Assembly: GCF_030812215.1 (NCBI RefSeq)
Contig: NZ_JAUSSG010000005.1
Location: 186,001 to 250,000 of the forward strand
Source: Variovorax boronicumulans
GTDB taxonomy: Bacteria; Pseudomonadota; Gammaproteobacteria; Burkholderiales; Burkholderiaceae_C
Direction: 5' to 3'
Length of the DNA stretch: 64,000 nucleotides
Notes under the pieces: model-generated
The model's input: the letters and a program-made list of their open reading frames with translations, nothing else
Databases searched by the model: none
Told to the model about the DNA's origin: nothing
Shown: piece after piece, positions 1 to 64,000 of the stretch
Position numbering within the stretch: the first letter of the stretch is position 1
How the letters are laid out: every line of letters begins with the position of its first letter
Made by a program: the position numbers and the translations under genes

Positions 1-187
1 GCATCACGCCGAGGCGGTCGATCACGTAGCCGAGCGGCGTGTGGCAGGCCAGGCATTCGCTGTTGCGCAGGAAGACGGGACGGCCGCACTGGCAGCGGTA
101 GGCGCGGCTGACGGTGGGCGCGGCGAGCTCGGTCGCGAGCGTGGGGGCGGCCTGTTCGTTGACGGGGTCGTTGATCGGGGAATCCAT
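1..187 (-). CDS. Zinc-ribbon metallopeptidase-like protein, N-terminal part (cut by window edge)
   Basis: The reading frame starts at an ATG at 187-185 on the minus strand and stays open to base 1, giving the first 62 residues. After a short acidic, proline-rich leader it reads YRCQCGRPVFLRNSECLACHTPLGY (split here as YRCQCGRPVF then LRNSECLACHTPLGY), a two-CxxC-type zinc knuckle. This pattern is typical of the N-terminus of putative zinc-binding metallopeptidases of the DUF2248/Peptidase_Mx type. The catalytic domain would lie outside the window, so the peptidase assignment is inference from the ribbon alone. It is divergent from the MFS gene at 320, with 132 bp between the two starts. Confidence 0.6.
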   Translation of the reverse strand, partial: MDSPINDPVNEQAAPTLATELAAPTVSRAYRCQCGRPVFLRNSECLACHTPLGYVIDRLGVM

Positions 188-319
188 GGAGTGCTCTTCT
201 TCTTGCGCATGACGCGGAGGGGACAGCCGCTGCATTGTGCGACCGCCTGCCACGGCCTTCGCCGAGCAAACACCGATATGCTTGTAGGACGACGGACCCC
301 CGAGACATTCCGCCGCCCC

Positions 320-1831
320 ATGACCTCCCCACCCCCGCCCGAAGCCGCGCCCACGCCGGCTCCGCCCTCCATGGGCACCCTGCGCGAACGCTATGGCGAG
401 CGCTACCGCTGGTATCTGCTGCTGTCGGTGATGGTGGGGACGATGGCATCGATCATGTCGTCGACCATCGTCAACGTGGCCATCCCCGGCATGAGCCATC
501 ACTTCTCGCTCGGCCAGGAGCGTGCGCAATGGGTGAGCTCAGGCTTCATGGTGGCGATGACGGTCTCGATGCTCACCACGCCGTGGCTGCTGTCGCGCTA
601 CGGCTACCGGCGCACTTATGTCGGCACGATGGTGCTGCTGCTCGTGGGCGGCATCGTGGGCGGGCTGGCCAACAACTTCTCGCTGGTGCTGTTCGCGCGC
701 GTGGCCGAAGGGCTCGCGGCGGGCGTGGTGCAGCCCATTCCGGCCATCATCATCCTGCGCGCCTTCGAGCCGCATGAGCAGGGACGCGCGAGCGGCATCT
801 TCGGCATGGGCGTGGTGCTCGCGCCGGCCATCGGGCCGAGCATCGGCGGGGTGCTGGTCGACCTGTTCGGCTGGCGCTCGATCTTCTTCATGGTGGTGCC
901 GTTCTGCCTCGCCTCGATCTGGCTGGCCTACAAGTTCGTGCCGAAGACAGCGCCGGGCGGCGTGGCCGCGGTGCGCGGCGGCGGGCTCGATGCGCGCGGC
1001 CTCGCGTTGGGCACGGTCGGCACGCTGTGCCTCTTGAACGGGCTGGTCGAGCTGCGCGGCGATTCGCCGCTGCAGGCCGCGCTGCTGCTGGCCGGTGCGC
1101 TGGTTTCTTTCGTTGCCTTCATCTGGTGGCAGCGCCGGCTCGCCGCCTCGGGCGGCACGCCGCTGATGAACCTCGCGCTCTTCCAGTACCGGCAGTTCGC
1201 GATGGGCAGCGTGGTCGCCTTCATCTACGGCACGGCACTGTTCGGCTCGACCTATCTGCTGCCGGTGTACATGCAGGTGGGGCTGAGCCTGTCGGCCTCG
1301 CACGTCGGCACCATTCTTCTGCCGGCCGGCATCGTGCTGGCCGTGACCATCGCGGGCGTGGGCCGGCTGGCCGACCGGCATCCGACCTGGGTGCTGGTGA
1401 CCATCGGCCTCGCGCTGCTTGCTGCCTCGTTCGCGCTGATGATGGTGCTCAGGCTCGACAGCGCGCTGTGGCTCCTGGTGGCGTTCGCGATCATCGGGCG
1501 CATCGGGCTGGGGTTCATCCTGCCCTCGCTCAACCTGGGTTCGATGCGGCCGCTGGCCAAGCCGCTGATTCCGCAGGGCGCGAGCGCCATCAACTTCGTG
1601 CGCATGCTGGGCGGCGCGGCCGGCGTGAGCCTGTGCGCGATCGTGCTGGAGTGGCGTCTTGCCGCGCATGGCGATTCGCTGACGAACCCGGTGAGCAGCC
1701 CGGCGCGGCTGGCTGCCTTCGACGAGGTCTTTGCCATGTTGGCGGGGCTGTGCGCATTGGCCATCTGCGCGGCGTGGCAACTGCGCGAGGGTCCGAAGCA
1801 GCCAGACGGGACAGCACGCAACACGGGGTAA
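320..1831 (+). CDS. MFS drug-efflux transporter, DHA2 (14-TMS, EmrB/QacA-like) family
   Basis: A 503-residue polytopic membrane protein. After a proline-rich cytoplasmic leader it has about fourteen hydrophobic segments. The motif VNVAIP sits near the end of the first segment, and the antiporter motif C (LAPAIGPSIGG) in segment five marks proton-coupled drug efflux of the DHA2 type. The ATG at 320 was chosen because it gives a short leader before the first helix; an ATG at 371 (MGTLRERYGERYRWY) is also possible. No periplasmic adaptor (emrA) or regulator is adjacent, so it may act alone in the inner membrane. The substrate cannot be read from sequence. Confidence 0.85.
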   Translation: MTSPPPPEAAPTPAPPSMGTLRERYGERYRWYLLLSVMVGTMASIMSSTIVNVAIPGMSHHFSLGQERAQWVSSGFMVAMTVSMLTTPWLLSRYGYRRTYVGTMVLLLVGGIVGGLANNFSLVLFARVAEGLAAGVVQPIPAIIILRAFEPHEQGRASGIFGMGVVLAPAIGPSIGGVLVDLFGWRSIFFMVVPFCLASIWLAYKFVPKTAPGGVAAVRGGGLDARGLALGTVGTLCLLNGLVELRGDSPLQAALLLAGALVSFVAFIWWQRRLAASGGTPLMNLALFQYRQFAMGSVVAFIYGTALFGSTYLLPVYMQVGLSLSASHVGTILLPAGIVLAVTIAGVGRLADRHPTWVLVTIGLALLAASFALMMVLRLDSALWLLVAFAIIGRIGLGFILPSLNLGSMRPLAKPLIPQGASAINFVRMLGGAAGVSLCAIVLEWRLAAHGDSLTNPVSSPARLAAFDEVFAMLAGLCALAICAAWQLREGPKQPDGTARNTG

Positions 1832-1868
1832 ACACCGGCGGACCTGGAAGGCGCTTTCGCTTTCAATT

Positions 1869-1890
1869 GTTATCAGTTGTATCTGATAAC
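1869..1890. promoter_or_regulatory. 8-bp perfect inverted repeat just upstream of the binding-protein gene
   Basis: GTTATCAG, a 6-nt spacer, then CTGATAAC form a perfect inverted repeat ending 11 bp before the ATG at 1902. It lies in the only A+T-rich stretch of the 70-bp intergenic region. Its symmetry and position suggest a dimeric repressor site or a hairpin masking the start. The cognate regulator is not identifiable here. Confidence 0.4.
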
Positions 1891-1901
1891 GAAACGGTTC
1901 C

Positions 1902-3044
1902 ATGCATCGCAGAAATTTCATTGCCGCCTCGGCTGCGGCAGCGGCCGGACTCGGCCCTCTTTCCTTTCCGGCCCATGCCGCCGAGAGCGGCGTCACCGAC
2001 AGCGAGATCGTCCTCGGCCACACCGGCATCCTGAGCGGCCCGCTCGGCGTGCCGGTCAAGGTGGTGATGGCCGGCGCCGGGCTGGCCTTCGATGCGGTCA
2101 ATGCGCAGGGCGGGCTGTCGGGTCGCAAGATCCGGGTCGTGTCGCTCGACGACGAGCTCAAGCCCGAGAAGGCCCTCGCCAACTACGAGAAGCTGCTGGC
2201 CGAGCACCGTGTCTTCGCGTTCTTCGGCTGCGTGGGCTCGGGCACCACCGCCGCGGGCGCCAAGGTGGTCAACCAGAGCGGCGCACCGACGGTGGGCGGC
2301 TATGCGGTGTCGGATTCGGCCCGCGAGAAGATGGGCGGCGCCGGCTACTTCGTGCGCGCCACCTTCGCGCGCGAGGCCCAGGCGCTGGTGCAGCACCTGA
2401 CGACGATCGGTGTCTCGCGGATCGCGGTGGCGTACCTGGACAACCCCGGCGGCGCGGAAGTGGCCAAGCTGGTCGAAGCCGCGCTGGACACGCTCAAGCT
2501 GAAGCCTGAGGCGGCGGTGGCGGTCAAGGGCGACGGCACGACCAACGAGGCGTCCGGCAAGGCGCTGGCCGACAGCAAGGCGCAGGCCGTGGTCATGTAC
2601 CTGGGCGGCGGCATCGGCGGCGAGGTGATGAAAGCCGCCTGGGCCGCTGGCGGGCGCCAGATGTTCTACGGCATGTCGATCGTGCCGGGCGACGTCACCG
2701 CCAGGCTCGTGGGCGACAAGACCAGCGGGTTGGCCATCTCGCAGATCGTGCCGTACCCCTGGAGCGAGGTCGACGCCACCGCGCGCGAATTCCGCCAGCT
2801 GGCCGAGCGCGCCAAGGTGGACCTGGGCTACCTGAGCTACGAGGGTTATGTGAACGCGCTCGTGATGATCGAAGGCCTGCGCCGCACCGGCCGCGACCTG
2901 ACGCGCGCGAAGCTGCACACGGCGCTGAAGGCGATGAAGCTGCGCATCGGCGGCATGGAGATCGACTTCACCGGCGCGAGCAACACGGGCTCGCGCTTCA
3001 TCGAGATGGTGCGCGTGACGAAGGAAGGCAAGTTCATCCGCTAG
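1902..3044 (+). CDS. ABC transporter substrate-binding protein, Leu/Ile/Val (PBP1) family
   Basis: 380 residues with an N-terminal export signal: RRNFI is followed by an Ala-rich core and cleavage after AHA (about residue 26), possibly Tat-type because of the double arginine. The mature protein has the periplasmic-binding-fold-I layout of LivJ-like proteins. DSEIVLGHTGILSGPLG is the first strand and ligand loop, and YEGYVNALVMIEGLRRTG is the conserved C-terminal helix. Such proteins capture amino acids, amides or aromatic acids for an ABC importer or a sensor. No permease or ATPase gene is adjacent, so this is an orphan. The perfect inverted repeat at 1869-1890 may control it. The ligand is unknown. 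Confidence 0.85.
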   Translation: MHRRNFIAASAAAAAGLGPLSFPAHAAESGVTDSEIVLGHTGILSGPLGVPVKVVMAGAGLAFDAVNAQGGLSGRKIRVVSLDDELKPEKALANYEKLLAEHRVFAFFGCVGSGTTAAGAKVVNQSGAPTVGGYAVSDSAREKMGGAGYFVRATFAREAQALVQHLTTIGVSRIAVAYLDNPGGAEVAKLVEAALDTLKLKPEAAVAVKGDGTTNEASGKALADSKAQAVVMYLGGGIGGEVMKAAWAAGGRQMFYGMSIVPGDVTARLVGDKTSGLAISQIVPYPWSEVDATAREFRQLAERAKVDLGYLSYEGYVNALVMIEGLRRTGRDLTRAKLHTALKAMKLRIGGMEIDFTGASNTGSRFIEMVRVTKEGKFIR

Positions 3045-3120
3045 CTGCAACAACAGCCGCACGGTCGGGTAAGCGGCGCGGCGGGCGAAGGCCGGCGGGA
3101 ATCGCGGTCTAATCGCCCCT

Positions 3121-3888
3121 ATGTGTCAATTGCTAGGGATGAACTGCAACACGCCGACCGACGTGACCTTCAGCTTCACGGGGTTCGCGCAGCGCGGTGG
3201 TCGCACCGACCACCACGCCGACGGCTGGGGCATCGCGTTCTTCGAGGACCGGGGCCTGCGCCATTTCGTCGATCACCAGCCGGCCTGTGAATCGCCGGTG
3301 GCGGAGCTGATCAGGCGCTACCCGATCCAGAGCCGCAACGTCATCGCACACATCCGCAAGGCCACGCAGGGCGAGGTCAACCTGCAGAACTGCCACCCGT
3401 TCGTGCGCGAGCTGTGGGGGCGCTACTGGGTGTTCGCCCACAACGGCGACCTGAAGGACTTTCGGCCGCGCCTGCATGGCAACTTCCATCCCGTGGGCAA
3501 CACCGACAGCGAGCACGCCTTCTGCTGGCTGATGCAGGAGCTGGCGAAGTCGCATGCGGGCGTGCCGAGCATCGAAGAGCTGACGCTCACCCTGCGTGAA
3601 CTGGCGCCGCAGCTCGCGAACCACGGCACCTTCAACTTCATGCTGTCGAACGGGCAGGCGCTGTGGGCGCATGCGTCGACCAACCTCTGGTACGTGGAGC
3701 GGCGGCATCCGTTCGTGACGGCGCAGCTGTCCGACGAAGACCTGGAGATCGACTTCGCCCAGCACACCACGCCGACCGACCGCGTGGCCGTGGTGGTGAC
3801 CACGCCACTCACGACGAACGAAACCTGGACACAGTTCGCACCGGGCGAACTGCATGTGTTCGTGGACGGGCAGCGCTCGGTCGGCTGA
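3121..3888 (+). CDS. Class II glutamine amidotransferase (YafJ-like)
   Basis: 255 residues. Cys2, exposed after removal of the initiator Met (MCQLLGMN), is the Ntn-type nucleophile of class II amidotransferases. R79 in AHIRKAT, H92-P93 and the H107-N108-G109-D110 segment match the glutamine pocket of the family. The length is that of the stand-alone YafJ/GATase domain; no synthetase domain follows. The family hydrolyses glutamine and hands ammonia to an unknown acceptor, and its physiological role is not established. The gene is monocistronic by context, with an intrinsic terminator overlapping its stop codon. Confidence 0.85.
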   Translation: MCQLLGMNCNTPTDVTFSFTGFAQRGGRTDHHADGWGIAFFEDRGLRHFVDHQPACESPVAELIRRYPIQSRNVIAHIRKATQGEVNLQNCHPFVRELWGRYWVFAHNGDLKDFRPRLHGNFHPVGNTDSEHAFCWLMQELAKSHAGVPSIEELTLTLRELAPQLANHGTFNFMLSNGQALWAHASTNLWYVERRHPFVTAQLSDEDLEIDFAQHTTPTDRVAVVVTTPLTTNETWTQFAPGELHVFVDGQRSVG

Positions 3889-3907
3889 GGTTTCAACGAA
3901 ACCTTTT
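3888..3907 (+). terminator. Intrinsic terminator after the glutamine amidotransferase gene
   Basis: AGGTTTC, a 3-nt loop (AAC), GAAACCT and then further T residues form a 7-bp stem-loop followed by a short T tract. The A of the TGA stop codon is the first stem base. The hairpin separates this gene from the iron-regulated receptor downstream. Confidence 0.6.
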
Positions 3908-3964
3908 GACTGACACTTTTTTGCAACAGCGCAAGAAAGTATCGATGGCGGGCATTCTCGGGAG

Positions 3965-3983
3965 AATAATAACGGTTCTCATT
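3965..3983. promoter_or_regulatory. Candidate Fur box upstream of the siderophore receptor
   Basis: AATAATAAC-G-GTTCTCATT is a 19-bp imperfect inverted repeat (7 of 9 paired positions) of the A/T-rich 9-1-9 form expected for a ferric uptake regulator site. It ends 20 bp before the chosen ATG of a TonB-dependent siderophore receptor, a classic Fur target. A fur gene is present at 39096. Binding itself is inferred. Confidence 0.6.
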
Positions 3984-4003
3984 TGCACCCCATCGGACCG
4001 TTC

Positions 4004-6232
4004 ATGCCCGCAGCCTTCTCCCTTCGCCTTCGCCCGACCGTGGCGGCCTCGCTCCTTGCCCTCCACGCTCTAGGCGCCATGGCGCAGACCCCGGCTGCAG
4101 AGCCCGCCGCATCGAGCGGCACGCTGGCCACCGTCAACGTCGAGGCCAGCGCCGACGCCTCCGCCGAAGGCCTGACCAAGCCCTACGCCGGCGGCCAGGT
4201 GGCACGCGGCGGGCGGGTCGGCATCCTGGGCAACCAGGACATGATGAGCACGCCGTTCTCGAGCACCAACTACACCAACGAACTGATCCAGGACCAGCAG
4301 GCCAAGAGCGTCGCCGACGTGCTGCTCAACGATCCGTCGGTGCGCCAGGCGCGCGGCTTCGGCAACTTCCAGGAGCTCTACGTGGTGCGCGGCTTCCCCG
4401 TGTACTCCGACGACGTGGCGTACAACGGTCTCTACGGCATGCTGCCGCGCCAGTACATCGCCTCCGAATTCTTCGAGCGCGTGGAAGTGTTCCGCGGTGC
4501 CAACTCTTTCCTGAACGGTGCCGCGCCCGGCGGCAGCGGCATCGGCGGCGCGATCAACCTGCTGCCCAAGCGCGCGCCCAACGAGCCGCTCACCCGCGTC
4601 GGCTTCGGCGTGCAGAGCGGCGGCCAGGGCTTCGTGAACCTCGACCTGGCACGCCGCTTCGGCCCCGACGACAGCCTGGGCGTTCGCGTGAACGCCGTGC
4701 GCCGCGAAGGCGGCACGGGCGTGTTCAAAGAGAGCCAGCAGCTGAGCGCCTTCGGCGTCGGCCTCGACTGGCACAGCCGCAACGTGCGCCTGTCGGCCGA
4801 CTTCGGCTACCAGGACTACGACCTGAAGGACGGCCGCCCGAGCCTCACGCCCTCCTCGAGCCTGCCGATCCCGCGCGTGCCCGACGCCAAGTCCAACTTC
4901 GCCCAGTCCTGGACCTATTCGAAGGAAAAGGACAAGTTCGCCACCTTCCGCGGCGAAGTCGACATCACCGACAACATCACGGCCTGGGCCGCCGGCGGCG
5001 TGCGTCGCAGCGACGAAGACAACGTGCTGTCGAACCCGGCCCTCGTCAATTCGTTTGGCAACACAAGCAACACGCGCTTCAGCAACACCCGCAAGGACCG
5101 CATCGGCACCGCCGAGATCGGCGTGCGCGGCAACTTCACCACCGGGCCCGTGAAGCACACCGTGGTGGCCTCGGCCACCACTTACAGCAACGACCGCGAC
5201 AACGCCTACGCGATCTCTTCGGGCAGCGTGCGCAACAACATCTATGCGCCCTTCTTTTCGCCCTATCCTGTCGCCAACGGCACCGGCGGCTTCGTGGGCA
5301 ACCGGCTGGAAGACCCGCGCCTGACCGACAAGATCGACACCTCGAGCGTCGCTGTCGCCGACACCATGTCCTTCATGGAAGACCGCCTGCTGGTCACGCT
5401 CGGCGCGCGCCGCCAGACCATCAAGCAGACCAGCTTCGCCTACAACACGCTCAAGGAAACCAGCGCCTACGACAAGAGCAAGACCACGCCGGTGGCGGGT
5501 GTCGTGTTCAAGATCACGCCGACCGTGTCGGCCTATGCCAACTACATCGAAGCCCTCGTCCAGGGCAAGGTGGCCCCCGCCACGGCGAACAATCGCCCGG
5601 TCGCCAATGGCGGCGAAGTCTTCGCGCCCTACCAGGCCAAGCAGAAGGAAATCGGCATCAAGTACGACGGGGGCTCGCTGGGCGCGAGCGCGGCGTTCTT
5701 CACGATCGACCAGCCCGTCTACCAATACGCGGACCAGTCCGCGGGCCAGGTCTACGGCCTGTACGGCAAGCAGCGCAACCAGGGCCTCGAGTTCTCGGTG
5801 TTCGGCGAGCCCATGAAGGGCCTGCGCATCCTCGGCGGCCTGACGCTGCTCGATGCCAAGCAGAAGAACACCCAAGGCGGCGCCACCGACGGCCTCACCG
5901 CCATCGGCGTGGCCAAGCAGCAGGCCAACCTCGGCGCCGAGTGGGATGTGCCGGGTGTGCGCAACCTGTCGCTGAATGCGCGCCTGCTGTACACCTCCAA
6001 GCAGTACGCCAACGCCACCAACACCCAGCAGATCCCGGGCTGGACCCGCTTCGACCTCGGCGCGCGCTACCTGGTGGACCTGGGCAACGGCCGTGCGCTC
6101 ACGCTGCGCGCGCGCATCGACAACCTTTTCAACAAGTCGTACTGGGCTTCGGTGGGCGGCACGCAGGGCTCCAACTACCTGGTGATGGGCGCACCGCGCA
6201 CCTTCGCGGTGAGCGGCACCATCGACTTCTGA
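4004..6232 (+). CDS. TonB-dependent siderophore receptor
   Basis: 742 residues from the ATG at 4004. An in-frame TTG at 3983 would overlap the Fur box and is less likely. A signal peptide ends at AMA (about residue 27). A plug domain follows, with the typical VADVLLNDPSVRQ, YVVRGF and FERVEVFRGANSFLNG segments and GGAINLLPKRA at its end. The remainder is a 22-strand-type barrel closing with a terminal phenylalanine (SGTIDF). It should import a ferric siderophore across the outer membrane using TonB-ExbB-ExbD energy; exbB and exbD lie at 36.3-37.5 kb. The candidate Fur box implies iron repression. The stop codon overlaps the ATG of the truncated PepSY gene. Confidence 0.92.
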   Translation: MPAAFSLRLRPTVAASLLALHALGAMAQTPAAEPAASSGTLATVNVEASADASAEGLTKPYAGGQVARGGRVGILGNQDMMSTPFSSTNYTNELIQDQQAKSVADVLLNDPSVRQARGFGNFQELYVVRGFPVYSDDVAYNGLYGMLPRQYIASEFFERVEVFRGANSFLNGAAPGGSGIGGAINLLPKRAPNEPLTRVGFGVQSGGQGFVNLDLARRFGPDDSLGVRVNAVRREGGTGVFKESQQLSAFGVGLDWHSRNVRLSADFGYQDYDLKDGRPSLTPSSSLPIPRVPDAKSNFAQSWTYSKEKDKFATFRGEVDITDNITAWAAGGVRRSDEDNVLSNPALVNSFGNTSNTRFSNTRKDRIGTAEIGVRGNFTTGPVKHTVVASATTYSNDRDNAYAISSGSVRNNIYAPFFSPYPVANGTGGFVGNRLEDPRLTDKIDTSSVAVADTMSFMEDRLLVTLGARRQTIKQTSFAYNTLKETSAYDKSKTTPVAGVVFKITPTVSAYANYIEALVQGKVAPATANNRPVANGGEVFAPYQAKQKEIGIKYDGGSLGASAAFFTIDQPVYQYADQSAGQVYGLYGKQRNQGLEFSVFGEPMKGLRILGGLTLLDAKQKNTQGGATDGLTAIGVAKQQANLGAEWDVPGVRNLSLNARLLYTSKQYANATNTQQIPGWTRFDLGARYLVDLGNGRALTLRARIDNLFNKSYWASVGGTQGSNYLVMGAPRTFAVSGTIDF

Positions 6233-6528
6233 TGGGCGCCTTCGCGACCGCCATCCACCGTTGGGCGGGCCTGGCGGTCGCGCTGTTCCTCAGCGTCTCG
6301 GGCCTGACCGGTGCCGTCATCTCGTGGGACCACGAGATCGACGGCTGGCTCAACCGCAAGCTCCACGACACGCCAAGCCGCGGTCCCTTCAAGGACCCGT
6401 TCGAGCTGGCCGCCGCGGTCGAGGCACACGACCCGCGCGCACGGGTTCAGGCAGGACGCAGGGTTTTCTCCAGCGCGTCGATGAACATCTTCGGCACGTC
6501 GAAGCCGGTCTGTTCGGTGATTTCCTGA
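6232..6528 (+). pseudogene. Truncated PepSY-associated TM protein (iron-uptake reductase-like), 3' end lost
   Basis: The ATG shares its A with the receptor stop codon (TGATG), so this was translationally coupled to the receptor. The first 72 residues are a normal PepSY/TM start: a WAGLAVALFLSVSGLTGAVI membrane helix, then SWDHEIDGWLN and FELAAAVEAHDPRARV. At base 6447, exactly where the stop codon of gshB lies on the other strand, homology ends. The frame then runs 26 residues through antisense gshB to a stop at 6526-6528. Intact relatives have several hundred residues and more membrane helices. A deletion or rearrangement with one end at the gshB terminus is the simplest reading. Confidence 0.75.
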
Positions 6529-7400
6529 AAGCAGGTCGGGCTGGTCACGTTGATCTCGGTGACCGAGTCGCCGATCACGTCGAGCCCGATCAACAGCAGC
6601 CCGCGCGGCGCGAGCACCTTGCCGATCGCCTCGGCGATCTCGCGGTTGCGCGCGGTCAGCGGCTGCGCCACGCCCTTGCCGCCCGCCGCCAGGTTGCCGC
6701 GCACCTCGGTGCCCTGCGGAATGCGCGCCAGCACGAAGGGCGCCGGCTCGCCCGCGATGATCAGGATGCGCTTGTCGCCCTGCACGACCTCGGGCACGAA
6801 GCGCTGCACCATGATCGTCTCGGTGCCGTCCTTGTTGAGCGTCTCGACGATGGAACCCAGGTTCAGCGCGTCCTGCTTCACGCGGAAGATGCCCATGCCG
6901 CCCATGCCGTCGAGCGGCTTGAGGATGATGTCGCCGTGCTCCGCATGGAAGTCGCGCACGGCCTGCGCGCTGCGGGTAACCAGCGTGGGCGTCACGAACT
7001 GCGGAAACTCCATGATCGCGAGCTTCTCGGGGTGATCGCGCAGCGCGCGCGGCGAATTGACCACCTGCGCGCCCTCGCGCTCGGCCTGCTGCAAGAGGTG
7101 CGTCGAATAGATGTACTCGGCGTCGAAGGGCGGGTCCTTGCGCATCAGCACCGCGTCGAAGTCCTTGAGCGCCTTCGATTCGGTGATGTCGACCGTGTAC
7201 CAATCCTTGGCGTCGCCCGTCAGCGTGATCTGCTGCACCGTCGCGGTGACCAGCCCGCCCGACTTCCACTGGATGTCCTGCGGCAGGCACGCCGCGATGC
7301 GATGGCCGCGCCGCTGGGCCTCGCGCATCATCGAGAAGGTGGTGTCCTTGTAGATCTTGAAGTGATCGAGCGGGTCGGCGACGAAGAGGATGTTTTTCAC
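6447..7400 (-). CDS. gshB: Glutathione synthetase
   Basis: 317 residues, the usual length for proteobacterial GshB, which joins gamma-glutamylcysteine and glycine with ATP in the cytoplasm. The N-terminal KNILFVADPLDHFKIYKDTTF is characteristic. The ATP-grasp elements include ILKPLDGMGGMGIF, VVQGDKRILII and the metal-binding EINVTSPTCFQEI near the C-terminus. The start is taken as the GTG at 7400-7398, which overlaps the benE stop as GTGA and so suggests translational coupling; upstream in-frame codons lie inside benE. Its stop coincides with the breakpoint of the truncated PepSY gene. GshA, the preceding enzyme, is encoded at 12196-13512. Confidence 0.95.
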   Translation of the reverse strand: MKNILFVADPLDHFKIYKDTTFSMMREAQRRGHRIAACLPQDIQWKSGGLVTATVQQITLTGDAKDWYTVDITESKALKDFDAVLMRKDPPFDAEYIYSTHLLQQAEREGAQVVNSPRALRDHPEKLAIMEFPQFVTPTLVTRSAQAVRDFHAEHGDIILKPLDGMGGMGIFRVKQDALNLGSIVETLNKDGTETIMVQRFVPEVVQGDKRILIIAGEPAPFVLARIPQGTEVRGNLAAGGKGVAQPLTARNREIAEAIGKVLAPRGLLLIGLDVIGDSVTEINVTSPTCFQEITEQTGFDVPKMFIDALEKTLRPA

Positions 7401-8662
7401 GAGACGTTCTTTCCGGCGCCGGATGCGGCGGCCACGTTGGTTTCTGGGGCGATGTTGCCGGAAGCGGCCATCTCCTTGCCGACAGGGGCTTTTTGCTTCC
7501 ACCCCACCTGCTGCACGGCCAACGCCACCGCCCCGGCCACCACGCCCCAGAAGGCCGAGCCGATGCCCGCCAGCGTGACGCCCGAGAGCGTGACCAGGAA
7601 GGTGATCAGCGCCGCCTCGCGGTGCGATTCGTCGCGCACCGCGGCCGCGAGCCCGCCGCCGATGGTGCCCAGCAGGGCAAGGCCCGCGATGGCCGCGACC
7701 AGCTCCTTCGGAAATGCAGTGAGCAGCCCCGTGACCGCCGCGCCGAAGAGCCCGATCACCACGTAGATCGCGCCGCAGCTCACGGTCGCGGTGTAGCGCC
7801 GCGCCGGGTCTTCATGGGCTTCGCGGCCCATGCACATGGCGGCCGTGATGGCGCTCAGGTTCAGCGCGAAGGCGCCGAAGGGCGCGAGCACCAGCGTCGC
7901 GATGCCGCTGATGGTGATGAGCTTGCTCACCGGCAGGTCGCTGTAGCCGCTCGCGCGGATCGCCGCCACGCCGGGGAGGTTCTGCGAAGCCATCGTCACG
8001 ACGAAGAGCGGCAGCGCCAGGCTCACGACGGCCTGCCAGCTGAAGACCGGCATCGTGAACACCGGCCAGGTGAGCGAAAAATGCACCGACGACCACGCCA
8101 GCTCGCCGCGCGCCGCCACGAAGACGATGGCCACGAGCAGCGTGAGCGGCACCGCGTAGCGCGGCAGCATCCGCTTGGCGATGAGATAGGTGACGAGCAT
8201 CAGCAGCACCAGCGGCAGGGCGGTCTGCGCCGCGACGAAAGCCGAAATGCCGAAGCGCGCCAGCACGCCGGCCAGCAGCGCCGAGGCGATGGCCATCGGA
8301 ATTTTGTTCATCACGCGCTCGAACCAGCCGGTGGCACCGGCCAGCACGATCAGCACCGCGCAGACGATGAAGGCGCCCACCGCCTCGCCCATGCTGTAGC
8401 CCACGCCCGCGACCGCCAGCACCGCGGCGCCCGGCGTGCTCCAGGCAATCATCACCGGCTTCTTCCACCAGAGCGACGGCAGCACCGAGGCCAGCCCCAT
8501 GCCGATGCCCAGCGCCCACATCCACGAGGCTGCCATTTCGGGCGTGGCGCCGAAAGCCTGCGCGGCCTGGAACACGATGGCCACGGAACTCGTGAAACCC
8601 ACGAGCACGGCGACGAAACCCGCGGTGAAAGCCGAAAGGCTCAGGTCCTTGAAAAATGACAT
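7397..8662 (-). CDS. benE: Benzoate/H+ symporter family membrane protein (BenE)
   Basis: 421 residues from the ATG at 8662 (MSFFKDLSLSAFTAGFVAVLVGFTSS). About twelve hydrophobic segments fill the protein, with the BenE-family landmarks WSTPGAAVL, MASQNLPGVAAIRASGY and FGAFALNLSAITAAMCMG. The family is annotated as benzoate-proton symporters, although true substrates are rarely tested. The hydrophilic C-terminal tail is about 30 residues. It is the first gene of a two-gene unit with gshB, with overlapping stop and start. No benzoate catabolic genes are nearby, so the substrate is open. Confidence 0.88.
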   Translation of the reverse strand: MSFFKDLSLSAFTAGFVAVLVGFTSSVAIVFQAAQAFGATPEMAASWMWALGIGMGLASVLPSLWWKKPVMIAWSTPGAAVLAVAGVGYSMGEAVGAFIVCAVLIVLAGATGWFERVMNKIPMAIASALLAGVLARFGISAFVAAQTALPLVLLMLVTYLIAKRMLPRYAVPLTLLVAIVFVAARGELAWSSVHFSLTWPVFTMPVFSWQAVVSLALPLFVVTMASQNLPGVAAIRASGYSDLPVSKLITISGIATLVLAPFGAFALNLSAITAAMCMGREAHEDPARRYTATVSCGAIYVVIGLFGAAVTGLLTAFPKELVAAIAGLALLGTIGGGLAAAVRDESHREAALITFLVTLSGVTLAGIGSAFWGVVAGAVALAVQQVGWKQKAPVGKEMAASGNIAPETNVAAASGAGKNVS

Positions 8663-8768
8663 CGGGCGATTGTGCCGGGAGCCCAAGCGCCCCGTTGGGG
8701 CCCGTTCGGCACAGGAATTGCGGAGATTTCGGGCCACGCACCGCCGTGGCCCAACGATGGAGACCCCC

Positions 8769-9182
8769 ATGAACACTTCAGCCCCACTCGACCCCGCCGC
8801 GGTCGTCGACGAATTCCTCCGGCTCGTGATGATCCCCGACCCGCAATCGGCCTCGCGCTTCACCGCGCCCGACATCCGCATCCGCTTCACCGGCAACCGC
8901 GCGATGCACGCGCCCGGCGACACCTCGGCCTTCAATGCCAAGCGCTACGCCTGGGTCAAGAAGAAGATCGAGCGCACCGAAACGGTGGCCGGCGGCACGC
9001 CCGAAGCGACCGTGGTCTACAGCCTGGGCACGCTCTACGGCGCCTGGCCCGACGGCACAGCCTTCGAAGGCAACCGGTACGTCGACCGCTATGTGGTGAG
9101 CCACGGCCTCATCGTGCAGATGGACGTGTGGAACGACAGCGCCGAGTGGCTGCTGGTGCGCGCCGGCCTCGCGGTGCTGTGA
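8769..9182 (+). CDS. SnoaL/NTF2-like small protein
   Basis: 137 residues. The ATG at 8769 is preceded by GGAGA (8759-8763) at suitable spacing; the in-frame ATG at 8757 would use up that site. The fold signature is the helix AAVVDEFLRLVMIPDP, then DIRIRFTGNR, and finally GNRYVDRYVVSHGLIVQMDVWNDSAEW, which is the cone-shaped alpha+beta barrel of SnoaL/NTF2 proteins. Members act as small isomerases, hydrolases or ligand-binding domains. A polysaccharide-deacetylase-family enzyme follows after 10 bp, so the two probably work on the same small molecule. The reaction is not assignable from sequence. Confidence 0.75.
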   Translation: MNTSAPLDPAAVVDEFLRLVMIPDPQSASRFTAPDIRIRFTGNRAMHAPGDTSAFNAKRYAWVKKKIERTETVAGGTPEATVVYSLGTLYGAWPDGTAFEGNRYVDRYVVSHGLIVQMDVWNDSAEWLLVRAGLAVL

Positions 9183-9192
9183 GGCGAGGCGC

Positions 9193-10116
9193 ATGACGAC
9201 ACGCTGGCCCGACCTGCTGCCCTCGCACGATCGCTTCGACTACCGGCCGATCACGCGGCGCCCCGACTACGCTTGGCCGAACGGCGCGCGGCTGGCGGTG
9301 TACCTCGGTTTCAACATCGAGCACTTCGCCTTCGGCGACGGCCTGGGCGCCTGCATCGGCCCGGCCTCGCCGCAGCCCGATGTGCTGAACCATGGTTGGC
9401 GCGAGTACGGCAACCGCGTGGGCGCGTGGCGCTGTCTCGAACTGTTCGATGCGCTGGCGCTGCCGACCGGCGCGCTCATCAACACCGCGCTCTACGACCA
9501 CTGCCCGGAGCTGGTCGAGGCTTGCGTGGCGCGCGGCGACGAACTGATCGGGCACGGCCACAGCAATGCGGAACGCCAGGGTGCGTTCGACGAAGAACAC
9601 GAGCGCGCCTTGCTCTTGCGCTGCCGCGAACGCATGCTGCGCGAAAGCGGAAAGGCGCCCGCAGGCTGGCTGTCGCCGTGGATCTCGGAGAGTGCCGTCA
9701 CGCCCGACCTGTTGGGCGAAACCGGCTACGGCTACACGCTCAACTGGTGCCACGACGACCAGCCGGTGCGCATGCGCACACGCAATGACGGCTCGATCTG
9801 GTCGGTGCCGTATCCGCAGGAGCTCAACGACATCCCGATGATCGTGGGCCGCCTGATGGACGCAAAGGATTTCAGCGCGATGGTGGTCGACAACTTCGAG
9901 GAGATGCGGGAGCAGTCGCGTGCGCAACCGTTGGTGATGGGGCTGGCGCTGCATCCGTACATCGTGGGCCAGCCGTACCGGCTGCGGCACCTGCGCACGG
10001 CGCTCGCGCACTTGGCACGTGCGCGGGACCGGGGGGAGATCTGGTTCACGACGCCCGGGGCGATCGCGGCGCACATGACGCAGCTTGCGGCGGAGCGGGC
10101 CGGAGACTTCGATTGA
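9193..10116 (+). CDS. Polysaccharide deacetylase family protein (PuuE/allantoinase-like branch)
   Basis: 307 residues without signal peptide, hence cytoplasmic. It has the NodB-type barrel of the PuuE branch. RLAVYLGFNIEHF (around residue 41) replaces the TFDD of chitin/peptidoglycan deacetylases, GHGHSNAE (residues 120-127) supplies metal-type histidines, and LSPWISESAVTPDLLGETGYGYTLNW resembles the allantoinase-like loop. This branch hydrolyses amide or imide bonds of small molecules rather than polysaccharides. A GAGGCGAGG Shine-Dalgarno precedes the ATG. It is the second gene of a pair with the SnoaL-like protein, and a 10-bp stem-loop follows. The substrate is unknown. Confidence 0.82.
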   Translation: MTTRWPDLLPSHDRFDYRPITRRPDYAWPNGARLAVYLGFNIEHFAFGDGLGACIGPASPQPDVLNHGWREYGNRVGAWRCLELFDALALPTGALINTALYDHCPELVEACVARGDELIGHGHSNAERQGAFDEEHERALLLRCRERMLRESGKAPAGWLSPWISESAVTPDLLGETGYGYTLNWCHDDQPVRMRTRNDGSIWSVPYPQELNDIPMIVGRLMDAKDFSAMVVDNFEEMREQSRAQPLVMGLALHPYIVGQPYRLRHLRTALAHLARARDRGEIWFTTPGAIAAHMTQLAAERAGDFD

Positions 10117-10120
10117 GTGA

Positions 10121-10144
10121 ATGAAGGAGCCATCGCTCCTTCAT
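10121..10144. terminator. Perfect 10-bp stem-loop between convergent deacetylase and kup genes
   Basis: ATGAAGGAGC, loop CATC, GCTCCTTCAT form a perfect 10-bp stem between the plus-strand deacetylase stop and the minus-strand kup stop. The position fits a bidirectional terminator. There is no clear T run on either side, so it may act only as a 3' stabiliser. Confidence 0.55.
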
Positions 10145-10149
10145 CCGCT

Positions 10150-12018
10150 TCAGATCTCGATCTTCGACCCCAGCTCCACCACCGCGTTGTTCGGCAGCCC
10201 CAGGAACGCCGCCGCCCCGCTCGCGTTGTGGTGCATCTGCGCGAACAGCTTCTCGCGCCAGGGCGCCATGCCGCTGCCCAGCGTGGGGATCACTACGTCG
10301 CGCGAGAGGAAGTAGCTCGTCGCCATCGGCTCCAGCTGGCAGCCGCGCAGGCGCGCATGCTCCAGCGCGCGCGGCAGGTCGATGTCGTTCTTGAAGCCGT
10401 AGTGCACGATGACCTGCCAGCAGTGATGGCCCAGCGCCTCGATCTCGATGCGCTTGTCCATCGGGATCCAGGGCACCTCGTGGTTGCGCACGGTGACGAA
10501 CATGTTCTGCTCGTGCAGCACCTTGTTGTGCTTCAAGTTGTGCAAGAGCGCGTTGGGCACGACGCCCGGCTCGGCGGTGAGGAACACGGCCGTGCCGTCC
10601 ACCCGCGCCGGCGGGCTCACGAACACGGAATCAAGAAAAGACTTGAGGTCGATCGCATCCGCGTGCTGTGCCTCGCCCATCAGGCGACGGCCTTCCTTCC
10701 AGGTGATCATCAGCGTGAACACGAAGCCGCCGATCAACAGCGGGAACCAGCCGCCCTCGAACAGCTTGAGCAGGTTTGAGGCGAAGAACAGGAAGTCGAC
10801 CACGAAGAAGACCGCGGTCGATGCGATGCACAGTGCCAGCGGCAGCTTCCACGCATAGCGGATCACGAAGAAGGTCAGGATCGTGGTGATCAGCATGTCG
10901 GTGGTCACCGCGATGCCGTAGGCCGCGGCCAGGCTGCTCGAGGTGCGGAACATCACCACCGCCAGCACGATGGCCACGAACAGGCCCCAGTTGACCAGCG
11001 GAATGTAGATCTGCCCCGCAGTGCGCACGCTGGTGTGCTCGATGTTCAGGCGCGGCAGGTAGCCCAGCTGGATCACCTGGCGCGTCACGCTGAACGCGCC
11101 GGTGATGAGCGCCTGCGAGGCGATCACCGTCGACAGCGTCGCCAGCAGCACCAGCGGAATCAGCGCCCACTCGGGCGCCATCATGAAGAAGGGGTTCTTC
11201 ACCGCCTCGGGGTTCTCCAGCAGCAGCGCGCCCTGGCCGAGGTAGTTGAGCGTGAGTGCCGGCATGACGACCGAGAACCAAGCGATGCGGATCGGCTTCT
11301 TGCCGAAATGCCCCAGGTCGGCATACAGCGCTTCGGCGCCGGTCACGCACAGCACCATCGCGCCCAGCAGGATGAAGCTGGTGCCCGGGTTGTCCCAGAT
11401 GAACTTCAGCGCGTACCAGGGGTTGAGCGCCTTCACGATTTCGGGGTGGTGCAGGATCTGCCACACGCCCAGCACCGCGATGGCCGCGAACCACGCCAGC
11501 GTGATCGGGCCGAAGAACTTGCCGATGCCCGCGGTGCCGCGCTTTTGCACGGCGAAGAGGCAGAACAGCACGACCAGGGTGATCGGGATCACGTAGTGCT
11601 TGAAGTGCGGCGACACCACCTCCAGGCCCTCGACCGCCGACAGCACCGAGATGGCCGGCGTGATGACGCCGTCGCCATAGAAAAGCGAGGTGCCGAAGAT
11701 GCCGATGACCAGAAGCACATGGCGAAGGCGCGGCCTGTCGGCCACCGCGCGGGACGCCAGCGCGAGCATGGCGACGAGGCCGCCCTCGCCTTCGTTGTCG
11801 GCGCGCAGCACCAGCACCACGTACTTGATCGAGACGATGACGGTGAGGGTCCAGAAGAACATCGACAGGATGCCGTAGACGTTCTGGACGGTGAACGGCA
11901 CATGGCCGTGGCCGAACACTTCCTTGACGGCATACAGCACGCTGGTGCCGATGTCGCCATAGACGACGCCGATGGCGCCGACGATCAGGCCGGCAGAGAT
12001 TGTTTTGGGAGCTGACAC
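10150..12018 (-). CDS. kup: Low-affinity K+ uptake protein, KUP/HAK/KT family
   Basis: 622 residues, typical for Kup. The N-terminal [25 protein letters not shown] is the family hallmark. It is followed by about twelve membrane helices and a C-terminal cytoplasmic domain with [30 protein letters not shown]. The protein imports K+ with protons across the inner membrane. The start is a GTG (12018-12016) without a strong Shine-Dalgarno. The 177-bp gap to gshA contains G+C-rich sequence with two copies of TGACGCGT but no recognisable riboswitch. The gene ends at a stem-loop shared with the convergent deacetylase. Confidence 0.95.
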
Positions 12019-12195
12019 GAAGTCGATGAGGAAAAGGGCTGGCCGTGATGGATCGACGCGTCAGACACGCGGGGGTGTCGTGGCGGCAGAACACTCGGGT
12101 TCCACCACGCGTCACCCCTCCCGCCCTTTTGATTCCGTTGCTGTGGGGCCGCTATTTTGCCGTTGCCCGCTGACGCCGCAACCCGGCGGCGGCAA

Positions 12196-13512
12196 TCATT
12201 CGTAGATTTCGGCGTCCGGGTCGGTCGCTTCCATCTCGTAGCTGGCCGCGACCATGGCCAGGCGGCCGACCACGCCATACATATAGAAACGGTTCGGCGC
12301 GCTCGCTCCGGGCTTGGCACCAGGCTGGGGCATGTGCGTGCTTTCCGAGAAAGCCAGCGGCACGAAGCTCGCGCCCGGGAGCTTCAGGTTCTCGTCGGCC
12401 GCCTGCTCGGCGTGCACCCGGTAGAAGCCGCCGACCACGTAGCGGTCCATCATGTAGACGACCGGCTCGGCCACGCCGTTGTGCACGCGCTCGTTGGTCA
12501 GCACGCCCTCCTGGACGATCAGTTCGGTGGGTTCGCGCAGGTCGCGCCCGGCGGAAGTCTTGGCCGCCGAGGAGGTGCTGGTGCGCGACTTGCCGATCAG
12601 CGCCTCGACTTCCTTGGCATCGCGCACCGTCACCACGCCCGGGCTGCCGCTGCCGCTGTGGCCGCCCTTGACGACCACGAACGGCTTTTCGTTGATGCCG
12701 TATTCCTTGTACTTGCGGCGCACCTTGGTGAGCACCGCGTCGACATGGCTGGTCAGCACATCGATGCCGCGGCCCTCGGCGATGTCGACGCCTTCGGCGC
12801 GCGCGTAGATCGGGTTGATGAGCCAGGGGTCGATGCCCAGCAGCTTGCCCAGGCGCTTGGACAGCTCTTCATAGCTGTGCAGGTGGTTGCTCTTGCGGCG
12901 CACCGACCAGCCTGCGTGCAATGGTGGCAGCAGGTATTGCTCGTGCAAATCCTCGAGGATGCCCGGCGTTCCTGCAGAAAGCTCGTTGTTGAGCAAAATT
13001 GTGCAGGGATCGAAGTTCTTCAGCCCCAGCCGTCGCTTGCTGCGCACCACCGGCTCGAGGGTCACGGTCTCGCCGTTGGGCAGTTCGACCTTCTTGGGCG
13101 ACTTGATGGCCGGATCGACCGAGCCAACCCGCACATTCAGCCCCGCCATGTGGAAGATGCGCACGAGTTGCGCGATGTTGGCAAGATAAAAGGTGTTTTT
13201 GGAGTGGTTTTCCGGAATGACGAGCAGATTGCGCGCTTCCGGACAGATCTTCTCGATAGCCGCCTGCGCGGCCTGCACCGCCAGCGGCAGCATTTCCTTG
13301 GTGAGGTTGTTCCAGCCACCCGGAAAGAGATTGGTGTCGACCGGCGCGAGCTTGAAGCCCGCATTGCGGATATCGACGGAGCTGTAGAACGGCGGCGTGT
13401 GCTCCATCCATTCGAGGCGGAACCAGCGCTCGATGGCGGGCATCGAGTCGAGCACCCGCTGTTCCAGTTCGTTGATCGGGCCGGTCAGGGCGGTGACGAG
13501 ATGCGGAACCAT
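12196..13512 (-). CDS. gshA: Glutamate-cysteine ligase, proteobacterial type 3
   Basis: 438 residues. The sequence from MVPHLVTALTGPINELEQRVLDSMPAIERWFR through WNNLTKEMLPLAVQAAQ, IPENHSKNTFYLANIA, FVVVKGGHSGSGSPGV and RFYMYGVVGRLAMVAASYE is the type of glutamate-cysteine ligase found in thiobacilli and beta-proteobacteria, unrelated in length to E. coli GshA. It makes gamma-glutamylcysteine, the substrate of GshB (6447-7400). The gene stands between kup and proA, with a stem-loop terminator just upstream ending the proA transcript, so it should have its own promoter in 13513-13561. Confidence 0.92.
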   Translation of the reverse strand: MVPHLVTALTGPINELEQRVLDSMPAIERWFRLEWMEHTPPFYSSVDIRNAGFKLAPVDTNLFPGGWNNLTKEMLPLAVQAAQAAIEKICPEARNLLVIPENHSKNTFYLANIAQLVRIFHMAGLNVRVGSVDPAIKSPKKVELPNGETVTLEPVVRSKRRLGLKNFDPCTILLNNELSAGTPGILEDLHEQYLLPPLHAGWSVRRKSNHLHSYEELSKRLGKLLGIDPWLINPIYARAEGVDIAEGRGIDVLTSHVDAVLTKVRRKYKEYGINEKPFVVVKGGHSGSGSPGVVTVRDAKEVEALIGKSRTSTSSAAKTSAGRDLREPTELIVQEGVLTNERVHNGVAEPVVYMMDRYVVGGFYRVHAEQAADENLKLPGASFVPLAFSESTHMPQPGAKPGASAPNRFYMYGVVGRLAMVAASYEMEATDPDAEIYE

Positions 13513-13561
13513 GCGGCGGCCTTCTTCGATTTTTACTTAGAGGTGGAGCGGAACAGTAGGA

Positions 13562-13582
13562 ATTGGGGATGTCCGCCCCAAT
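13562..13582 (-). terminator. Stem-loop at the end of the leuS-lptE-holA-proA run
   Basis: ATTGGGG, a 7-nt loop, CCCCAAT form a perfect 7-bp stem 41-61 bp beyond the proA stop on the minus strand. Only two T residues follow, so termination strength is uncertain. It lies between proA and the gshA start. Confidence 0.5.
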
Positions 13583-13622
13583 GACAAGACCGGCAACCCC
13601 GCGCAGGCAGCTTCGGCATTCA

Positions 13623-14918
13623 TCACGTGCGCACTTCGCCCTGCCCGAGCACCACGTACTTGAGCGAGGTCAGCCCTTCGATGCCAACCGGCCCACGGGC
13701 GTGGAACTTGTCGGTGCTGATGCCGATTTCGGCGCCCAGGCCGAACTCGAAACCGTCCGCGAAGCGGGTGCTCGCATTGACCATGACACTGGCCGAATCG
13801 ACCTCGCGAAGAAATCGCTGCGCGTGCACGTGGTCGCGCGTGACGATGGCGTCGGTGTGGTGGCTCGAATAGCGGTTGATGTGCGCAATGGCCTCATCGA
13901 CGCCGGCCACGACCTTGATGCTGATCACGGCGGCGAGGTATTCCTCGGACCAGTCGGATTCGAGCGCATCGATCACCTTGGCAGCCGGATCGAGCGCCGC
14001 CTCGTCCGAACGCAGGATGCGGGCGGCGGCCGGGTCGCAACGCATTTCCACGCCCTTGGCCGCGAAGATGGCGGCGATCTGGGGCAGGAAGTCTTCCGCG
14101 ACCACCTCCGACACCAGCAGGCCTTCGGCGGCATTGCAGGGGCTGTACTTCTGGGTCTTGGCGTTGTCCACGATGCGCAGCGCCATGGCGAACTCTGCCG
14201 TGTCGTCCACGTAGACGTGGCAGTTGCCGTCCAGGTGCTTGATGACCGGCACCTTGGCGTCGCGGCTGATGCGCTCGATCAGGCCCTTGCCGCCGCGCGG
14301 AATGATCACGTCCACGAACTCGGGCATAGCGATGAGCTGGCCCACGGCCTCGCGGTCGGTGGTCTGCACCAACTGCACCGCCTCGACCGGCAGGCCCGCT
14401 TCGGCCAGCGCCTCGGACACCAGCAGCGCCAGCGCCTTGTTCGATTCGATCGCTTCCGAGCCGCCGCGCAGGATGGCCGCGTTGCCGCTCTTGATCGCCA
14501 GGCTCGCGGCCTCGATGGTCACGTTGGGGCGGCTCTCGTAGATCATGCCGAACACGCCGATCGGCACCCGCATCTGGCCCACGCGGATGCCGCTGGGCTG
14601 CTGCTTCATGCCGATGATCTCGCCGATCACGTCGGCCATGCCGGCGAGCTGTTCGCAACCCAGGGCCACGGTCTCGATGACTTTCGGGGTGAGCTTGAGC
14701 CGGTCGACCATCGGGGCCGAGAGGCCGGCGGCCGTGGCGCGTTCCAGGTCTTTCTGATTGGCGACCGCCAGCGCCGGGCCGGCTTCGCGCAGGCGCCGGG
14801 CGAGCGCCTTCAATGCTATGTTTTTAGTAGCTGCATCCGCACGGGCCATGAGGAAAGCAGCGGTCTTTGCCTGCAGCCCGAGGGCCTGCATGTGCTCGCT
14901 GACGTTGAACGCATTCAT
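13623..14918 (-). CDS. proA: Gamma-glutamyl phosphate reductase
   Basis: 431 residues from the ATG at 14918 ([20 protein letters not shown]). The protein reduces gamma-glutamyl phosphate to glutamate semialdehyde with NADPH in proline synthesis. [28 protein letters not shown] is the NADPH-binding aldehyde-dehydrogenase-like segment, and C261 in [12 protein letters not shown] is the catalytic cysteine. [11 protein letters not shown] and the C-terminal [18 protein letters not shown] are conserved. ProB is not in the window. The gene is last in a minus-strand run after holA (68-bp gap). Codons 29-35 are encoded by a low-G+C palindromic stretch, which is reported separately. Confidence 0.95.
14815..14831. 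repeat. Low-G+C GCTA...TAGC mini-palindrome inside proA
   Basis: GCTA, 9 nt (TGTTTTTAG), TAGC lie within codons 29-35 of proA (A-A-T-K-N-I-A). This A+T-rich island contrasts with the surrounding G+C-rich codons. It resembles the GCTAT(N)7ATAGC element found between genes at 56839-56855. It is in frame and in a region that aligns with other ProA proteins, so it is coding. Confidence 0.4.
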
Positions 14919-14986
14919 GTCGGCATTTTCCCACGCAGACCTGTGACCCGGCTTACACGGGCCTTTTGGTGCCTGGAGCCATCCAA

Positions 14987-16060
14987 TCAGGCGCGGCGCG
15001 CTGCCGCCGGCGCACTGCTGCACGCACGGCACAGCATCAGCGCCAGCCGTTGCAGGGCCTGCCAGCCGCTGGCGGGCCAATCGGGTTGCTTGAGGCCCTT
15101 GCAGATGCCGTCCACCAGGTGGGCCGCGCGCAGCAGGCGCGCCAGCATGCGGTCGTCCAGCCGCGGCAGCACGCGCTCGAAGGCGCGCTCGCGCGGACCC
15201 CAGATGCGATTCTCGCGCAGCGCCATCGGCAGCGGACGGCCGGCGGCCATGGCATCTTTCACGCGCTTCAACGCGCGGATGTCCTCGGCGATCGTGTAGT
15301 GCACCAGCACCTCGGCCTCGCCCTCGGCCTGCAGGCCGTCGAGCATGCGCGCCACGCGCTGCGGATTGCCCGCGAGCACCGCTTCGGAAAGCTTGAACAC
15401 GTCGTAGCGCGCCACGTTGTTGACCGCGCCTTCGACCTGCTCCCAGCTCAGTTCACCCGCCGGATGCAGCAGCGCGAGCTTCTGGATTTCCTGGTGCGCC
15501 GCGAGCAGGTTGCCTTCGACCCGGTCGGCAAAGAACTGCAGCGTGCGCTGGCCTTCGTCGCCCGGCATCACGCGCTGGCCCTGCTGCCCGAGGCGCTGCG
15601 CGATCCACTGCGGCAACACATTGCGCTCGATCGGATCGACCTGGATGCTCACGCCGTTGTTCTCCAGCGCCGAGAACCAGGCGCCGGTGCGCGTGGCCTT
15701 GTCCAGACGCGGCAGCATCACCAGCGTGAGCGTGCTGTCGTTGCCCGGCGCGGACTCGGCCAGTTGCTGCAACGCCGTGCTGCCGTCCTTGCCGGGCTTG
15801 CCCGAGGGGATGCGGATCTCGACGATCTGCTTGTCGGCAAAGAGCGAGAGCGAGCCCCCCGCCGCCAGCACCGCGCTCCAGTCGAAGTGCGCGCCGGCCA
15901 CGGTGTACGAACTGCGCTCGGTGTAGCCCTGCTCGCGCGCGGCGGCGCGGATGGCGTCGGCTGCCTCCTGTGCGAGCAGCGGCTCGTCGCCATGGATCGT
16001 GTAGAGCGGCTTGAGCCCCTTCTGCAGGTGGCCCCCGAGTTGGGCGCTGGCAAGTTGCAT
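14987..16060 (-). CDS. holA: DNA polymerase III subunit delta
   Basis: 357 residues, the usual length for HolA, the clamp-loader subunit that opens the beta sliding clamp. The N-terminal [29 protein letters not shown] is the family's first conserved block. Later blocks include [51 protein letters not shown] and [15 protein letters not shown] in the C-terminal helical collar region. It follows lptE by 27 bp and precedes proA on the same strand. leuS-lptE-holA is a widely conserved order, which supports the call. Confidence 0.95.
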
Positions 16061-16087
16061 GAAAAGAAATCGCTGCGGCGCGGGCGC

Positions 16088-16609
16088 CTAGAGTTCCTTG
16101 ACGGCGGCGAGGCGGCGCATCAGCTGCTGTGCGATGTCGCTCTGCATGTCGCGGAACAGCAGTTCGGCTTCGCCTTCCTTGGCGAGCGCGTTGGTTTCAT
16201 TGAAGCTCAGGTCCCGCGTCTGCGACACCTCCGAAGCCGAGAGCAGTTCCTTGCCGCCGGGCGTCTTCAGGCTGAAGCGCACGCGCAGGCGCAGTTGCAG
16301 CTCGCGCAGCGCGCCGGCCGAATTGGTCGAGATCACGAAACGGTCGCGGTCTTCGCCCAGCACCACCAGCACCGCATCGGCGGTCTTGGCGTCTTCCTTG
16401 GGCACCAGCGTCACCGTGCCGGCCGCGCGCAGGTCGCGCCGGATCTGGTTGATCAGCGCGGAATTGCCCTCCACCGACAGCGTCTTGAACGCGAAGACCG
16501 GCGCCTTGCGCAGCTCGAAGCCGCAGCCGGCCAGGCCCACGCTGGCGCCCACGGCCGTCAAACCGAGGAGAAAGCCGCGGCGCGGCAACGAGGCATTGCG
16601 TTTGTTCAT
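16088..16609 (-). CDS. lptE: LPS-assembly lipoprotein LptE
   Basis: 173 residues from the ATG at 16609. The N-terminus is a lipoprotein signal with lipobox LAGC (acylated Cys29). The mature part starts CGFELRKAPVFAFKTLSVEG, the typical LptE opening, and contains TRDLSFNETNALAKEGEAELLFRDMQSDIAQQLMRRL at the end. LptE plugs the LptD barrel and is needed for lipopolysaccharide insertion in the outer membrane. It lies 11 bp after the leuS stop and 27 bp before holA, the standard operon position. Confidence 0.93.
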   Translation of the reverse strand: MNKRNASLPRRGFLLGLTAVGASVGLAGCGFELRKAPVFAFKTLSVEGNSALINQIRRDLRAAGTVTLVPKEDAKTADAVLVVLGEDRDRFVISTNSAGALRELQLRLRVRFSLKTPGGKELLSASEVSQTRDLSFNETNALAKEGEAELLFRDMQSDIAQQLMRRLAAVKEL

Positions 16610-16620
16610 GCTTCTATCGT

Positions 16621-19251
16621 TCAAAGGACCACGTTGACCAGACGGCCGGGAACCACGATCACGCGCTTGGGCGGCGCGCCCTCGGCGAAGGCGACGAAAT
16701 CGTCGCAGGCGAGCGCGAGCTTCTCGATCTCGTCCTTGGAGGCGCCAGCCGGCACCAGCAGCTTGCCGCGCAGCTTGCCGTTGACCTGCAGCATGAGTTC
16801 GATCTCGTCCTGCACCAGCGCCTCGACGTCGACCGTCGGCCAGGCTGCGTCGAGCAGGCCGCCCAGGTCCTTGTCGTAGCCGAGCTCTGTCCAGAGCTGC
16901 TGGGCGATGTGCGGGGTCGCGGGGTACAGGCAGCGCAGCAGGATGCCCAGGCCCTCGCGCACCGCGGCCGCATCGCCCGCGCTGCCGTCGGGCTTGAAGC
17001 CTTCGAGCGCGTTCAGCAGCTTCATCGCGCCCGACACCACCGTGTTGTATTGCATGCGCTGGTAGTCGTAGTCGACCTGGCGCAGCACCGTGTGCACCTC
17101 GCGGCGCAGCGCCTGGGCGGCCTTGCCGAAGGTCTGTGCGCCCGCCTTGGCCGGCGCCACGTCCGCCTGCGCCACGCCGAAGTTCCACACCCGGCGCAGG
17201 AACCGGTAGCTGCCTTCGACAGCCGCGTCGTTCCACTCGAGCGTGGCTTCGGGCGGCGCGGTGAACATGGTGTACAGGCGCGCGGTGTCGGCACCGTACT
17301 TCTCGATGAGGTCTTGCGGATCGACGCCGTTGCGCTCGCTCTTGCCCATCTTGCCGACGCCGCCGTACTCGACCTTCGTGCCGTCGGCCAGCGTGCCGCC
17401 GGTGATGCGGCCCTGCGCGTCGAGCACCGCCGTGACTTCGAGCGGCGGGAAGTAGTCCTTGCCGCCCTTCTCGTTGCGCCTGTAGAAGATGTGGTTGAGC
17501 ACCATGCCCTGCGTGAGCAGCTTGGCGAAAGGCTCGTCGGCCTTCACGAGGCCCAGGTCGCGCATCACCTTGGTCCAGAAGCGCGCGTACAGCAGGTGAA
17601 GAATCGCGTGCTCGATGCCGCCGATGTACTGGTCCATCGGCATCCAGTAGTCCGCGCCCTCGGCGACCATGGCCTGGTCGTTCTTCGGATCGCAGTAGCG
17701 CATGAAGTACCACGACGAATCGACGAAGGTGTCCATGGTGTCGGTCTCGCGCCGCGCGGGCTTGCCGCACACCGGGCACACCACGCCGGCATGGAAGCCT
17801 TCGTGCTTGTTCAGCGGGTTGCCCGAGCCGTCGGGCACGCAGTCGGTCGGCAGCACCACGGGCAGGTCCTTCTCGGGGACCGGCACCGCGCCGTGTTCTT
17901 CGCAATGGATGATCGGGATCGGCGTGCCCCAGTAGCGCTGGCGGCTCACGCCCCAGTCGCGCAGGCGCCAGGTGGTCTGCAACTCGCCCAGGCCCTTCTG
18001 GCCCAGTGCATGCGCCACGGCGGCCACGGCCTCCTTGTACGACATGCCGCTGAAGTTGTCGGAGTTGATGGTCACGCCGCGCTGCTTGTCGGCGTACCAG
18101 TCCTGCCACTTGTGATAGTCGAAGTGCGGCTCGTCATCGACCAGCACCACCTGGATGATCTCGATGCCGTACTTGTTGGCGAAGGCGAAGTCACGCTCGT
18201 CGTGCGCGGGCACGCCCATCACGGCGCCGTCGCCGTAGCCGATGAGCACGTAGTTGCCGACCCACACCGGCACCTGCTCCTCGGTGATCGGGTGCTTCAC
18301 CGTGAGGCCCGTGGGCACGCCCTTTTTCTCCTGCGTGGCGAGTTCGGCCTCGGTGGTGCCGCCGCTCTTGCACTCCTCGATGAAGGCCGCGACCTTGGGG
18401 TCGAGCGTGGCGGCTTGCGCGGCCAGCGGATGCTCGGGCGCCACGGCGCAGAAGGTCACGCCCATGATCGTGTCGGCGCGCGTGGTGAACACGTACATGC
18501 GGCCGTCCTGGATCAGCTTGCCGCTGGCGTCCTGGATGTCATGGGTGAAGGCGAAGCGCACGCCCTCGCTCTTGCCGATCCAGTTCTCCTGCATCAGCTT
18601 CACCCGCTCGGGCCAGCCCGGCAGCTTGTGCTGGGTGTGCTCGAGCAGTTCCTCGGCGTAGTCGCTGATCTTCAGGTAGTAGCCCGGGATCTCGCGGCGC
18701 TCGACCGTGGCGCCGGTGCGCCAGCCCTTGCCGTCGATCACCTGCTCGTTGGCCAGCACGGTCTGGTCGACCGGGTCCCAGTTCACGACCTGGGTCTTGC
18801 GGTAGGCAATGCCCTTCTCGAGCATCTTCAGGAACAGCCACTGGTTCCACTTGTAGTAGCTCGGATCGCAGGTGGCGATCTCGCGGCTCCAGTCGATCGC
18901 CAGGCCCATGGCCTGGAGCTGGCCGCGCATGTAGTCGATGTTCTCGTAGGTCCACTTGGCCGGCGGCACGCCGTTCTTGAGCGCAGCGTTCTCGGCCGGC
19001 AGGCCGAAGGCGTCCCAGCCCATGGGCATCAGCACGTTGTAGCCGCTCATGCGCAGGTAGCGCGTGAGCATGTCGTTGATCGTGTAGTTGCGCACGTGGC
19101 CCATGTGCAGCTTGCCGCTGGGGTACGGCAGCATCGAGCAGGCGTAGTACTTCTTGCGGCTCGCGTCCTCGGTGACGCGGTAGGCATCGGCGGCGCTCCA
19201 TTGCGCCTGGGCAGCGGACTCGACGTCGCTGGGTTTGTAGCTGGGGTTCAT
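16621..19251 (-). CDS. leuS: Leucyl-tRNA synthetase
   Basis: 876 residues, full length. The class I HIGH motif is HMGH (residues 49-52, in [16 protein letters not shown]). The editing domain has [12 protein letters not shown] and [12 protein letters not shown]. The KMSKS loop reads KMGKS (in [13 protein letters not shown]), a conservative variant. The anticodon-binding helical domain and the C-terminal [16 protein letters not shown] are intact. It charges tRNA-Leu in the cytoplasm and heads the leuS-lptE-holA-proA run, divergent from the Bug protein gene with 148 bp between starts. Confidence 0.97.
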
Positions 19252-19399
19252 GGCGGTTCGGCAAGAGCCCGGCGCGGGCTGGCCGGGGAGGACGGATTAT
19301 CGCGCCCGGGCGATGCCCTCCGCGCGGCAGACCCTAGACTTGGGGCACGCAACCTGCATGTTGCCTGGGTAACGTCTGCTTTCGTACTGCCTGAACGCC

Positions 19400-20371
19400 A
19401 TGAAACTGCTCTGGAAACCCCTGGCCCTGGGCCTCGCCGCCTGTCTCGCCACCCTGCCCTCGTGGGCGCAGCAGGCCAACGACAAGCCCCTGCGCATCGT
19501 CGTCCCCTTCGCCCCCGGCGGCGCGCAGGACGTGATCGCCCGCTACCTGGGCGCCAAGCTCACCGACAAGCTCGGCACCCCGGTGATCATCGACAACAAG
19601 GCCGGTGCCGGCGGCATCGTCGCCGCCGATGCGGTGGCCAAGGCGACCGACGGGGCCACCGTGCTGCTGGCCACCGGCGGCGCCGTCACCATCGCGCCGC
19701 ACCTGCAGGCCAAGCTCCCCTACGACCCGGTGCACGAACTGGTGCCCGTGGCCCTGGTCGCCGACACGCCGATGACACTGTCCGTGCGCGCCGAGAGCCC
19801 CTACAAGACCATCGCCGACGTGCTGCGCGACGCCAAGGCGCGGCCCGGCCAGGTCACCTACGCCTCGACCGGCAACGGCACGGTGTCGCACCTCACGGGC
19901 GCGCTGCTGGCGCAGGCGAGCGGCGTGAGCCTGCTGCACGTGCCCTACCGCGGCGCAGCGCCGGCGCTGACCGACCTGCTGGGCGGTCAGGTGGCGACGA
20001 TCGTTACCAGCGTCGCCTCGATCGAGCCCATGGTCGCGAGCGGCAAGGCGCGCGTGCTCGGCACCTTCTCGCGTGCGGCACTGCCCAGCATGGGCACGGC
20101 GCCCACCGTCGGCGAAGCCACGGGCCTCGCGGGCATGGAGGTGCCGGTGTGGGTCGGCGTGATGGCGCCCGCGCGCATGCCGGCCGGGGGCATCGACAAG
20201 CTCTCCGCCGCGCTGGTCGAGGTGTGCAACCTGCCGGAGACCAAGCAGCGCTTCGCCCAGCTGGGCGCGGTCAACACCTGCGGCAATGCGGCGGCGCTCG
20301 GCAAGGTGGTGACAGAGGACAGCCAACGCTGGGCCAAGGTGATCAAGCAAGGCGGTATCAAGGTTGACTAG
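19400..20371 (+). CDS. Tripartite tricarboxylate transporter substrate-binding protein (Bug family)
   Basis: 323 residues with a Sec signal peptide cleaved after SWA (about residue 23). The mature N-terminus PLRIVVPFAPGGAQDVIARYLGAKL and VIIDNKAGAGGIVAADAVAKA are the diagnostic Bug (extra-cytoplasmic solute receptor) blocks. LLHVPYRGAAPALTDLLGGQV is the conserved central block. Bug proteins bind carboxylated small molecules for TctAB permeases, or serve as sensors. No tctA or tctB gene is adjacent, as is usual for the many orphan Bug genes of Burkholderiales. The next gene, an octopine-dehydrogenase-like enzyme, might act on the ligand. A hairpin-bearing repeat separates the two genes. Confidence 0.9.
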   Translation: MKLLWKPLALGLAACLATLPSWAQQANDKPLRIVVPFAPGGAQDVIARYLGAKLTDKLGTPVIIDNKAGAGGIVAADAVAKATDGATVLLATGGAVTIAPHLQAKLPYDPVHELVPVALVADTPMTLSVRAESPYKTIADVLRDAKARPGQVTYASTGNGTVSHLTGALLAQASGVSLLHVPYRGAAPALTDLLGGQVATIVTSVASIEPMVASGKARVLGTFSRAALPSMGTAPTVGEATGLAGMEVPVWVGVMAPARMPAGGIDKLSAALVEVCNLPETKQRFAQLGAVNTCGNAAALGKVVTEDSQRWAKVIKQGGIKVD

Positions 20372-20386
20372 CTTGGCTCTCCCCCA

Positions 20387-20460
20387 GTCTTCGCGCACTT
20401 CGTGTCGCTTCGCCAACCCCCTCACCGGGGGCAACACCAGTGGCCCGGCAAAGCCGGTTC
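20387..20460 (+). repeat. Dispersed intergenic repeat, copy 1 (two hairpins)
   Basis: The first 28 bp (20387-20414) are identical to 39521-39548. Similarity continues through CACCAG-TGGCCCGGCAAA. Copy 1 contains CCCCC-tcacc-GGGGG (20417-20431) and CCGGC-aaa-GCCGG (20446-20458). It starts 15 bp after the stop of the Bug gene. The second copy lies 5 bp after fur, and both are in the same orientation downstream of a plus-strand gene. That fits a terminator-like or processing repeat. Confidence 0.75.
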
Positions 20461-20488
20461 CACGGTGTTCACCGACGGAGTCGGCACA

Positions 20489-21565
20489 GTGACAGCGGCC
20501 GATGGGCTGCGCCGCGTCGGCATCGCGGGCACCGGCGCCATCGCGCTGGCCAGCGCCGCATGGCTGCGCCAGGCGGGCCACGGCGTCACCCTCTGGTCGC
20601 CGGGTGGCCAGGGCGCCGAGGCCTTGCGCACGCAGCCGCTGGAAGCCGGCGGCGTGCAGCCCTGCCGCGTGACGGTCGGGGTCGCCGACGATGCCGCGCA
20701 GCTCTGCCACTCGGCGGACGTGCTGCTGCTCGCGCTCCCGGTCAACGGCCACAGGCGCGTGATGGATGCGCTGCTGCCCTTCCTGCGCGACGGGCAGACA
20801 GTGATCGTCAGCTCGATGGCCTCGCTGTCGTCGCTCTATCTTCATGAGAGCGCTCGACGCGCCGGCAAGCAGGTGACGGTCGCGAGCTTCGGCACGACCG
20901 TGCTGACCGCGCGCCGCGAATCGGGCACCCAGGTCAAGGTGATGACGCGGCGCAAGGCGGTCGGCGTCTCGGCGCTTCCCGGCGCGAACGTCGCGAAGGC
21001 CGTCGCCCTCTGCACCGCGCTGTTCGGAGACGGCTTCTTCCCGCAGGACAGCGTGCTCGCCAGCGCCCTGGCCAACGTCAACCCGCAGTCCCACGGCCCG
21101 CTCGCGGTCTTCAACTGGACCCGCATCGAGCGCGCCGAGAACTGGCCGCAGTACCACTGCATGACGCCCGGCGTGTCGCGCGCGATCGAGGCGCTGGACC
21201 TGGAGCGGCGCGCCGTGGCGCAGGCCTTCGGCATCGCGCTCGGCCCCATCGAGGAACACTTCGCGCGCTCCTTCGGCACCGCGTCGGCGCGGCTCGAAGA
21301 CATCGCGGCCGAACTGCACGCCAAGCGCGGCGGCCCACCGGGGCCGGTGCGCACCGACACCCGCTACGTGACCGAGGACATGCCCTACGGCCTGGCCTTC
21401 GTGGAGGCGCTGGGGCAGATCGCCGGTGTGCCCACGCCTGCGACGCGGACCATCGTGGACGCGGCCTCGCTGGTCAACGGCATCGACTTCCGCGCGCAGA
21501 ACGACCTGCTGGCGCCGCTGGGCCTCAGCAACGAAACCGTCGAAGGCCTGCTCGCGCGCCTATGA
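20489..21565 (+). CDS. NAD/NADP octopine/nopaline dehydrogenase family protein
   Basis: 358 residues when started at the GTG at 20489; an upstream GTG at 20402 would begin inside the dispersed repeat and is rejected. The N-terminus RRVGIAGTGAIALASAAWL is a Rossmann dinucleotide loop (GxGxxA). The C-terminal half has SHGPLAVFNWTRIERAENWPQYHCMTPGVSRAIEALDLER, the helical substrate domain of opine dehydrogenases. Such enzymes reductively couple keto acids to amino acids or run the reverse oxidation. The substrate is unknown. The gene converges on the redox trio with a 6-bp overlap and follows a Bug binding protein. Confidence 0.82.
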   Translation: MTAADGLRRVGIAGTGAIALASAAWLRQAGHGVTLWSPGGQGAEALRTQPLEAGGVQPCRVTVGVADDAAQLCHSADVLLLALPVNGHRRVMDALLPFLRDGQTVIVSSMASLSSLYLHESARRAGKQVTVASFGTTVLTARRESGTQVKVMTRRKAVGVSALPGANVAKAVALCTALFGDGFFPQDSVLASALANVNPQSHGPLAVFNWTRIERAENWPQYHCMTPGVSRAIEALDLERRAVAQAFGIALGPIEEHFARSFGTASARLEDIAAELHAKRGGPPGPVRTDTRYVTEDMPYGLAFVEALGQIAGVPTPATRTIVDAASLVNGIDFRAQNDLLAPLGLSNETVEGLLARL

Positions 21566-22153
21566 CCCGTCCGCGGGAAAGACCGGCTCGCCCAGGTTGA
21601 GCATCAGCCGGTTGGCCCAGGCGAACAGGGCCACCGAATGAACCAGGTCGAGGATTTCCAGTTCCCCGAGCCCGACCTCTTTCAACGCCCGGACATCCTC
21701 GGCCGAGACCTTGTCCGGCTCGGCGCCGAGCTTGATCGAGAACGCGACGATGGCTTTCTCGCGCGGCGAGGTGCCCGCCGAAGCCGGCTCCTCGAACACC
21801 TGCGCGATCACGTCGTTGCGCTTGGCCAGTTGCTCGAAACGCTGCGCATGCACCGACGCGCAGTACACACAGCCGTTGACGCGCGATTCCACCGTGGCGC
21901 CCAGTTCGCGCTCGGCGCGCGGCATGCCGCCCGGCGCGAACATGATCGCGTTGAAGGCGATGGAGCGCTGCAGCAATATCTCGGGCTGGTGCGCGAGCAC
22001 CAGGAAGTAGGGCGAGGTGCGCGCCTGCGGGCTCATCTCGTCCAGCGCCGCCAACTGGGCCGGCGTGGCGGTGTCGACATTCACCGTGTCCAGCCACGGT
22101 TTCCACTTGAGCACCTCGTTGGTGAAGCCCTGGATGCGGATCGGAGCCGTCAT
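21560..22153 (-). CDS. Alkylhydroperoxidase (AhpD-like) domain protein
   Basis: 197 residues. It carries the AhpD/CMD catalytic pattern: E83 and E89, then C95-V-Y-C98 with H102 (NGCVYCASVHAQRF), a redox-active thiol pair with a proton relay. The N-terminal extension (FTNEVLKWKPWLDTVN) and the long C-terminal helices resemble the Avi_7169-type peroxidase family. It is the last gene of a three-gene unit; its ATG overlaps the stop of the CMD-domain protein as ATGA. Function is likely thiol-dependent peroxide or organic hydroperoxide reduction, but no substrate is known for this subfamily. Confidence 0.82.
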   Translation of the reverse strand: MTAPIRIQGFTNEVLKWKPWLDTVNVDTATPAQLAALDEMSPQARTSPYFLVLAHQPEILLQRSIAFNAIMFAPGGMPRAERELGATVESRVNGCVYCASVHAQRFEQLAKRNDVIAQVFEEPASAGTSPREKAIVAFSIKLGAEPDKVSAEDVRALKEVGLGELEILDLVHSVALFAWANRLMLNLGEPVFPADGS

Positions 22154-22677
22154 GCCGAAACCTCCGCTGCAGCCAGCGCCTTGAGGCCCGCGACGACACG
22201 GATCTGGTAGGAGAGAAAAGCGATCAGCTGGCTCAACGCCACGAGCGCGGGCGTCGACAACCCGTGCGCCGCCAGCGCCTCGATGGCAGCGCGGTCCCCT
22301 TCGATCGGGCGCTCGATGAGCTTGCCCGCGAAGGCCAGCATCGCGCGCAGCCGCGCATCGGCGAGCGAGGCGATGTCGCCGCGCTCCACCGCATCGGCCA
22401 CCGCGGCGTCGGCGTTCTCGGCCGCCAGTTCCTCGCGGTAGTGCGCGGCGAGGTTCGGCGCCTTCGAGACGCGGCAGGCATGCAGCGCGACCAGCAGGCG
22501 CTCGGTGCGGGACAGCCCCTCGACCGCGTGCGAGAACATCGCGTCATGGCTGCTCTGGGTGGCGGCCACGACCTTGTCGCGCTGCCGGCGCAGCGCCCAG
22601 GTCGCTTGGTTCGGAGAAAGGGGCACCGTGTCATCGACCACGTCGATGGCCGGCAGCACGATGGACGGATTCGTCAT
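22150..22677 (-). CDS. CMD-domain (carboxymuconolactone decarboxylase-like) protein lacking the CxxC pair
   Basis: 175 residues, all-helical. RTERLLVALHACRVSKAPNLAAHYREEL and the C-terminal LSTPALVALSQLIAFLSYQIRVVAGLKAL match the AhpD/CMD helical fold, in the manner of the Avi_7170-type partner of AhpD-like proteins. A single cysteine sits where the CxxC pair is expected, so it is probably not itself a peroxidase. It may form a hetero-complex with the downstream AhpD-like protein. It begins 30 bp after the FAD-protein stop and overlaps the next gene by 4 bp. Confidence 0.75.
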   Translation of the reverse strand: MTNPSIVLPAIDVVDDTVPLSPNQATWALRRQRDKVVAATQSSHDAMFSHAVEGLSRTERLLVALHACRVSKAPNLAAHYREELAAENADAAVADAVERGDIASLADARLRAMLAFAGKLIERPIEGDRAAIEALAAHGLSTPALVALSQLIAFLSYQIRVVAGLKALAAAEVSA

Positions 22678-22707
22678 GCGGGTCCTTGAAGAGGAAAAGG
22701 GGTTCGT

Positions 22708-24159
22708 TCAGGTGCGTTCACCGGGCGGCGGCGCGGGCACCCACTCGTCGCCGAACAGCTCGGGCTCGCTGTAGGCCTCGAGGTTCGCGAAGTGATGGTC
22801 GAAATCCTCGCGATAGAACAGGCTCGCGATGCCGCTCGCGAGGCGCTTGGCACCGTCGCTGATCGCGGGAATGTCGCCCGACACCGTGCCATGCGACAGG
22901 GCAGCCGGGTAGCAGAAGCAATGGATGCGTTCGAGCCCCGGACATTCGCCCGCCACACGCTCCTGGAATTCGAAGACCGGCCCGAGGTCGGGCGAATCGG
23001 CCAGCTCCTGGTCTTCGTCGCCGGGCGGGGGCACGAAGCGGTCTCCCCACGTCCGGATGTGGGAGGCGATGCCGTCGAATTCGGGGCGGTTCGGCCAATC
23101 GACCTTGAAGCCGGTCGAGACGATCAGGAAGTCGAATTCGAAATCGCCCTTGGGGGTCGTCACACGCATCGCATCGCCCTCGGGCGCGACCGACAGGATC
23201 GGGCAGCCGAAGTTGAAGAACGCATTCGGAAAAGCCGACACCCGCAGCGTGCTGCCGTGCGGTGGCGGCACGTTCGCGACGTTGATGTAGTGGCGGATGC
23301 GCCACTTGCGTTCGTCCGACAGGTCGAAGTGCCCCTGCGTGAGGCCCGGCACGCCGGCGCCCTTGCCCTTGTTGACGCGCGGCAGGTCGGGGCGGCGGAT
23401 CAAAAGTTCGACGCTGTGCGCGCCCGCCTCCAGCGCGGTGGCCGCGCTGTCCATCGCCGACGAGCCCGCGCCGACCACGCCGACGCGCAGGCCCGCGAGC
23501 TGCCCGTAGTCCATGTCGTCGGACGAATGCGCCCACTGCGAACGCGGCAGCGCATTCACGAACGCCGGAACCGCCGGGCCGCCTAGACCGTCGCGGCCCG
23601 TGGCCAGCACGACGCGGCGCGCCAGCACGCTGTGGGCACCGGCCGGCGTGCGCAGGTCGAGCCGCACTGCCGTGCCATCGGGCAGCGGGTGGATGCCGGT
23701 GACCACGGTGTCGTTGCGCACGTCCACGTTCATCACGCGGCGGTACCAGCAGAGGTAGTCCATCCACTGCAGGCGCGGGATCTTGTCCATCGCCGCCCAT
23801 GCTTCGCGCCCGAACTGCGCTTCGAACCAGGCACGGAAGGTGAGCGACGGCAGGCCCAGCGCGGGGCCGGTGAGTTCCTTGGGCGAGCGCAGCGTCTCCA
23901 TGCGCGCGGTGGTGGCCCAGGGGCCTTCCTTGCCCGCAGGGGACCGGTCGAAGACCACGGCGCGGATGCCCTGCTGCGCGAGCGCCACCGAGGCCGCGAG
24001 CCCCGCCTGCCCGCCGCCGATGACGGCCACGTCGAGCATCGCCTCGCCCTCCTTCTGCCGCACGGGCATCCATTGGCGGCCGGGGAAGCCGAGGTAGTCG
24101 AGGTCCTGGGCGAGCCGCGCCTCGAGCGCGGCGAGGGATGAAACGGAATCTGATGTCAT
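22708..24159 (-). CDS. FAD/NAD(P)-dependent monooxygenase-like oxidoreductase
   Basis: 483 residues. The FAD-binding fingerprint DVAVIGGGQAGLAASVAL (glycines around 48-53) is preceded by about 40 residues of helix, and a second Rossmann loop, LRVGVVGAGSSAMDSAATALE, follows for NAD(P)H. The layout resembles flavin-containing or Baeyer-Villiger-type monooxygenases. A single FxGxxxHxxxW fingerprint is not evident, although SQWAHSSDDMDYGQLAGLRVGVVG may take that place. It is the first gene of the redox trio and divergent from the glycogen operon. Its substrate is probably a small organic molecule, and the adjacent peroxidase pair may deal with hydroperoxide side products; both points are inference. 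Confidence 0.85.
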   Translation of the reverse strand: MTSDSVSSLAALEARLAQDLDYLGFPGRQWMPVRQKEGEAMLDVAVIGGGQAGLAASVALAQQGIRAVVFDRSPAGKEGPWATTARMETLRSPKELTGPALGLPSLTFRAWFEAQFGREAWAAMDKIPRLQWMDYLCWYRRVMNVDVRNDTVVTGIHPLPDGTAVRLDLRTPAGAHSVLARRVVLATGRDGLGGPAVPAFVNALPRSQWAHSSDDMDYGQLAGLRVGVVGAGSSAMDSAATALEAGAHSVELLIRRPDLPRVNKGKGAGVPGLTQGHFDLSDERKWRIRHYINVANVPPPHGSTLRVSAFPNAFFNFGCPILSVAPEGDAMRVTTPKGDFEFDFLIVSTGFKVDWPNRPEFDGIASHIRTWGDRFVPPPGDEDQELADSPDLGPVFEFQERVAGECPGLERIHCFCYPAALSHGTVSGDIPAISDGAKRLASGIASLFYREDFDHHFANLEAYSEPELFGDEWVPAPPPGERT

Positions 24160-24290
24160 TTAAGCAAGCCGGAAACAGCGCCCAGTGTAGAAAGCTTCTC
24201 CGCCTGTCGAATCGCGCCCGGTCGCCGGCAAACGCGTATGACTGGCCCGGATTTCGCATGCCACAATGATTTCAGACCACAGGGGCAGGC

Positions 24291-25955
24291 ATGGGCAGCA
24301 GCAACAGCGAATGGTGGCGCGGCGCGGTGATCTACCAGATCTACCCGCGCAGCTTCATGGACAGCAATGGCGATGGCATCGGCGACCTGCCCGGCATCAC
24401 GGCCCGGCTCGACCATGTGGCCAGCCTCGGAGTCGATGCGGTCTGGGTCTCGCCCTTCTTCCGCTCGCCGATGAAGGACTTCGGCTACGACGTGTCCGAC
24501 TACCGCGCGGTCGATCCGCTCTTCGGCACGCTCGCCGACTTCGACGCGATGCTCGCGCGCATGCATGCGCTGGGGCTCAAGCTCATCATCGACCAGGTGC
24601 TCTCGCACACCTCCGACCAGCACGCCTGGTTCGCCGAAAGCCGCAGCTCGCGCGACAACCCCAAGGCCGACTGGTATGTCTGGGCCGACCCCAGGCCCGA
24701 CGGCACGCCGCCCACCAACTGGCTCTCGGTCTTCGGCGGCTCGGCCTGGCAGTGGGATTCGCGCCGCAGGCAGTACTACCTGCACAGCTTTCTCACCGAA
24801 CAGCCGGACCTCAATTTCCACTGCACCGAAGTGCAGGACGCGCTGCTCGGCGAGGTGCGCTTCTGGTGCGAGCGCGGCGTGGACGGCTTCCGCTTCGACG
24901 CCTGCAACCACCAGTTCCACGACGCCCTGCTGCGCGACAACCCTCCGGCTTCGCTCGCGTCGATCGACGAGGTCAGCACGGTGCGCGCCGACAACCCCTA
25001 TGCGATGCAGCAGCACCTGTACGACAAGAGCCAGCAGGAGAACCTGGTGTTCCTCGAACGCCTGCGCCAGTTGCTCGACGGCTATGGCGCGGTCGCGCTG
25101 GGCGAGGTCGGCGACGAGAACGCGCCGCCCGTCATGGCGCAGTACACCGAACTCGGCAAGCGCCTGCACCTGGCCTACAGCTTCAGCCTGCTGACCGCGG
25201 ACCACAGCGCCAGGCACCTGCGCCACCAGGTGGAGGCACTCGACCAGGCGCTGGCGCCCACCGGCGGCTGGGGCTGCTGGGCGGTGTCGAACCACGACGT
25301 GCCGCGCGTCTCCACGCGCTGGAGCGACGGCAAGGCGCCCGACACGCGGCGCGACCGGCTCTGGCTCACCTTGCTGCTCGCGTTGCGCGGCAGCGCCAGC
25401 ATCTACCAGGGCGAGGAGCTCGGCCTGCCCGAAGCCGAGGTGCCCTTCGAGCTGTTGCAAGACCCCTACGGCCGCACCTTCTGGCCCGAGTTCAAGGGCC
25501 GCGACGGCTGCCGCACGCCGATTCCGTGGCAAGCAGATGCGCCGCACGGCGGCTTCACCACCGGCACGCCGTGGCTGCCCGTGTACGGCGCGCACCTGCC
25601 GCTGGCCGTCGACAACCAGGCCGACGACACGGGCTCGATGCTGGCCTTCAGCCGTGCGCTGCTGCACTGGCGCCGCACGCAGCCGCTGCTGCGCACCGGC
25701 GGCATCGTGTTCTTCGATGCGCCCGAGCCCGTGCTGTGGTTCGAGCGGCGCGACGGCAACCGATCGCTGCAGGCGATCTTCAACATGGGGAGCGAGCCCT
25801 TGTCGATCCCGCTGCGCGAGGCGCTGGTGCCGCTGCAAGGCCATCCGCTCGCTGCGACCGCCAGCGTGCAGGGCCATGGCGAAAGGCGCATGCTGGCACT
25901 GGCGCCCTACGGCGTCTTTTTCGGAACACCCGCCAACGAAGAAGGACACAGCTGA
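24291..25955 (+). CDS. GH13 alpha-glucosidase / oligosaccharide hydrolase
   Basis: 554 residues without signal peptide. Glycoside hydrolase family 13 blocks are present: the start [22 protein letters not shown], the nucleophile Asp in [11 protein letters not shown], the acid/base Glu in ALGEVGDE, and the transition-state Asp in SNHDVPR. The start and the [11 protein letters not shown] block are those of alpha-1,4/1,6-glucosidases that cut the non-reducing end of short maltodextrins, isomaltose or sucrose-like sugars. It heads the glycogen operon, with only 5 bp to glgB. A role in trimming oligosaccharides released by GlgX and GlgP is inferred; transglucosylation is also possible. Confidence 0.9.
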
Positions 25956-25960
25956 CCGCT

Positions 25961-28135
25961 ATGCCACCGAAGTCCCTGCCTGCCTCCGAAGTCCGCGCGC
26001 TGATGCGCGCCGAACACGGCGATCCTTTTGCCGTGCTCGGACCGCACGAAACGCGCGAGGGGCTGGAAGTGCGCGCACTGATGCCCGGCGCCCAAAGCGT
26101 GGCGGTGATGCATTCGCGCACCGGCTGGCCGCTCGCGATGCTCACGCGGCAGGAGGGCTCCGACCTGTTCAGCGGACTGGTGCCGGCGGCGGAAGCGCGC
26201 CTGGGCTATTCGTTCCAGGTCGATTGGGGCTCGCACACCTCGCGACTCGAAGATCCCTACCGCTTTGCATTCGTGCTCGGCGAAACCGACGTGTGGCTGC
26301 TGGCCGAGGGCACGCACCTGCGGCCCTGGGAGCGGCTGGGTGCGCACCTGCGCGAGATCGATGGCGTGAAGGGCGTGGCCTTCGTGGTCTGGGCGCCGAA
26401 CGCGCGACGGGTCTCGGTGGTCGGCGACTTCAACAACTGGGACGGCCGGCGCCACATGATGCGGCTGCGCCGCGAATGCGGCGTGTGGGAAATCTTCGCG
26501 CCGCACGTGGCGACCGGCGACAGCTACGCGTTCGAGATTCTTTCCGCGCAGGGCGAGGTGCTGCGCAAGGCCGATCCGTTCGCGTTCTCTTCGCGGCTGC
26601 GGCCCGACACCGCCTGCGTGGTGGCGCCGCTGCCGGCCGCGGTGAAGATGCCCGAAGGCCGCGCCAAGGCCAATGAACGCCACGCGCCGATCAGCATTTA
26701 TGAAGTGCACCTGGGCTCGTGGCGCCGCAAGAACAATGGCCACGAGTGGCTCGACTACCGCGAGCTGGCCGACACGCTCGTGCCCTACGCGCGCGACATG
26801 GGCTTCACGCACATCGAGCTGTTGCCGATCAGCGAGCACCCCTTCGACGGCTCGTGGGGTTACCAGCCGATCGGGCTTTATGCGCCGACCTCGCGCTTCG
26901 GAACACCCGGCGACTTTCGCCATTTCGTGGAGGCTGCACATGCGGCCGGGCTGGGGGTGATTCTTGACTGGGTGCCCGCGCACTTTCCGACCGATGCGCA
27001 CGGCCTGGGCAACTTCGACGGCACTGCGCTGTACGAGTACGCCGATCCGCGCGAAGGTTTCCACAACGACTGGCAGACGCTGATCTTCAACTTCGCGCGC
27101 ACGGAGGTGCGCAACTACCTGGTCGGCAATGCGCTGTATTGGCTGGAACGCTACGGCGTCGACGGCCTGCGCGTGGATGCGGTGGCGTCGATGCTGTACC
27201 GCGACTACAGCCGCAAGGCCGGCGAGTGGGTGCCGAATGCGCAGGGCGGACGCGAGAACCTGGAGGCCATCGATTTCCTTCGCCGCATGAACCGTGTGGT
27301 GGGCATCGAGCGGCCCGGCGCGGTGACGCTGGCCGAGGAGTCGACGAGCTTTCCGGGCGTGACGCGGCCGCCGGAAAACGGCGGGCTGGGCTTTCACTAC
27401 AAGTGGAACATGGGCTGGATGAACGACACGCTCGCCTATGCGGGCACCGACCCGGTCTACCGCAAGCACCACCACCAGCAGATCACCTTCGGGCTGATGT
27501 ACGCGCACACCGAGAACTTCGTGCTGCCGCTCTCGCACGATGAAGTGGTGCATGGCAAGGGCTCGATGATCGGACGGATGCCCGGGGACGAGTGGCAGAA
27601 GTTCGCGGGGCTGCGCAACCTGTACGGCTATCTCTGGGGGTATCCGGGGAAGAAGTTGTTGTTCATGGGAGGCGAGTTCGCTCAGGTCGCCGAGTGGAAT
27701 GCGGATCGCAGCCTGGACTGGCACCTGCTGGAGCATGCCCCGCACCAGGGAGTGCGGCGGCTGGTGCGCGATTTGAACAACGTGTACCGGCACTTTCCTG
27801 CGTTGCATGAGCTGGACAACGACGGCGGCGGGTTCGAGTGGATCGTGCATGACGATGCGGATCAGTCGGTGTTTGCGTTTGTTCGCCGGGCGCGGGACGG
27901 GGCGTTCGTTGTCGTCGTCTGCAACTTCACGCCGTTGCCTCGGCATGCGTATCGGCTGGGGGTTCCTGTTGCGGGGGCTTACCGGGAGATCATCAATACG
28001 GATGGGGCTGTGTATGGGGGGAGTGGTGTAGGGAACGGGATCGTCGAGAGTTCGCCGGGTGCCTGGCATGGGAAGGCGGATTCTGTTTCTGTCAGCGTGC
28101 CGCCGCTTGCTACTGTGATGTGGGTGTTGGTTTGA
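25961..28135 (+). CDS. glgB: 1,4-alpha-glucan branching enzyme
   Basis: 724 residues, close to the usual length of GlgB, which makes alpha-1,6 branches in glycogen. The order is an N-terminal beta domain ([11 protein letters not shown]), the CBM48-like [23 protein letters not shown], the GH13 barrel with nucleophile in [14 protein letters not shown], acid/base in [10 protein letters not shown] and [13 protein letters not shown], and a C-terminal beta domain. The ATG at 25961 follows the GH13 stop by 5 bp. From about 27600 to the stop the codons shift to G- and T-rich forms on the plus strand, which is unlike the 5' two thirds; a giant palindrome follows. Confidence 0.96.
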
Positions 28136-28160
28136 TGAGTCTGAGGTTGTTTTTCTTTCG

Positions 28161-28775
28161 GAGGCCGGGTCTCGCCCCGGCGGGCGAGCTACTTTCTTTT
28201 GCTTCGCCAAAAGAAAGTAGCCAAAGAAAAGGCGACCCTGCTGTCTGCGTCCCTTCGCTTCGCTACGGGCAACCTGCGGTGCTCACGTTTCGCGGGGTCT
28301 CGCCCAAACTCGCTTCGCTCAAACAAGGGCGAGCCCTGATCCGCGAAACGCTCCGCTCCTCGGCGCATACAGAAGGGCTTGGAGACCAGCCACGCCATCG
28401 CTGCGCTCGGCGTTCAAGACATTGCGGGCCATCGCTTTGCTCGGCCCGGAACGGCACAACCAACGGCATCCACCAGCCATCACAACCAATTCAAGGCGGA
28501 CACGCGGAGCGTGTCCGCCCTTCGCGCCGAGCGAAGCAATGGCCCGTTTGGCTCCCCCTCCCCTCTGGCTGCGCCGAGGAGCGCAGCGTTTCGCGGATCA
28601 GGGCTCGCAGCTGTTTGAGCGAAGCGAGTTCTGCGAGACCCCGCGAAACGCGAGCACCGCAGGTTGCCCGCAGCGAAGCGGAGGGTCGCAGACAGTGGGG
28701 TCGCCTTTCTTTTGCCTACCTTTCTTTGGCGAAGCAAAGAAAAGTAGGTCGCCTGCCGGGGCGAGACCCGGCCTC
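28161..28775. repeat. Giant imperfect palindrome (two ~215-bp inverted arms) between glgB and glgX
   Basis: This fills most of the 670-bp gene-free stretch 28136-28805. The left arm (28161 to about 28377) reads as the reverse complement of the right arm (about 28561-28775), with roughly nine in ten bases matching. Inside the spacer a second inverted pair (28427-28445 with 28526-28544) continues the symmetry, and GGCGGACACGC-GGA-GCGTGTCCGCC (28495-28519) is a perfect 11-bp hairpin. Each arm also has its own internal hairpin: 28188-28200 pairs with 28209-28221 (13 bp, perfect), and the right arm has a slightly imperfect counterpart around 28715-28748. The frames within it are not protein-like. 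It resembles a non-autonomous, MITE-like genus-wide repeat; no transposase is present. Confidence 0.85.
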
Positions 28776-28805
28776 GGGGAAAAAACCAATCCAGGGGCAA
28801 CAAGA

Positions 28806-30890
<2,085 letters not shown>

Positions 30891-30969
30891 AAGCCATGCG
30901 CGCGGCGCAGTGCTAGCCTAGCTACAGAAACTCTGACGACGCATTCCAACGAACGAACGGAGACACAGG

Positions 30970-32277
<1,308 letters not shown>

Positions 32278-32294
32278 GGCCGCGATCGCGAACG

Positions 32295-33773
32295 ATGCGA
32301 ATCCTCCAGGTCAGCGCCGAACTCTTTCCCCTCCTCAAGACCGGCGGCCTGGCGGATGTCGCCGGCGCCCTGCCCCTCGCGCTCATGGCCGCGGGGCAGG
32401 ACACGCGGGTGCTGCTGCCGGGCTTTCCGGCCATCGTGGCCGGCGTGCGCGACCTGGTGCCGGTGGCCGAACTCACCGCACCCTGGGGCAGCGAGCGCTT
32501 CGCGCTGCGCGCGGGGCACATCGCCATCGACGGCGCGCCGCCGATACCCGCCTACGTGATCGATGCGCCGGCGCTCTACGACCGACCCGGCAATCCCTAC
32601 GAAGACGCGACGCGCCAGCCCTACGGCGACAACCACCGGCGCTTCGCGCTGCTCGGCTGGGCGGCGGCGCGGCTCGCCCAAGGGCTGGACCCGGCGTGGC
32701 GGCCCGAGGTCGTGCATGCGCACGACTGGCACGCGGGCCTGGCGCCGGCTTACCTGCACTTCGCGCGCGAAGCCGGGTCGACGCGCGCCGGCAGCGTGTT
32801 CACCGTGCACAACCTCGCCTACCAGGGCATTTCCGCACCCTGGAACTTCGCCGACCTCGGCCTGCCGGCGCCTGCCTTCCACATGAACGGGCTCGAATAC
32901 CACGGACAGGTGTCGTTCATGAAGGCCGGCCTGTACTTCGCCGACCGGCTCACCACCGTAAGCCCGACCTACGCGCGCGAAATCCAGACACCCGAGCAGG
33001 GCTGCGGCCTCGACGGCCTGCTGCGCCAGCGCAGCGGTGTGCTCACCGGCATCCTCAACGCGGTGGACGACAAGGTCTGGAGCCCGGCCGCCGACACGGC
33101 GCTGGTGCAGGGCTATCACACGCCCGAAGGCCGCCACATGGCCGGCAAGGCGCGCTGCAAGGCGGTGCTGCAACATCAGCTCGGATTGGCCGAGCGGCCC
33201 GATGCGCCGCTGTTCATCCTGGTGAGCCGGCTCACCGAACAGAAGGGCCTGCACCTCGTGCTCGGCGGCATCGATGCGCTGCTTGCGCAGGGCGGCCAGC
33301 TCGCGCTGCTGGGCAGCGGCGAGGCATGGCTCGAAGAGGCTTTTCGCCAGCGCGCGGCGGCAGCGCCGCAATCGGTCAGCGTCACCATCGGCTACAACGA
33401 AACGCTCGCGCACCAGCTCTTCGGCGCCGGCGACGTGACGCTGGTGCCTTCGCTCTTCGAGCCCTGCGGCCTCACGCAGATGTACGGCCTGAAATACGGC
33501 AGCCTGCCGCTGGTGCGCCGCGTGGGCGGGCTGGCCGACACGGTGGTCGACAGCACGCTGGAAGACATGGCGAGCGGCGAGGCCACCGGCTTCGTGTTCG
33601 ACCGCTTCGACGCAGCCGACTACGAACGCGCGCTGCGCCGTGCCTTCGCCCTCTACGAGCGTGCGCCCGACTGGCGCCGCGTGCGCGGCAACGCCATGCG
33701 GCGTCCGGCCGATTGGGCCACCGCCGCCGCGCAATACATCGACGTCTACCACCAGGCATCGGGCGCCGCCTGA
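32295..33773 (+). CDS. glgA: Glycogen synthase
   Basis: 492 residues of a GT5 retaining glucosyltransferase that transfers glucose from ADP-glucose to glycogen chains. The N-terminal [13 protein letters not shown] supplies the ADP-binding lysine. [14 protein letters not shown] and [12 protein letters not shown] are the acceptor-side blocks. The C-terminal [32 protein letters not shown] is the donor site with the conserved E-x7-E type signature. It starts 17 bp after glgC and is followed by glgP after 46 bp, within the same operon. Confidence 0.96.
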
Positions 33774-33819
33774 TCCACGCGTGGCCGACACAACACCAAT
33801 CACCTCGAGAACGCCCACC

Positions 33820-36303
<2,484 letters not shown>

Positions 36304-36306
36304 GGC

Positions 36307-36319
36307 CGCTGAATCAGCG
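36307..36319. terminator. Small palindrome at the glgP/exbD convergent junction
   Basis: CGCTGA-A-TCAGCG is a perfect 6-1-6 palindrome covering the exbD stop codon and lying 4 bp past glgP. On the plus strand it is followed by CGGCTTTT. With only 10 bp between the two genes it is the sole candidate for ending both transcripts; hairpin geometry is poor. Confidence 0.35.
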
Positions 36320-36784
36320 CGGCTTTTCGGACGCCGCTTCGGCCTCGGTGACGAAGCCGATGCGGCTCAGCCCGGCCTTGTTCGCAATGCCCATGAGCGC
36401 CACCACCTTGCCGTAGGGCACGGTCTGGTCGGCGCGCAATTGCACCTCGGTGTCCTTGCTGTCCGCGGCGGCCTTCTCGAGCTGGGCGGCCAGTTCTTCG
36501 TCGGTCACGGGCTTGTCGTTCAGGAAGACCTTGCCCGATGCATCGACCGCGAGGCTCACGAACTTGGGCGTGTCGTTGGGCTGGCCGGCATCGGTCTGCG
36601 GCAGATCGAGCTTGATCGAGCTGGCCATCAGCGGCGCCGTGATGATGAAGATCACCAGCAGCACCAGCATCACGTCGACCAGCGGCGTGACGTTGATGTC
36701 CGAGAGCGGCCGCTGTCCGCCGGCGCCCGTCGCTCGCCCGCCGCCTGCGGCGCTGCTGCCGAGCGAAGTGCGTCCGAAGGCCAT
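36314..36784 (-). CDS. exbD: Biopolymer transport protein ExbD/TolR
   Basis: 156 residues. A Gly-rich cytoplasmic leader is followed by LSDINVTPLVDVMLVLLVIFIITAPL, a single transmembrane helix with the conserved proton-carrying Asp37. A periplasmic domain comes next (FLNDKPVTDEELAAQLE, LRADQTVPYGKVVALMGIANKAG). Together with ExbB it forms the proton-driven motor for TonB, and the siderophore receptor at 4004-6232 would use such a motor. TonB itself is not in the window, so TolQR-type use cannot be excluded. It follows exbB by 18 bp. Confidence 0.9.
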   Translation of the reverse strand: MAFGRTSLGSSAAGGGRATGAGGQRPLSDINVTPLVDVMLVLLVIFIITAPLMASSIKLDLPQTDAGQPNDTPKFVSLAVDASGKVFLNDKPVTDEELAAQLEKAAADSKDTEVQLRADQTVPYGKVVALMGIANKAGLSRIGFVTEAEAASEKPR

Positions 36785-36802
36785 GGGTGCGGTGCTCCCT
36801 GC

Positions 36803-37498
36803 CTAGACGGGCATCGGCCGCGCCGGCGGCGGCGCGGCGGGTGCCGGCGCGTCGCCGAAGCTGCCGAGCAGGTCGTGCGCGAAGCCTTCGAGCTCGGCTT
36901 CGACGCGGCCGATGACGCGACCGAACACGTTGTAGGCCAGCACGGCCGGAATGGCGACCGCGAGACCGAAGGCGGTCATGACGAGCGCTTCGCCGACGGG
37001 GCCGGCCACCTTGTCGATGGTGAAGCCGCCGGTCTGGCCCGCGATGCCCGTCAGCGCGCCGTAGATGCCCCAGACCGTGCCCAGCAGGCCGACGAAGGGC
37101 GCCGTGGCGCCGACCGTGGCAAGAAGAATCTGCCCGGCCTGCAGACGCCGCAATGCACCGTGCAAGGCATCGCGCAGCACGCGCGTGAGGCGCTGGTTGC
37201 GGTCGCCCGTGGCGCCCAGCGTGCCATTGACGTTGACGGCCGCTGCATTCTTGATTGCAACGACCGCGGGCAGGACGAGCGTGGCCCGGTCGAATGCCTT
37301 GAGCTTCTGTTCGGCATCGGCGAGCGTGGCCGACTGCCAGAACGCCGCGATGCTGCGCAGCACGTCGCGCGTGCCGCCGCGCAGGAGCCACGCCTTCCAG
37401 AGGATCACGACCCAGCTCGCGATCGACATCGCCAGCAGCAGCGCCGCGACCGAACGGCTGACGCCGTCGCCGTGGGTCAGCAGTTCAAGGACGCTCAT
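36803..37498 (-). CDS. exbB: MotA/TolQ/ExbB proton channel family protein
   Basis: 231 residues with three membrane helices: one near residues 15-40 and the conserved pair LLATVGATAPFVGLLGTVWGIYGALTGIAGQ and VGEALVMTAFGLAVAIPAVLAYNVFGR. These are the ExbB/TolQ signature helices that form the proton path with ExbD. The C-terminus is Pro/Ala-rich. The gene is between dapB (9-bp gap) and exbD (18-bp gap) on the minus strand, so it is probably co-transcribed with bamE and dapB, downstream of the fur-facing promoter region. Confidence 0.9.
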   Translation of the reverse strand: MSVLELLTHGDGVSRSVAALLLAMSIASWVVILWKAWLLRGGTRDVLRSIAAFWQSATLADAEQKLKAFDRATLVLPAVVAIKNAAAVNVNGTLGATGDRNQRLTRVLRDALHGALRRLQAGQILLATVGATAPFVGLLGTVWGIYGALTGIAGQTGGFTIDKVAGPVGEALVMTAFGLAVAIPAVLAYNVFGRVIGRVEAELEGFAHDLLGSFGDAPAPAAPPPARPMPV

Positions 37499-37507
37499 CG
37501 GGGGTCC

Positions 37508-38350
37508 TTAGCGCAGGCCCAGCACGTCGTACATGTCGAACAGGCCGGACTTCTGCCCGGCCAGGAAGCGCACCGCACGCAGCGCGCCCTGTGCGTAGGT
37601 CACGCGGCTCGAAGACTTGTGCGTGATCTCGATGCGCTCGCCGATGCCGGCGAACAGCACGGTGTGGTCGCCCACGATGTCGCCGCCGCGGATGGCAGAG
37701 AAACCGATGGTCGACGGGTCGCGCTCGCCCGTGATGCCTTCGCGGGCGTAGACGGCGCAGTCCTTCAGGTCGCGGCCCAGCGCGTCGGCGATGACCTCGC
37801 CCATCTTGAGCGCGGTGCCCGAGGGCGCGTCGACCTTGTGGCGGTGGTGGGCTTCGATGATCTCGATGTCGTAGCCGGTCGACATCGCCTTGGCGGCCAT
37901 CTCGAGCAGCTTGAAGGTGACGTTGACGCCCACGCTCATGTTGGGGGCCAGCATGATGGCCACGTCTTTCGCGATCTCGGCGATCTCGGCCTTCTGCGCG
38001 TCGCTGAAACCGGTGGTGCCGATGACGGCCTGTACGCCGAGTTCGCGGCAAACCGCCAGGTGCGCGAGCGTGCCTTCGGGGCGGGTGAAGTCGATGAGCA
38101 CCTGCGCATCTTTCAGGCCCGCGCGCAGGTCCGCCACGATGGGCACGCCGCTCGTGAAGCCGAGGAAGGCGGCTGCGTCGGCGCCGATGGCCTCGCTGCC
38201 GGCGATGTCGAGGGCGCCGGCCAGGCGGCAGTCGGGCGCGTTGCGCACGGCCTCGATCAGCATGTGGCCCATGCGGCCCGAAGCGCCAGCAATGGCGATG
38301 CGGCGCGGCGCGGAGGTGGCGGAGGGAGAGGAAGAGGTAGGTTGAGTCAC
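37508..38350 (-). CDS. dapB: 4-hydroxy-tetrahydrodipicolinate reductase
   Basis: 280 residues. The NAD(P)H loop is GASGRMG (22-28), after a Ser/Thr-rich leader. [18 protein letters not shown] carries the catalytic His168-His169-Arg170-His171-Lys172 segment and the substrate-binding [36 protein letters not shown] is the conserved C-terminal block. It catalyses the second committed step toward lysine and diaminopimelate. It sits between bamE and exbB on the minus strand. Confidence 0.96.
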
Positions 38351-38449
38351 GCGGATTCAGTCATCGGAATGGCCCGCAGGCCACTTGGAACCATGGGGGA
38401 CCGGACGGACGCCGCCTGACTCGGCGGGCGCCGCCCGCTCCTGCTGCGC

Positions 38450-39007
38450 TCAGCGCGCGGCTTCGAGCGGGGGGTAGGCCGCCGGCAGCGGAGGCACGGT
38501 CGTCGCCGAGGCGGCGGCATCGGCTTTCGGGTCCTTGGCCGGCGCGAATTTCTTGAGTTCGTCTTCCGTGGCCTCGAGCGGAGGCACCTTGCCGGTTTTC
38601 TTGCGGGTGTCGAGCGTGGCGACGAATTCTTCTTCGCTGGGCATCTCGTCGCCCTGGAAGCGATCCATCAGCTCGCCGTTGAAGAACACGGTCAGGCGGC
38701 GCTCCTGGGGCTCGACGCCCTGACGGCGGATGGTGAACACGTAATCCCAGCGATTGGCGTGGAACACGTCGTTCAGCAGCGAAGTACCAAGGATTTCACG
38801 CACCTGCTGGCGCGACATGCCGGGCTTGAGCGCCGCGACCTGCTCCTTCGACACGAAATTGCCCTGGACCACTTCGACCTTGTAGGGTGTGACCGCGGCC
38901 AGCGCGCCACGCGTGCGATCGCTGAAACCGCTGCAGGCACCGAGGCAGAGCGTCGCGGCGACGGCAGCAGCCAGCAGCCAGGAACGGCGTTGGAAAATGG
39001 CAGGCAT
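38450..39007 (-). CDS. bamE: Outer membrane protein assembly factor BamE
   Basis: 185 residues with a lipoprotein signal; the lipobox LGAC places the acylated Cys at 25. The SmpA/OmlA fold is evident in [46 protein letters not shown], with [20 protein letters not shown] after it. BamE is a periplasm-facing accessory of the BAM complex that inserts outer-membrane barrels. The C-terminal 50 residues are low-complexity Ala/Pro/Lys, longer than in E. coli. It is divergent from fur, with 88 bp between starts, a conserved arrangement in proteobacteria. Confidence 0.93.
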
Positions 39008-39095
39008 GGGAGGAAAAGGGGGTAGCGATATGATCGGCCATTGTAGCGGCTGGCCTTTTCAGGACCTGACCGCGGCACAGGGCGCAGGAACCATC

Positions 39096-39515
39096 ATGGC
39101 CAATATCGACGAACTCAAGAACACCGGCCTCAAGGCCACCTTGCCACGCCTGAAGATTCTGGAAATCTTCCAGACGGGCAGCCAGCGGCACATGACGGCG
39201 GAAGACGTGTTTCGCGTCCTGCTCAACGAACATTCCGACATCGGCCTTGCCACCGTTTACCGCGTGCTCACGCAGTTCGAGCAGGCCGGCATCCTGGAGC
39301 GCAGCCACTTCGAGAGCGGCAAGGCGGTCTACGAACTCAACGAAGGCACGCACCACGACCACCTGATCTGCACCTCGTGCGGCAAGGTCGAGGAGTTCTA
39401 CGACGCCGAGATCGAGCGCCGCCAGCAAATGATCGCCAAGGACAAGGGCTGGATCCTGCAGGACCACGCCATGTCGCTCTACGGCCTTTGCGGCGATTGC
39501 GTGAAGAAGCGCTAG
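39096..39515 (+). CDS. fur: Ferric uptake regulator
   Basis: 139 residues from the ATG at 39096, with GCAGGAA as ribosome site. The winged-helix part has [14 protein letters not shown] and [20 protein letters not shown]. The metal sites are visible: HHDH (86-89), C92xxC95 and C132xxC135, the latter two forming the structural zinc site. Iron-loaded Fur represses iron uptake, and the candidate Fur box at 3965-3983 is a likely in-window target. The gene is monocistronic, with a dispersed hairpin repeat beginning 5 bp after its stop. Confidence 0.96.
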
Positions 39516-39520
39516 AACAG

Positions 39521-39588
39521 GTCTTCGCGCACTTCGTGTCGCTTCGCCCCCCTTCAGGGAGCGGCGCCAGCGGCCCGGCAAAACGGGG
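39521..39588 (+). repeat. Dispersed intergenic repeat, copy 2
   Basis: Bases 39521-39548 are identical over 28 bp to 20387-20414, followed by a diverged hairpin (CCC-TTCA-GGG) and the shared GCCAG-CGGCCCGGCAAA segment. It occupies almost the whole gap between convergent fur and hprK and ends at the hprK stop codon. The hairpin bases differ from copy 1 while still pairing, which suggests selection for structure. Confidence 0.75.
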
Positions 39589-40542
39589 TCAATCCTGGCC
39601 GTTTTCCATCGCCTTGTGGTGGCGCGCCACGAAATCCGCATAGGTGTCGATGCCTCGCAGTTGCAGGATCGAATTGCGCACCGCCGCCTCGACCAGCACG
39701 GCGATGTTGCGCCCCGCCACCACCTGGATGATGACCTTGCGCACCGGAATGCCCAGCACGTCCTGCGTGAGCGGCGCCGAGGGCATGCGTTCGTAGTCTC
39801 GCTCGAAGCTGTCGCGGCGCACCAGGTGCACGATGAGCTTCAGGCGCATCTTCCGGCGCACCGCCGTCTCGCCGAAGATCGCGCGGATGTCCAGCAGGCC
39901 GATGCCGCGCACTTCCAGCAGGTTCAGCAGCAGGTCGGGGCAACGACCCTCGATGGTGTTCTGGTTGATGCGGTAGAGATCGACCGCATCGTCGGCCACC
40001 AGGCCGTTGCCGCGTGAAATCAGCTCGAGGCCCAGCTCGCTTTTTCCGAGGCCGGACTCGCCCGTGATCATCACGCCCATGCCCAGGATGTCCATGAACA
40101 CGCCGTGCATCGAGGTGCGCTCGGCGAAGTGCTTGGACAGGTAGGCGCGCAGCAGATCGATCACGAAGGCCGACGATTCGCGCGTGGCAAAGAGCGGCAA
40201 CTGGGCACGCTCGCAGATCGACAGCAACTCGTCGGGCGCCGCCTGTCCATCCGCCAGCACCAGCATCGGCGGCTCCAGCGTGACGATGCGGGCGATGCGT
40301 CGGGCGCAGTCGTCGGGGCTGCCGCGCGTCAGGTAGGCCACCTCGCGGGCGCCGAGGATCTGTACGCGGTACGGGTGGATGTAATTGAGGTAACCGACCA
40401 GGTCGGCAGCCGACTGGGCGCGGCTGATGACCTCGGGATCGAACTGGCGCTCCGAAGCGCCGAGCCCCGCGAGCCATTCCCAGCGGAGCGACCCGCGGAA
40501 CTCCTCGAACATGGCATCGGCGCTGATGACGGTCGGCTTCAT
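39589..40542 (-). CDS. hprK: HPr kinase/phosphorylase
   Basis: 317 residues. The P-loop GESGLGKS (161-168) is followed by [24 protein letters not shown], the HprK signature, with [15 protein letters not shown] before it. The N-terminal domain ([19 protein letters not shown]) is the regulatory lobe. In proteobacteria HprK acts with PtsN (EIIA-Ntr) and an HPr protein in signalling rather than sugar transport. It follows ptsN by 98 bp on the same strand. HPr and EI genes are not present here. Confidence 0.95.
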
Positions 40543-40640
40543 GCGTTCAGAAGGCGGCGCTCGGCGCCGGCATTGGATGGATGAGTGACGGGGGAGGTGT
40601 CGCGCAGCTTAGCAGCAGCCGCGCACGCCGACGCATGCGC

Positions 40641-41108
40641 TCAGGCGACTTGGGTCGACTGCCAGCCGGCGATCAGGCCGTGCAGGGCGGCCGCATCGGT
40701 ACTGGACTTGATCTGCTCGCGCAGGCCGGCGTCGCTCAGCAGCTCGGCGATTTCGGAGAGGATTTCGAGGTGCTTCTGCGTGGCCGCTTCTGGCACCAGC
40801 AGGAAGATCAAGAGGGCGACGGGCTGCTCGTCAGGAGCGTCGAAACCGATGGGATTTGCCAGCTGGAACACGGCGGCCATCGGTGCCTTGAGGCCCTTGA
40901 TGCGTCCATGCGGAATGGCAACGCCGTGGCCGAGACCGGTGGAGCCGAGGCGCTCGCGCGCAAAGAGGCTGTCGGTGATGAGGGCGCGTCCCAGGCCATG
41001 AAGGCTTTCGAACAGAAGGCCAGCTTCTTCGAAAGCACGTTTCTTGCTGGTAGCGTCAACGCTCACAAGCACTTGGGCGGGCGGCAGGATGGACGCGAGG
41101 CGATTCAT
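40641..41108 (-). CDS. ptsN: PTS IIA-like nitrogen-regulatory protein PtsN
   Basis: 155 residues from the ATG at 41108 (MNRLASILPPAQVLVSV). The phosphorylatable histidine is His67 in GHGVAIPHGRIKGL, the PTS EIIA-2 signature; FLLVPEAATQKHLEILSEIAELLSD completes the fold. PtsN is phosphorylated by the PTS-Ntr cascade and regulates potassium transport, nitrogen and stress responses. The kup gene lies in the same window but is distant. It lies between hpf and hprK, separated from hpf by a strong terminator. Confidence 0.94.
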   Translation of the reverse strand: MNRLASILPPAQVLVSVDATSKKRAFEEAGLLFESLHGLGRALITDSLFARERLGSTGLGHGVAIPHGRIKGLKAPMAAVFQLANPIGFDAPDEQPVALLIFLLVPEAATQKHLEILSEIAELLSDAGLREQIKSSTDAAALHGLIAGWQSTQVA

Positions 41109-41264
41109 GGTGGGAGCAGAGCGGGGGCGATTATGCACCCGGTTGGTAAAAACCCCCAGTGCCCCTATCTACTTTCTGTTTACATGTTGCCCGGAGGCCT
41201 CGCTGCCCCAGGCAGAAACCAGCAGAACCCCCCAAAGTCCGACGGCGGTGGTCGGAAAAGCAAA

Positions 41265-41284
41265 AGGCCGCCCGAAGGCGGCCT
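41265..41284 (-). terminator. Strong intrinsic terminator after hpf
   Basis: On the minus strand AGGCCGCC, the tetraloop TTCG, GGCGGCCT and then TTTGCTTTT follow the hpf stop: an 8-bp G+C-rich stem, a stable UUCG loop and a T-rich tail. ptsN, 157 bp beyond, therefore needs read-through or its own promoter in 41109-41264. Confidence 0.85.
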
Positions 41285-41321
41285 GTGGTGCGAGCGGGCC
41301 CAAGAAGGACCTGCTCCTGAC

Positions 41322-41651
41322 TCACATCAGGCGCTTGGGCGCCGCGTGATGGTGGTCCTGCAGGCGGTCCTTGTGGCGGACCACCTGGCGATCGAGCTTG
41401 TCGACCAGTTCATCGACCGCAGCGTAGAGATCAGCGTGGCTCGACTCCGCGAACATGTCATTGCCCTTGACGTGAATGTTGCACTCCGCCCTTTGGCGGC
41501 GTTCCTTTTCCTTCTGCTTTTCCACCGTGAGGATCACCTTCACATCGACCACCTGGTCGAAATGCCGTGTGATCCGGTCCAGCTTGCTCGTGACGTAGGT
41601 GCGCAAGGCAGGGGTGACGTCGAGGTGATGACCGCTGATCGTCAAATTCAT
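41322..41651 (-). CDS. hpf: Ribosome hibernation promoting factor (short form)
   Basis: 109 residues, the short HPF/RaiA class without C-terminal dimerisation domain. [32 protein letters not shown] and [52 protein letters not shown] are characteristic, with the basic C-terminal tail. It binds the 30S A/P sites and drives 100S dimers in stationary phase. A good Shine-Dalgarno (AGGAGGT on the minus strand) precedes the ATG. In many proteobacteria rpoN lies just upstream; here a helicase gene does. Confidence 0.93.
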
Positions 41652-41796
41652 GAATGACCTCCTGAGAATTGACGGTTGGGGAAATGACCCCGCTCCAGGA
41701 TGGAGCGTGGCCGGCGAAACAGGTGTGGTGCGGGGAAAGGGAGGGAAGAAGAGGAAGAAAGAGGGGTCGGTCGATTCACTATGCCCAAGCTGTCAC

Positions 41797-41810
41797 GGTA
41801 TTGCAATACC
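41797..41810. promoter_or_regulatory. Perfect 14-bp palindrome in the hpf upstream region
   Basis: GGTATTGCAATACC is a perfect palindrome 146-159 bp upstream of the hpf ATG. It lies in the 314-bp gene-free region 41652-41965, which otherwise holds the hpf leader (purine/pyrimidine-biased) and the terminator of the upstream helicase. It could be an operator for hpf transcription; no regulator is assigned. Confidence 0.4.
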
Positions 41811-41928
41811 TGGGTTCTCCGGGTGGCGGGACCGCCCGGCGCCTGCTTCAATCCGCTATTGAATCCATAGCTGCCCGCGCATGTTGGCCCGCCTTCGTGG
41901 CGCTTTGCTCGCAAGTGTTAACGCGCTT

Positions 41929-41954
41929 TTCGCCCGGTGACCCTGCCGGGCGAA
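41929..41954 (-). terminator. Stem-loop after the UvrD-like helicase gene
   Basis: TTCGCCCGG, an 8-nt loop, CCGGGCGAA form a perfect 9-bp stem beginning 12 bp past the helicase stop on the minus strand. No long T tract follows, so it may be a Rho-assisted or 3'-stabilising hairpin. Confidence 0.6.
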
Positions 41955-41965
41955 GGGCCAGCCGT

Positions 41966-44083
41966 TCAGCGCCAGGCCGCGCGCATGCGGTTGCGCAGGT
42001 CGATCACCGCGGCGGGCGGAGGCACCGCAGGCGGCTGTACCGGCGGCGGTGGCCAGGTCTGCTGCTCGAAGCCCGCGAGATCCGATTCCGTGATGAAGCG
42101 TGTGCGGTTCGCATAGAGATGCCGGTCGCCCCGCACCGCCTGCTGCGTGATGTAGAAGCGCTGCGGCACCAGGAGGTGCAGGTGGTCGCGGGCCCGCGTC
42201 ATCGCGACGTAGAGCAGGCGCCGTTCTTCCTCGAGTTCATGCGCGCTCTGCGCCACGTCGGCCGGCAGGCAACCGTCGACCACGTTGAGCACATGCACCG
42301 AGTTCCACTCCTGCCCCTTGGCCGAATGGATGGTGGACAGGATCAGGTAGTCCTCGTCGAGCAGCGGTGGCCCCGGGCGATCGCTCGTGGCTTCGGGCGG
42401 GTCGAGCGTGAGTTCGGTCAGGAAGCGCTCGCGCGAGCCATAGCCCGCAGCGAGGCGCACCAGTTGCTCCACGTCCTGTCGGCGCACGCCAGAGGTGTCG
42501 TCATAGAGGCGCTCCAGGTGCGGCAAATACCAATCCATCGCCAGCTCGACATCGGCCGGCCACGCCAGCGACGGCGCGCGCAACGCGGCATACGCCTCGG
42601 CAAAGCCCGCCCACTGCTCGCTCGCCGCGGACGGCGGCACGAAGTCGCGCACGGCCGCGGCCGGGTCGGCCGCCTGGTCCATCGCATCGAGCAACCGCGT
42701 GCCGGTGACAGGCCCGATGCCGGGGATCAGCTGCGTGACACGAAACCCCGCCATGCGCCCGCGCGGGTTCTCGGCAAAGCGCAGCACCGCGAGCAGGTCC
42801 TTCACATGCGAGGCTTCAAGAAACTTGAGGCCGCCGAACTTCACGAACGGGATGTTGCGGCGCGCCAGCTCCAGTTCGAGCGCCGCGCTGTGCGACGAGG
42901 TGCGAAACAGCACCGCCTGCGACTTGAGCGCGAGTCCGCCCTCGCGGTGCGCAAGCACCTTGTCGGCCACCCAGCGCGCCTGCCCCGCCTCGTCGGGCAC
43001 CAGCACCAGTTGCGGTTTGCCGGCGGAGGGTTTGTCGGTCCAGAGCGTCTTGGCGTGGCGCTCTGCCGCCTGCGCGATCACGCGATTCGATACGTCCAGG
43101 ATCGGCTGCGTCGAGCGGTAGTTGCGCTCCAGCGTGACGACCCGCGCGGCCTGGCTGAACTGCGAAGGAAAGTCGAGGATGTTGCGCACCGTCGCACCGC
43201 GGAACGAGTAGATCGATTGCGCATCGTCCCCCACCACCGTGACGCCGCGCCCGTCGGGTTTCATCGCCAGGAGAATCGAGGCCTGCAGCAGGTTGGTGTC
43301 CTGGTACTCGTCGACCAGCACATGGTCGAAGCGAGAGCCCACGGCCTCGGCCAGCGCTGGCTCCGCGACCATCTCGGCCCAATAGAGCAGCAGGTCGTCG
43401 TAGTCGAGCACGTTCTGCTGCTGCTTGGCTTCGACGTAGGCGCCGAACAGCGTCTTGAGCTCGGCCTCCCATTCGTCGCACCACGGGAAGGCGTCCTTCA
43501 GCACCTCGGCCACCGAAGCACGCGTGTTCACGCAGCGTGAATAGATCGAGAGGCAGGTGCCCTTGCGCGGGAAGCGGTTCACCGTCGAGGACAGGCCCAG
43601 CTCGTGGCGGACCAACCCCATCAGGTCTTCGGCATCGCCGCGGTCGTGGATGGTGAAGTTCTCGTCGAGCCCGATCTGCCCGGCGTATTCGCGCAGCAAA
43701 CGCGCCCCGATGCCGTGGAAGGTGCCGGCCCACGGCAGCGCGGGCGGGCGTTCCGACTTGAGGCCGAGCACCCGCGCCAGCACCTGGCCCGCACGACGCT
43801 CCATTTCCTGCGCCGCGCGGCGCGAGAACGTCAGCAGCAGCAACCGCTGCGGATCGACCCCGTCCGCGATCAGGTGCGCCACGCGATGCGCCAGCGTACT
43901 GGTCTTGCCGGAGCCGGCACCGGCGATCACCAGCAGCGGGCGGTGATCGTCGGCCACCGCAGCGCCGACGCCGTGCTCGACCGCCGCGCGCTGGTCGTCG
44001 TTGAGCGTGGCCAACGCCGCGGCCAGGCGCTCGGACTGGGTCTTTGGCGCGGCGGAAATAACGGGGGACGCAGCGGTCTGCAT
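41966..44083 (-). CDS. UvrD/Rep-like ATP-dependent DNA helicase
   Basis: 705 residues of superfamily 1A. Walker A is AGAGSGKT (54-61), motif II is VDEYQDTN, motif III GDDAQSIYSFRGA, motif IV LERNYRSTQPILDVSN, motif V STIHSAKGQEWNSVHV and motif VI YVAMTRARD. The C-terminal 40 residues are Pro-rich and lack the Tudor-like end of E. coli UvrD. The helix-hairpin-like LIPGIGPVTGTRLLDAMDQA sits in domain 2B. It probably unwinds DNA in repair or displaces RecA or RNA polymerase, but the exact paralogue (UvrD, Rep, PcrA) is not assigned. Confidence 0.88.
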   Translation of the reverse strand: MQTAASPVISAAPKTQSERLAAALATLNDDQRAAVEHGVGAAVADDHRPLLVIAGAGSGKTSTLAHRVAHLIADGVDPQRLLLLTFSRRAAQEMERRAGQVLARVLGLKSERPPALPWAGTFHGIGARLLREYAGQIGLDENFTIHDRGDAEDLMGLVRHELGLSSTVNRFPRKGTCLSIYSRCVNTRASVAEVLKDAFPWCDEWEAELKTLFGAYVEAKQQQNVLDYDDLLLYWAEMVAEPALAEAVGSRFDHVLVDEYQDTNLLQASILLAMKPDGRGVTVVGDDAQSIYSFRGATVRNILDFPSQFSQAARVVTLERNYRSTQPILDVSNRVIAQAAERHAKTLWTDKPSAGKPQLVLVPDEAGQARWVADKVLAHREGGLALKSQAVLFRTSSHSAALELELARRNIPFVKFGGLKFLEASHVKDLLAVLRFAENPRGRMAGFRVTQLIPGIGPVTGTRLLDAMDQAADPAAAVRDFVPPSAASEQWAGFAEAYAALRAPSLAWPADVELAMDWYLPHLERLYDDTSGVRRQDVEQLVRLAAGYGSRERFLTELTLDPPEATSDRPGPPLLDEDYLILSTIHSAKGQEWNSVHVLNVVDGCLPADVAQSAHELEEERRLLYVAMTRARDHLHLLVPQRFYITQQAVRGDRHLYANRTRFITESDLAGFEQQTWPPPPVQPPAVPPPAAVIDLRNRMRAAWR

Positions 44084-44298
44084 GAGGCGCGACTTTACTG
44101 TATGTCCGTCCAGTTCGGTCAGGTTGCCGCCCTGTGGCCGGTGACATAATCGCGCCTCGCTGCAACCGGAGACTCCCCCATGGAAACCGCCCCGTCTCGG
44201 CAGCTTTCAACTCCCTTCTGACGCGTCTCGCGCCGGGCCCGGGAATTGAAAGCGCCCCTCCCTCGCCCACCGTTTCAGTCATCCCCGGGAGTGAGCCC

Positions 44299-45285
44299 AT
44301 GCTCAACATCTTTACGCTCGCCAACGGCCGCCTCGTCCAGGAAGAGATCGAGGCGCTCGAAGAGCTCTCCAAGTTCCAGCCGATCTGGGTCGACCTCGAA
44401 TCGCCCACGCTCGAGGAAAAGCGCTGGATCAAGCAGTACTACGGCCTCTCGATTCCCGAAGACGCGATGGACGAGGACATCGAGGAATCCGCCCGCTTCT
44501 ACGAGGAAGACAACGGCGAGCTGCACATCCGCTCCGACTTCCTGATCGACGACGACGAAGACCCGCGCACGGTACGCGTGGCCTTCATCCTCAACCAGCA
44601 CAACACGGACCTGCGCAGCCGCGGCGTGCTGTTCTCGATCCACGATGAAGACGTGCCCGTGTTCCGCCTCCTGCGCATGCGCGCCCGCCGCGCGCCGGGG
44701 CTGATCGAAGACGCCAAGGAAGTGATGCTCAAGCTCTTCGACGCCGACGCCGAATACTCGGCCGACACGCTGGAGAACATCTACGACGAGCTCGAAGTGG
44801 CCGGCAAGAAGGTGCTCTCGGGCAACGTCAGCGACGAGCTGGCCGGCGAAGTGCTCGGCGCGATCGCGCGGCAGGAAGACTTGAACGGCCGCATCCGCCG
44901 CAACGTGATGGACACGCGCCGCGCGGTCAGCTTCATGATGCGCAGCAAGATGCTCAACGCCGAGCAGTTCGAAGAGGCGCGGCAGATCCTGCGCGACATC
45001 GAGTCGCTGGACAACCACACGGCCTTCCTCTTCGACAAGATCAACTTCCTGATGGATGCGACTGTCGGCTTCATCAACATCAACCAGAACAAGACCATCA
45101 AGATCTTCTCGGTGGCCAGCGTCGCGCTGCTGCCGCCCACGCTGATCGCGAGCATCTACGGCATGAACTTCAAGTTCATGCCCGAGCTCGACTGGGCCAT
45201 GGGCTATCCGTACGCCATCGTGCTGATGGCGGCCAGCGCGCTGGTGCCGATGTGGTACTTCCGCCGGCGCGGTTGGCTCAAGTAG
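44299..45285 (+). CDS. corA: Magnesium/cobalt transporter CorA
   Basis: 328 residues from the ATG at 44299, with GGGAGTGA as ribosome site. The N-terminal acidic cytoplasmic funnel (DEDIEESARFYEEDNGEL) leads into a long stalk helix and two C-terminal membrane helices. The pore signature YGMN (GMN at 288-290) is present, followed by the FKFMPELDWAMGYP loop and the basic tail RRRGWLK. It mediates Mg2+ influx. The gene overlaps the convergent nucleosidase gene by 8 bp. The 215-bp region shared with the divergent helicase start holds no clear Mg2+ sensor structure. Confidence 0.95.
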   Translation: MLNIFTLANGRLVQEEIEALEELSKFQPIWVDLESPTLEEKRWIKQYYGLSIPEDAMDEDIEESARFYEEDNGELHIRSDFLIDDDEDPRTVRVAFILNQHNTDLRSRGVLFSIHDEDVPVFRLLRMRARRAPGLIEDAKEVMLKLFDADAEYSADTLENIYDELEVAGKKVLSGNVSDELAGEVLGAIARQEDLNGRIRRNVMDTRRAVSFMMRSKMLNAEQFEEARQILRDIESLDNHTAFLFDKINFLMDATVGFININQNKTIKIFSVASVALLPPTLIASIYGMNFKFMPELDWAMGYPYAIVLMAASALVPMWYFRRRGWLK

Positions 45286-46045
45286 CAGCCGGTTGCCCGG
45301 CGAGCCACGCGCCGATCAGCGCGAGGCTGTAGCGGCTCGCGACCTCGGCGACGAAGCGCGCGAAGTCGCCATGGGCCTCGTCGTCGGCGCGGTCTGAAAT
45401 CGTCCGCATCGCCGCGAAAGGCACGCCGTAGTCGTGGCACACCTGCGCCACCGAGGCGCCTTCCATTTCCACGGCAAGTGCGTCGGGCAGGCTGCGGCGC
45501 AGCGCCTGGCTCTCGGCAGCGGTCGAGACGAAACGGTCGCCGCTCACCAACAGGCCGCGATGCACCTTCGGCGAACGAAGGCCGAACTCATCGACCGCCG
45601 CCTGCCCCACCAGCGCCACGGGATCGCGCAGCGTTTCTTCGGCCACGGTCGCCAGCGCATCGCTGATCGCCGCGTCGGTCGTGAAGCGCGAAATGCCCAT
45701 CAAGGGCACTTCGTATTTGGGAAAGAGCGGCGACGCATCCATGTCGTGCTGAAGCAGCGCGGTCGCCACGACCACATCGCCGACATTCACACCCGGCGCG
45801 AGCCCGCCCGCGACGCCGCTGAAGACGATCGCTCGCACGCCGAACCGCTCCAGCAGCACCGCAGCCGTCACCGCCGCGGCGACCTTGCCGATGCGCGACA
45901 GCACCGCGACCACGGGCTGCCCATGCAGATGGCCGACCCAGAAGTCGCGCCCGGCGATGCGCACGCGCTGCTCGTCGGGCATCAGCGCGAGGAGCGCCTT
46001 CAGCTCCTCGTGCATCGCTGCGACGATGGCGATGGGCGCAGCCAC
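45278..46045 (-). CDS. mtnN: 5'-methylthioadenosine/S-adenosylhomocysteine nucleosidase
   Basis: 255 residues of the PNP/UDP phosphorylase fold. IAIVAAMHEELKALL contains the acid/base-type Glu, VFSGVAGGLAPGVNVGDVVVA is the purine pocket strand, SGDRFV and VEMEGASVAQVC carry the ribose-binding Met-Glu, and MRTISDRADDEAHGDF supplies the purine-protonating Asp. It hydrolyses MTA and SAH to adenine plus ribose products, recycling S-adenosylmethionine by-products. It begins only 3 bp after dppA, so it is probably translated from the dpp transcript. Its end overlaps corA. Confidence 0.92.
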   Translation of the reverse strand: MAAPIAIVAAMHEELKALLALMPDEQRVRIAGRDFWVGHLHGQPVVAVLSRIGKVAAAVTAAVLLERFGVRAIVFSGVAGGLAPGVNVGDVVVATALLQHDMDASPLFPKYEVPLMGISRFTTDAAISDALATVAEETLRDPVALVGQAAVDEFGLRSPKVHRGLLVSGDRFVSTAAESQALRRSLPDALAVEMEGASVAQVCHDYGVPFAAMRTISDRADDEAHGDFARFVAEVASRYSLALIGAWLAGQPAAT

Positions 46046-46048
46046 CGT

Positions 46049-47680
46049 TTACTTGATGTCCACGCCGTAGAAGGTGTGGCGGCCGAACGGGCTCAGCTTG
46101 AAGTCGATCACTTCCTTGCGCACCGGCTTCAACTGCACCGCGTGCGCGATGGTGAACCAAGGCGCCTGCTCCTTGAAGATGACTTGCGCCTTCTTGTAGA
46201 GCGCATCGCGGTCGGCCTGCTTCACCGTGCTCTTGGCCTTCACCACGAGGTCTTCGTACGGCTGGTAGCAGAACTTCGAGATGTTGCTGCCGCTCGCCGA
46301 CTTGGCCGAGGCGCAGCCCAGCAGCGTGTACATGAAGTTGTCCGGGTCGCCGTTGTCGCCGGTCCAGCCCAGCATGCCCATCTGGTGCTCGCCGGCCTGC
46401 AGGCGCTTGCGGTACTCGCCCCATTCGAAGCTCTTGATCTCGGCCTTGACGTTGATCTTGGCGAGGTCGGCCTGCATCAGCTCGGCGATGCGCTTGGCAT
46501 TCGGGTTGTACGGGCGCTGCACCGGCATGGCCCACAGGTCGGTGCTGAAGCCATCGGGGAAGCCGGCCTGCGCCAGCAGTTTCTTGGCGGCTTCGGGGTC
46601 GTACGGATCGTCCTTGATCGCGTCGTTGTAGGACCACATGGTCGGCGGAATCGGGTTCTTCGCGGCAACGCCGGTCGTGAGGTACACGCCGTCGATGATG
46701 GCCTTCTTGTTGATTGCCATGTTGATGGCCTTGCGCACGCGCACATCGTCGAAGGGCTTCTTCGTCGTGTTGTACGAGAGGTAGCCGACGTTCAGGCCCG
46801 GCTGCTCCAACACCTGCACGTTCGGGTCCTTGCGGATCGCGTCGAGATCGGCCGGGTTCGGGTAGGGCATGACATGGCACTCGCCCTTCTGCAGCTTGGC
46901 CCAGCGCACCGACGCATCGGGCGTGATCGCAAACACGAGGTCGTCGATCTTCGCCTTGCCGCCCCAGTACTGCGGGAAGGCCTTGAAGCGGATGATCGCG
47001 TCCTTCTGGTACTGCACGAGATAGAAGGGGCCGGTGCCGATCGGGTCCTGGTCGACCTTCTCGGGCGTGCCGGCCTTCAGCATGGCAATGGCGTATTCCT
47101 TCGACTGGATGCCCGCGTACTGCATCGCCAGGTTGGCAAGGAACGGTGCCTCGGCCTGGTTGAGCGTGATCTTCACCGTGTAGTCGTCGATGCGGTCCAC
47201 CGACTTCAGGAGCTTGGGCATGCCCATGTCGTTGAAGTACGAGTGGTTCTGGCTCGTCACCTTGAAGAACGGATCGCTCTCCTTCCACTGGCGCTCGAGC
47301 ATGAAGATGAAGTCGTCGGCGTTGAAGTCGCGCGTGGGCTTGAAGCTCTTGCTCGTGGTGTGCCACTTCACGCCCTTACGCAGGTGAAATGTGTAGACCG
47401 TGCCGTCGGGCGAGATGTCCCATTTTTCGGCAAGGCCCGGCGTGACCTTGGTGCCGCCGCGCTCGAACTCGACGATGGTGTTGTAGACCTGGGTGGTCAC
47501 GTCGAACGACGTGCCTGTGGTGTTCATGCCCGGATAGAAATTCTCCGGGCTTCCTTCGGAGCAATACACCAGCGTCTTGGCTGACACAGCGCCCGCGGCC
47601 AGGGTAAGGGCCGCAAGCGCTGTCGGTGCCAGGAGCGCCAGCATTCGTGAGCGGCGCGAAACGGAGGATTGGGTCTTCAT
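46049..47680 (-). CDS. dppA: Periplasmic dipeptide-binding protein
   Basis: 543 residues from the ATG at 47680, with a strong AAGGAGT ribosome site. A signal peptide ends at VSA (about residue 34), followed by KTLVYCSEGSPENFYPGMNTTG, near-identical in pattern to E. coli DppA. LAEKWDISPDGTVYTFHLRKGVKWH and GWTGDNGDPDNFMYTLL are the family blocks. It delivers dipeptides to the DppBC permease. Unusually the binding-protein gene is last of the transporter genes, 203 bp after dppF with a hairpin in the gap, so it may have its own promoter or more stable mRNA. Confidence 0.94.
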   Translation of the reverse strand: MKTQSSVSRRSRMLALLAPTALAALTLAAGAVSAKTLVYCSEGSPENFYPGMNTTGTSFDVTTQVYNTIVEFERGGTKVTPGLAEKWDISPDGTVYTFHLRKGVKWHTTSKSFKPTRDFNADDFIFMLERQWKESDPFFKVTSQNHSYFNDMGMPKLLKSVDRIDDYTVKITLNQAEAPFLANLAMQYAGIQSKEYAIAMLKAGTPEKVDQDPIGTGPFYLVQYQKDAIIRFKAFPQYWGGKAKIDDLVFAITPDASVRWAKLQKGECHVMPYPNPADLDAIRKDPNVQVLEQPGLNVGYLSYNTTKKPFDDVRVRKAINMAINKKAIIDGVYLTTGVAAKNPIPPTMWSYNDAIKDDPYDPEAAKKLLAQAGFPDGFSTDLWAMPVQRPYNPNAKRIAELMQADLAKINVKAEIKSFEWGEYRKRLQAGEHQMGMLGWTGDNGDPDNFMYTLLGCASAKSASGSNISKFCYQPYEDLVVKAKSTVKQADRDALYKKAQVIFKEQAPWFTIAHAVQLKPVRKEVIDFKLSPFGRHTFYGVDIK

Positions 47681-47794
47681 AGGGACTCCTTCAGACACGG
47701 TTGAGAAAAAACGAGACTTGCTCAGAGGCTGAGAGGTAATTCGGCGTGACCGAGCAGCCCCCGCACATGGCCCCAATCAAGGCGCAAAGCGCAG

Positions 47795-47812
47795 CCATAG
47801 CTCGGGCTATGG
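47795..47812. repeat. Hairpin CCATAGC-TCGG-GCTATGG between dppF and dppA
   Basis: A 7-bp perfect stem with a 4-nt loop lies in the 203-bp dppF-dppA gap (47681-47883). It is embedded in GCGCAG...GCGAGC flanks that look like a dispersed repeat. The gap also has GAGGCTGA near its dppA side and TCAGCCTC at the dppF stop as a longer inverted pair. It could attenuate or protect the dppF/dppA mRNA boundary. Confidence 0.5.
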
Positions 47813-47883
47813 CGAGCATTTGCAACGCAGAGGGGGGCCATTTGCGGGGGATGAGCGGTCATGTCGGATTGCCTGTCAGCCTC

Positions 47884-48927
47884 TCAGGGATTCGTCGCCA
47901 TCGGAACGGCGAGCACGGGGACATCGGCGCGCGCGGGCGGCGCGCCATCGAGGAACTTCTCTGCGTAGTGGCAGGCCACGAGCCGCTCGTCCAGCGCGCG
48001 CAGCAAGGGGCGCTCTTCGCGGCAGCGCTGCTGCACGTGCTGGCAGCGCGTGTTGAAGACGCAGCCCGTGGGCGGATTGAGCGGCGACGGCAGCTCGCCC
48101 TTGAGGACGATGCGCTGGGTGCTGAGCCCCGGCGTCGAGGCCAGCAAGGCCTGCGTATACGGATGCAGCGGCCGCGCGAAGATGCGCCCCTTCGGGCCCT
48201 GCTCCACCGCGTGGCCGAGATACATCACGAGCACGTCGTGCGCGATGTGGCGCACCACGCCGAGGTCGTGCGAGATGAAGAGGTATGCGAGACCCAGCTC
48301 GGCCTGCAGGTCGGCCAGGAGGTTCAGCACCTGCGCCTGGATCGACACGTCGAGCGCCGACACCGGCTCATCGGCCACCAGGAGGCGCGGCGACAGCATG
48401 AGCGCGCGCGCGATCGCGATGCGCTGGCGCTGGCCGCCCGAGAACATGTGCGGATAGCGGTTCGCATACTCGGGGCGCAGGCCGACGCGCGCGAGCATTT
48501 CGCGCGCCTTCGCGGCACGCTCCGACTTGCCCAGCGTGGTGTTGATCGCGAGCGGGTCTTCGAGCACGGCCGAGATCTTCTTGCGCGGATTGAGCGAGCC
48601 GTAGGGGTTCTGGAACACCAGCTGCACGGCCTGGCGCAGCTCGCGCTTGCGCTCGGCCGGCGGGTTCACCGCATCGGCGCCCACGAGCGTGAGTTGCCCG
48701 GCGGTCGGCTTCTCGATCAATGCGACCATGCGCGCGAGCGTGGACTTGCCGCAGCCCGATTCGCCCACCACCGCCAGCGTGCGACCACGCTCAAGGCGGA
48801 ACGAGATGTCGCCCACCGCACGCAGGTGCGCCGGCGCGCGGAACAGCCCACGCCGCACGTCGTAGGTGCGCTGCAGATTGGTGGCCTCGACAACGACGTC
48901 GCCGGGTGCGCCTTTGTCGTTGTTCAT
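47884..48927 (-). CDS. dppF: Dipeptide ABC transporter ATP-binding protein DppF
   Basis: 347 residues from the ATG at 48927, which overlaps the dppD stop as ATGA. Walker A is GESGCGKST, the Q-loop is QLVFQNPYGSLNPRKK, the ABC signature is FSGGQRQRI and Walker B LLVADEPVSALD. The C-terminal oligopeptide-transporter extension has CVFNTRCQHVQQRCREERP with the conserved cysteines, which in related ATPases bind an iron-sulfur cluster. It powers peptide import with DppD. Confidence 0.95.
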   Translation of the reverse strand: MNNDKGAPGDVVVEATNLQRTYDVRRGLFRAPAHLRAVGDISFRLERGRTLAVVGESGCGKSTLARMVALIEKPTAGQLTLVGADAVNPPAERKRELRQAVQLVFQNPYGSLNPRKKISAVLEDPLAINTTLGKSERAAKAREMLARVGLRPEYANRYPHMFSGGQRQRIAIARALMLSPRLLVADEPVSALDVSIQAQVLNLLADLQAELGLAYLFISHDLGVVRHIAHDVLVMYLGHAVEQGPKGRIFARPLHPYTQALLASTPGLSTQRIVLKGELPSPLNPPTGCVFNTRCQHVQQRCREERPLLRALDERLVACHYAEKFLDGAPPARADVPVLAVPMATNP

Positions 48928-49952
48928 TGCAGTGCCTCCGCCGCGGTCACCTGCTGCGGCCGGTCCTGCTCGATCGCCACGATGCGGCCCGGTTCGCCGA
49001 GCGGATAGTGGCAGCGCACCTCGGCGCCCTGCCACTCGCGCAACGCAGGCCGCACGTTGCAGGCGCGCGTGGTGACGTAGCTGCAGCGCGGCGCGAACAG
49101 GCAGCCCGAGGGCCGGTCGTGCACGCCGGGCACCACGCCGCTGATGGTCGCGAGCCGCCCTTCGGGCGCGGCGCGCTCGGGCAATGCCGCGAGCAAGGCC
49201 TCGGTGTAGGGATGCTGCGGCGATGCGAAGAGCCGGTCGACGCGCTGGTGCTCCATCACCTGCCCCGCGTACATCACGGCGATGCGCTGCGCCATCTCGC
49301 TCACCACGCCCATGTTGTGCGTGATGAGCACCAGCGCCATGCCGCGCTCCTTCTGCAGGTCGCGCAGCAGGTCGAGGATCTGTGCCTGGATGGTCACGTC
49401 GAGCGCCGTGGTCGGCTCGTCGGCGATCAGGAGGCGCGGGTTGCAGGCAATGGCCATCGCGATCATCACGCGCTGGTTCATGCCGCCGGAAAGCTGGTGC
49501 GGATAGCTGCCCAGCCGCGACGATGCGGCGGGAATGCCGACCTGCTCCAGCAACTCGGTCGCGCGTTTCTTCGCGGTGCGCTTGTCGAGGTTCAGGTGCA
49601 GCTGCAGCGTCTCCATCAACTGGAAGCCGATGGTGAAGCAAGGGTTGAGGCTGGTGGTCGGCTCCTGGAAGATCATCGCGACCTCCTTGCCGACCAGCGA
49701 ACGTCGCGCCTTGTCGGAGATGCCGAGCAGGTCCTTGCCCGCGAAGCGCATGTGGTCCGCGCGCACGCGGCCCGGGAAGCCGACAAGGCCCATGAGCGCC
49801 ATCATCGTGACGCTCTTGCCCGAGCCCGATTCGCCGACGATGCCGAGCACCTCGCCTTCTTCGAGCGTGAGGCTCACGCCGTCGACCGCATGCAGCACGC
49901 CGCCCTGCGTAGGGAATTCGACGTGCAAGTCCTTGATGTCCAGCAAAGGCAT
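48924..49952 (-). CDS. dppD: Dipeptide ABC transporter ATP-binding protein DppD
   Basis: 342 residues from the ATG at 49952, with AAAGGAGAG as ribosome site. Walker [10 protein letters not shown]-loop [16 protein letters not shown], signature LSGGMNQRV and Walker [13 protein letters not shown] are all present. The C-terminal extension has [19 protein letters not shown], the oligopeptide ATPase cysteine motif. It pairs with DppF at the cytoplasmic face of DppBC. It is 23 bp downstream of dppC and overlaps dppF by 4 bp. Confidence 0.95.
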
Positions 49953-49975
49953 CTTTCTCTCTCCTTTGCGTTGAT

Positions 49976-50887
49976 TCAGCGCTTGAGCTTCGGGTCGAGC
50001 GCATCGCGCAGACCGTCGCCCAGCAGGTTGAAAGCCAGCACCGCCGCGAGGATCGCCAGACCCGGGAAGGTCACGACCCACCAGGCGCGCAGCACGAACT
50101 CGCGCGCATCGGCCAGCATCGTTCCCCACTCGGGCGATGGCGGCTGCGCGCCGAGGCCGAGGAAGCCGAGTGCCGCCGCATCGAGGATGGCGGTGGAAAT
50201 GCCCAGCGAGGCCTGCACGATCAGCGGCGCCGCGCAGTTGGGCAGCACCTCGCGGAACATGAGGCGCAGCGTGCCGGCGCCGCTCACGCGCGCCGCAGTC
50301 ACGTAATCGCGCGAGACCTCGGCGATGACGGCCGCGCGCGTGATGCGCACATAGTGCGGCAGCACCACGATGGCCACCGCGAGCATCGCGTTGATGAGGC
50401 CCGGGCCGAGGATCGCGACGATCACGATGGCGAGCAGCAGGCTCGGCAGCGTGAGCACGATGTCCATGAGCCGCATGATCGCGATCTCGAGCACGCCGCG
50501 GAAAAAGCCCGCGATGAGGCCGAGCACCACGCCTGCCACCACCGACAGCGCCACCACTGCGACGCCGATCGACAGCGAGAGCCGCGCGCCGTACATGAGG
50601 CGCGAAAGAATGTCGCGCCCGATGGCATCGGTGCCCAGCAGGTAGCTCATCGAGCCGCCCTGTTGCCAGGCCGGTGGCTGCAGGAAGACGGCGCTGTTGG
50701 TTTCGTTGGGCGCGTGCGGTGCGATCCACGGCGCGAACAGCGCCACAAGCAAGAGCACGACGATGGTGGCGAGCCCGATGACCGCGCCGCGGTTCGCTGA
50801 GAAGGCGGTCCAGAACTCGCGCCAGGGGCCGGGCGGCGCGGTGCTCGCACCGGTCGTCGGAATGGAGGGGGTCGAAGTCGTGTTCAT
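49976..50887 (-). CDS. dppC: Dipeptide ABC transporter permease DppC
   Basis: 303 residues from the ATG at 50887. A proline/threonine-rich cytoplasmic N-terminus precedes about six membrane helices. LLGTDAIGRDILSRLMYGARLSLSIGV is the DppC/OppC hallmark, and the EAA loop is SRDYVTAARVSGAGTLRLMFREVLPN. The start shares a base with the dppB stop (TGATG), indicating coupled translation. It forms the inner-membrane channel with DppB. Confidence 0.95.
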   Translation of the reverse strand: MNTTSTPSIPTTGASTAPPGPWREFWTAFSANRGAVIGLATIVVLLLVALFAPWIAPHAPNETNSAVFLQPPAWQQGGSMSYLLGTDAIGRDILSRLMYGARLSLSIGVAVVALSVVAGVVLGLIAGFFRGVLEIAIMRLMDIVLTLPSLLLAIVIVAILGPGLINAMLAVAIVVLPHYVRITRAAVIAEVSRDYVTAARVSGAGTLRLMFREVLPNCAAPLIVQASLGISTAILDAAALGFLGLGAQPPSPEWGTMLADAREFVLRAWWVVTFPGLAILAAVLAFNLLGDGLRDALDPKLKR

Positions 50888-51891
50888 CAGCGTCGAATGC
50901 GGGGATTGATGACGCCGTAAGCCACGTCGACCAGAAGATTGACCAGCATCACGATGCCGCCGAGCAGCAGCATGCCGCCCTGCAGCACCGGGTAGTCGCG
51001 CCGGCCGATGGCTTCGATGAGCCACTTGCCGACGCCGGGCCAGGAAAAAATCGTCTCGGTGAGGATCGCGCCGGTGAAGAGCACGCCCACCTGCAGCCCG
51101 ATCACCGTCACGACCGGAATCAGCGCGTTGCGCAACGCATGCAGGCCCACCACGCGAAAGCGCGAAAGGCCCTTGGCGCGCGCGGTGCGGATGTAGTCCT
51201 CGCCGAGCACTTCGAGCATGGCCGAGCGCGTCATGCGCGCAATCACCGCGAGGGGCACGGTGCCCAGCACGATGGCCGGAAGAATCAGGTGGTGCAGCGC
51301 CGACCAGAAGGCATCGGTGTCGCCGGCGCGCAGCGAGTCGATCAACAGGAAGCCGGTTTCGGGCTCGATGAAATACTGCACCGCGATGCGCCCGGAAACG
51401 GGTGTCCACCCGAGCTGCACCGAGAAGAACAGGATCAGCAGCAGCCCCCACCAGAAGATCGGCATCGAGTAGCCGGTGAGCGATGTGGCCATCACGCCGT
51501 GGTCGAAGATGGAATTGCGCCGCACCGCCGCGAGGATGCCGGCGGGCAGGCCCAGCAGCAGCGCGAAAAGGATCGCGCACACGCCGAGCTCGACGGTGGC
51601 GGGGAAGAGCGCGAGGAACTCGCTCATCACCTTGTCCTGCGTGATGATCGACTTGCCGAGATCGCCATGCAGCACGCGGCCGATGTAGATGCCGTACTGC
51701 ACGAGGATCGGCTTGTCGAAACCGTAGGCGGTGCGCAGTTCGGCATGGCGCGCGGGATCGATCCCGCGCTCGCCGGCCATGGTTTCAATGGGGTCGCCCG
51801 GCACGAGCCGGATGAGGAAGAAGGCCAGCAGCGTCATGCCGATGAAGGTCGGCACCAGCAGGCTCACGCGGGTCAATATGAATCTGAACAT
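50887..51891 (-). CDS. dppB: Dipeptide ABC transporter permease DppB
   Basis: 334 residues from the ATG at 51891 (MFRFILTRVSLLVPTFIGMTLLAFFLIRLVPGDP); a TTG at 51909 would add six residues. The N-terminus and the EAA loop GEDYIRTARAKGLSRFRVVGLHALRNALIPVVTVIG are typical of DppB/OppB permeases, with six membrane helices. It is the first transporter gene of the operon. The stop of the acyl-CoA ligase gene lies 51 bp upstream on the same strand, so co-transcription from there is possible. Confidence 0.94.
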   Translation of the reverse strand: MFRFILTRVSLLVPTFIGMTLLAFFLIRLVPGDPIETMAGERGIDPARHAELRTAYGFDKPILVQYGIYIGRVLHGDLGKSIITQDKVMSEFLALFPATVELGVCAILFALLLGLPAGILAAVRRNSIFDHGVMATSLTGYSMPIFWWGLLLILFFSVQLGWTPVSGRIAVQYFIEPETGFLLIDSLRAGDTDAFWSALHHLILPAIVLGTVPLAVIARMTRSAMLEVLGEDYIRTARAKGLSRFRVVGLHALRNALIPVVTVIGLQVGVLFTGAILTETIFSWPGVGKWLIEAIGRRDYPVLQGGMLLLGGIVMLVNLLVDVAYGVINPRIRR

Positions 51892-51942
51892 CGACCCGCG
51901 AATATGCAAGATCGATGCCGTGGCCCTACCCGGGCCGAACCC

Positions 51943-53622
51943 TTACTTCTTGGCGTCGCGCAGCTCGCGGCGAAGGATTTTTCCGACCGGCGTCTTGGGC
52001 AGGTCCGTACGAAACTCTACGATTCGCGGCTGCTTGTAACCCGTAAGGTTTGCTCTGCAGTATTCGCGCACCTGCGCCTCGGTAAGCGACTCGTCTTTCT
52101 TCACGATTACGAGCTTCACGGCCTCGCCGGTCTTGTCGTCGGCCACGCCGACCGCCGCGCATTCGAGCACGCCCGGAATCTGTGCAACGACGTCCTCGAT
52201 CTCGTTCGGGTACACGTTGAAGCCCGACACCAGGATCATGTCCTTCTTGCGATCGACGACCTTGAAGTAGCCGCGCTCGTCGACCACGCCGATGTCGCCG
52301 CTCTTGAAGTAGCCGTCGGGCGTCATGACCTTGGCGGTCTCGTCGGGGCGCTGCCAGTAGCCCGCCATCACCTGCGGGCCCTTGATGGCGATTTCGCCGG
52401 GCTGGCCCGTCGGCACTTCGTTGCCGTCGTCGTCCAGGAGCTTGAGCCAGGTGCCCGGCAGCGGCAGGCCGATGGTGCCGGTGTAGGCCTTGCTGTTGGT
52501 GGGGTTGCAGGTGGTCGAAGGCGAAGTCTCCGACAGGCCATAGCCCTCGCAGATCGGGCAGCCGGTTTTCTCGAGCCAGAGCTTCGCGACCGCGGCCTGC
52601 ACCGCCGTGCCACCGCCCACCGAGACCTTGAGGTTCTTCCAGTTGACGGTGTTGAAGTCGGGGTGGTTCGCCAGGCCGTTGAAGAGCGTGTTGACGGCGG
52701 GGAAGCTGTGAATCGTGTGCTTGGACAATTCCTTCAGCACGCCCGCGAGGTCGCGCGGGTTCGGAATCAGGATCAGCTTGCCGCCCGTGCGCATGCTCAG
52801 CATCATGCCGACCGTGAACGCGAAGATGTGATACAGCGGCAGCGCGCACACGCTGGTGGGCTGCTCGTTGGCCGGTATCAGTGCCATCGCGGGCTCGTTC
52901 CAGGCCTCGGACTGCAGCACGTTGGCGATCACGTTGCGATGCAGAAGCACCGCACCCTTCGACACGCCGGTGGTGCCGCCGGTGTACTGCAGCACGGCCA
53001 CGTCGTCGGAGCCGATGGGCGGGGCCTGCAACGTGCGGCTCGCGCCCTTGTCGAGCGCATCGTTGAAACGCACGGCGCCCGGCAGGCTGAAGTGCGGCAC
53101 CATCTTCTTGACGTTGCGCACCACGTAGTTGACCAGCGCGCCCTTGAGGAAACCGAGGCGGTCGCCCATCGAGGTGAGCACGATGTGCTTGACCGGCGTG
53201 GCCGCGATGCATTGCTGCAGCGTGGTGCCGAAGTTCTCCATGATGACGATGGCCTTGGCGCCCGAATCCTTGAGCTGGTGCTCGAGTTCGCGCGGCGTGT
53301 AGAGCGGGTTCACGTTCACCAGGATGAGGCCGGCGCGAAGGATGGCGGCCACCGCAATCGGGTACTGCGGGCAGTTGGGCATCATCGCGGCCACGCGGTC
53401 GCCCTTGACGAGGCCCAGGCCCTGCAGGTAGGCGGCGAACGCCTTGCTCTGCCTGTCGGTCTCCGCGTAGCTCACATCCTTGCCCATGAAGCTGTAGGCG
53501 GTGCGGTCGGCGTACTTGGTGAAGCTCTCTTCCATGAGCCCGACCAGCGATGAATAGTGCGAAGCGTCGATGTCGGCGGGCACGCCTTGCGGGTAGCTGC
53601 TGAGCCAGGGGCGGTCGGTCAT
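51943..53622 (-). CDS. fadD: Long-chain fatty acid-CoA ligase
   Basis: 559 residues of the ANL superfamily. The P-loop-like motif YTGGTTGVSKG lies at 213-223, the A5 block EGYGLSETSP and the A7/A8 hinge YFKSGDIGVVDERGYFKVVDRKKDMILVSGFNVYPNEIEDV are in place, and the A10 lysine is in PKTPVGKILRREL. The length and the FHYSSLVGLMEESF-like start match FadD-type ligases, which activate fatty acids to acyl-CoA via acyl-AMP. The neighbours (transhydrogenase and dipeptide transporter) do not narrow the chain-length preference. Confidence 0.92.
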   Translation of the reverse strand: MTDRPWLSSYPQGVPADIDASHYSSLVGLMEESFTKYADRTAYSFMGKDVSYAETDRQSKAFAAYLQGLGLVKGDRVAAMMPNCPQYPIAVAAILRAGLILVNVNPLYTPRELEHQLKDSGAKAIVIMENFGTTLQQCIAATPVKHIVLTSMGDRLGFLKGALVNYVVRNVKKMVPHFSLPGAVRFNDALDKGASRTLQAPPIGSDDVAVLQYTGGTTGVSKGAVLLHRNVIANVLQSEAWNEPAMALIPANEQPTSVCALPLYHIFAFTVGMMLSMRTGGKLILIPNPRDLAGVLKELSKHTIHSFPAVNTLFNGLANHPDFNTVNWKNLKVSVGGGTAVQAAVAKLWLEKTGCPICEGYGLSETSPSTTCNPTNSKAYTGTIGLPLPGTWLKLLDDDGNEVPTGQPGEIAIKGPQVMAGYWQRPDETAKVMTPDGYFKSGDIGVVDERGYFKVVDRKKDMILVSGFNVYPNEIEDVVAQIPGVLECAAVGVADDKTGEAVKLVIVKKDESLTEAQVREYCRANLTGYKQPRIVEFRTDLPKTPVGKILRRELRDAKK

Positions 53623-53730
53623 GGATGTGTCTCCTCCAGGTCTTGGAACTGCGGGTAATTGAAACGAAAACGGCGCTCGAATGGCGCCGCGATGATCTGG
53701 CCCGCATTGCAGCGAGCCCGGATCGCCGGC

Positions 53731-55230
53731 CTATTCGATGGCCTTGCCCATATCTTCCACTACTTTCTTCGCATCCCCAAAAACCATCATGGTTTTGTCC
53801 ATGTAGAAGAGCTCGTTGTCCAGGCCTGCGTAGCCCGCGGCCATGGAGCGCTTGTTCACGATGACCGTCTTGGCCTTGTAGGCTTCCAGGATCGGCATGC
53901 CGTAGATCGGGCTGCCCTTGGTGTGCGCGGCAGGGTTCACCACGTCGTTGGCGCCCAGGATGATCGCCACGTCGGCCTGGCCGAACTCGCCGTTGATGTC
54001 TTCCATCTCGAACACCTGGTCGTAGGGCACCTCGGCCTCGGCGAGCAGCACGTTCATGTGGCCGGGCATGCGGCCCGCCACCGGGTGAATGGCGTACTTG
54101 ACGGTGATGCCCTTCTCGGTGAGCTTGGCGGCGAGCTCCTTCACCGCATGCTGCGCGCGTGCGACGGCCAGGCCGTAGCCCGGCACGATCACCACGGTCT
54201 CGGCATTGCCGAGCACGAAGGCCGCGTCGTCGGCGCTGCCGGTCTTCACCGGGCGCTGCTCCTTGGCCGCGCCGCTGTCCGTGGACGCCTCGCCGCCGAA
54301 GCCGCCCAGGATCACGTTGAAGAACGAGCGGTTCATCGCCTTGCACATGATGTACGAGAGGATGGCGCCCGAAGAGCCCACCAGCGAACCGGCCACGATC
54401 AGCATCGCGTTGTTCAGGCTGAAGCCGATGCCTGCGGCCGCCCAGCCCGAGTAGCTGTTGAGCATCGACACCACCACCGGCATGTCGGCCCCGCCGATCG
54501 GGATGATGATGAGCACGCCCATCACGAAGGCCAGCGCCAGCATCGCGAAGAATGCGGGCCAGCTTTCGGTGAAGACGAACACCAGGCCCAGGCCGACCGT
54601 GGCCAGGCCCAGCACGAGGTTCAGCATGTGCTGGCCCGAGAACTGCACCGGCGCGCCCTGGAACAGACGGAACTTGTACTTGCCCGAGAGCTTGCCGAAG
54701 GCGATGACCGAGCCGCTGAAGGTGATGGCGCCGATGGCCGCACCCAGGAACAGTTCGAGCCGGTTGCCCGCGGGAATGGCGTAGCGCACGAAGCCGTCGA
54801 GAACGACCGCGCCGTCCGGCGTCTGCGCGCCGATGAGCGCGGCCACGGGCGCGGCGGTGATGCCGAAGGCCCAGGGCTCGGCCACGGCGGCCACGCCGAT
54901 GAAGACCGCGGCCAGGCCGATCATGCTGTGCATGAAGGCGACCAGTTCGGGCATCTTGGTCATCTCGACCTTGTTGGCCATGAAGGCCCCCAGGCCGCCG
55001 CCGATCACCACGGCCGCCAGCACCCATGCGAGGCCGGTGCCGAAGTCGACGTTGAGCGAACGCGCCTGTCCATGGATCAGCGCGATGGTCGTGAGCACGG
55101 CGATCGCCATGCCGGTCATGCCGAAGATGTTGCCGCGGATCGAGGTGGTGGGATGCGACAGCCCCTTCAGGGCCTGGATGAAGCAGACGCTGGCAACGAG
55201 GTACAGCAGCGTGACGAGGTTCATGCTCAC
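53731..55230 (-). CDS. pntB: NAD(P) transhydrogenase beta subunit
   Basis: 499 residues. The membrane half has about nine helices with [22 protein letters not shown] and [28 protein letters not shown]. The C-terminal NADP(H)-binding domain III has [37 protein letters not shown] and [10 protein letters not shown]. With PntAA and PntAB it couples proton influx to NADPH formation. The start is the GTG at 55230, overlapping the pntAB stop (GTGA) and properly spaced from AAGGAG; an ATG two codons later is an alternative. Confidence 0.95.
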
Positions 55231-55556
55231 TTGGAGGCTCCTTCTTCGGCCTTGGGAGCGCTCTTCTTGTCCTTCTTCTTGAACATCTCGAGCATCCGCC
55301 GCGTGACGAGGAAGCCGCCGAAGACGTTCACCGCGGCGAGCGCCACGGCCAGCACGCCCATGGTCTTGCCCAGCGGCGTGGTGGTGAGCGCGGCAGCCAG
55401 CATGGCGCCCACGATCACGATCGCCGAGATCGCGTTGGTCACGGCCATCAGCGGCGTGTGCAGCGCGGGGGTGACGGTCCAGACCACGTGGTAGCCCACG
55501 TAGATGGCCAGCACGAAGATGATCAGGTTGATGACTGTGTGGGAAACGGGATCCAT
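55227..55556 (-). CDS. pntAB: NAD(P) transhydrogenase alpha-2 subunit (membrane part)
   Basis: 109 residues with about three helices: [47 protein letters not shown], where [12 protein letters not shown] is the family signature, and an amphipathic KKKDKKSAP tail. It is the membrane portion of the alpha chain, encoded as a separate gene as in Rhodospirillum and many beta-proteobacteria. It lies 24 bp after pntAA and overlaps pntB by 4 bp. Confidence 0.94.
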
Positions 55557-55580
55557 GGGCTCTTCTCCTCGCGTGTTCGC

Positions 55581-56711
55581 TTACTTCTTCGTGACCTGGC
55601 CGTCCTGCGTGACGCGGCAGGCGGCGACGATGTCGTCTTCGAGGTCGATCTTGAGCGCACCTTCCTTCGTGACGATGAGCTTGAGGAAGTCGAGCACGTT
55701 GCGCGCATAGAGCGCCGATGCGTCGGCTGCCACGAGCGCCGCGAGGTTGGTCTCGCCGACGATGGTCACGCCGTGCTTCACGACCGTCTTGTCGGCTTCC
55801 GACAGCGGGCAGTTGCCGCCGACGCCGCCCGGGCCCTTGCCGGCTGCGATGTCCACGATCACCGAGCCGGGCTTCATGGACTTGACCATGTCCTCGGTGA
55901 TGAGCGTCGGCGCGGCGCGGCCGGGAATGAGCGCGGTGCTGATGACGATGTCGGCCAGCGCCACGCGCTTGGCGACCTCGACCTGTTGGCGTGCGAGCCA
56001 GCTCGGGGGCATCGGCTTGGCGTAGCCGCCGACGCCGACGGCGGCTTCCTTCTCTTCATCGGTGTCGTAGGAGACCTCGATGAATTTGCCGCCCAGCGAT
56101 TCGATCTGCTCCTTGACGCTCGGGCGAACGTCGGAGGCTTCGATGACGGCACCCAGCCGCTTGGCCGTGGCGATCGCCTGCAGTCCCGCCACGCCGACCC
56201 CCAGGATGACGACGCGTGCGGCTTTCACAGTGCCGGCCGCAGTCATGAGCATCGGGAAGAAGCGCTGGTAGCGGTCGGCCGCGATCATCACGGCCTTGTA
56301 GCCGGCGATGTTGGCTTGCGAGGAGAGCACGTCCATGCTCTGGGCGCGGGTGGTGCGCGGCGCGGCTTCGAGGGCGAAGCCGGTGACGCCGGCCGACGCC
56401 AGGCGCTGCAGGCCCGCGGCGTCGAACGGATTGAGCATGCCGATGACGACGGCGCCGGACTTCATCAGCGAAGCCTCGGCATCGCTGGGCGTGCGCACCT
56501 TGAGCACCATGTCGGCTGACAACGCGCCCGCCTGGTCGGTGATTTCCGCGCCGGCGGTCTGGTAAGCCGCATCGGTGACGCTGGCTGCAACGCCGGCCCC
56601 CGACTGAACACGAACGATGTGCCCGGAAGCGACCATTTTCTTCACCGTTTCGGGTGTGACGGCCACTCGGGTTTCGCCAGCCGCGGTTTCGGCAGGCACG
56701 CCTATCAGCAT
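55581..56711 (-). CDS. pntAA: NAD(P) transhydrogenase alpha-1 subunit
   Basis: 376 residues, soluble NAD(H)-binding domain I. MLIGVPAETAAGETRVAVTPETVKKM is the alanine-dehydrogenase/PNT N-terminal block. AARVVILGVGVAGLQAIATAKRLGA is the Rossmann loop and YDTDEEKEAAVGVGGYAKPM the mobile loop. It is the first gene of pntAA-pntAB-pntB. Upstream lies the 428-bp region 56712-57139, shared with the divergent response regulator. ATG 56711 follows an AGGAGA ribosome site. Confidence 0.95.
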   Translation of the reverse strand: MLIGVPAETAAGETRVAVTPETVKKMVASGHIVRVQSGAGVAASVTDAAYQTAGAEITDQAGALSADMVLKVRTPSDAEASLMKSGAVVIGMLNPFDAAGLQRLASAGVTGFALEAAPRTTRAQSMDVLSSQANIAGYKAVMIAADRYQRFFPMLMTAAGTVKAARVVILGVGVAGLQAIATAKRLGAVIEASDVRPSVKEQIESLGGKFIEVSYDTDEEKEAAVGVGGYAKPMPPSWLARQQVEVAKRVALADIVISTALIPGRAAPTLITEDMVKSMKPGSVIVDIAAGKGPGGVGGNCPLSEADKTVVKHGVTIVGETNLAALVAADASALYARNVLDFLKLIVTKEGALKIDLEDDIVAACRVTQDGQVTKK

Positions 56712-56826
56712 AGAGATCTCCTCAGGGGAAGGGGCAGCACGGAATGCGGGCAGAGCTTACAGCAAGATTACAGATGCTCGTGTCGCAAGAATGTCGCAAC
56801 GAATTTGCCTGCCAAGCCCCATGCAT

Positions 56827-56855
56827 GCTATCGATATAGCTATTCAATTTATAGC
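56827..56855. repeat. Two overlapping GCTAT/ATAGC palindromes upstream of pntAA
   Basis: GCTAT-CGAT-ATAGC (56827-56840) and GCTAT-TCAATTT-ATAGC (56839-56855) share their central bases. This A+T-rich double hairpin lies 116 bp upstream of the pntAA start on the minus strand. It resembles a short dispersed repeat of Comamonadaceae, and a related form lies in proA at 14815-14831. It may be a processing or nucleoid-binding site. Confidence 0.5.
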
Positions 56856-57024
56856 AACTTCGGGTATTTGCGGGTCAGAGCCGGCAGTCTCGCCCGAAGC
56901 CCCGGCCGGCGTCTTGACCCCGATCAAGAACCCACGGATCAATACCAATGCGTAAACGCCGAGTGAGCGAATAACAGCATTTGTATTTAACTGTAGTCAA
57001 CTATGTTTAGCTTGAGCTCGAAAA

Positions 57025-57037
57025 ACGCAATTTGCGT
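57025..57037. promoter_or_regulatory. ACGCAA-T-TTGCGT palindrome in the low-G+C leader of the response regulator
   Basis: A perfect 6-1-6 palindrome sits 103 bp upstream of the response-regulator ATG, within 56950-57070, the most A+T-rich stretch of the window. The 428-bp region 56712-57139 otherwise holds the pntAA leader, the GCTAT/ATAGC repeats and a GGGAGGAAAAGGGG ribosome site before 57140. The palindrome may be an operator for this gene. Confidence 0.45.
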
Positions 57038-57139
57038 GCATTAGTTGCAATCTCTATTTTTTACGTCAGACGCAGATAGATACACTTCCTGTCAATCGTC
57101 CGCTCACTGAGGCTGGCGAAGGGAGGAAAAGGGGATGGA

Positions 57140-57844
57140 ATGCGAATTGCCGTACTGGACAACGGGGCGGAACAGCTCAAGTTGATCAACCACACCATGG
57201 CGGGACTCGGGCACGAGTCCCACATGTACACCGAAGGAAGAACGCTGCTGCAGTCCTTGCGCAGGCAGACCTTCGACTTGTTGATCCTCGATTGGAGTCT
57301 TCCGGATATCAAGGGGCTCGATGTGGTGAAGGCCATCCGGCACGAACTCAAGAGCCGGTTGCCCATACTTTTCGTGACCGACAGGCGCGATGAAGCCGAC
57401 ATGGTCGAGGCCCTCAACAGCGGCGCCGACGACTTCATGGCCAAGCCCATCCGGGCAGGCGAACTCGAAGCCCGCGTCACCGCACTGCTGCGCCGGTCCT
57501 ACCCCGCGAAGCACGAGTCCGAACTGGTTTTCGGCCCATACCACTTCTATCCGCCTTCGCGCATGCTGAAGGTCCGGGGCAAGCTGGTCGAACTGAAGAA
57601 CCGCGAGTACGAGCTGGCGCTCTTCCTGTTCCAGAACCTCGGTCGGCTGCTCTCGCGTGAGCACCTGCACGAGGCGGTGTGGGGGCTGGGCGTCGAGGCG
57701 CTCTCGCGCTCGCTAGATACCCACGTGTCGCGCCTGCGAACCAAGCTCGATCTTCGCCCCGCGAACGGCTTCCTGCTGCTGGCCATCTATGGGCTGGGCT
57801 ACCGGCTTGAAACGATCGAAGCGAACACCCTGCCCCCGCGATGA
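57140..57844 (+). CDS. OmpR/PhoB-family response regulator (orphan)
   Basis: 234 residues. The receiver domain has the phospho-acceptor Asp51 in LLILDWSLPDIKGL, with Thr80 and Lys102 (FMAKP) completing the switch; the acidic pocket has only Asp7 (VLDNGAEQ). The C-terminal winged helix has KLVELKNREYELALFLFQNLGRLLSREHLHEAVWG and RSLDTHVSRLRTKL, the DNA-recognition helix. No histidine kinase is adjacent. It lies behind a long A+T-rich leader with a palindrome, suggesting transferred or heavily regulated DNA. Its target genes are unknown; the DUF4019-like gene downstream may be one. Confidence 0.9.
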   Translation: MRIAVLDNGAEQLKLINHTMAGLGHESHMYTEGRTLLQSLRRQTFDLLILDWSLPDIKGLDVVKAIRHELKSRLPILFVTDRRDEADMVEALNSGADDFMAKPIRAGELEARVTALLRRSYPAKHESELVFGPYHFYPPSRMLKVRGKLVELKNREYELALFLFQNLGRLLSREHLHEAVWGLGVEALSRSLDTHVSRLRTKLDLRPANGFLLLAIYGLGYRLETIEANTLPPR

Positions 57845-57935
57845 CACCCGGCGCAGCGTGGCGCCAACCCGACAGGCGGGGAATCTCCGCCCGGCTACAG
57901 TCTCCAACTGCACTCCCGCAACAAGGAAAGAGACG

Positions 57936-58376
57936 ATGAACCGCATGACCCGGCTGCTGGTCTCCGCCGCACTGCTCTGGAGCAGCTTCACCGGCCTGGC
58001 GGCCGCGCAGGACATCGTGGAGCCCAGCGACATGGTGCGCGGCGGCATGCAGGCGATCCAGATGATCGACCAGGGCAAGGCCGGCGAACTGTGGGACGGC
58101 GCCACGCCGGCCACCCGCAAGCGCGTGACCCGCGCCGATTTCACCGGCCAGGTCGCCAAGAGCCGCGCCTCGCTCGGCGCGCCCCAGCAGCGCACCTGGG
58201 TGGCGGTCAACCGCCAGGTCGTGGCCGATGCCGACGCGGACACCGCCGGCCAGTACGTCAGCGTCGAATACGAGACCCGCTTCGCCAACAAGTCCGACGG
58301 CACCCTGCGCGAACTCGTGAGCTTTCACCTCGACCGCGACCGCACCTGGCGCTTCAGCGGCTACGTGCTGCGCTAG
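57936..58376 (+). CDS. Secreted DUF4019-like protein
   Basis: 146 residues from the ATG at 57936 (ribosome site AAGGAAAGAG). A Sec signal peptide is cleaved after AAA (about residue 24). The mature part has GELWDGATPATRKRVTRADFTGQVAKSRASLG, then GQYVSVEYETRFANKSDGTLRELVSFHLDRDRTWRFSGYVLR. Those match the DUF4019 layout: a helix followed by an NTF2-like sheet with a terminal W-R-x-x-G-Y. The function of the family is unknown. The nudix gene starts 6 bp after its stop. Confidence 0.75.
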   Translation: MNRMTRLLVSAALLWSSFTGLAAAQDIVEPSDMVRGGMQAIQMIDQGKAGELWDGATPATRKRVTRADFTGQVAKSRASLGAPQQRTWVAVNRQVVADADADTAGQYVSVEYETRFANKSDGTLRELVSFHLDRDRTWRFSGYVLR

Positions 58377-58382
58377 CCAGGC

Positions 58383-58880
58383 ATGGCCGCGCGCTGGAAG
58401 CCCAACGTCACCGTCGCCGCGGTGATCGAGCAGGACGGCCGCTTCCTGCTGGTCGAGGAGCAGACCCCCGACGGCCTCATGCTCAACACGCCCGCCGGCC
58501 ATCTCGATCCGGGCGAATCGCCGGCCGAAGGGTGCATCCGCGAAACGCTCGAGGAAACCGCCCATCGTTTCACTCCCACGGCGCTCGTCGGCATCTACAT
58601 GGCGCGCTCGCGCCCGAAGGCCGAGCGGGGAGAAGACGTGACCTACATGCGCTTCGCTTTCGCCGGCGTGCTCGGCGCGAAAGAAGAAGGCCGCGCGCTA
58701 GACGAAGGCATCGTGCGCACGCTGTGGATGACGCCCGACGAAATCCGCGCCAGCGTGGCGCGGCATCGCAGCCCGTTGCTGCTGCAGTGCGTCGAAGACT
58801 ACCTGGCCGGCCAGCGCCACCCGCTCGCACTGGTCCACATCGACGAATCGGTGCGGACCCCGCCGCCGGTCAAACGATGA
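58383..58880 (+). CDS. nudJ: Nudix hydrolase, NudJ-like phosphatase
   Basis: 165 residues. The Nudix box runs from Gly39 through Glu45 to R53-E54-x2-E57-E58 ([21 protein letters not shown]), with Ala60 instead of the usual glycine. The start ([22 protein letters not shown]) and end ([19 protein letters not shown]) resemble E. coli NudJ, which hydrolyses nucleoside di/triphosphates and HMP-PP. In E. coli nudJ precedes mnmA on the same strand; here the two converge and overlap by 11 bp, so adjacency is kept but orientation is not. Confidence 0.83.
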
Positions 58881-59970
58881 CGCCGCCCCCGAGGCAGCGC
58901 TCGCCGTCATAGAGCACGGCCGACTGTCCCGGCGTCACAGCCCATTGCGGCGCGCCGAAGCGCAGGCTGAAAGCGCCATTCGCACCATCGGACAGCTCGC
59001 ATCCCGCATCGGCTTGCCGATAGCGCGCCTTCGAACCATAACTGCCCGGCGCCGGCGCCTCGCCTGACACCCAGCTCGCATCGTCCGCGTTCAGCGCCGA
59101 CGACAGCAGCCACGGATGGTCGTGCCCCTGCACCACCCACAGCGTGTTCTTCTCGACATCCTTGCGCGCCACGAACCACGGCGAATGGTCGCCCGAGCCG
59201 CGCTGCGCGCCCTTCTCCTTGACGCCGCCGATGCCCAGCCCCTGCCGCTGCCCCAGCGTGTAGAAGCTCAGGCCCTGGTGCTCGCCGAGCTTGCGGCCGC
59301 GGTCGTCCTTGATCGGCCCCGGCTCCTTGGAGATGTAGCGGTTCAGGAAGTCGCGGAACGGCCGCTCGCCGATGAAGCAGATGCCGGTCGAGTCCTTCTT
59401 CTTCGCGTTGGGCAGGCCGATTTCCTCGGCGATGCGGCGCACCTCGGTCTTGTGCAGCTCGCCGACCGGGAACAGCGTCTTGGACAGCTGCGCCTGGTTC
59501 AGGCGGTGCAGGAAATAGCTCTGGTCCTTGGAGGGGTCGAGCCCCTTGAGCAGTTCGTGCCGGCCGGTGGCCTCGTTCAGTCGCACCCGCGCATAGTGGC
59601 CGGTTGCGATCTTTTCGGCGCCCAGGCGCATCGCGTGGTCGAGAAAAGCCTTGAACTTGATCTCGGCGTTGCACAGCACGTCGGGGTTCGGCGTGCGACC
59701 CGCCTTGTATTCGCGCAGGAACTCGGCGAATACGCGGTCCTTGTAGTCGGCGGCAAAGTTGACGTGCTCGATCTCGATGCCCAGCACGTCGGCCACGCTG
59801 GCGGCGTCGATGAAGTCGATGTTCGACGAGCAGTACTCGCTGTCGTCGTCGTCTTCCCAGTTCTTCATGAAGATGCCGACCACCTCGTGCCCCTGCTGTT
59901 TGAGCAGGTGCGCGGTGACGGCGGAGTCCACTCCGCCGCTCAGTCCGACCACGATCCGTTGCTTTGCCAT
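58870..59970 (-). CDS. mnmA: tRNA-specific 2-thiouridylase MnmA
   Basis: 366 residues. The PP-loop LSGGVDSAV (10-18) activates U34, Cys100 ([12 protein letters not shown]) and Cys198 ([12 protein letters not shown]) form the catalytic/persulfide pair, and [12 protein letters not shown] and HTKGQR-like [15 protein letters not shown] are conserved. The C-terminal barrel ends with [16 protein letters not shown]. It thiolates the wobble uridine of Lys, Glu and Gln tRNAs. Spacing to the next minus-strand gene upstream is 66 bp. Confidence 0.96.
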
Positions 59971-60036
59971 AAGCCCGCCATTGTCCCAGCCCTGGGGTAG
60001 CGGCTTCCGGCGTGGGGGAAATGTGCCCTGGCGCCC

Positions 60037-61026
60037 TTAGCGGATGCCCGCCAGCAGCTCGTAGGAGCGCAGCCGCGCCGCATGGTCGAACACCTGCGAC
60101 GTGATCATCAATTCATCGGCCCCGGTGCGGGCGACGAAAGCCTCGACGCCCTTGCGCACCGTCTCGACCGAGCCGACCGCCGAGCACGACAGCACCGAGT
60201 CGAGCAGCGCGTTTTCCGCGGGTCCGATCTTCTGGCGGTAGTTCTCCACCGGCGGCGGCAAGCGGCCGGGGCGGCCGCTGCGCAGGTTGACGAAAGCCTG
60301 TTGCCACGAGGTGGCGCGGAACTCGGCCTCCTCGTCGGTGTCGGCCACGAACACGTTGAAGCCCAGCATCACGTACGGCTTCTTCAGTTGTGCCGACGGC
60401 TTGAAGGTCTCGCGGTAGATCTGGATGGCCTGCATGATCTGCTGCGGCGCGAAGTGCGAGGCAAACGCATAAGGCAGGCCCAGGTGCGCCGCGAGTTGCG
60501 CGCCGAAGGTGCTGGAGCCGAGGATCCACACCGGCACCTCGAGCCCCGCGCCGGGCACGGCCCGCACCGGCTGCTGCGGCGTCTTGGACATGAAATCCAT
60601 CAGCTCGACCACGTCCTGCGGGAACTGGTCGGCATCCGATTCGAGATTGCGCCGCAGCGCGCGCGCTGTGCGCTGGTCCGACCCGGGTGCCCGCCCCAGG
60701 CCCAGGTCGACGCGCCCCGGATACAGCGACTCCAGCGTGCCGAACTGCTCGGCGATGACGAGCGGCGAGTGGTTCGGCAGCATCACGCCGCCGGCGCCGA
60801 TGCGAATGGACGAGGTGCCCGCCCCGATGTACGACAGCAGCACCGCCGTGGCCGCGCTCGCGATACCCGGCATGCCGTGGTGCTCCGCGAGCCAGTAGCG
60901 CGTGTAGCCGAGCTTTTCGCCGTGCTGCGCCAGCGAGAGCGAGTTGCGGAACGACTGCGCGGCGTCGCTGCCCTCGGTGATGGGGGAGAGGTCGAGGATC
61001 GAGAACGGAATCATGGGCGCCATCAT
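60037..61026 (-). CDS. LLM-class flavin-dependent oxidoreductase (YhbW-like)
   Basis: 329 residues. [43 protein letters not shown] and [42 protein letters not shown] are closely patterned on E. coli YhbW, a luciferase-like alkanal monooxygenase homologue. It uses FMNH2 or F420-like flavin with oxygen on an unknown substrate. The first ATG (61026) is used here; the ATG at 61014 ([10 protein letters not shown]) is equally plausible. The zinc-ribbon gene upstream ends 33 bp away on the same strand. Confidence 0.88.
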
Positions 61027-61059
61027 GGCGCGATCCGTCCAACGCCGCCGCCGCAGGGG

Positions 61060-62733
61060 CTATTCGGTTTGATATAGCGTGGTCACGCTCGCGAAGTCGC
61101 GGCCGTTCTGCTCCACGTTCACCTGGAACGGCACGCTCTCGCCCGGCGCGATGGCCGGCAGGTTGTCGACCAGCTTGAAGCCGGTGAGCTGCCCGTTGCG
61201 GTCGCGCAGGCTCACCCACAGCCGCACCTTGCCGACGATGGCGTTGCCCGGGTTCTTCACGCTGCCGGTGACCTCCACGCTCTTGTAGGTGAAGCGCTGG
61301 CTGAAGTTGAGCAGCACGCTGCCCAGTTCGGCCTTGGTGCCCGTCACCTTCACTTCGAGCGGTTTGCGCGGTCCCGGCAACGCGGCGCGGCGCATCGGCT
61401 TCCATTCGATGCGGGTCGAGGTGAAACGCTCCATGTCCTCCGGCTCCAGGAAGATCGGAAAGCGCTCGCCCGGATAGAGGTACGCCAGTCCCGTGATGTT
61501 CGTCGTGCCATGCGCCTTGCTCCCGCTGAAGCGCGAGATCACGCCGCCCGGCGCGAGCACGATCGCATCGGTGCTGCGGTTCACCAGCTCGCCCAGAAAG
61601 AGCCGCTGCTGAATGTTGTTGCGCCCATCGACCAACGGCAGCAGCTCGAGGTCCTTCGGATCGAAGCGCTCGCTGCCCTCGGCCAGCAGGTCCTCGGTGC
61701 CCAGGCGCAGGTCGGGGTTGAAGTTTTCCGGCCCGGCTGCGGTGCGAATTACCCGGTCGGCGTTGAGCACCGGCGTGCGCGAGCCCGAGGCATCGACGAT
61801 GTTGTAGCCGATGCGGTAGTCCCAGGCTGCGATCGCCGCCCCGCGGCCGAAGCGGGCGACGCTCACGTCCACCGAGGTCTGCGCACCGGGCTTGAGTTCA
61901 GTTGCCTGCGCATAGCCATGGCCGAAGCCGATCACCTGCCCCGCGTCGTCGTACAGCGTGGCCAGCACATCGATGCCGCCGACGATGGCCGCGTCCTTGC
62001 GCGTGTTGTCGATGCGGCCCACCAGCCGCACGCGCTCGCCCTGCTGCACCAGCCGCACGCGCGAGAAAGTCATGCGCGGCCCCTCGACCGCGGTGTAGGG
62101 CTCGGCGAGCTTCTGCACCTGCAGCTCCTGCCGCGTGACATTCTTTCCGTTCGGCATGTCGATCAAGGTGGGCGCGCTCTCGCCCGGCTCCAGCACGAAG
62201 ATCGGCAGCGTCTCGGTGCGCTCGTCGACCTTGCTGTCGCCGTCGTAGTAGGTCGCACGGATGCCCGCGCGCGACAGCGGCTTGCCGGTTTCGTTGCGCG
62301 CCACCACCAACAGCTTGGGTTGTGCCGAACTGCCGCTGCCCACCAGCACCTGCCGCGGCTCGCCCAGCTTCAGGCCGTCCACCGGGATGGTGCGGTCGAC
62401 AAACGCGGCCACCGCGGGCTGCGCACCGTCGGGCTGGCGCGACGCGATCAGCAGCTCGGCGATGCGCGCCACCAGCACCACGGCCAGGACGGCGGCAATG
62501 CCGATGCCGACCTTGCGCAGCATCAGCTTCTGCCGCAACGCCTCCTCGGCCGCGAGCCGCCGGCCCGCCTCGTTCTTGACCTGGTCCAGCACGCGCTCGA
62601 GCCGGTCGGAGACCTTGTCCTCCACCAGCGTGACCGAGCCGCAGTGATCGCAGGTGTATTCGTTCAGGCCGGTGCGCCTGAGCACGCTGCTGCCGCATTC
62701 GCCGCACTTGAGCGTCTGGAGATCGATGGTCAT
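61060..62733 (-). CDS. Membrane-anchored zinc-ribbon protein with beta-sandwich repeats
   Basis: 557 residues. C10xxC13 and C28xxC31 (KCGECGSSVLRR, YTCDHCGSVTL) form an N-terminal zinc ribbon. A charged helix (40-70) and one membrane segment (about 74-96) follow. The large remainder looks like repeated FxLYD-type beta-sandwich modules on the far side of the membrane (VVARNETGKPLSRAGIRATYYDGD, GRIDNTRKDAAIVGGIDVLATLYDDAG and VTGSVKNPGNAIVGKVRLWVSLRDRNG). I do not recognise a function. It overlaps the upstream glycosyltransferase-like gene by 4 bp, so the two are coupled. A role at the cell envelope is inference. Confidence 0.78.
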   Translation of the reverse strand: MTIDLQTLKCGECGSSVLRRTGLNEYTCDHCGSVTLVEDKVSDRLERVLDQVKNEAGRRLAAEEALRQKLMLRKVGIGIAAVLAVVLVARIAELLIASRQPDGAQPAVAAFVDRTIPVDGLKLGEPRQVLVGSGSSAQPKLLVVARNETGKPLSRAGIRATYYDGDSKVDERTETLPIFVLEPGESAPTLIDMPNGKNVTRQELQVQKLAEPYTAVEGPRMTFSRVRLVQQGERVRLVGRIDNTRKDAAIVGGIDVLATLYDDAGQVIGFGHGYAQATELKPGAQTSVDVSVARFGRGAAIAAWDYRIGYNIVDASGSRTPVLNADRVIRTAAGPENFNPDLRLGTEDLLAEGSERFDPKDLELLPLVDGRNNIQQRLFLGELVNRSTDAIVLAPGGVISRFSGSKAHGTTNITGLAYLYPGERFPIFLEPEDMERFTSTRIEWKPMRRAALPGPRKPLEVKVTGTKAELGSVLLNFSQRFTYKSVEVTGSVKNPGNAIVGKVRLWVSLRDRNGQLTGFKLVDNLPAIAPGESVPFQVNVEQNGRDFASVTTLYQTE

Positions 62734-64000
62734 GAATCGCCTTCGTCGTTCTTGTTGTCGTCGTCCGCGTTGCAGGCATCCTTCAATGCCGCACGCAGGC
62801 CCTCCACATCGCCCGCCGCCACTTCACGCACGCCGGGCAGTCCGGCAAGGCCGCAGGCGTCCGATGCCACCACCGGCACGCCGGCCGCCAGGGCGCGCAG
62901 CAGTGCGCGCGGCGCGTGCTCGATGTGCGCGGGCAGCACGACCACGCGGGCGCCGTTCGATCCGTCGCCTCGCCAATGCATGTGCTCGACGCTGCCGATG
63001 CCGCGCCAGAGCTGCGCATCGTCCGAGGGCGATCCGAGCACGCGCAGGCGGCACGGCCAGCCTTGCAGTGCCGCGGCCAGCTCGCGTGCACCCTTTCGCG
63101 CAAGCGCGCTCGCGGCGAACACGATCAGCGGTGGCGCATCGCCCGCAGGATCGACGGCATCGATGCCGCGAGCAGCAGGCAGCACCCAGTCGAGCCGCAA
63201 CAATGCCGCCCGCGGCGCCATCGCGGCCAGATGCGCCGCAACTTCGGCATGCGGCGTGACCACCGCTGCCACCCGCGCCAACGCCGCGGCCTCCGCCTGC
63301 ACGAGCGCGGCATCCGCACGAAAGTCGCGCAGCGTGGCGTCGTCGGGCCAGCGCTGTGCGGCTGCATCGAGCCGGCGCTCGATTTCCGCCATCGGCAAGG
63401 CGCCGGCCAGCAGCGTGACACGGCGGCCGTCGAGCGCGCCGAGTTGCTGCAGATGCGGCAACAGCGCCTGGTCGATCACCAGTTGGGTGTGCTCGGGCTT
63501 CAGGCGCGCGGCGAAGGCGAGCGCGAGCCAGCGTTGGCCGTCGATCAGGCTGCCCTGCCGCCGGCCCGCATGGCGCGCCCAGAGTCGCAGCCACACGGTG
63601 CGGCGCAGGCTGGTCCACCACGGCGATCGGACGGATGCAGCGCCGTTCGCGACCGCTTCCCGGTGCCAGCCGGTGGCCGGCCCGGCATGCCGGAACGCGA
63701 GCCGTAGCGGCACCGGATGCATGCGGTCGGCCTCGGTGTGGTGTGCGGCGAGATAGCGCGCGAACTCAGGCGTCCATGCATCGAGCAGGACGGCCGTGCG
63801 CCCTTGCTGCGCCACGGCAGGGAGCGGGCGGTGCCGGAAGCAGGCCGTCTGGTCGCAGCTGAGGCAACCACGCGCCAGCGGCAGCAATGGCAGCGCAGCG
63901 ATGGCGCCCTCTTCGCTCGCCAATCGCGATGCCGGTGGCGCCATCGGCACCGCCGGCATCGCGATTGGCGAACGCGCGCGGATGCGCAGCACCAGCTCGT
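62730..64000 (-). CDS. Glycosyltransferase-like protein (5' end may lie beyond the window)
   Basis: At least 420 residues from a GTG at 63992; the frame stays open upstream (Glu-Leu codons) to the window edge, so the true start may be outside. The C-terminal third has VFAASALARKGARELAAALQGWPCRLRVLG and HIEHAPRALLRALAAGVPVVASDACGLAGLPGVREV, the donor-binding half of GT4-like glycosyltransferases. The N-terminal half is unusual: a cysteine cluster C43xxC46x4C51 (GCLSCDQTACFRH) of unknown role. The stop overlaps the start of the zinc-ribbon gene by 4 bp. Acceptor and sugar are unknown. Confidence 0.72.
   Translation of the reverse strand, partial: ELVLRIRARSPIAMPAVPMAPPASRLASEEGAIAALPLLPLARGCLSCDQTACFRHRPLPAVAQQGRTAVLLDAWTPEFARYLAAHHTEADRMHPVPLRLAFRHAGPATGWHREAVANGAASVRSPWWTSLRRTVWLRLWARHAGRRQGSLIDGQRWLALAFAARLKPEHTQLVIDQALLPHLQQLGALDGRRVTLLAGALPMAEIERRLDAAAQRWPDDATLRDFRADAALVQAEAAALARVAAVVTPHAEVAAHLAAMAPRAALLRLDWVLPAARGIDAVDPAGDAPPLIVFAASALARKGARELAAALQGWPCRLRVLGSPSDDAQLWRGIGSVEHMHWRGDGSNGARVVVLPAHIEHAPRALLRALAAGVPVVASDACGLAGLPGVREVAAGDVEGLRAALKDACNADDDNKNDEGDS

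Follow-up and report, generated by a model that had tools for sequence, protein, structure and literature searches.

Between glgB and glgX of Variovorax boronicumulans lies a palindrome of 615 bp that separates two genes which abut in most of the relatives examined, and the locus raises the question of what this structure is and how it came to be there. It lies in a 64,000-nucleotide stretch of contig NZ_JAUSSG010000005.1 (hereafter the window), whose positions are used throughout.

The palindrome is a dispersed, non-coding element of Variovorax at 28161–28775, flanked by the glgB stop codon (28133–28135) and a glgX start at 28806. The open reading frames within it are mechanical only, and no promoter-like site was found in 27900–29100. 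The original prediction, made from the letters of this DNA alone, described a giant palindrome with a further inverted pair, a perfect 11-bp hairpin in the spacer and arms that fold on themselves, and all of these are present: the outer arm pair (28147–28303/28633–28789) is 87% complementary, the inner pair (28307–28412/28525–28630) 82% complementary, the spacer hairpin lies at 28495–28519 as first read, and the stem 28188–28201/28208–28221 is perfect over 14 bp. The sharp ends at 28161 and 28775 are common to the window copy and four other full-length copies in the genome, all of which share the end sequences GAGGCCGGG and CCCGGCCTC; outside these ends only a T-rich stretch on the left and an A-rich stretch on the right recur.

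The left arm (28161–28376) is of type P, with TCTCGCCC/GGGCGAG, and the right arm (28560–28775), inverted, is of type Q, with TCTCGCAG/CTGCGAG; the inner ends of both are approximate. At the left end a GC hairpin, H1 (28171–28188), is followed by a T-rich run. Pairing and alignment then define a pseudoknot whose outward strand is the minus strand, with stem 1 at 28188–28221 (28188–28201 with 28208–28221, loop 28202–28207) and, at 28222–28235, the mirror tract A2 (28222–28230, the predicted third strand on the outward strand) and a second-helix strand (28232–28235) that pairs with loop positions 28204–28207. Further in, the junction motif CTGCGNTNCTCG, taken from arms of other lineages, occurs as CTGCGGTGCTCA at 28274–28285 and again as CTCCGCTCCTCG at 28351–28362, on either side of hairpin H4 (28286–28350; outer stem 28286–28295/28341–28350), the stems of which covary between elements. 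In the right arm H4 lies at 28587–28650, and on the plus strand, here the outward one, a second-helix strand (28701–28704) and a predicted pyrimidine third strand (28706–28713), together spanning 28701–28713, precede stem 1 of the right pseudoknot (28715–28748; 28715–28728 with 28735–28748, loop 28729–28734).

At least five full-length copies, including that in the window, were counted in the source genome (G000) when 40 of 50 candidates were scored, and others there are broken or truncated at the end of a contig. Scoring of five candidates in each genome matched the element in at least 56 of 61 genomes of the genus, the source genome included, and in at least 12 of 40 other genomes of the order. 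The reading of the insert between glgB and glgX as a dispersed, transposase-free repeat is therefore sound; that it is genus-wide is right in so far as it is dispersed through Variovorax, but it is not confined to the genus and the family extends beyond it. Named records with matches (at least 112 stretches) are mainly of Variovorax, and also of Xenophilus, Xylophilus, Diaphorobacter and Acidovorax. A search with the end motifs in ten genomes of the genus placed most end pairs 0.5–0.8 kb apart and a few 1.5–2 kb apart. A strict arm motif was found in 23 of 369 genomes of the class, the source genome included, and in 17 of 398 genomes drawn across the phylum, all 17 from the window's own class; these counts are lower bounds, as one genome found by similarity (G085) has no strict match. 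Inverted arm pairs about 360–545 bp apart recur in Pasteurella (L328) and in four further genomes (G207, G225, G182 and G135), and most other far stretches show a single arm or none within the stretches examined. An origin from a phage or plasmid was considered and rejected, in that phages gave no match, viral contigs gave no match to the core pattern, and only 13 of 72,556 plasmid records matched, including a 2.48-Mb Variovorax replicon on which the match covers most of the element.

What the copies share is clearest at the outer part of the arms. In other lineages an arm starts with a T strand, a 6-nt loop, a purine strand A1, a linker and a second purine tract, A2, and A2 is the mirror image of the purine strand of the stem: CAAAAGAAA in the stem goes with CAAAGAAAA in A2, and the reverse, and shorter mirror versions (3,3 and 2,4) also obey. 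Judged from the T strand, this rule holds in 150 of the 153 fully parsed genus arms (of 160 arms, five were unparsed and two parsed ones had no readable T strand or A1). The class-wide pattern allowed mirror and same-register A2 tracts equally; among 49 distinct listed sequences from 22 other genomes there were 43 exact mirrors, five with A2 one A longer and one irregular, and 22 further distinct sequences from 13 genomes comprised 20 mirrors, one that is one A longer and one without G, with no same-register A2 in either set. The class- and phylum-wide string counts cover distinct strings listed outside the genus, from the first places of each genome.

Just behind A2 stand four bases that can pair with the last four of the loop, in at least nine different sequences among lineages, counted by eye. 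For alignment we used the 41 of 44 sequences that are exactly 52 nt long; since the filters selected for complementarity in the inner eight stem pairs, the test set was made up of eight others, half of them in the second helix and half in the outer stem. Read outward, these free pairs are paired in 96.0% of cases against 65.5% in shuffled sequences, and their covariation of 0.748 compares with 0.181 for shuffles (reached in 0 of 500) and at most 0.098 for slid controls; related sequences can exceed shuffles without structure, whereas the slid controls keep the relatedness. The second helix is 95.1% paired, and two-sided change occurs at all eight free pairs, which 18 of 500 shuffles also reach. 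The whole structure is 97.8% paired outward, with a covariation of 0.446 against 0.137 shuffled, and 96.3% paired inward, with a covariation of 0.411. The second helix is absent from L392, which also lacks the mirror, and from a short form in Paraburkholderia (L330, 1500–1560) that has the stem and mirror tract; this short form occurs at 37–40 places on each of several replicons. Comparison thus shows the outer part of each arm to fit a conserved H-type pseudoknot, best read on the outward strand. Folded singly as RNA, the outward strands of the two arms do modestly better than shuffles (z of −2.0 and −3.0).

On the outward strand A2 is represented by its complement, a run of pyrimidines that lies in the loop of the pseudoknot and is parallel to the purine strand of the stem. 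The best register has U.A-U or C.G-C in 99.7% of cells, against 86% for an antiparallel control, and 40 of the 41 sequences match at seven of seven positions (shuffled mean 20.1, largest 30 in 2000); six of the eight triple positions are fixed by selection, and the information sits in the two free ones, where stem pair and third strand change together. By this comparison the pyrimidine-rich loop matches the stem for about eight consecutive predicted base triples, of which the C.G-C triples need a protonated C. In this reading each arm seems to hold a knot-like fold that is old and conserved, part of it predicted to be three-stranded. A purine-motif DNA triplex had been entertained for the mirror tract and was replaced by this pyrimidine-motif triple on the outward strand.

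The distribution of G.U wobble pairs bears on which strand, and which nucleic acid, is at work. Within the genus there are 124 wobble cells read outward against 25 inward, or 105 against 21 over distinct arms and 10 against 4 by pair positions, and the 41-sequence set gives 13 against 2, the cells and rows coming from related sequences. Because wobble is concentrated on the outward strand, we favour outward RNA as the working form, and infer a functional RNA. An argument that the arms are kept as DNA, from the near absence of inward G.T, was dropped, as wobble is present when the other strand is counted. The fold might nevertheless work as single-stranded DNA, in a cruciform or a replication intermediate, for example as the substrate of a nuclease or an HUH enzyme: the ends of IS200/IS605-type transposons are DNA hairpins, wobble pairs are few overall (149 of 7327 cells, both strands counted), and mirror tracts suit a DNA triplex equally well. 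DNA does not predict the bias of wobble to one strand, however, and it is on the wobble-rich strand that the loop is a pyrimidine third strand, so that we regard a DNA-level fold as unlikely, if still to be taken seriously.

The sites of the element show how it behaves over time. We followed the tail of glgB in 28 genomes, of which 17 have a gap of 2–40 bp to glgX and nine carry the element, in three cases with a contig end inside it; in one more (G032) an 82-bp gap holds the terminal hairpin only, which we refer to as a scar. At the same junction G035 (L096) has a different insert of 593 bp, the end of which we take to resemble a YoeB-type toxin. The suggestion that the window copy was a recent insertion does not agree with these data, as one well-supported clade of eight in the glgB tree consists entirely of genomes with the element or the scar. 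On that tree the element label needs three changes, at least two of them forced by well-supported branches, and gain or loss has therefore happened more than once. Of 30 loci for a second site (L004), 19 are occupied, four have hairpin scars, six are empty and one holds another insert. A convergent site (L024) is occupied in 9 of 30, and here G059 (L129, 2075–2580) has a different insert with inverted, similar-looking ends where sister genomes carry the element. At a fourth site (L002) there is a scar in G051, and G029, G025 and G003 are empty. Empty and filled sites thus occur at four loci, with scars at three of the four. No target-site duplication was seen by eye at the four sites with empty relatives, where the flanks differ.

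Over 61 gene ends, the median distance from a stop codon to the start of the element behind it is 27 nt, and the genes flanking 53 classed elements are tandem in 43 cases, convergent in nine and divergent in one, against a background of 323, 67 and 62. Genes were called by a custom GC-frame script, start-codon distances were excluded because open frames distort them, and the count leaves out 22 elements classed as far, three classed as unclear and those with less than 500 bp of flank. The copies are thus shown by these comparisons to lie mostly just behind stop codons, to occupy a given site in some relatives and not in others, and to be lost leaving hairpin scars. Such a position would also suit a 3′-end element useful to the host, whose arms end, shield or process transcripts and whose fold acts in mRNA stability or termination and not in movement. 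In its favour are the short distance from stop codons, the single element between divergent genes, and H1 with its T-rich run, which is terminator-like and points inward in both arms. However, shuffled sequence gives a mean of 1.4 (sd 1.2) terminator-like matches, which the two here do not clearly exceed, and the T-run has interruptions, so that we rejected an intrinsic terminator; sites are empty in relatives, and a deficit between divergent genes is also expected from selection against promoter damage. A host function at the 3′ end is in our estimation possible and rather doubtful, on a par with the single-stranded DNA fold.

The copies show no inheritance specific to their sites. For arms of the same type in different genomes, the likeness at the same site exceeds that at different sites by a mean of only 0.0015, with 50 of 114 genome pairs positive, whereas within one genome arms from different sites resemble each other more (median 0.949 in 32 pairs, against 0.922). 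Since sharing a site adds no likeness and sharing a genome does, copies are replaced or homogenised within genomes, and they do not track vertical descent at a site. Gene conversion among copies, instead of movement, can also account for this, as a fresh insertion at a preferred site and conversion between copies look the same in the site comparison.

Some larger forms of the arm pair carry genes. In one other lineage (G098) there are five head-to-head arm pairs whose pseudoknot units are separated by about 1 kb or more (L345, L354, L368, L407 and L413), each bracketing a different single reading frame at a separate locus; the four frames scanned of the five encode one methyltransferase-domain protein, one macro-domain protein and two proteins without a Pfam match. 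As the same arm pairs bracket a gene in this lineage, the Variovorax form would be an empty cassette. No effector gene was recognised beside the window copy, the neighbours of which are glycogen genes. In G219 (L379, 1500–2435) an arm is followed by a 237-aa frame that starts with CxxC...HVIPEF and matches no Pfam family; beside it is a frame that we presume to be glutaredoxin-like.

Insertion sequences are found in some copies. In G033 (L058, 1470–2435; also L059) an IS110-family transposase gene is nested in the spacer of two copies, that at L058 matching DEDD_Tnp_IS110 and Transposase_20, and in G014 (L361, L362 and L363) IS481-like and IS30-like genes lie at or inside three long copies, the IS30-like label being our presumption together with a sub-threshold rve match. 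Other elements may preferentially insert into the palindrome. When a parent transposon was sought by its ends in ten genomes, the opened long copies held such IS110-, IS481- and IS30-like genes, which look nested and not parental. IS110 was rejected as the mobiliser: in G033 both IS110-like copies occupy the spacer, and short copies of the element, that of the window among them, are too small to contain such a gene, so that these genes look like guests. No circular intermediate, mobilising enzyme or new insertion was observed.

A giant BIME, with REP units moved by a RAYT (Y1 transposase), is a further candidate, as inverted hairpin units in pairs are reminiscent of BIMEs. The element likewise consists of structured units in inverted pairs behind genes, and 34 of 37 genomes of the genus have one Y1_Tnp (RAYT-like) match, e.g. 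at L120, 2043–2738. REP units are 20–40 nt long, whereas those of the element are about 215 nt, and the RAYT is not linked to it: the arm motif is present at none of 14 RAYT loci, and no palindrome of this kind was seen beside the RAYT in the four loci checked for repeats. Co-occurrence is also against it, as G035 and G064 have 10 and 17 element matches and no Y1_Tnp match, though either may have had a RAYT in the past, while G024, G026 and G036 have Y1_Tnp and no element match (five candidates scored each). With both linkage and co-occurrence opposed, we judge a RAYT to be a very unlikely mobiliser and a giant BIME a very unlikely identity.

The remaining question about structure is whether the long hairpin itself is what has been kept. 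The enormous hairpin expected of a transcript is given by a folding program (−516.6 kcal/mol for 28136–28804, 20 shuffles giving −274.6, sd 6.9), but the conserved part is mostly structure local to each arm. We collected 147 arm pairs, 137 with recognisable ends and 95 of them distinct, and used the 80 with clean ends. In these, Watson-Crick pairing inside the arm is 97, 94, 92 and 93% for H1, H2, H4 inner and H4 outer, against 88, 82, 70 and 71% when the same columns are paired arm against arm; H5 has the opposite pattern (81% local, 86% arm to arm), and a trial closing stem is paired in 1275 of 1440 cells. The close match between the arms on which the original prediction drew is only moderately true, since arms of the same element (median 0.858) are less alike than arms of different elements (0.883). 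Arms fall into types P, Q and R, which differ in hairpin H4, and 64 of 68 typed elements join unlike types; like-arm elements number 4 of 68 against 22.9 expected, or 21.0 expected within genomes, which is no more than suggestive of an avoidance of like arms, as elements of one genome are often near copies. These figures argue against the gene conversion between the two arms that had been invoked. Arms of other lineages differ in sequence and follow the same plan: in 38 of them CTGCGNTNCTCG comes after the pseudoknot, then a variable hairpin H4, then a second CTGCGNTNCTCG (the set having been selected by two copies of that motif with up to two mismatches each, and the split being misplaced in some rows), and at L370 the H4 stems of the two arms are entirely different in sequence and each self-complementary. 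A second hairpin repeat, of the CCCTCTCCC...GGGAGAGGG kind, is found in the spacers of L007 (about 1785–1890), L373 and L370. As same-element arms match less than arms of different elements while H1, H2 and H4 stay 92–97% paired, one long hairpin kept for its own sake is not supported, and the explanation shifts to a pair of conserved folded ends. Although long palindromes provoke template-switch and conversion repair and the hairpin scars show that sequence has been deleted there, the least likely of the explanations considered is a passive one, in which template switching or arm-to-arm conversion keeps the palindrome and nothing recognises it. This reading fits neither the lower likeness nor the unlike types of paired arms, and it leaves the covariation of the second helix unexplained; template switching yields inverted and not mirror repeats.

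MITEs and intergenic repeats of the ERIC, Correia and YPAL type are dispersed and non-coding, with inverted ends and no transposase inside. The element is like them in being dispersed and intergenic, with inverted ends and no internal transposase, and as a short, non-coding sequence with terminal inverted repeats it agrees with that part of the definition of a MITE; it differs in the pseudoknot and predicted triple strand of each arm, the unlike arm types and the lack of a visible target duplication. Triple-helix pseudoknots in which a pyrimidine loop lies against an A-U-rich stem are known from telomerase RNA and from TnpB/Cas12 guide scaffolds, and the arm has the same arrangement, although without an Rfam match. 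Rfam 15 gave no match above threshold in window positions 24000–33000 and eight matches in 14 other loci at E up to 1, all below the gathering score; the HEARO model (the OMEGA guide RNA of IS200/IS605) matched neither that region nor the 14 loci. The structured ends that bracket single unrelated genes in G098 recall integron gene cassettes, although in G098 each gene has a pair of inverted arms and the loci are separate.

In the literature searched we found no description of the repeat family or its motif, apart from two that are possibly related. The Betaproteobacterial repeat element (BRE) is an intergenic repeat of about 90 bp, partly in tandem arrays, in Bordetella and Comamonadaceae, with a copy number that varies between strains (PMC3110155); the present element is likewise an intergenic repeat, and would differ from it in length and in the lack of such arrays. 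Bp1_684, a Burkholderia sRNA, is named among the candidates tested by RT-PCR and in the table of validated sRNAs, with a trans-acting role suggested, not a mobile one (PMC3521395). Its model, RF02421, overlaps the Paraburkholderia short form at L330 with 32.2 bits, below the gathering score of 44, at a place that lacks the second helix, and it is not listed for 24000–33000 of the window or for 13 other loci.

Taken together, we give about even weight to a non-autonomous, dispersed mobile element made of two structured arms, head-to-head, with ends that are probably recognised at the level of RNA. The arms would be the ends of a mobile unit, recognised through their pseudoknot fold, probably as RNA, by an enzyme encoded elsewhere; insertions behind stop codons would survive as no gene is broken, and the giant hairpin would be a by-product of two arms facing each other. 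A more specific proposal, which we put forward tentatively and rate only slightly above the two leading alternatives, is that a new class of mobile gene cassette, present in Gammaproteobacteria including Burkholderiales, has these arm pairs as its ends: the outward RNA, as a triple-helix pseudoknot, would guide or recruit an enzyme acting in trans, and the cassettes would be mostly empty in Variovorax and hold one gene each in the other lineage. The original prediction was that the element could uncouple the expression of glgB and glgX or be cut by RNase III; at this locus an effect on glgBX expression is likely. If the structural reading is true, a widespread repeat not listed in Rfam, with a predicted triple-helix pseudoknot, would be either a new mobile class with RNA-structured ends or a new 3′-end RNA device, and the conserved fold with its predicted three-stranded stretch would make it a new kind of repeat. 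It would offer a testable handle on the long-standing problem of the spread of palindromic repeats that have no transposase, and on a possible role of RNA structure at the ends of an element in guiding its movement.
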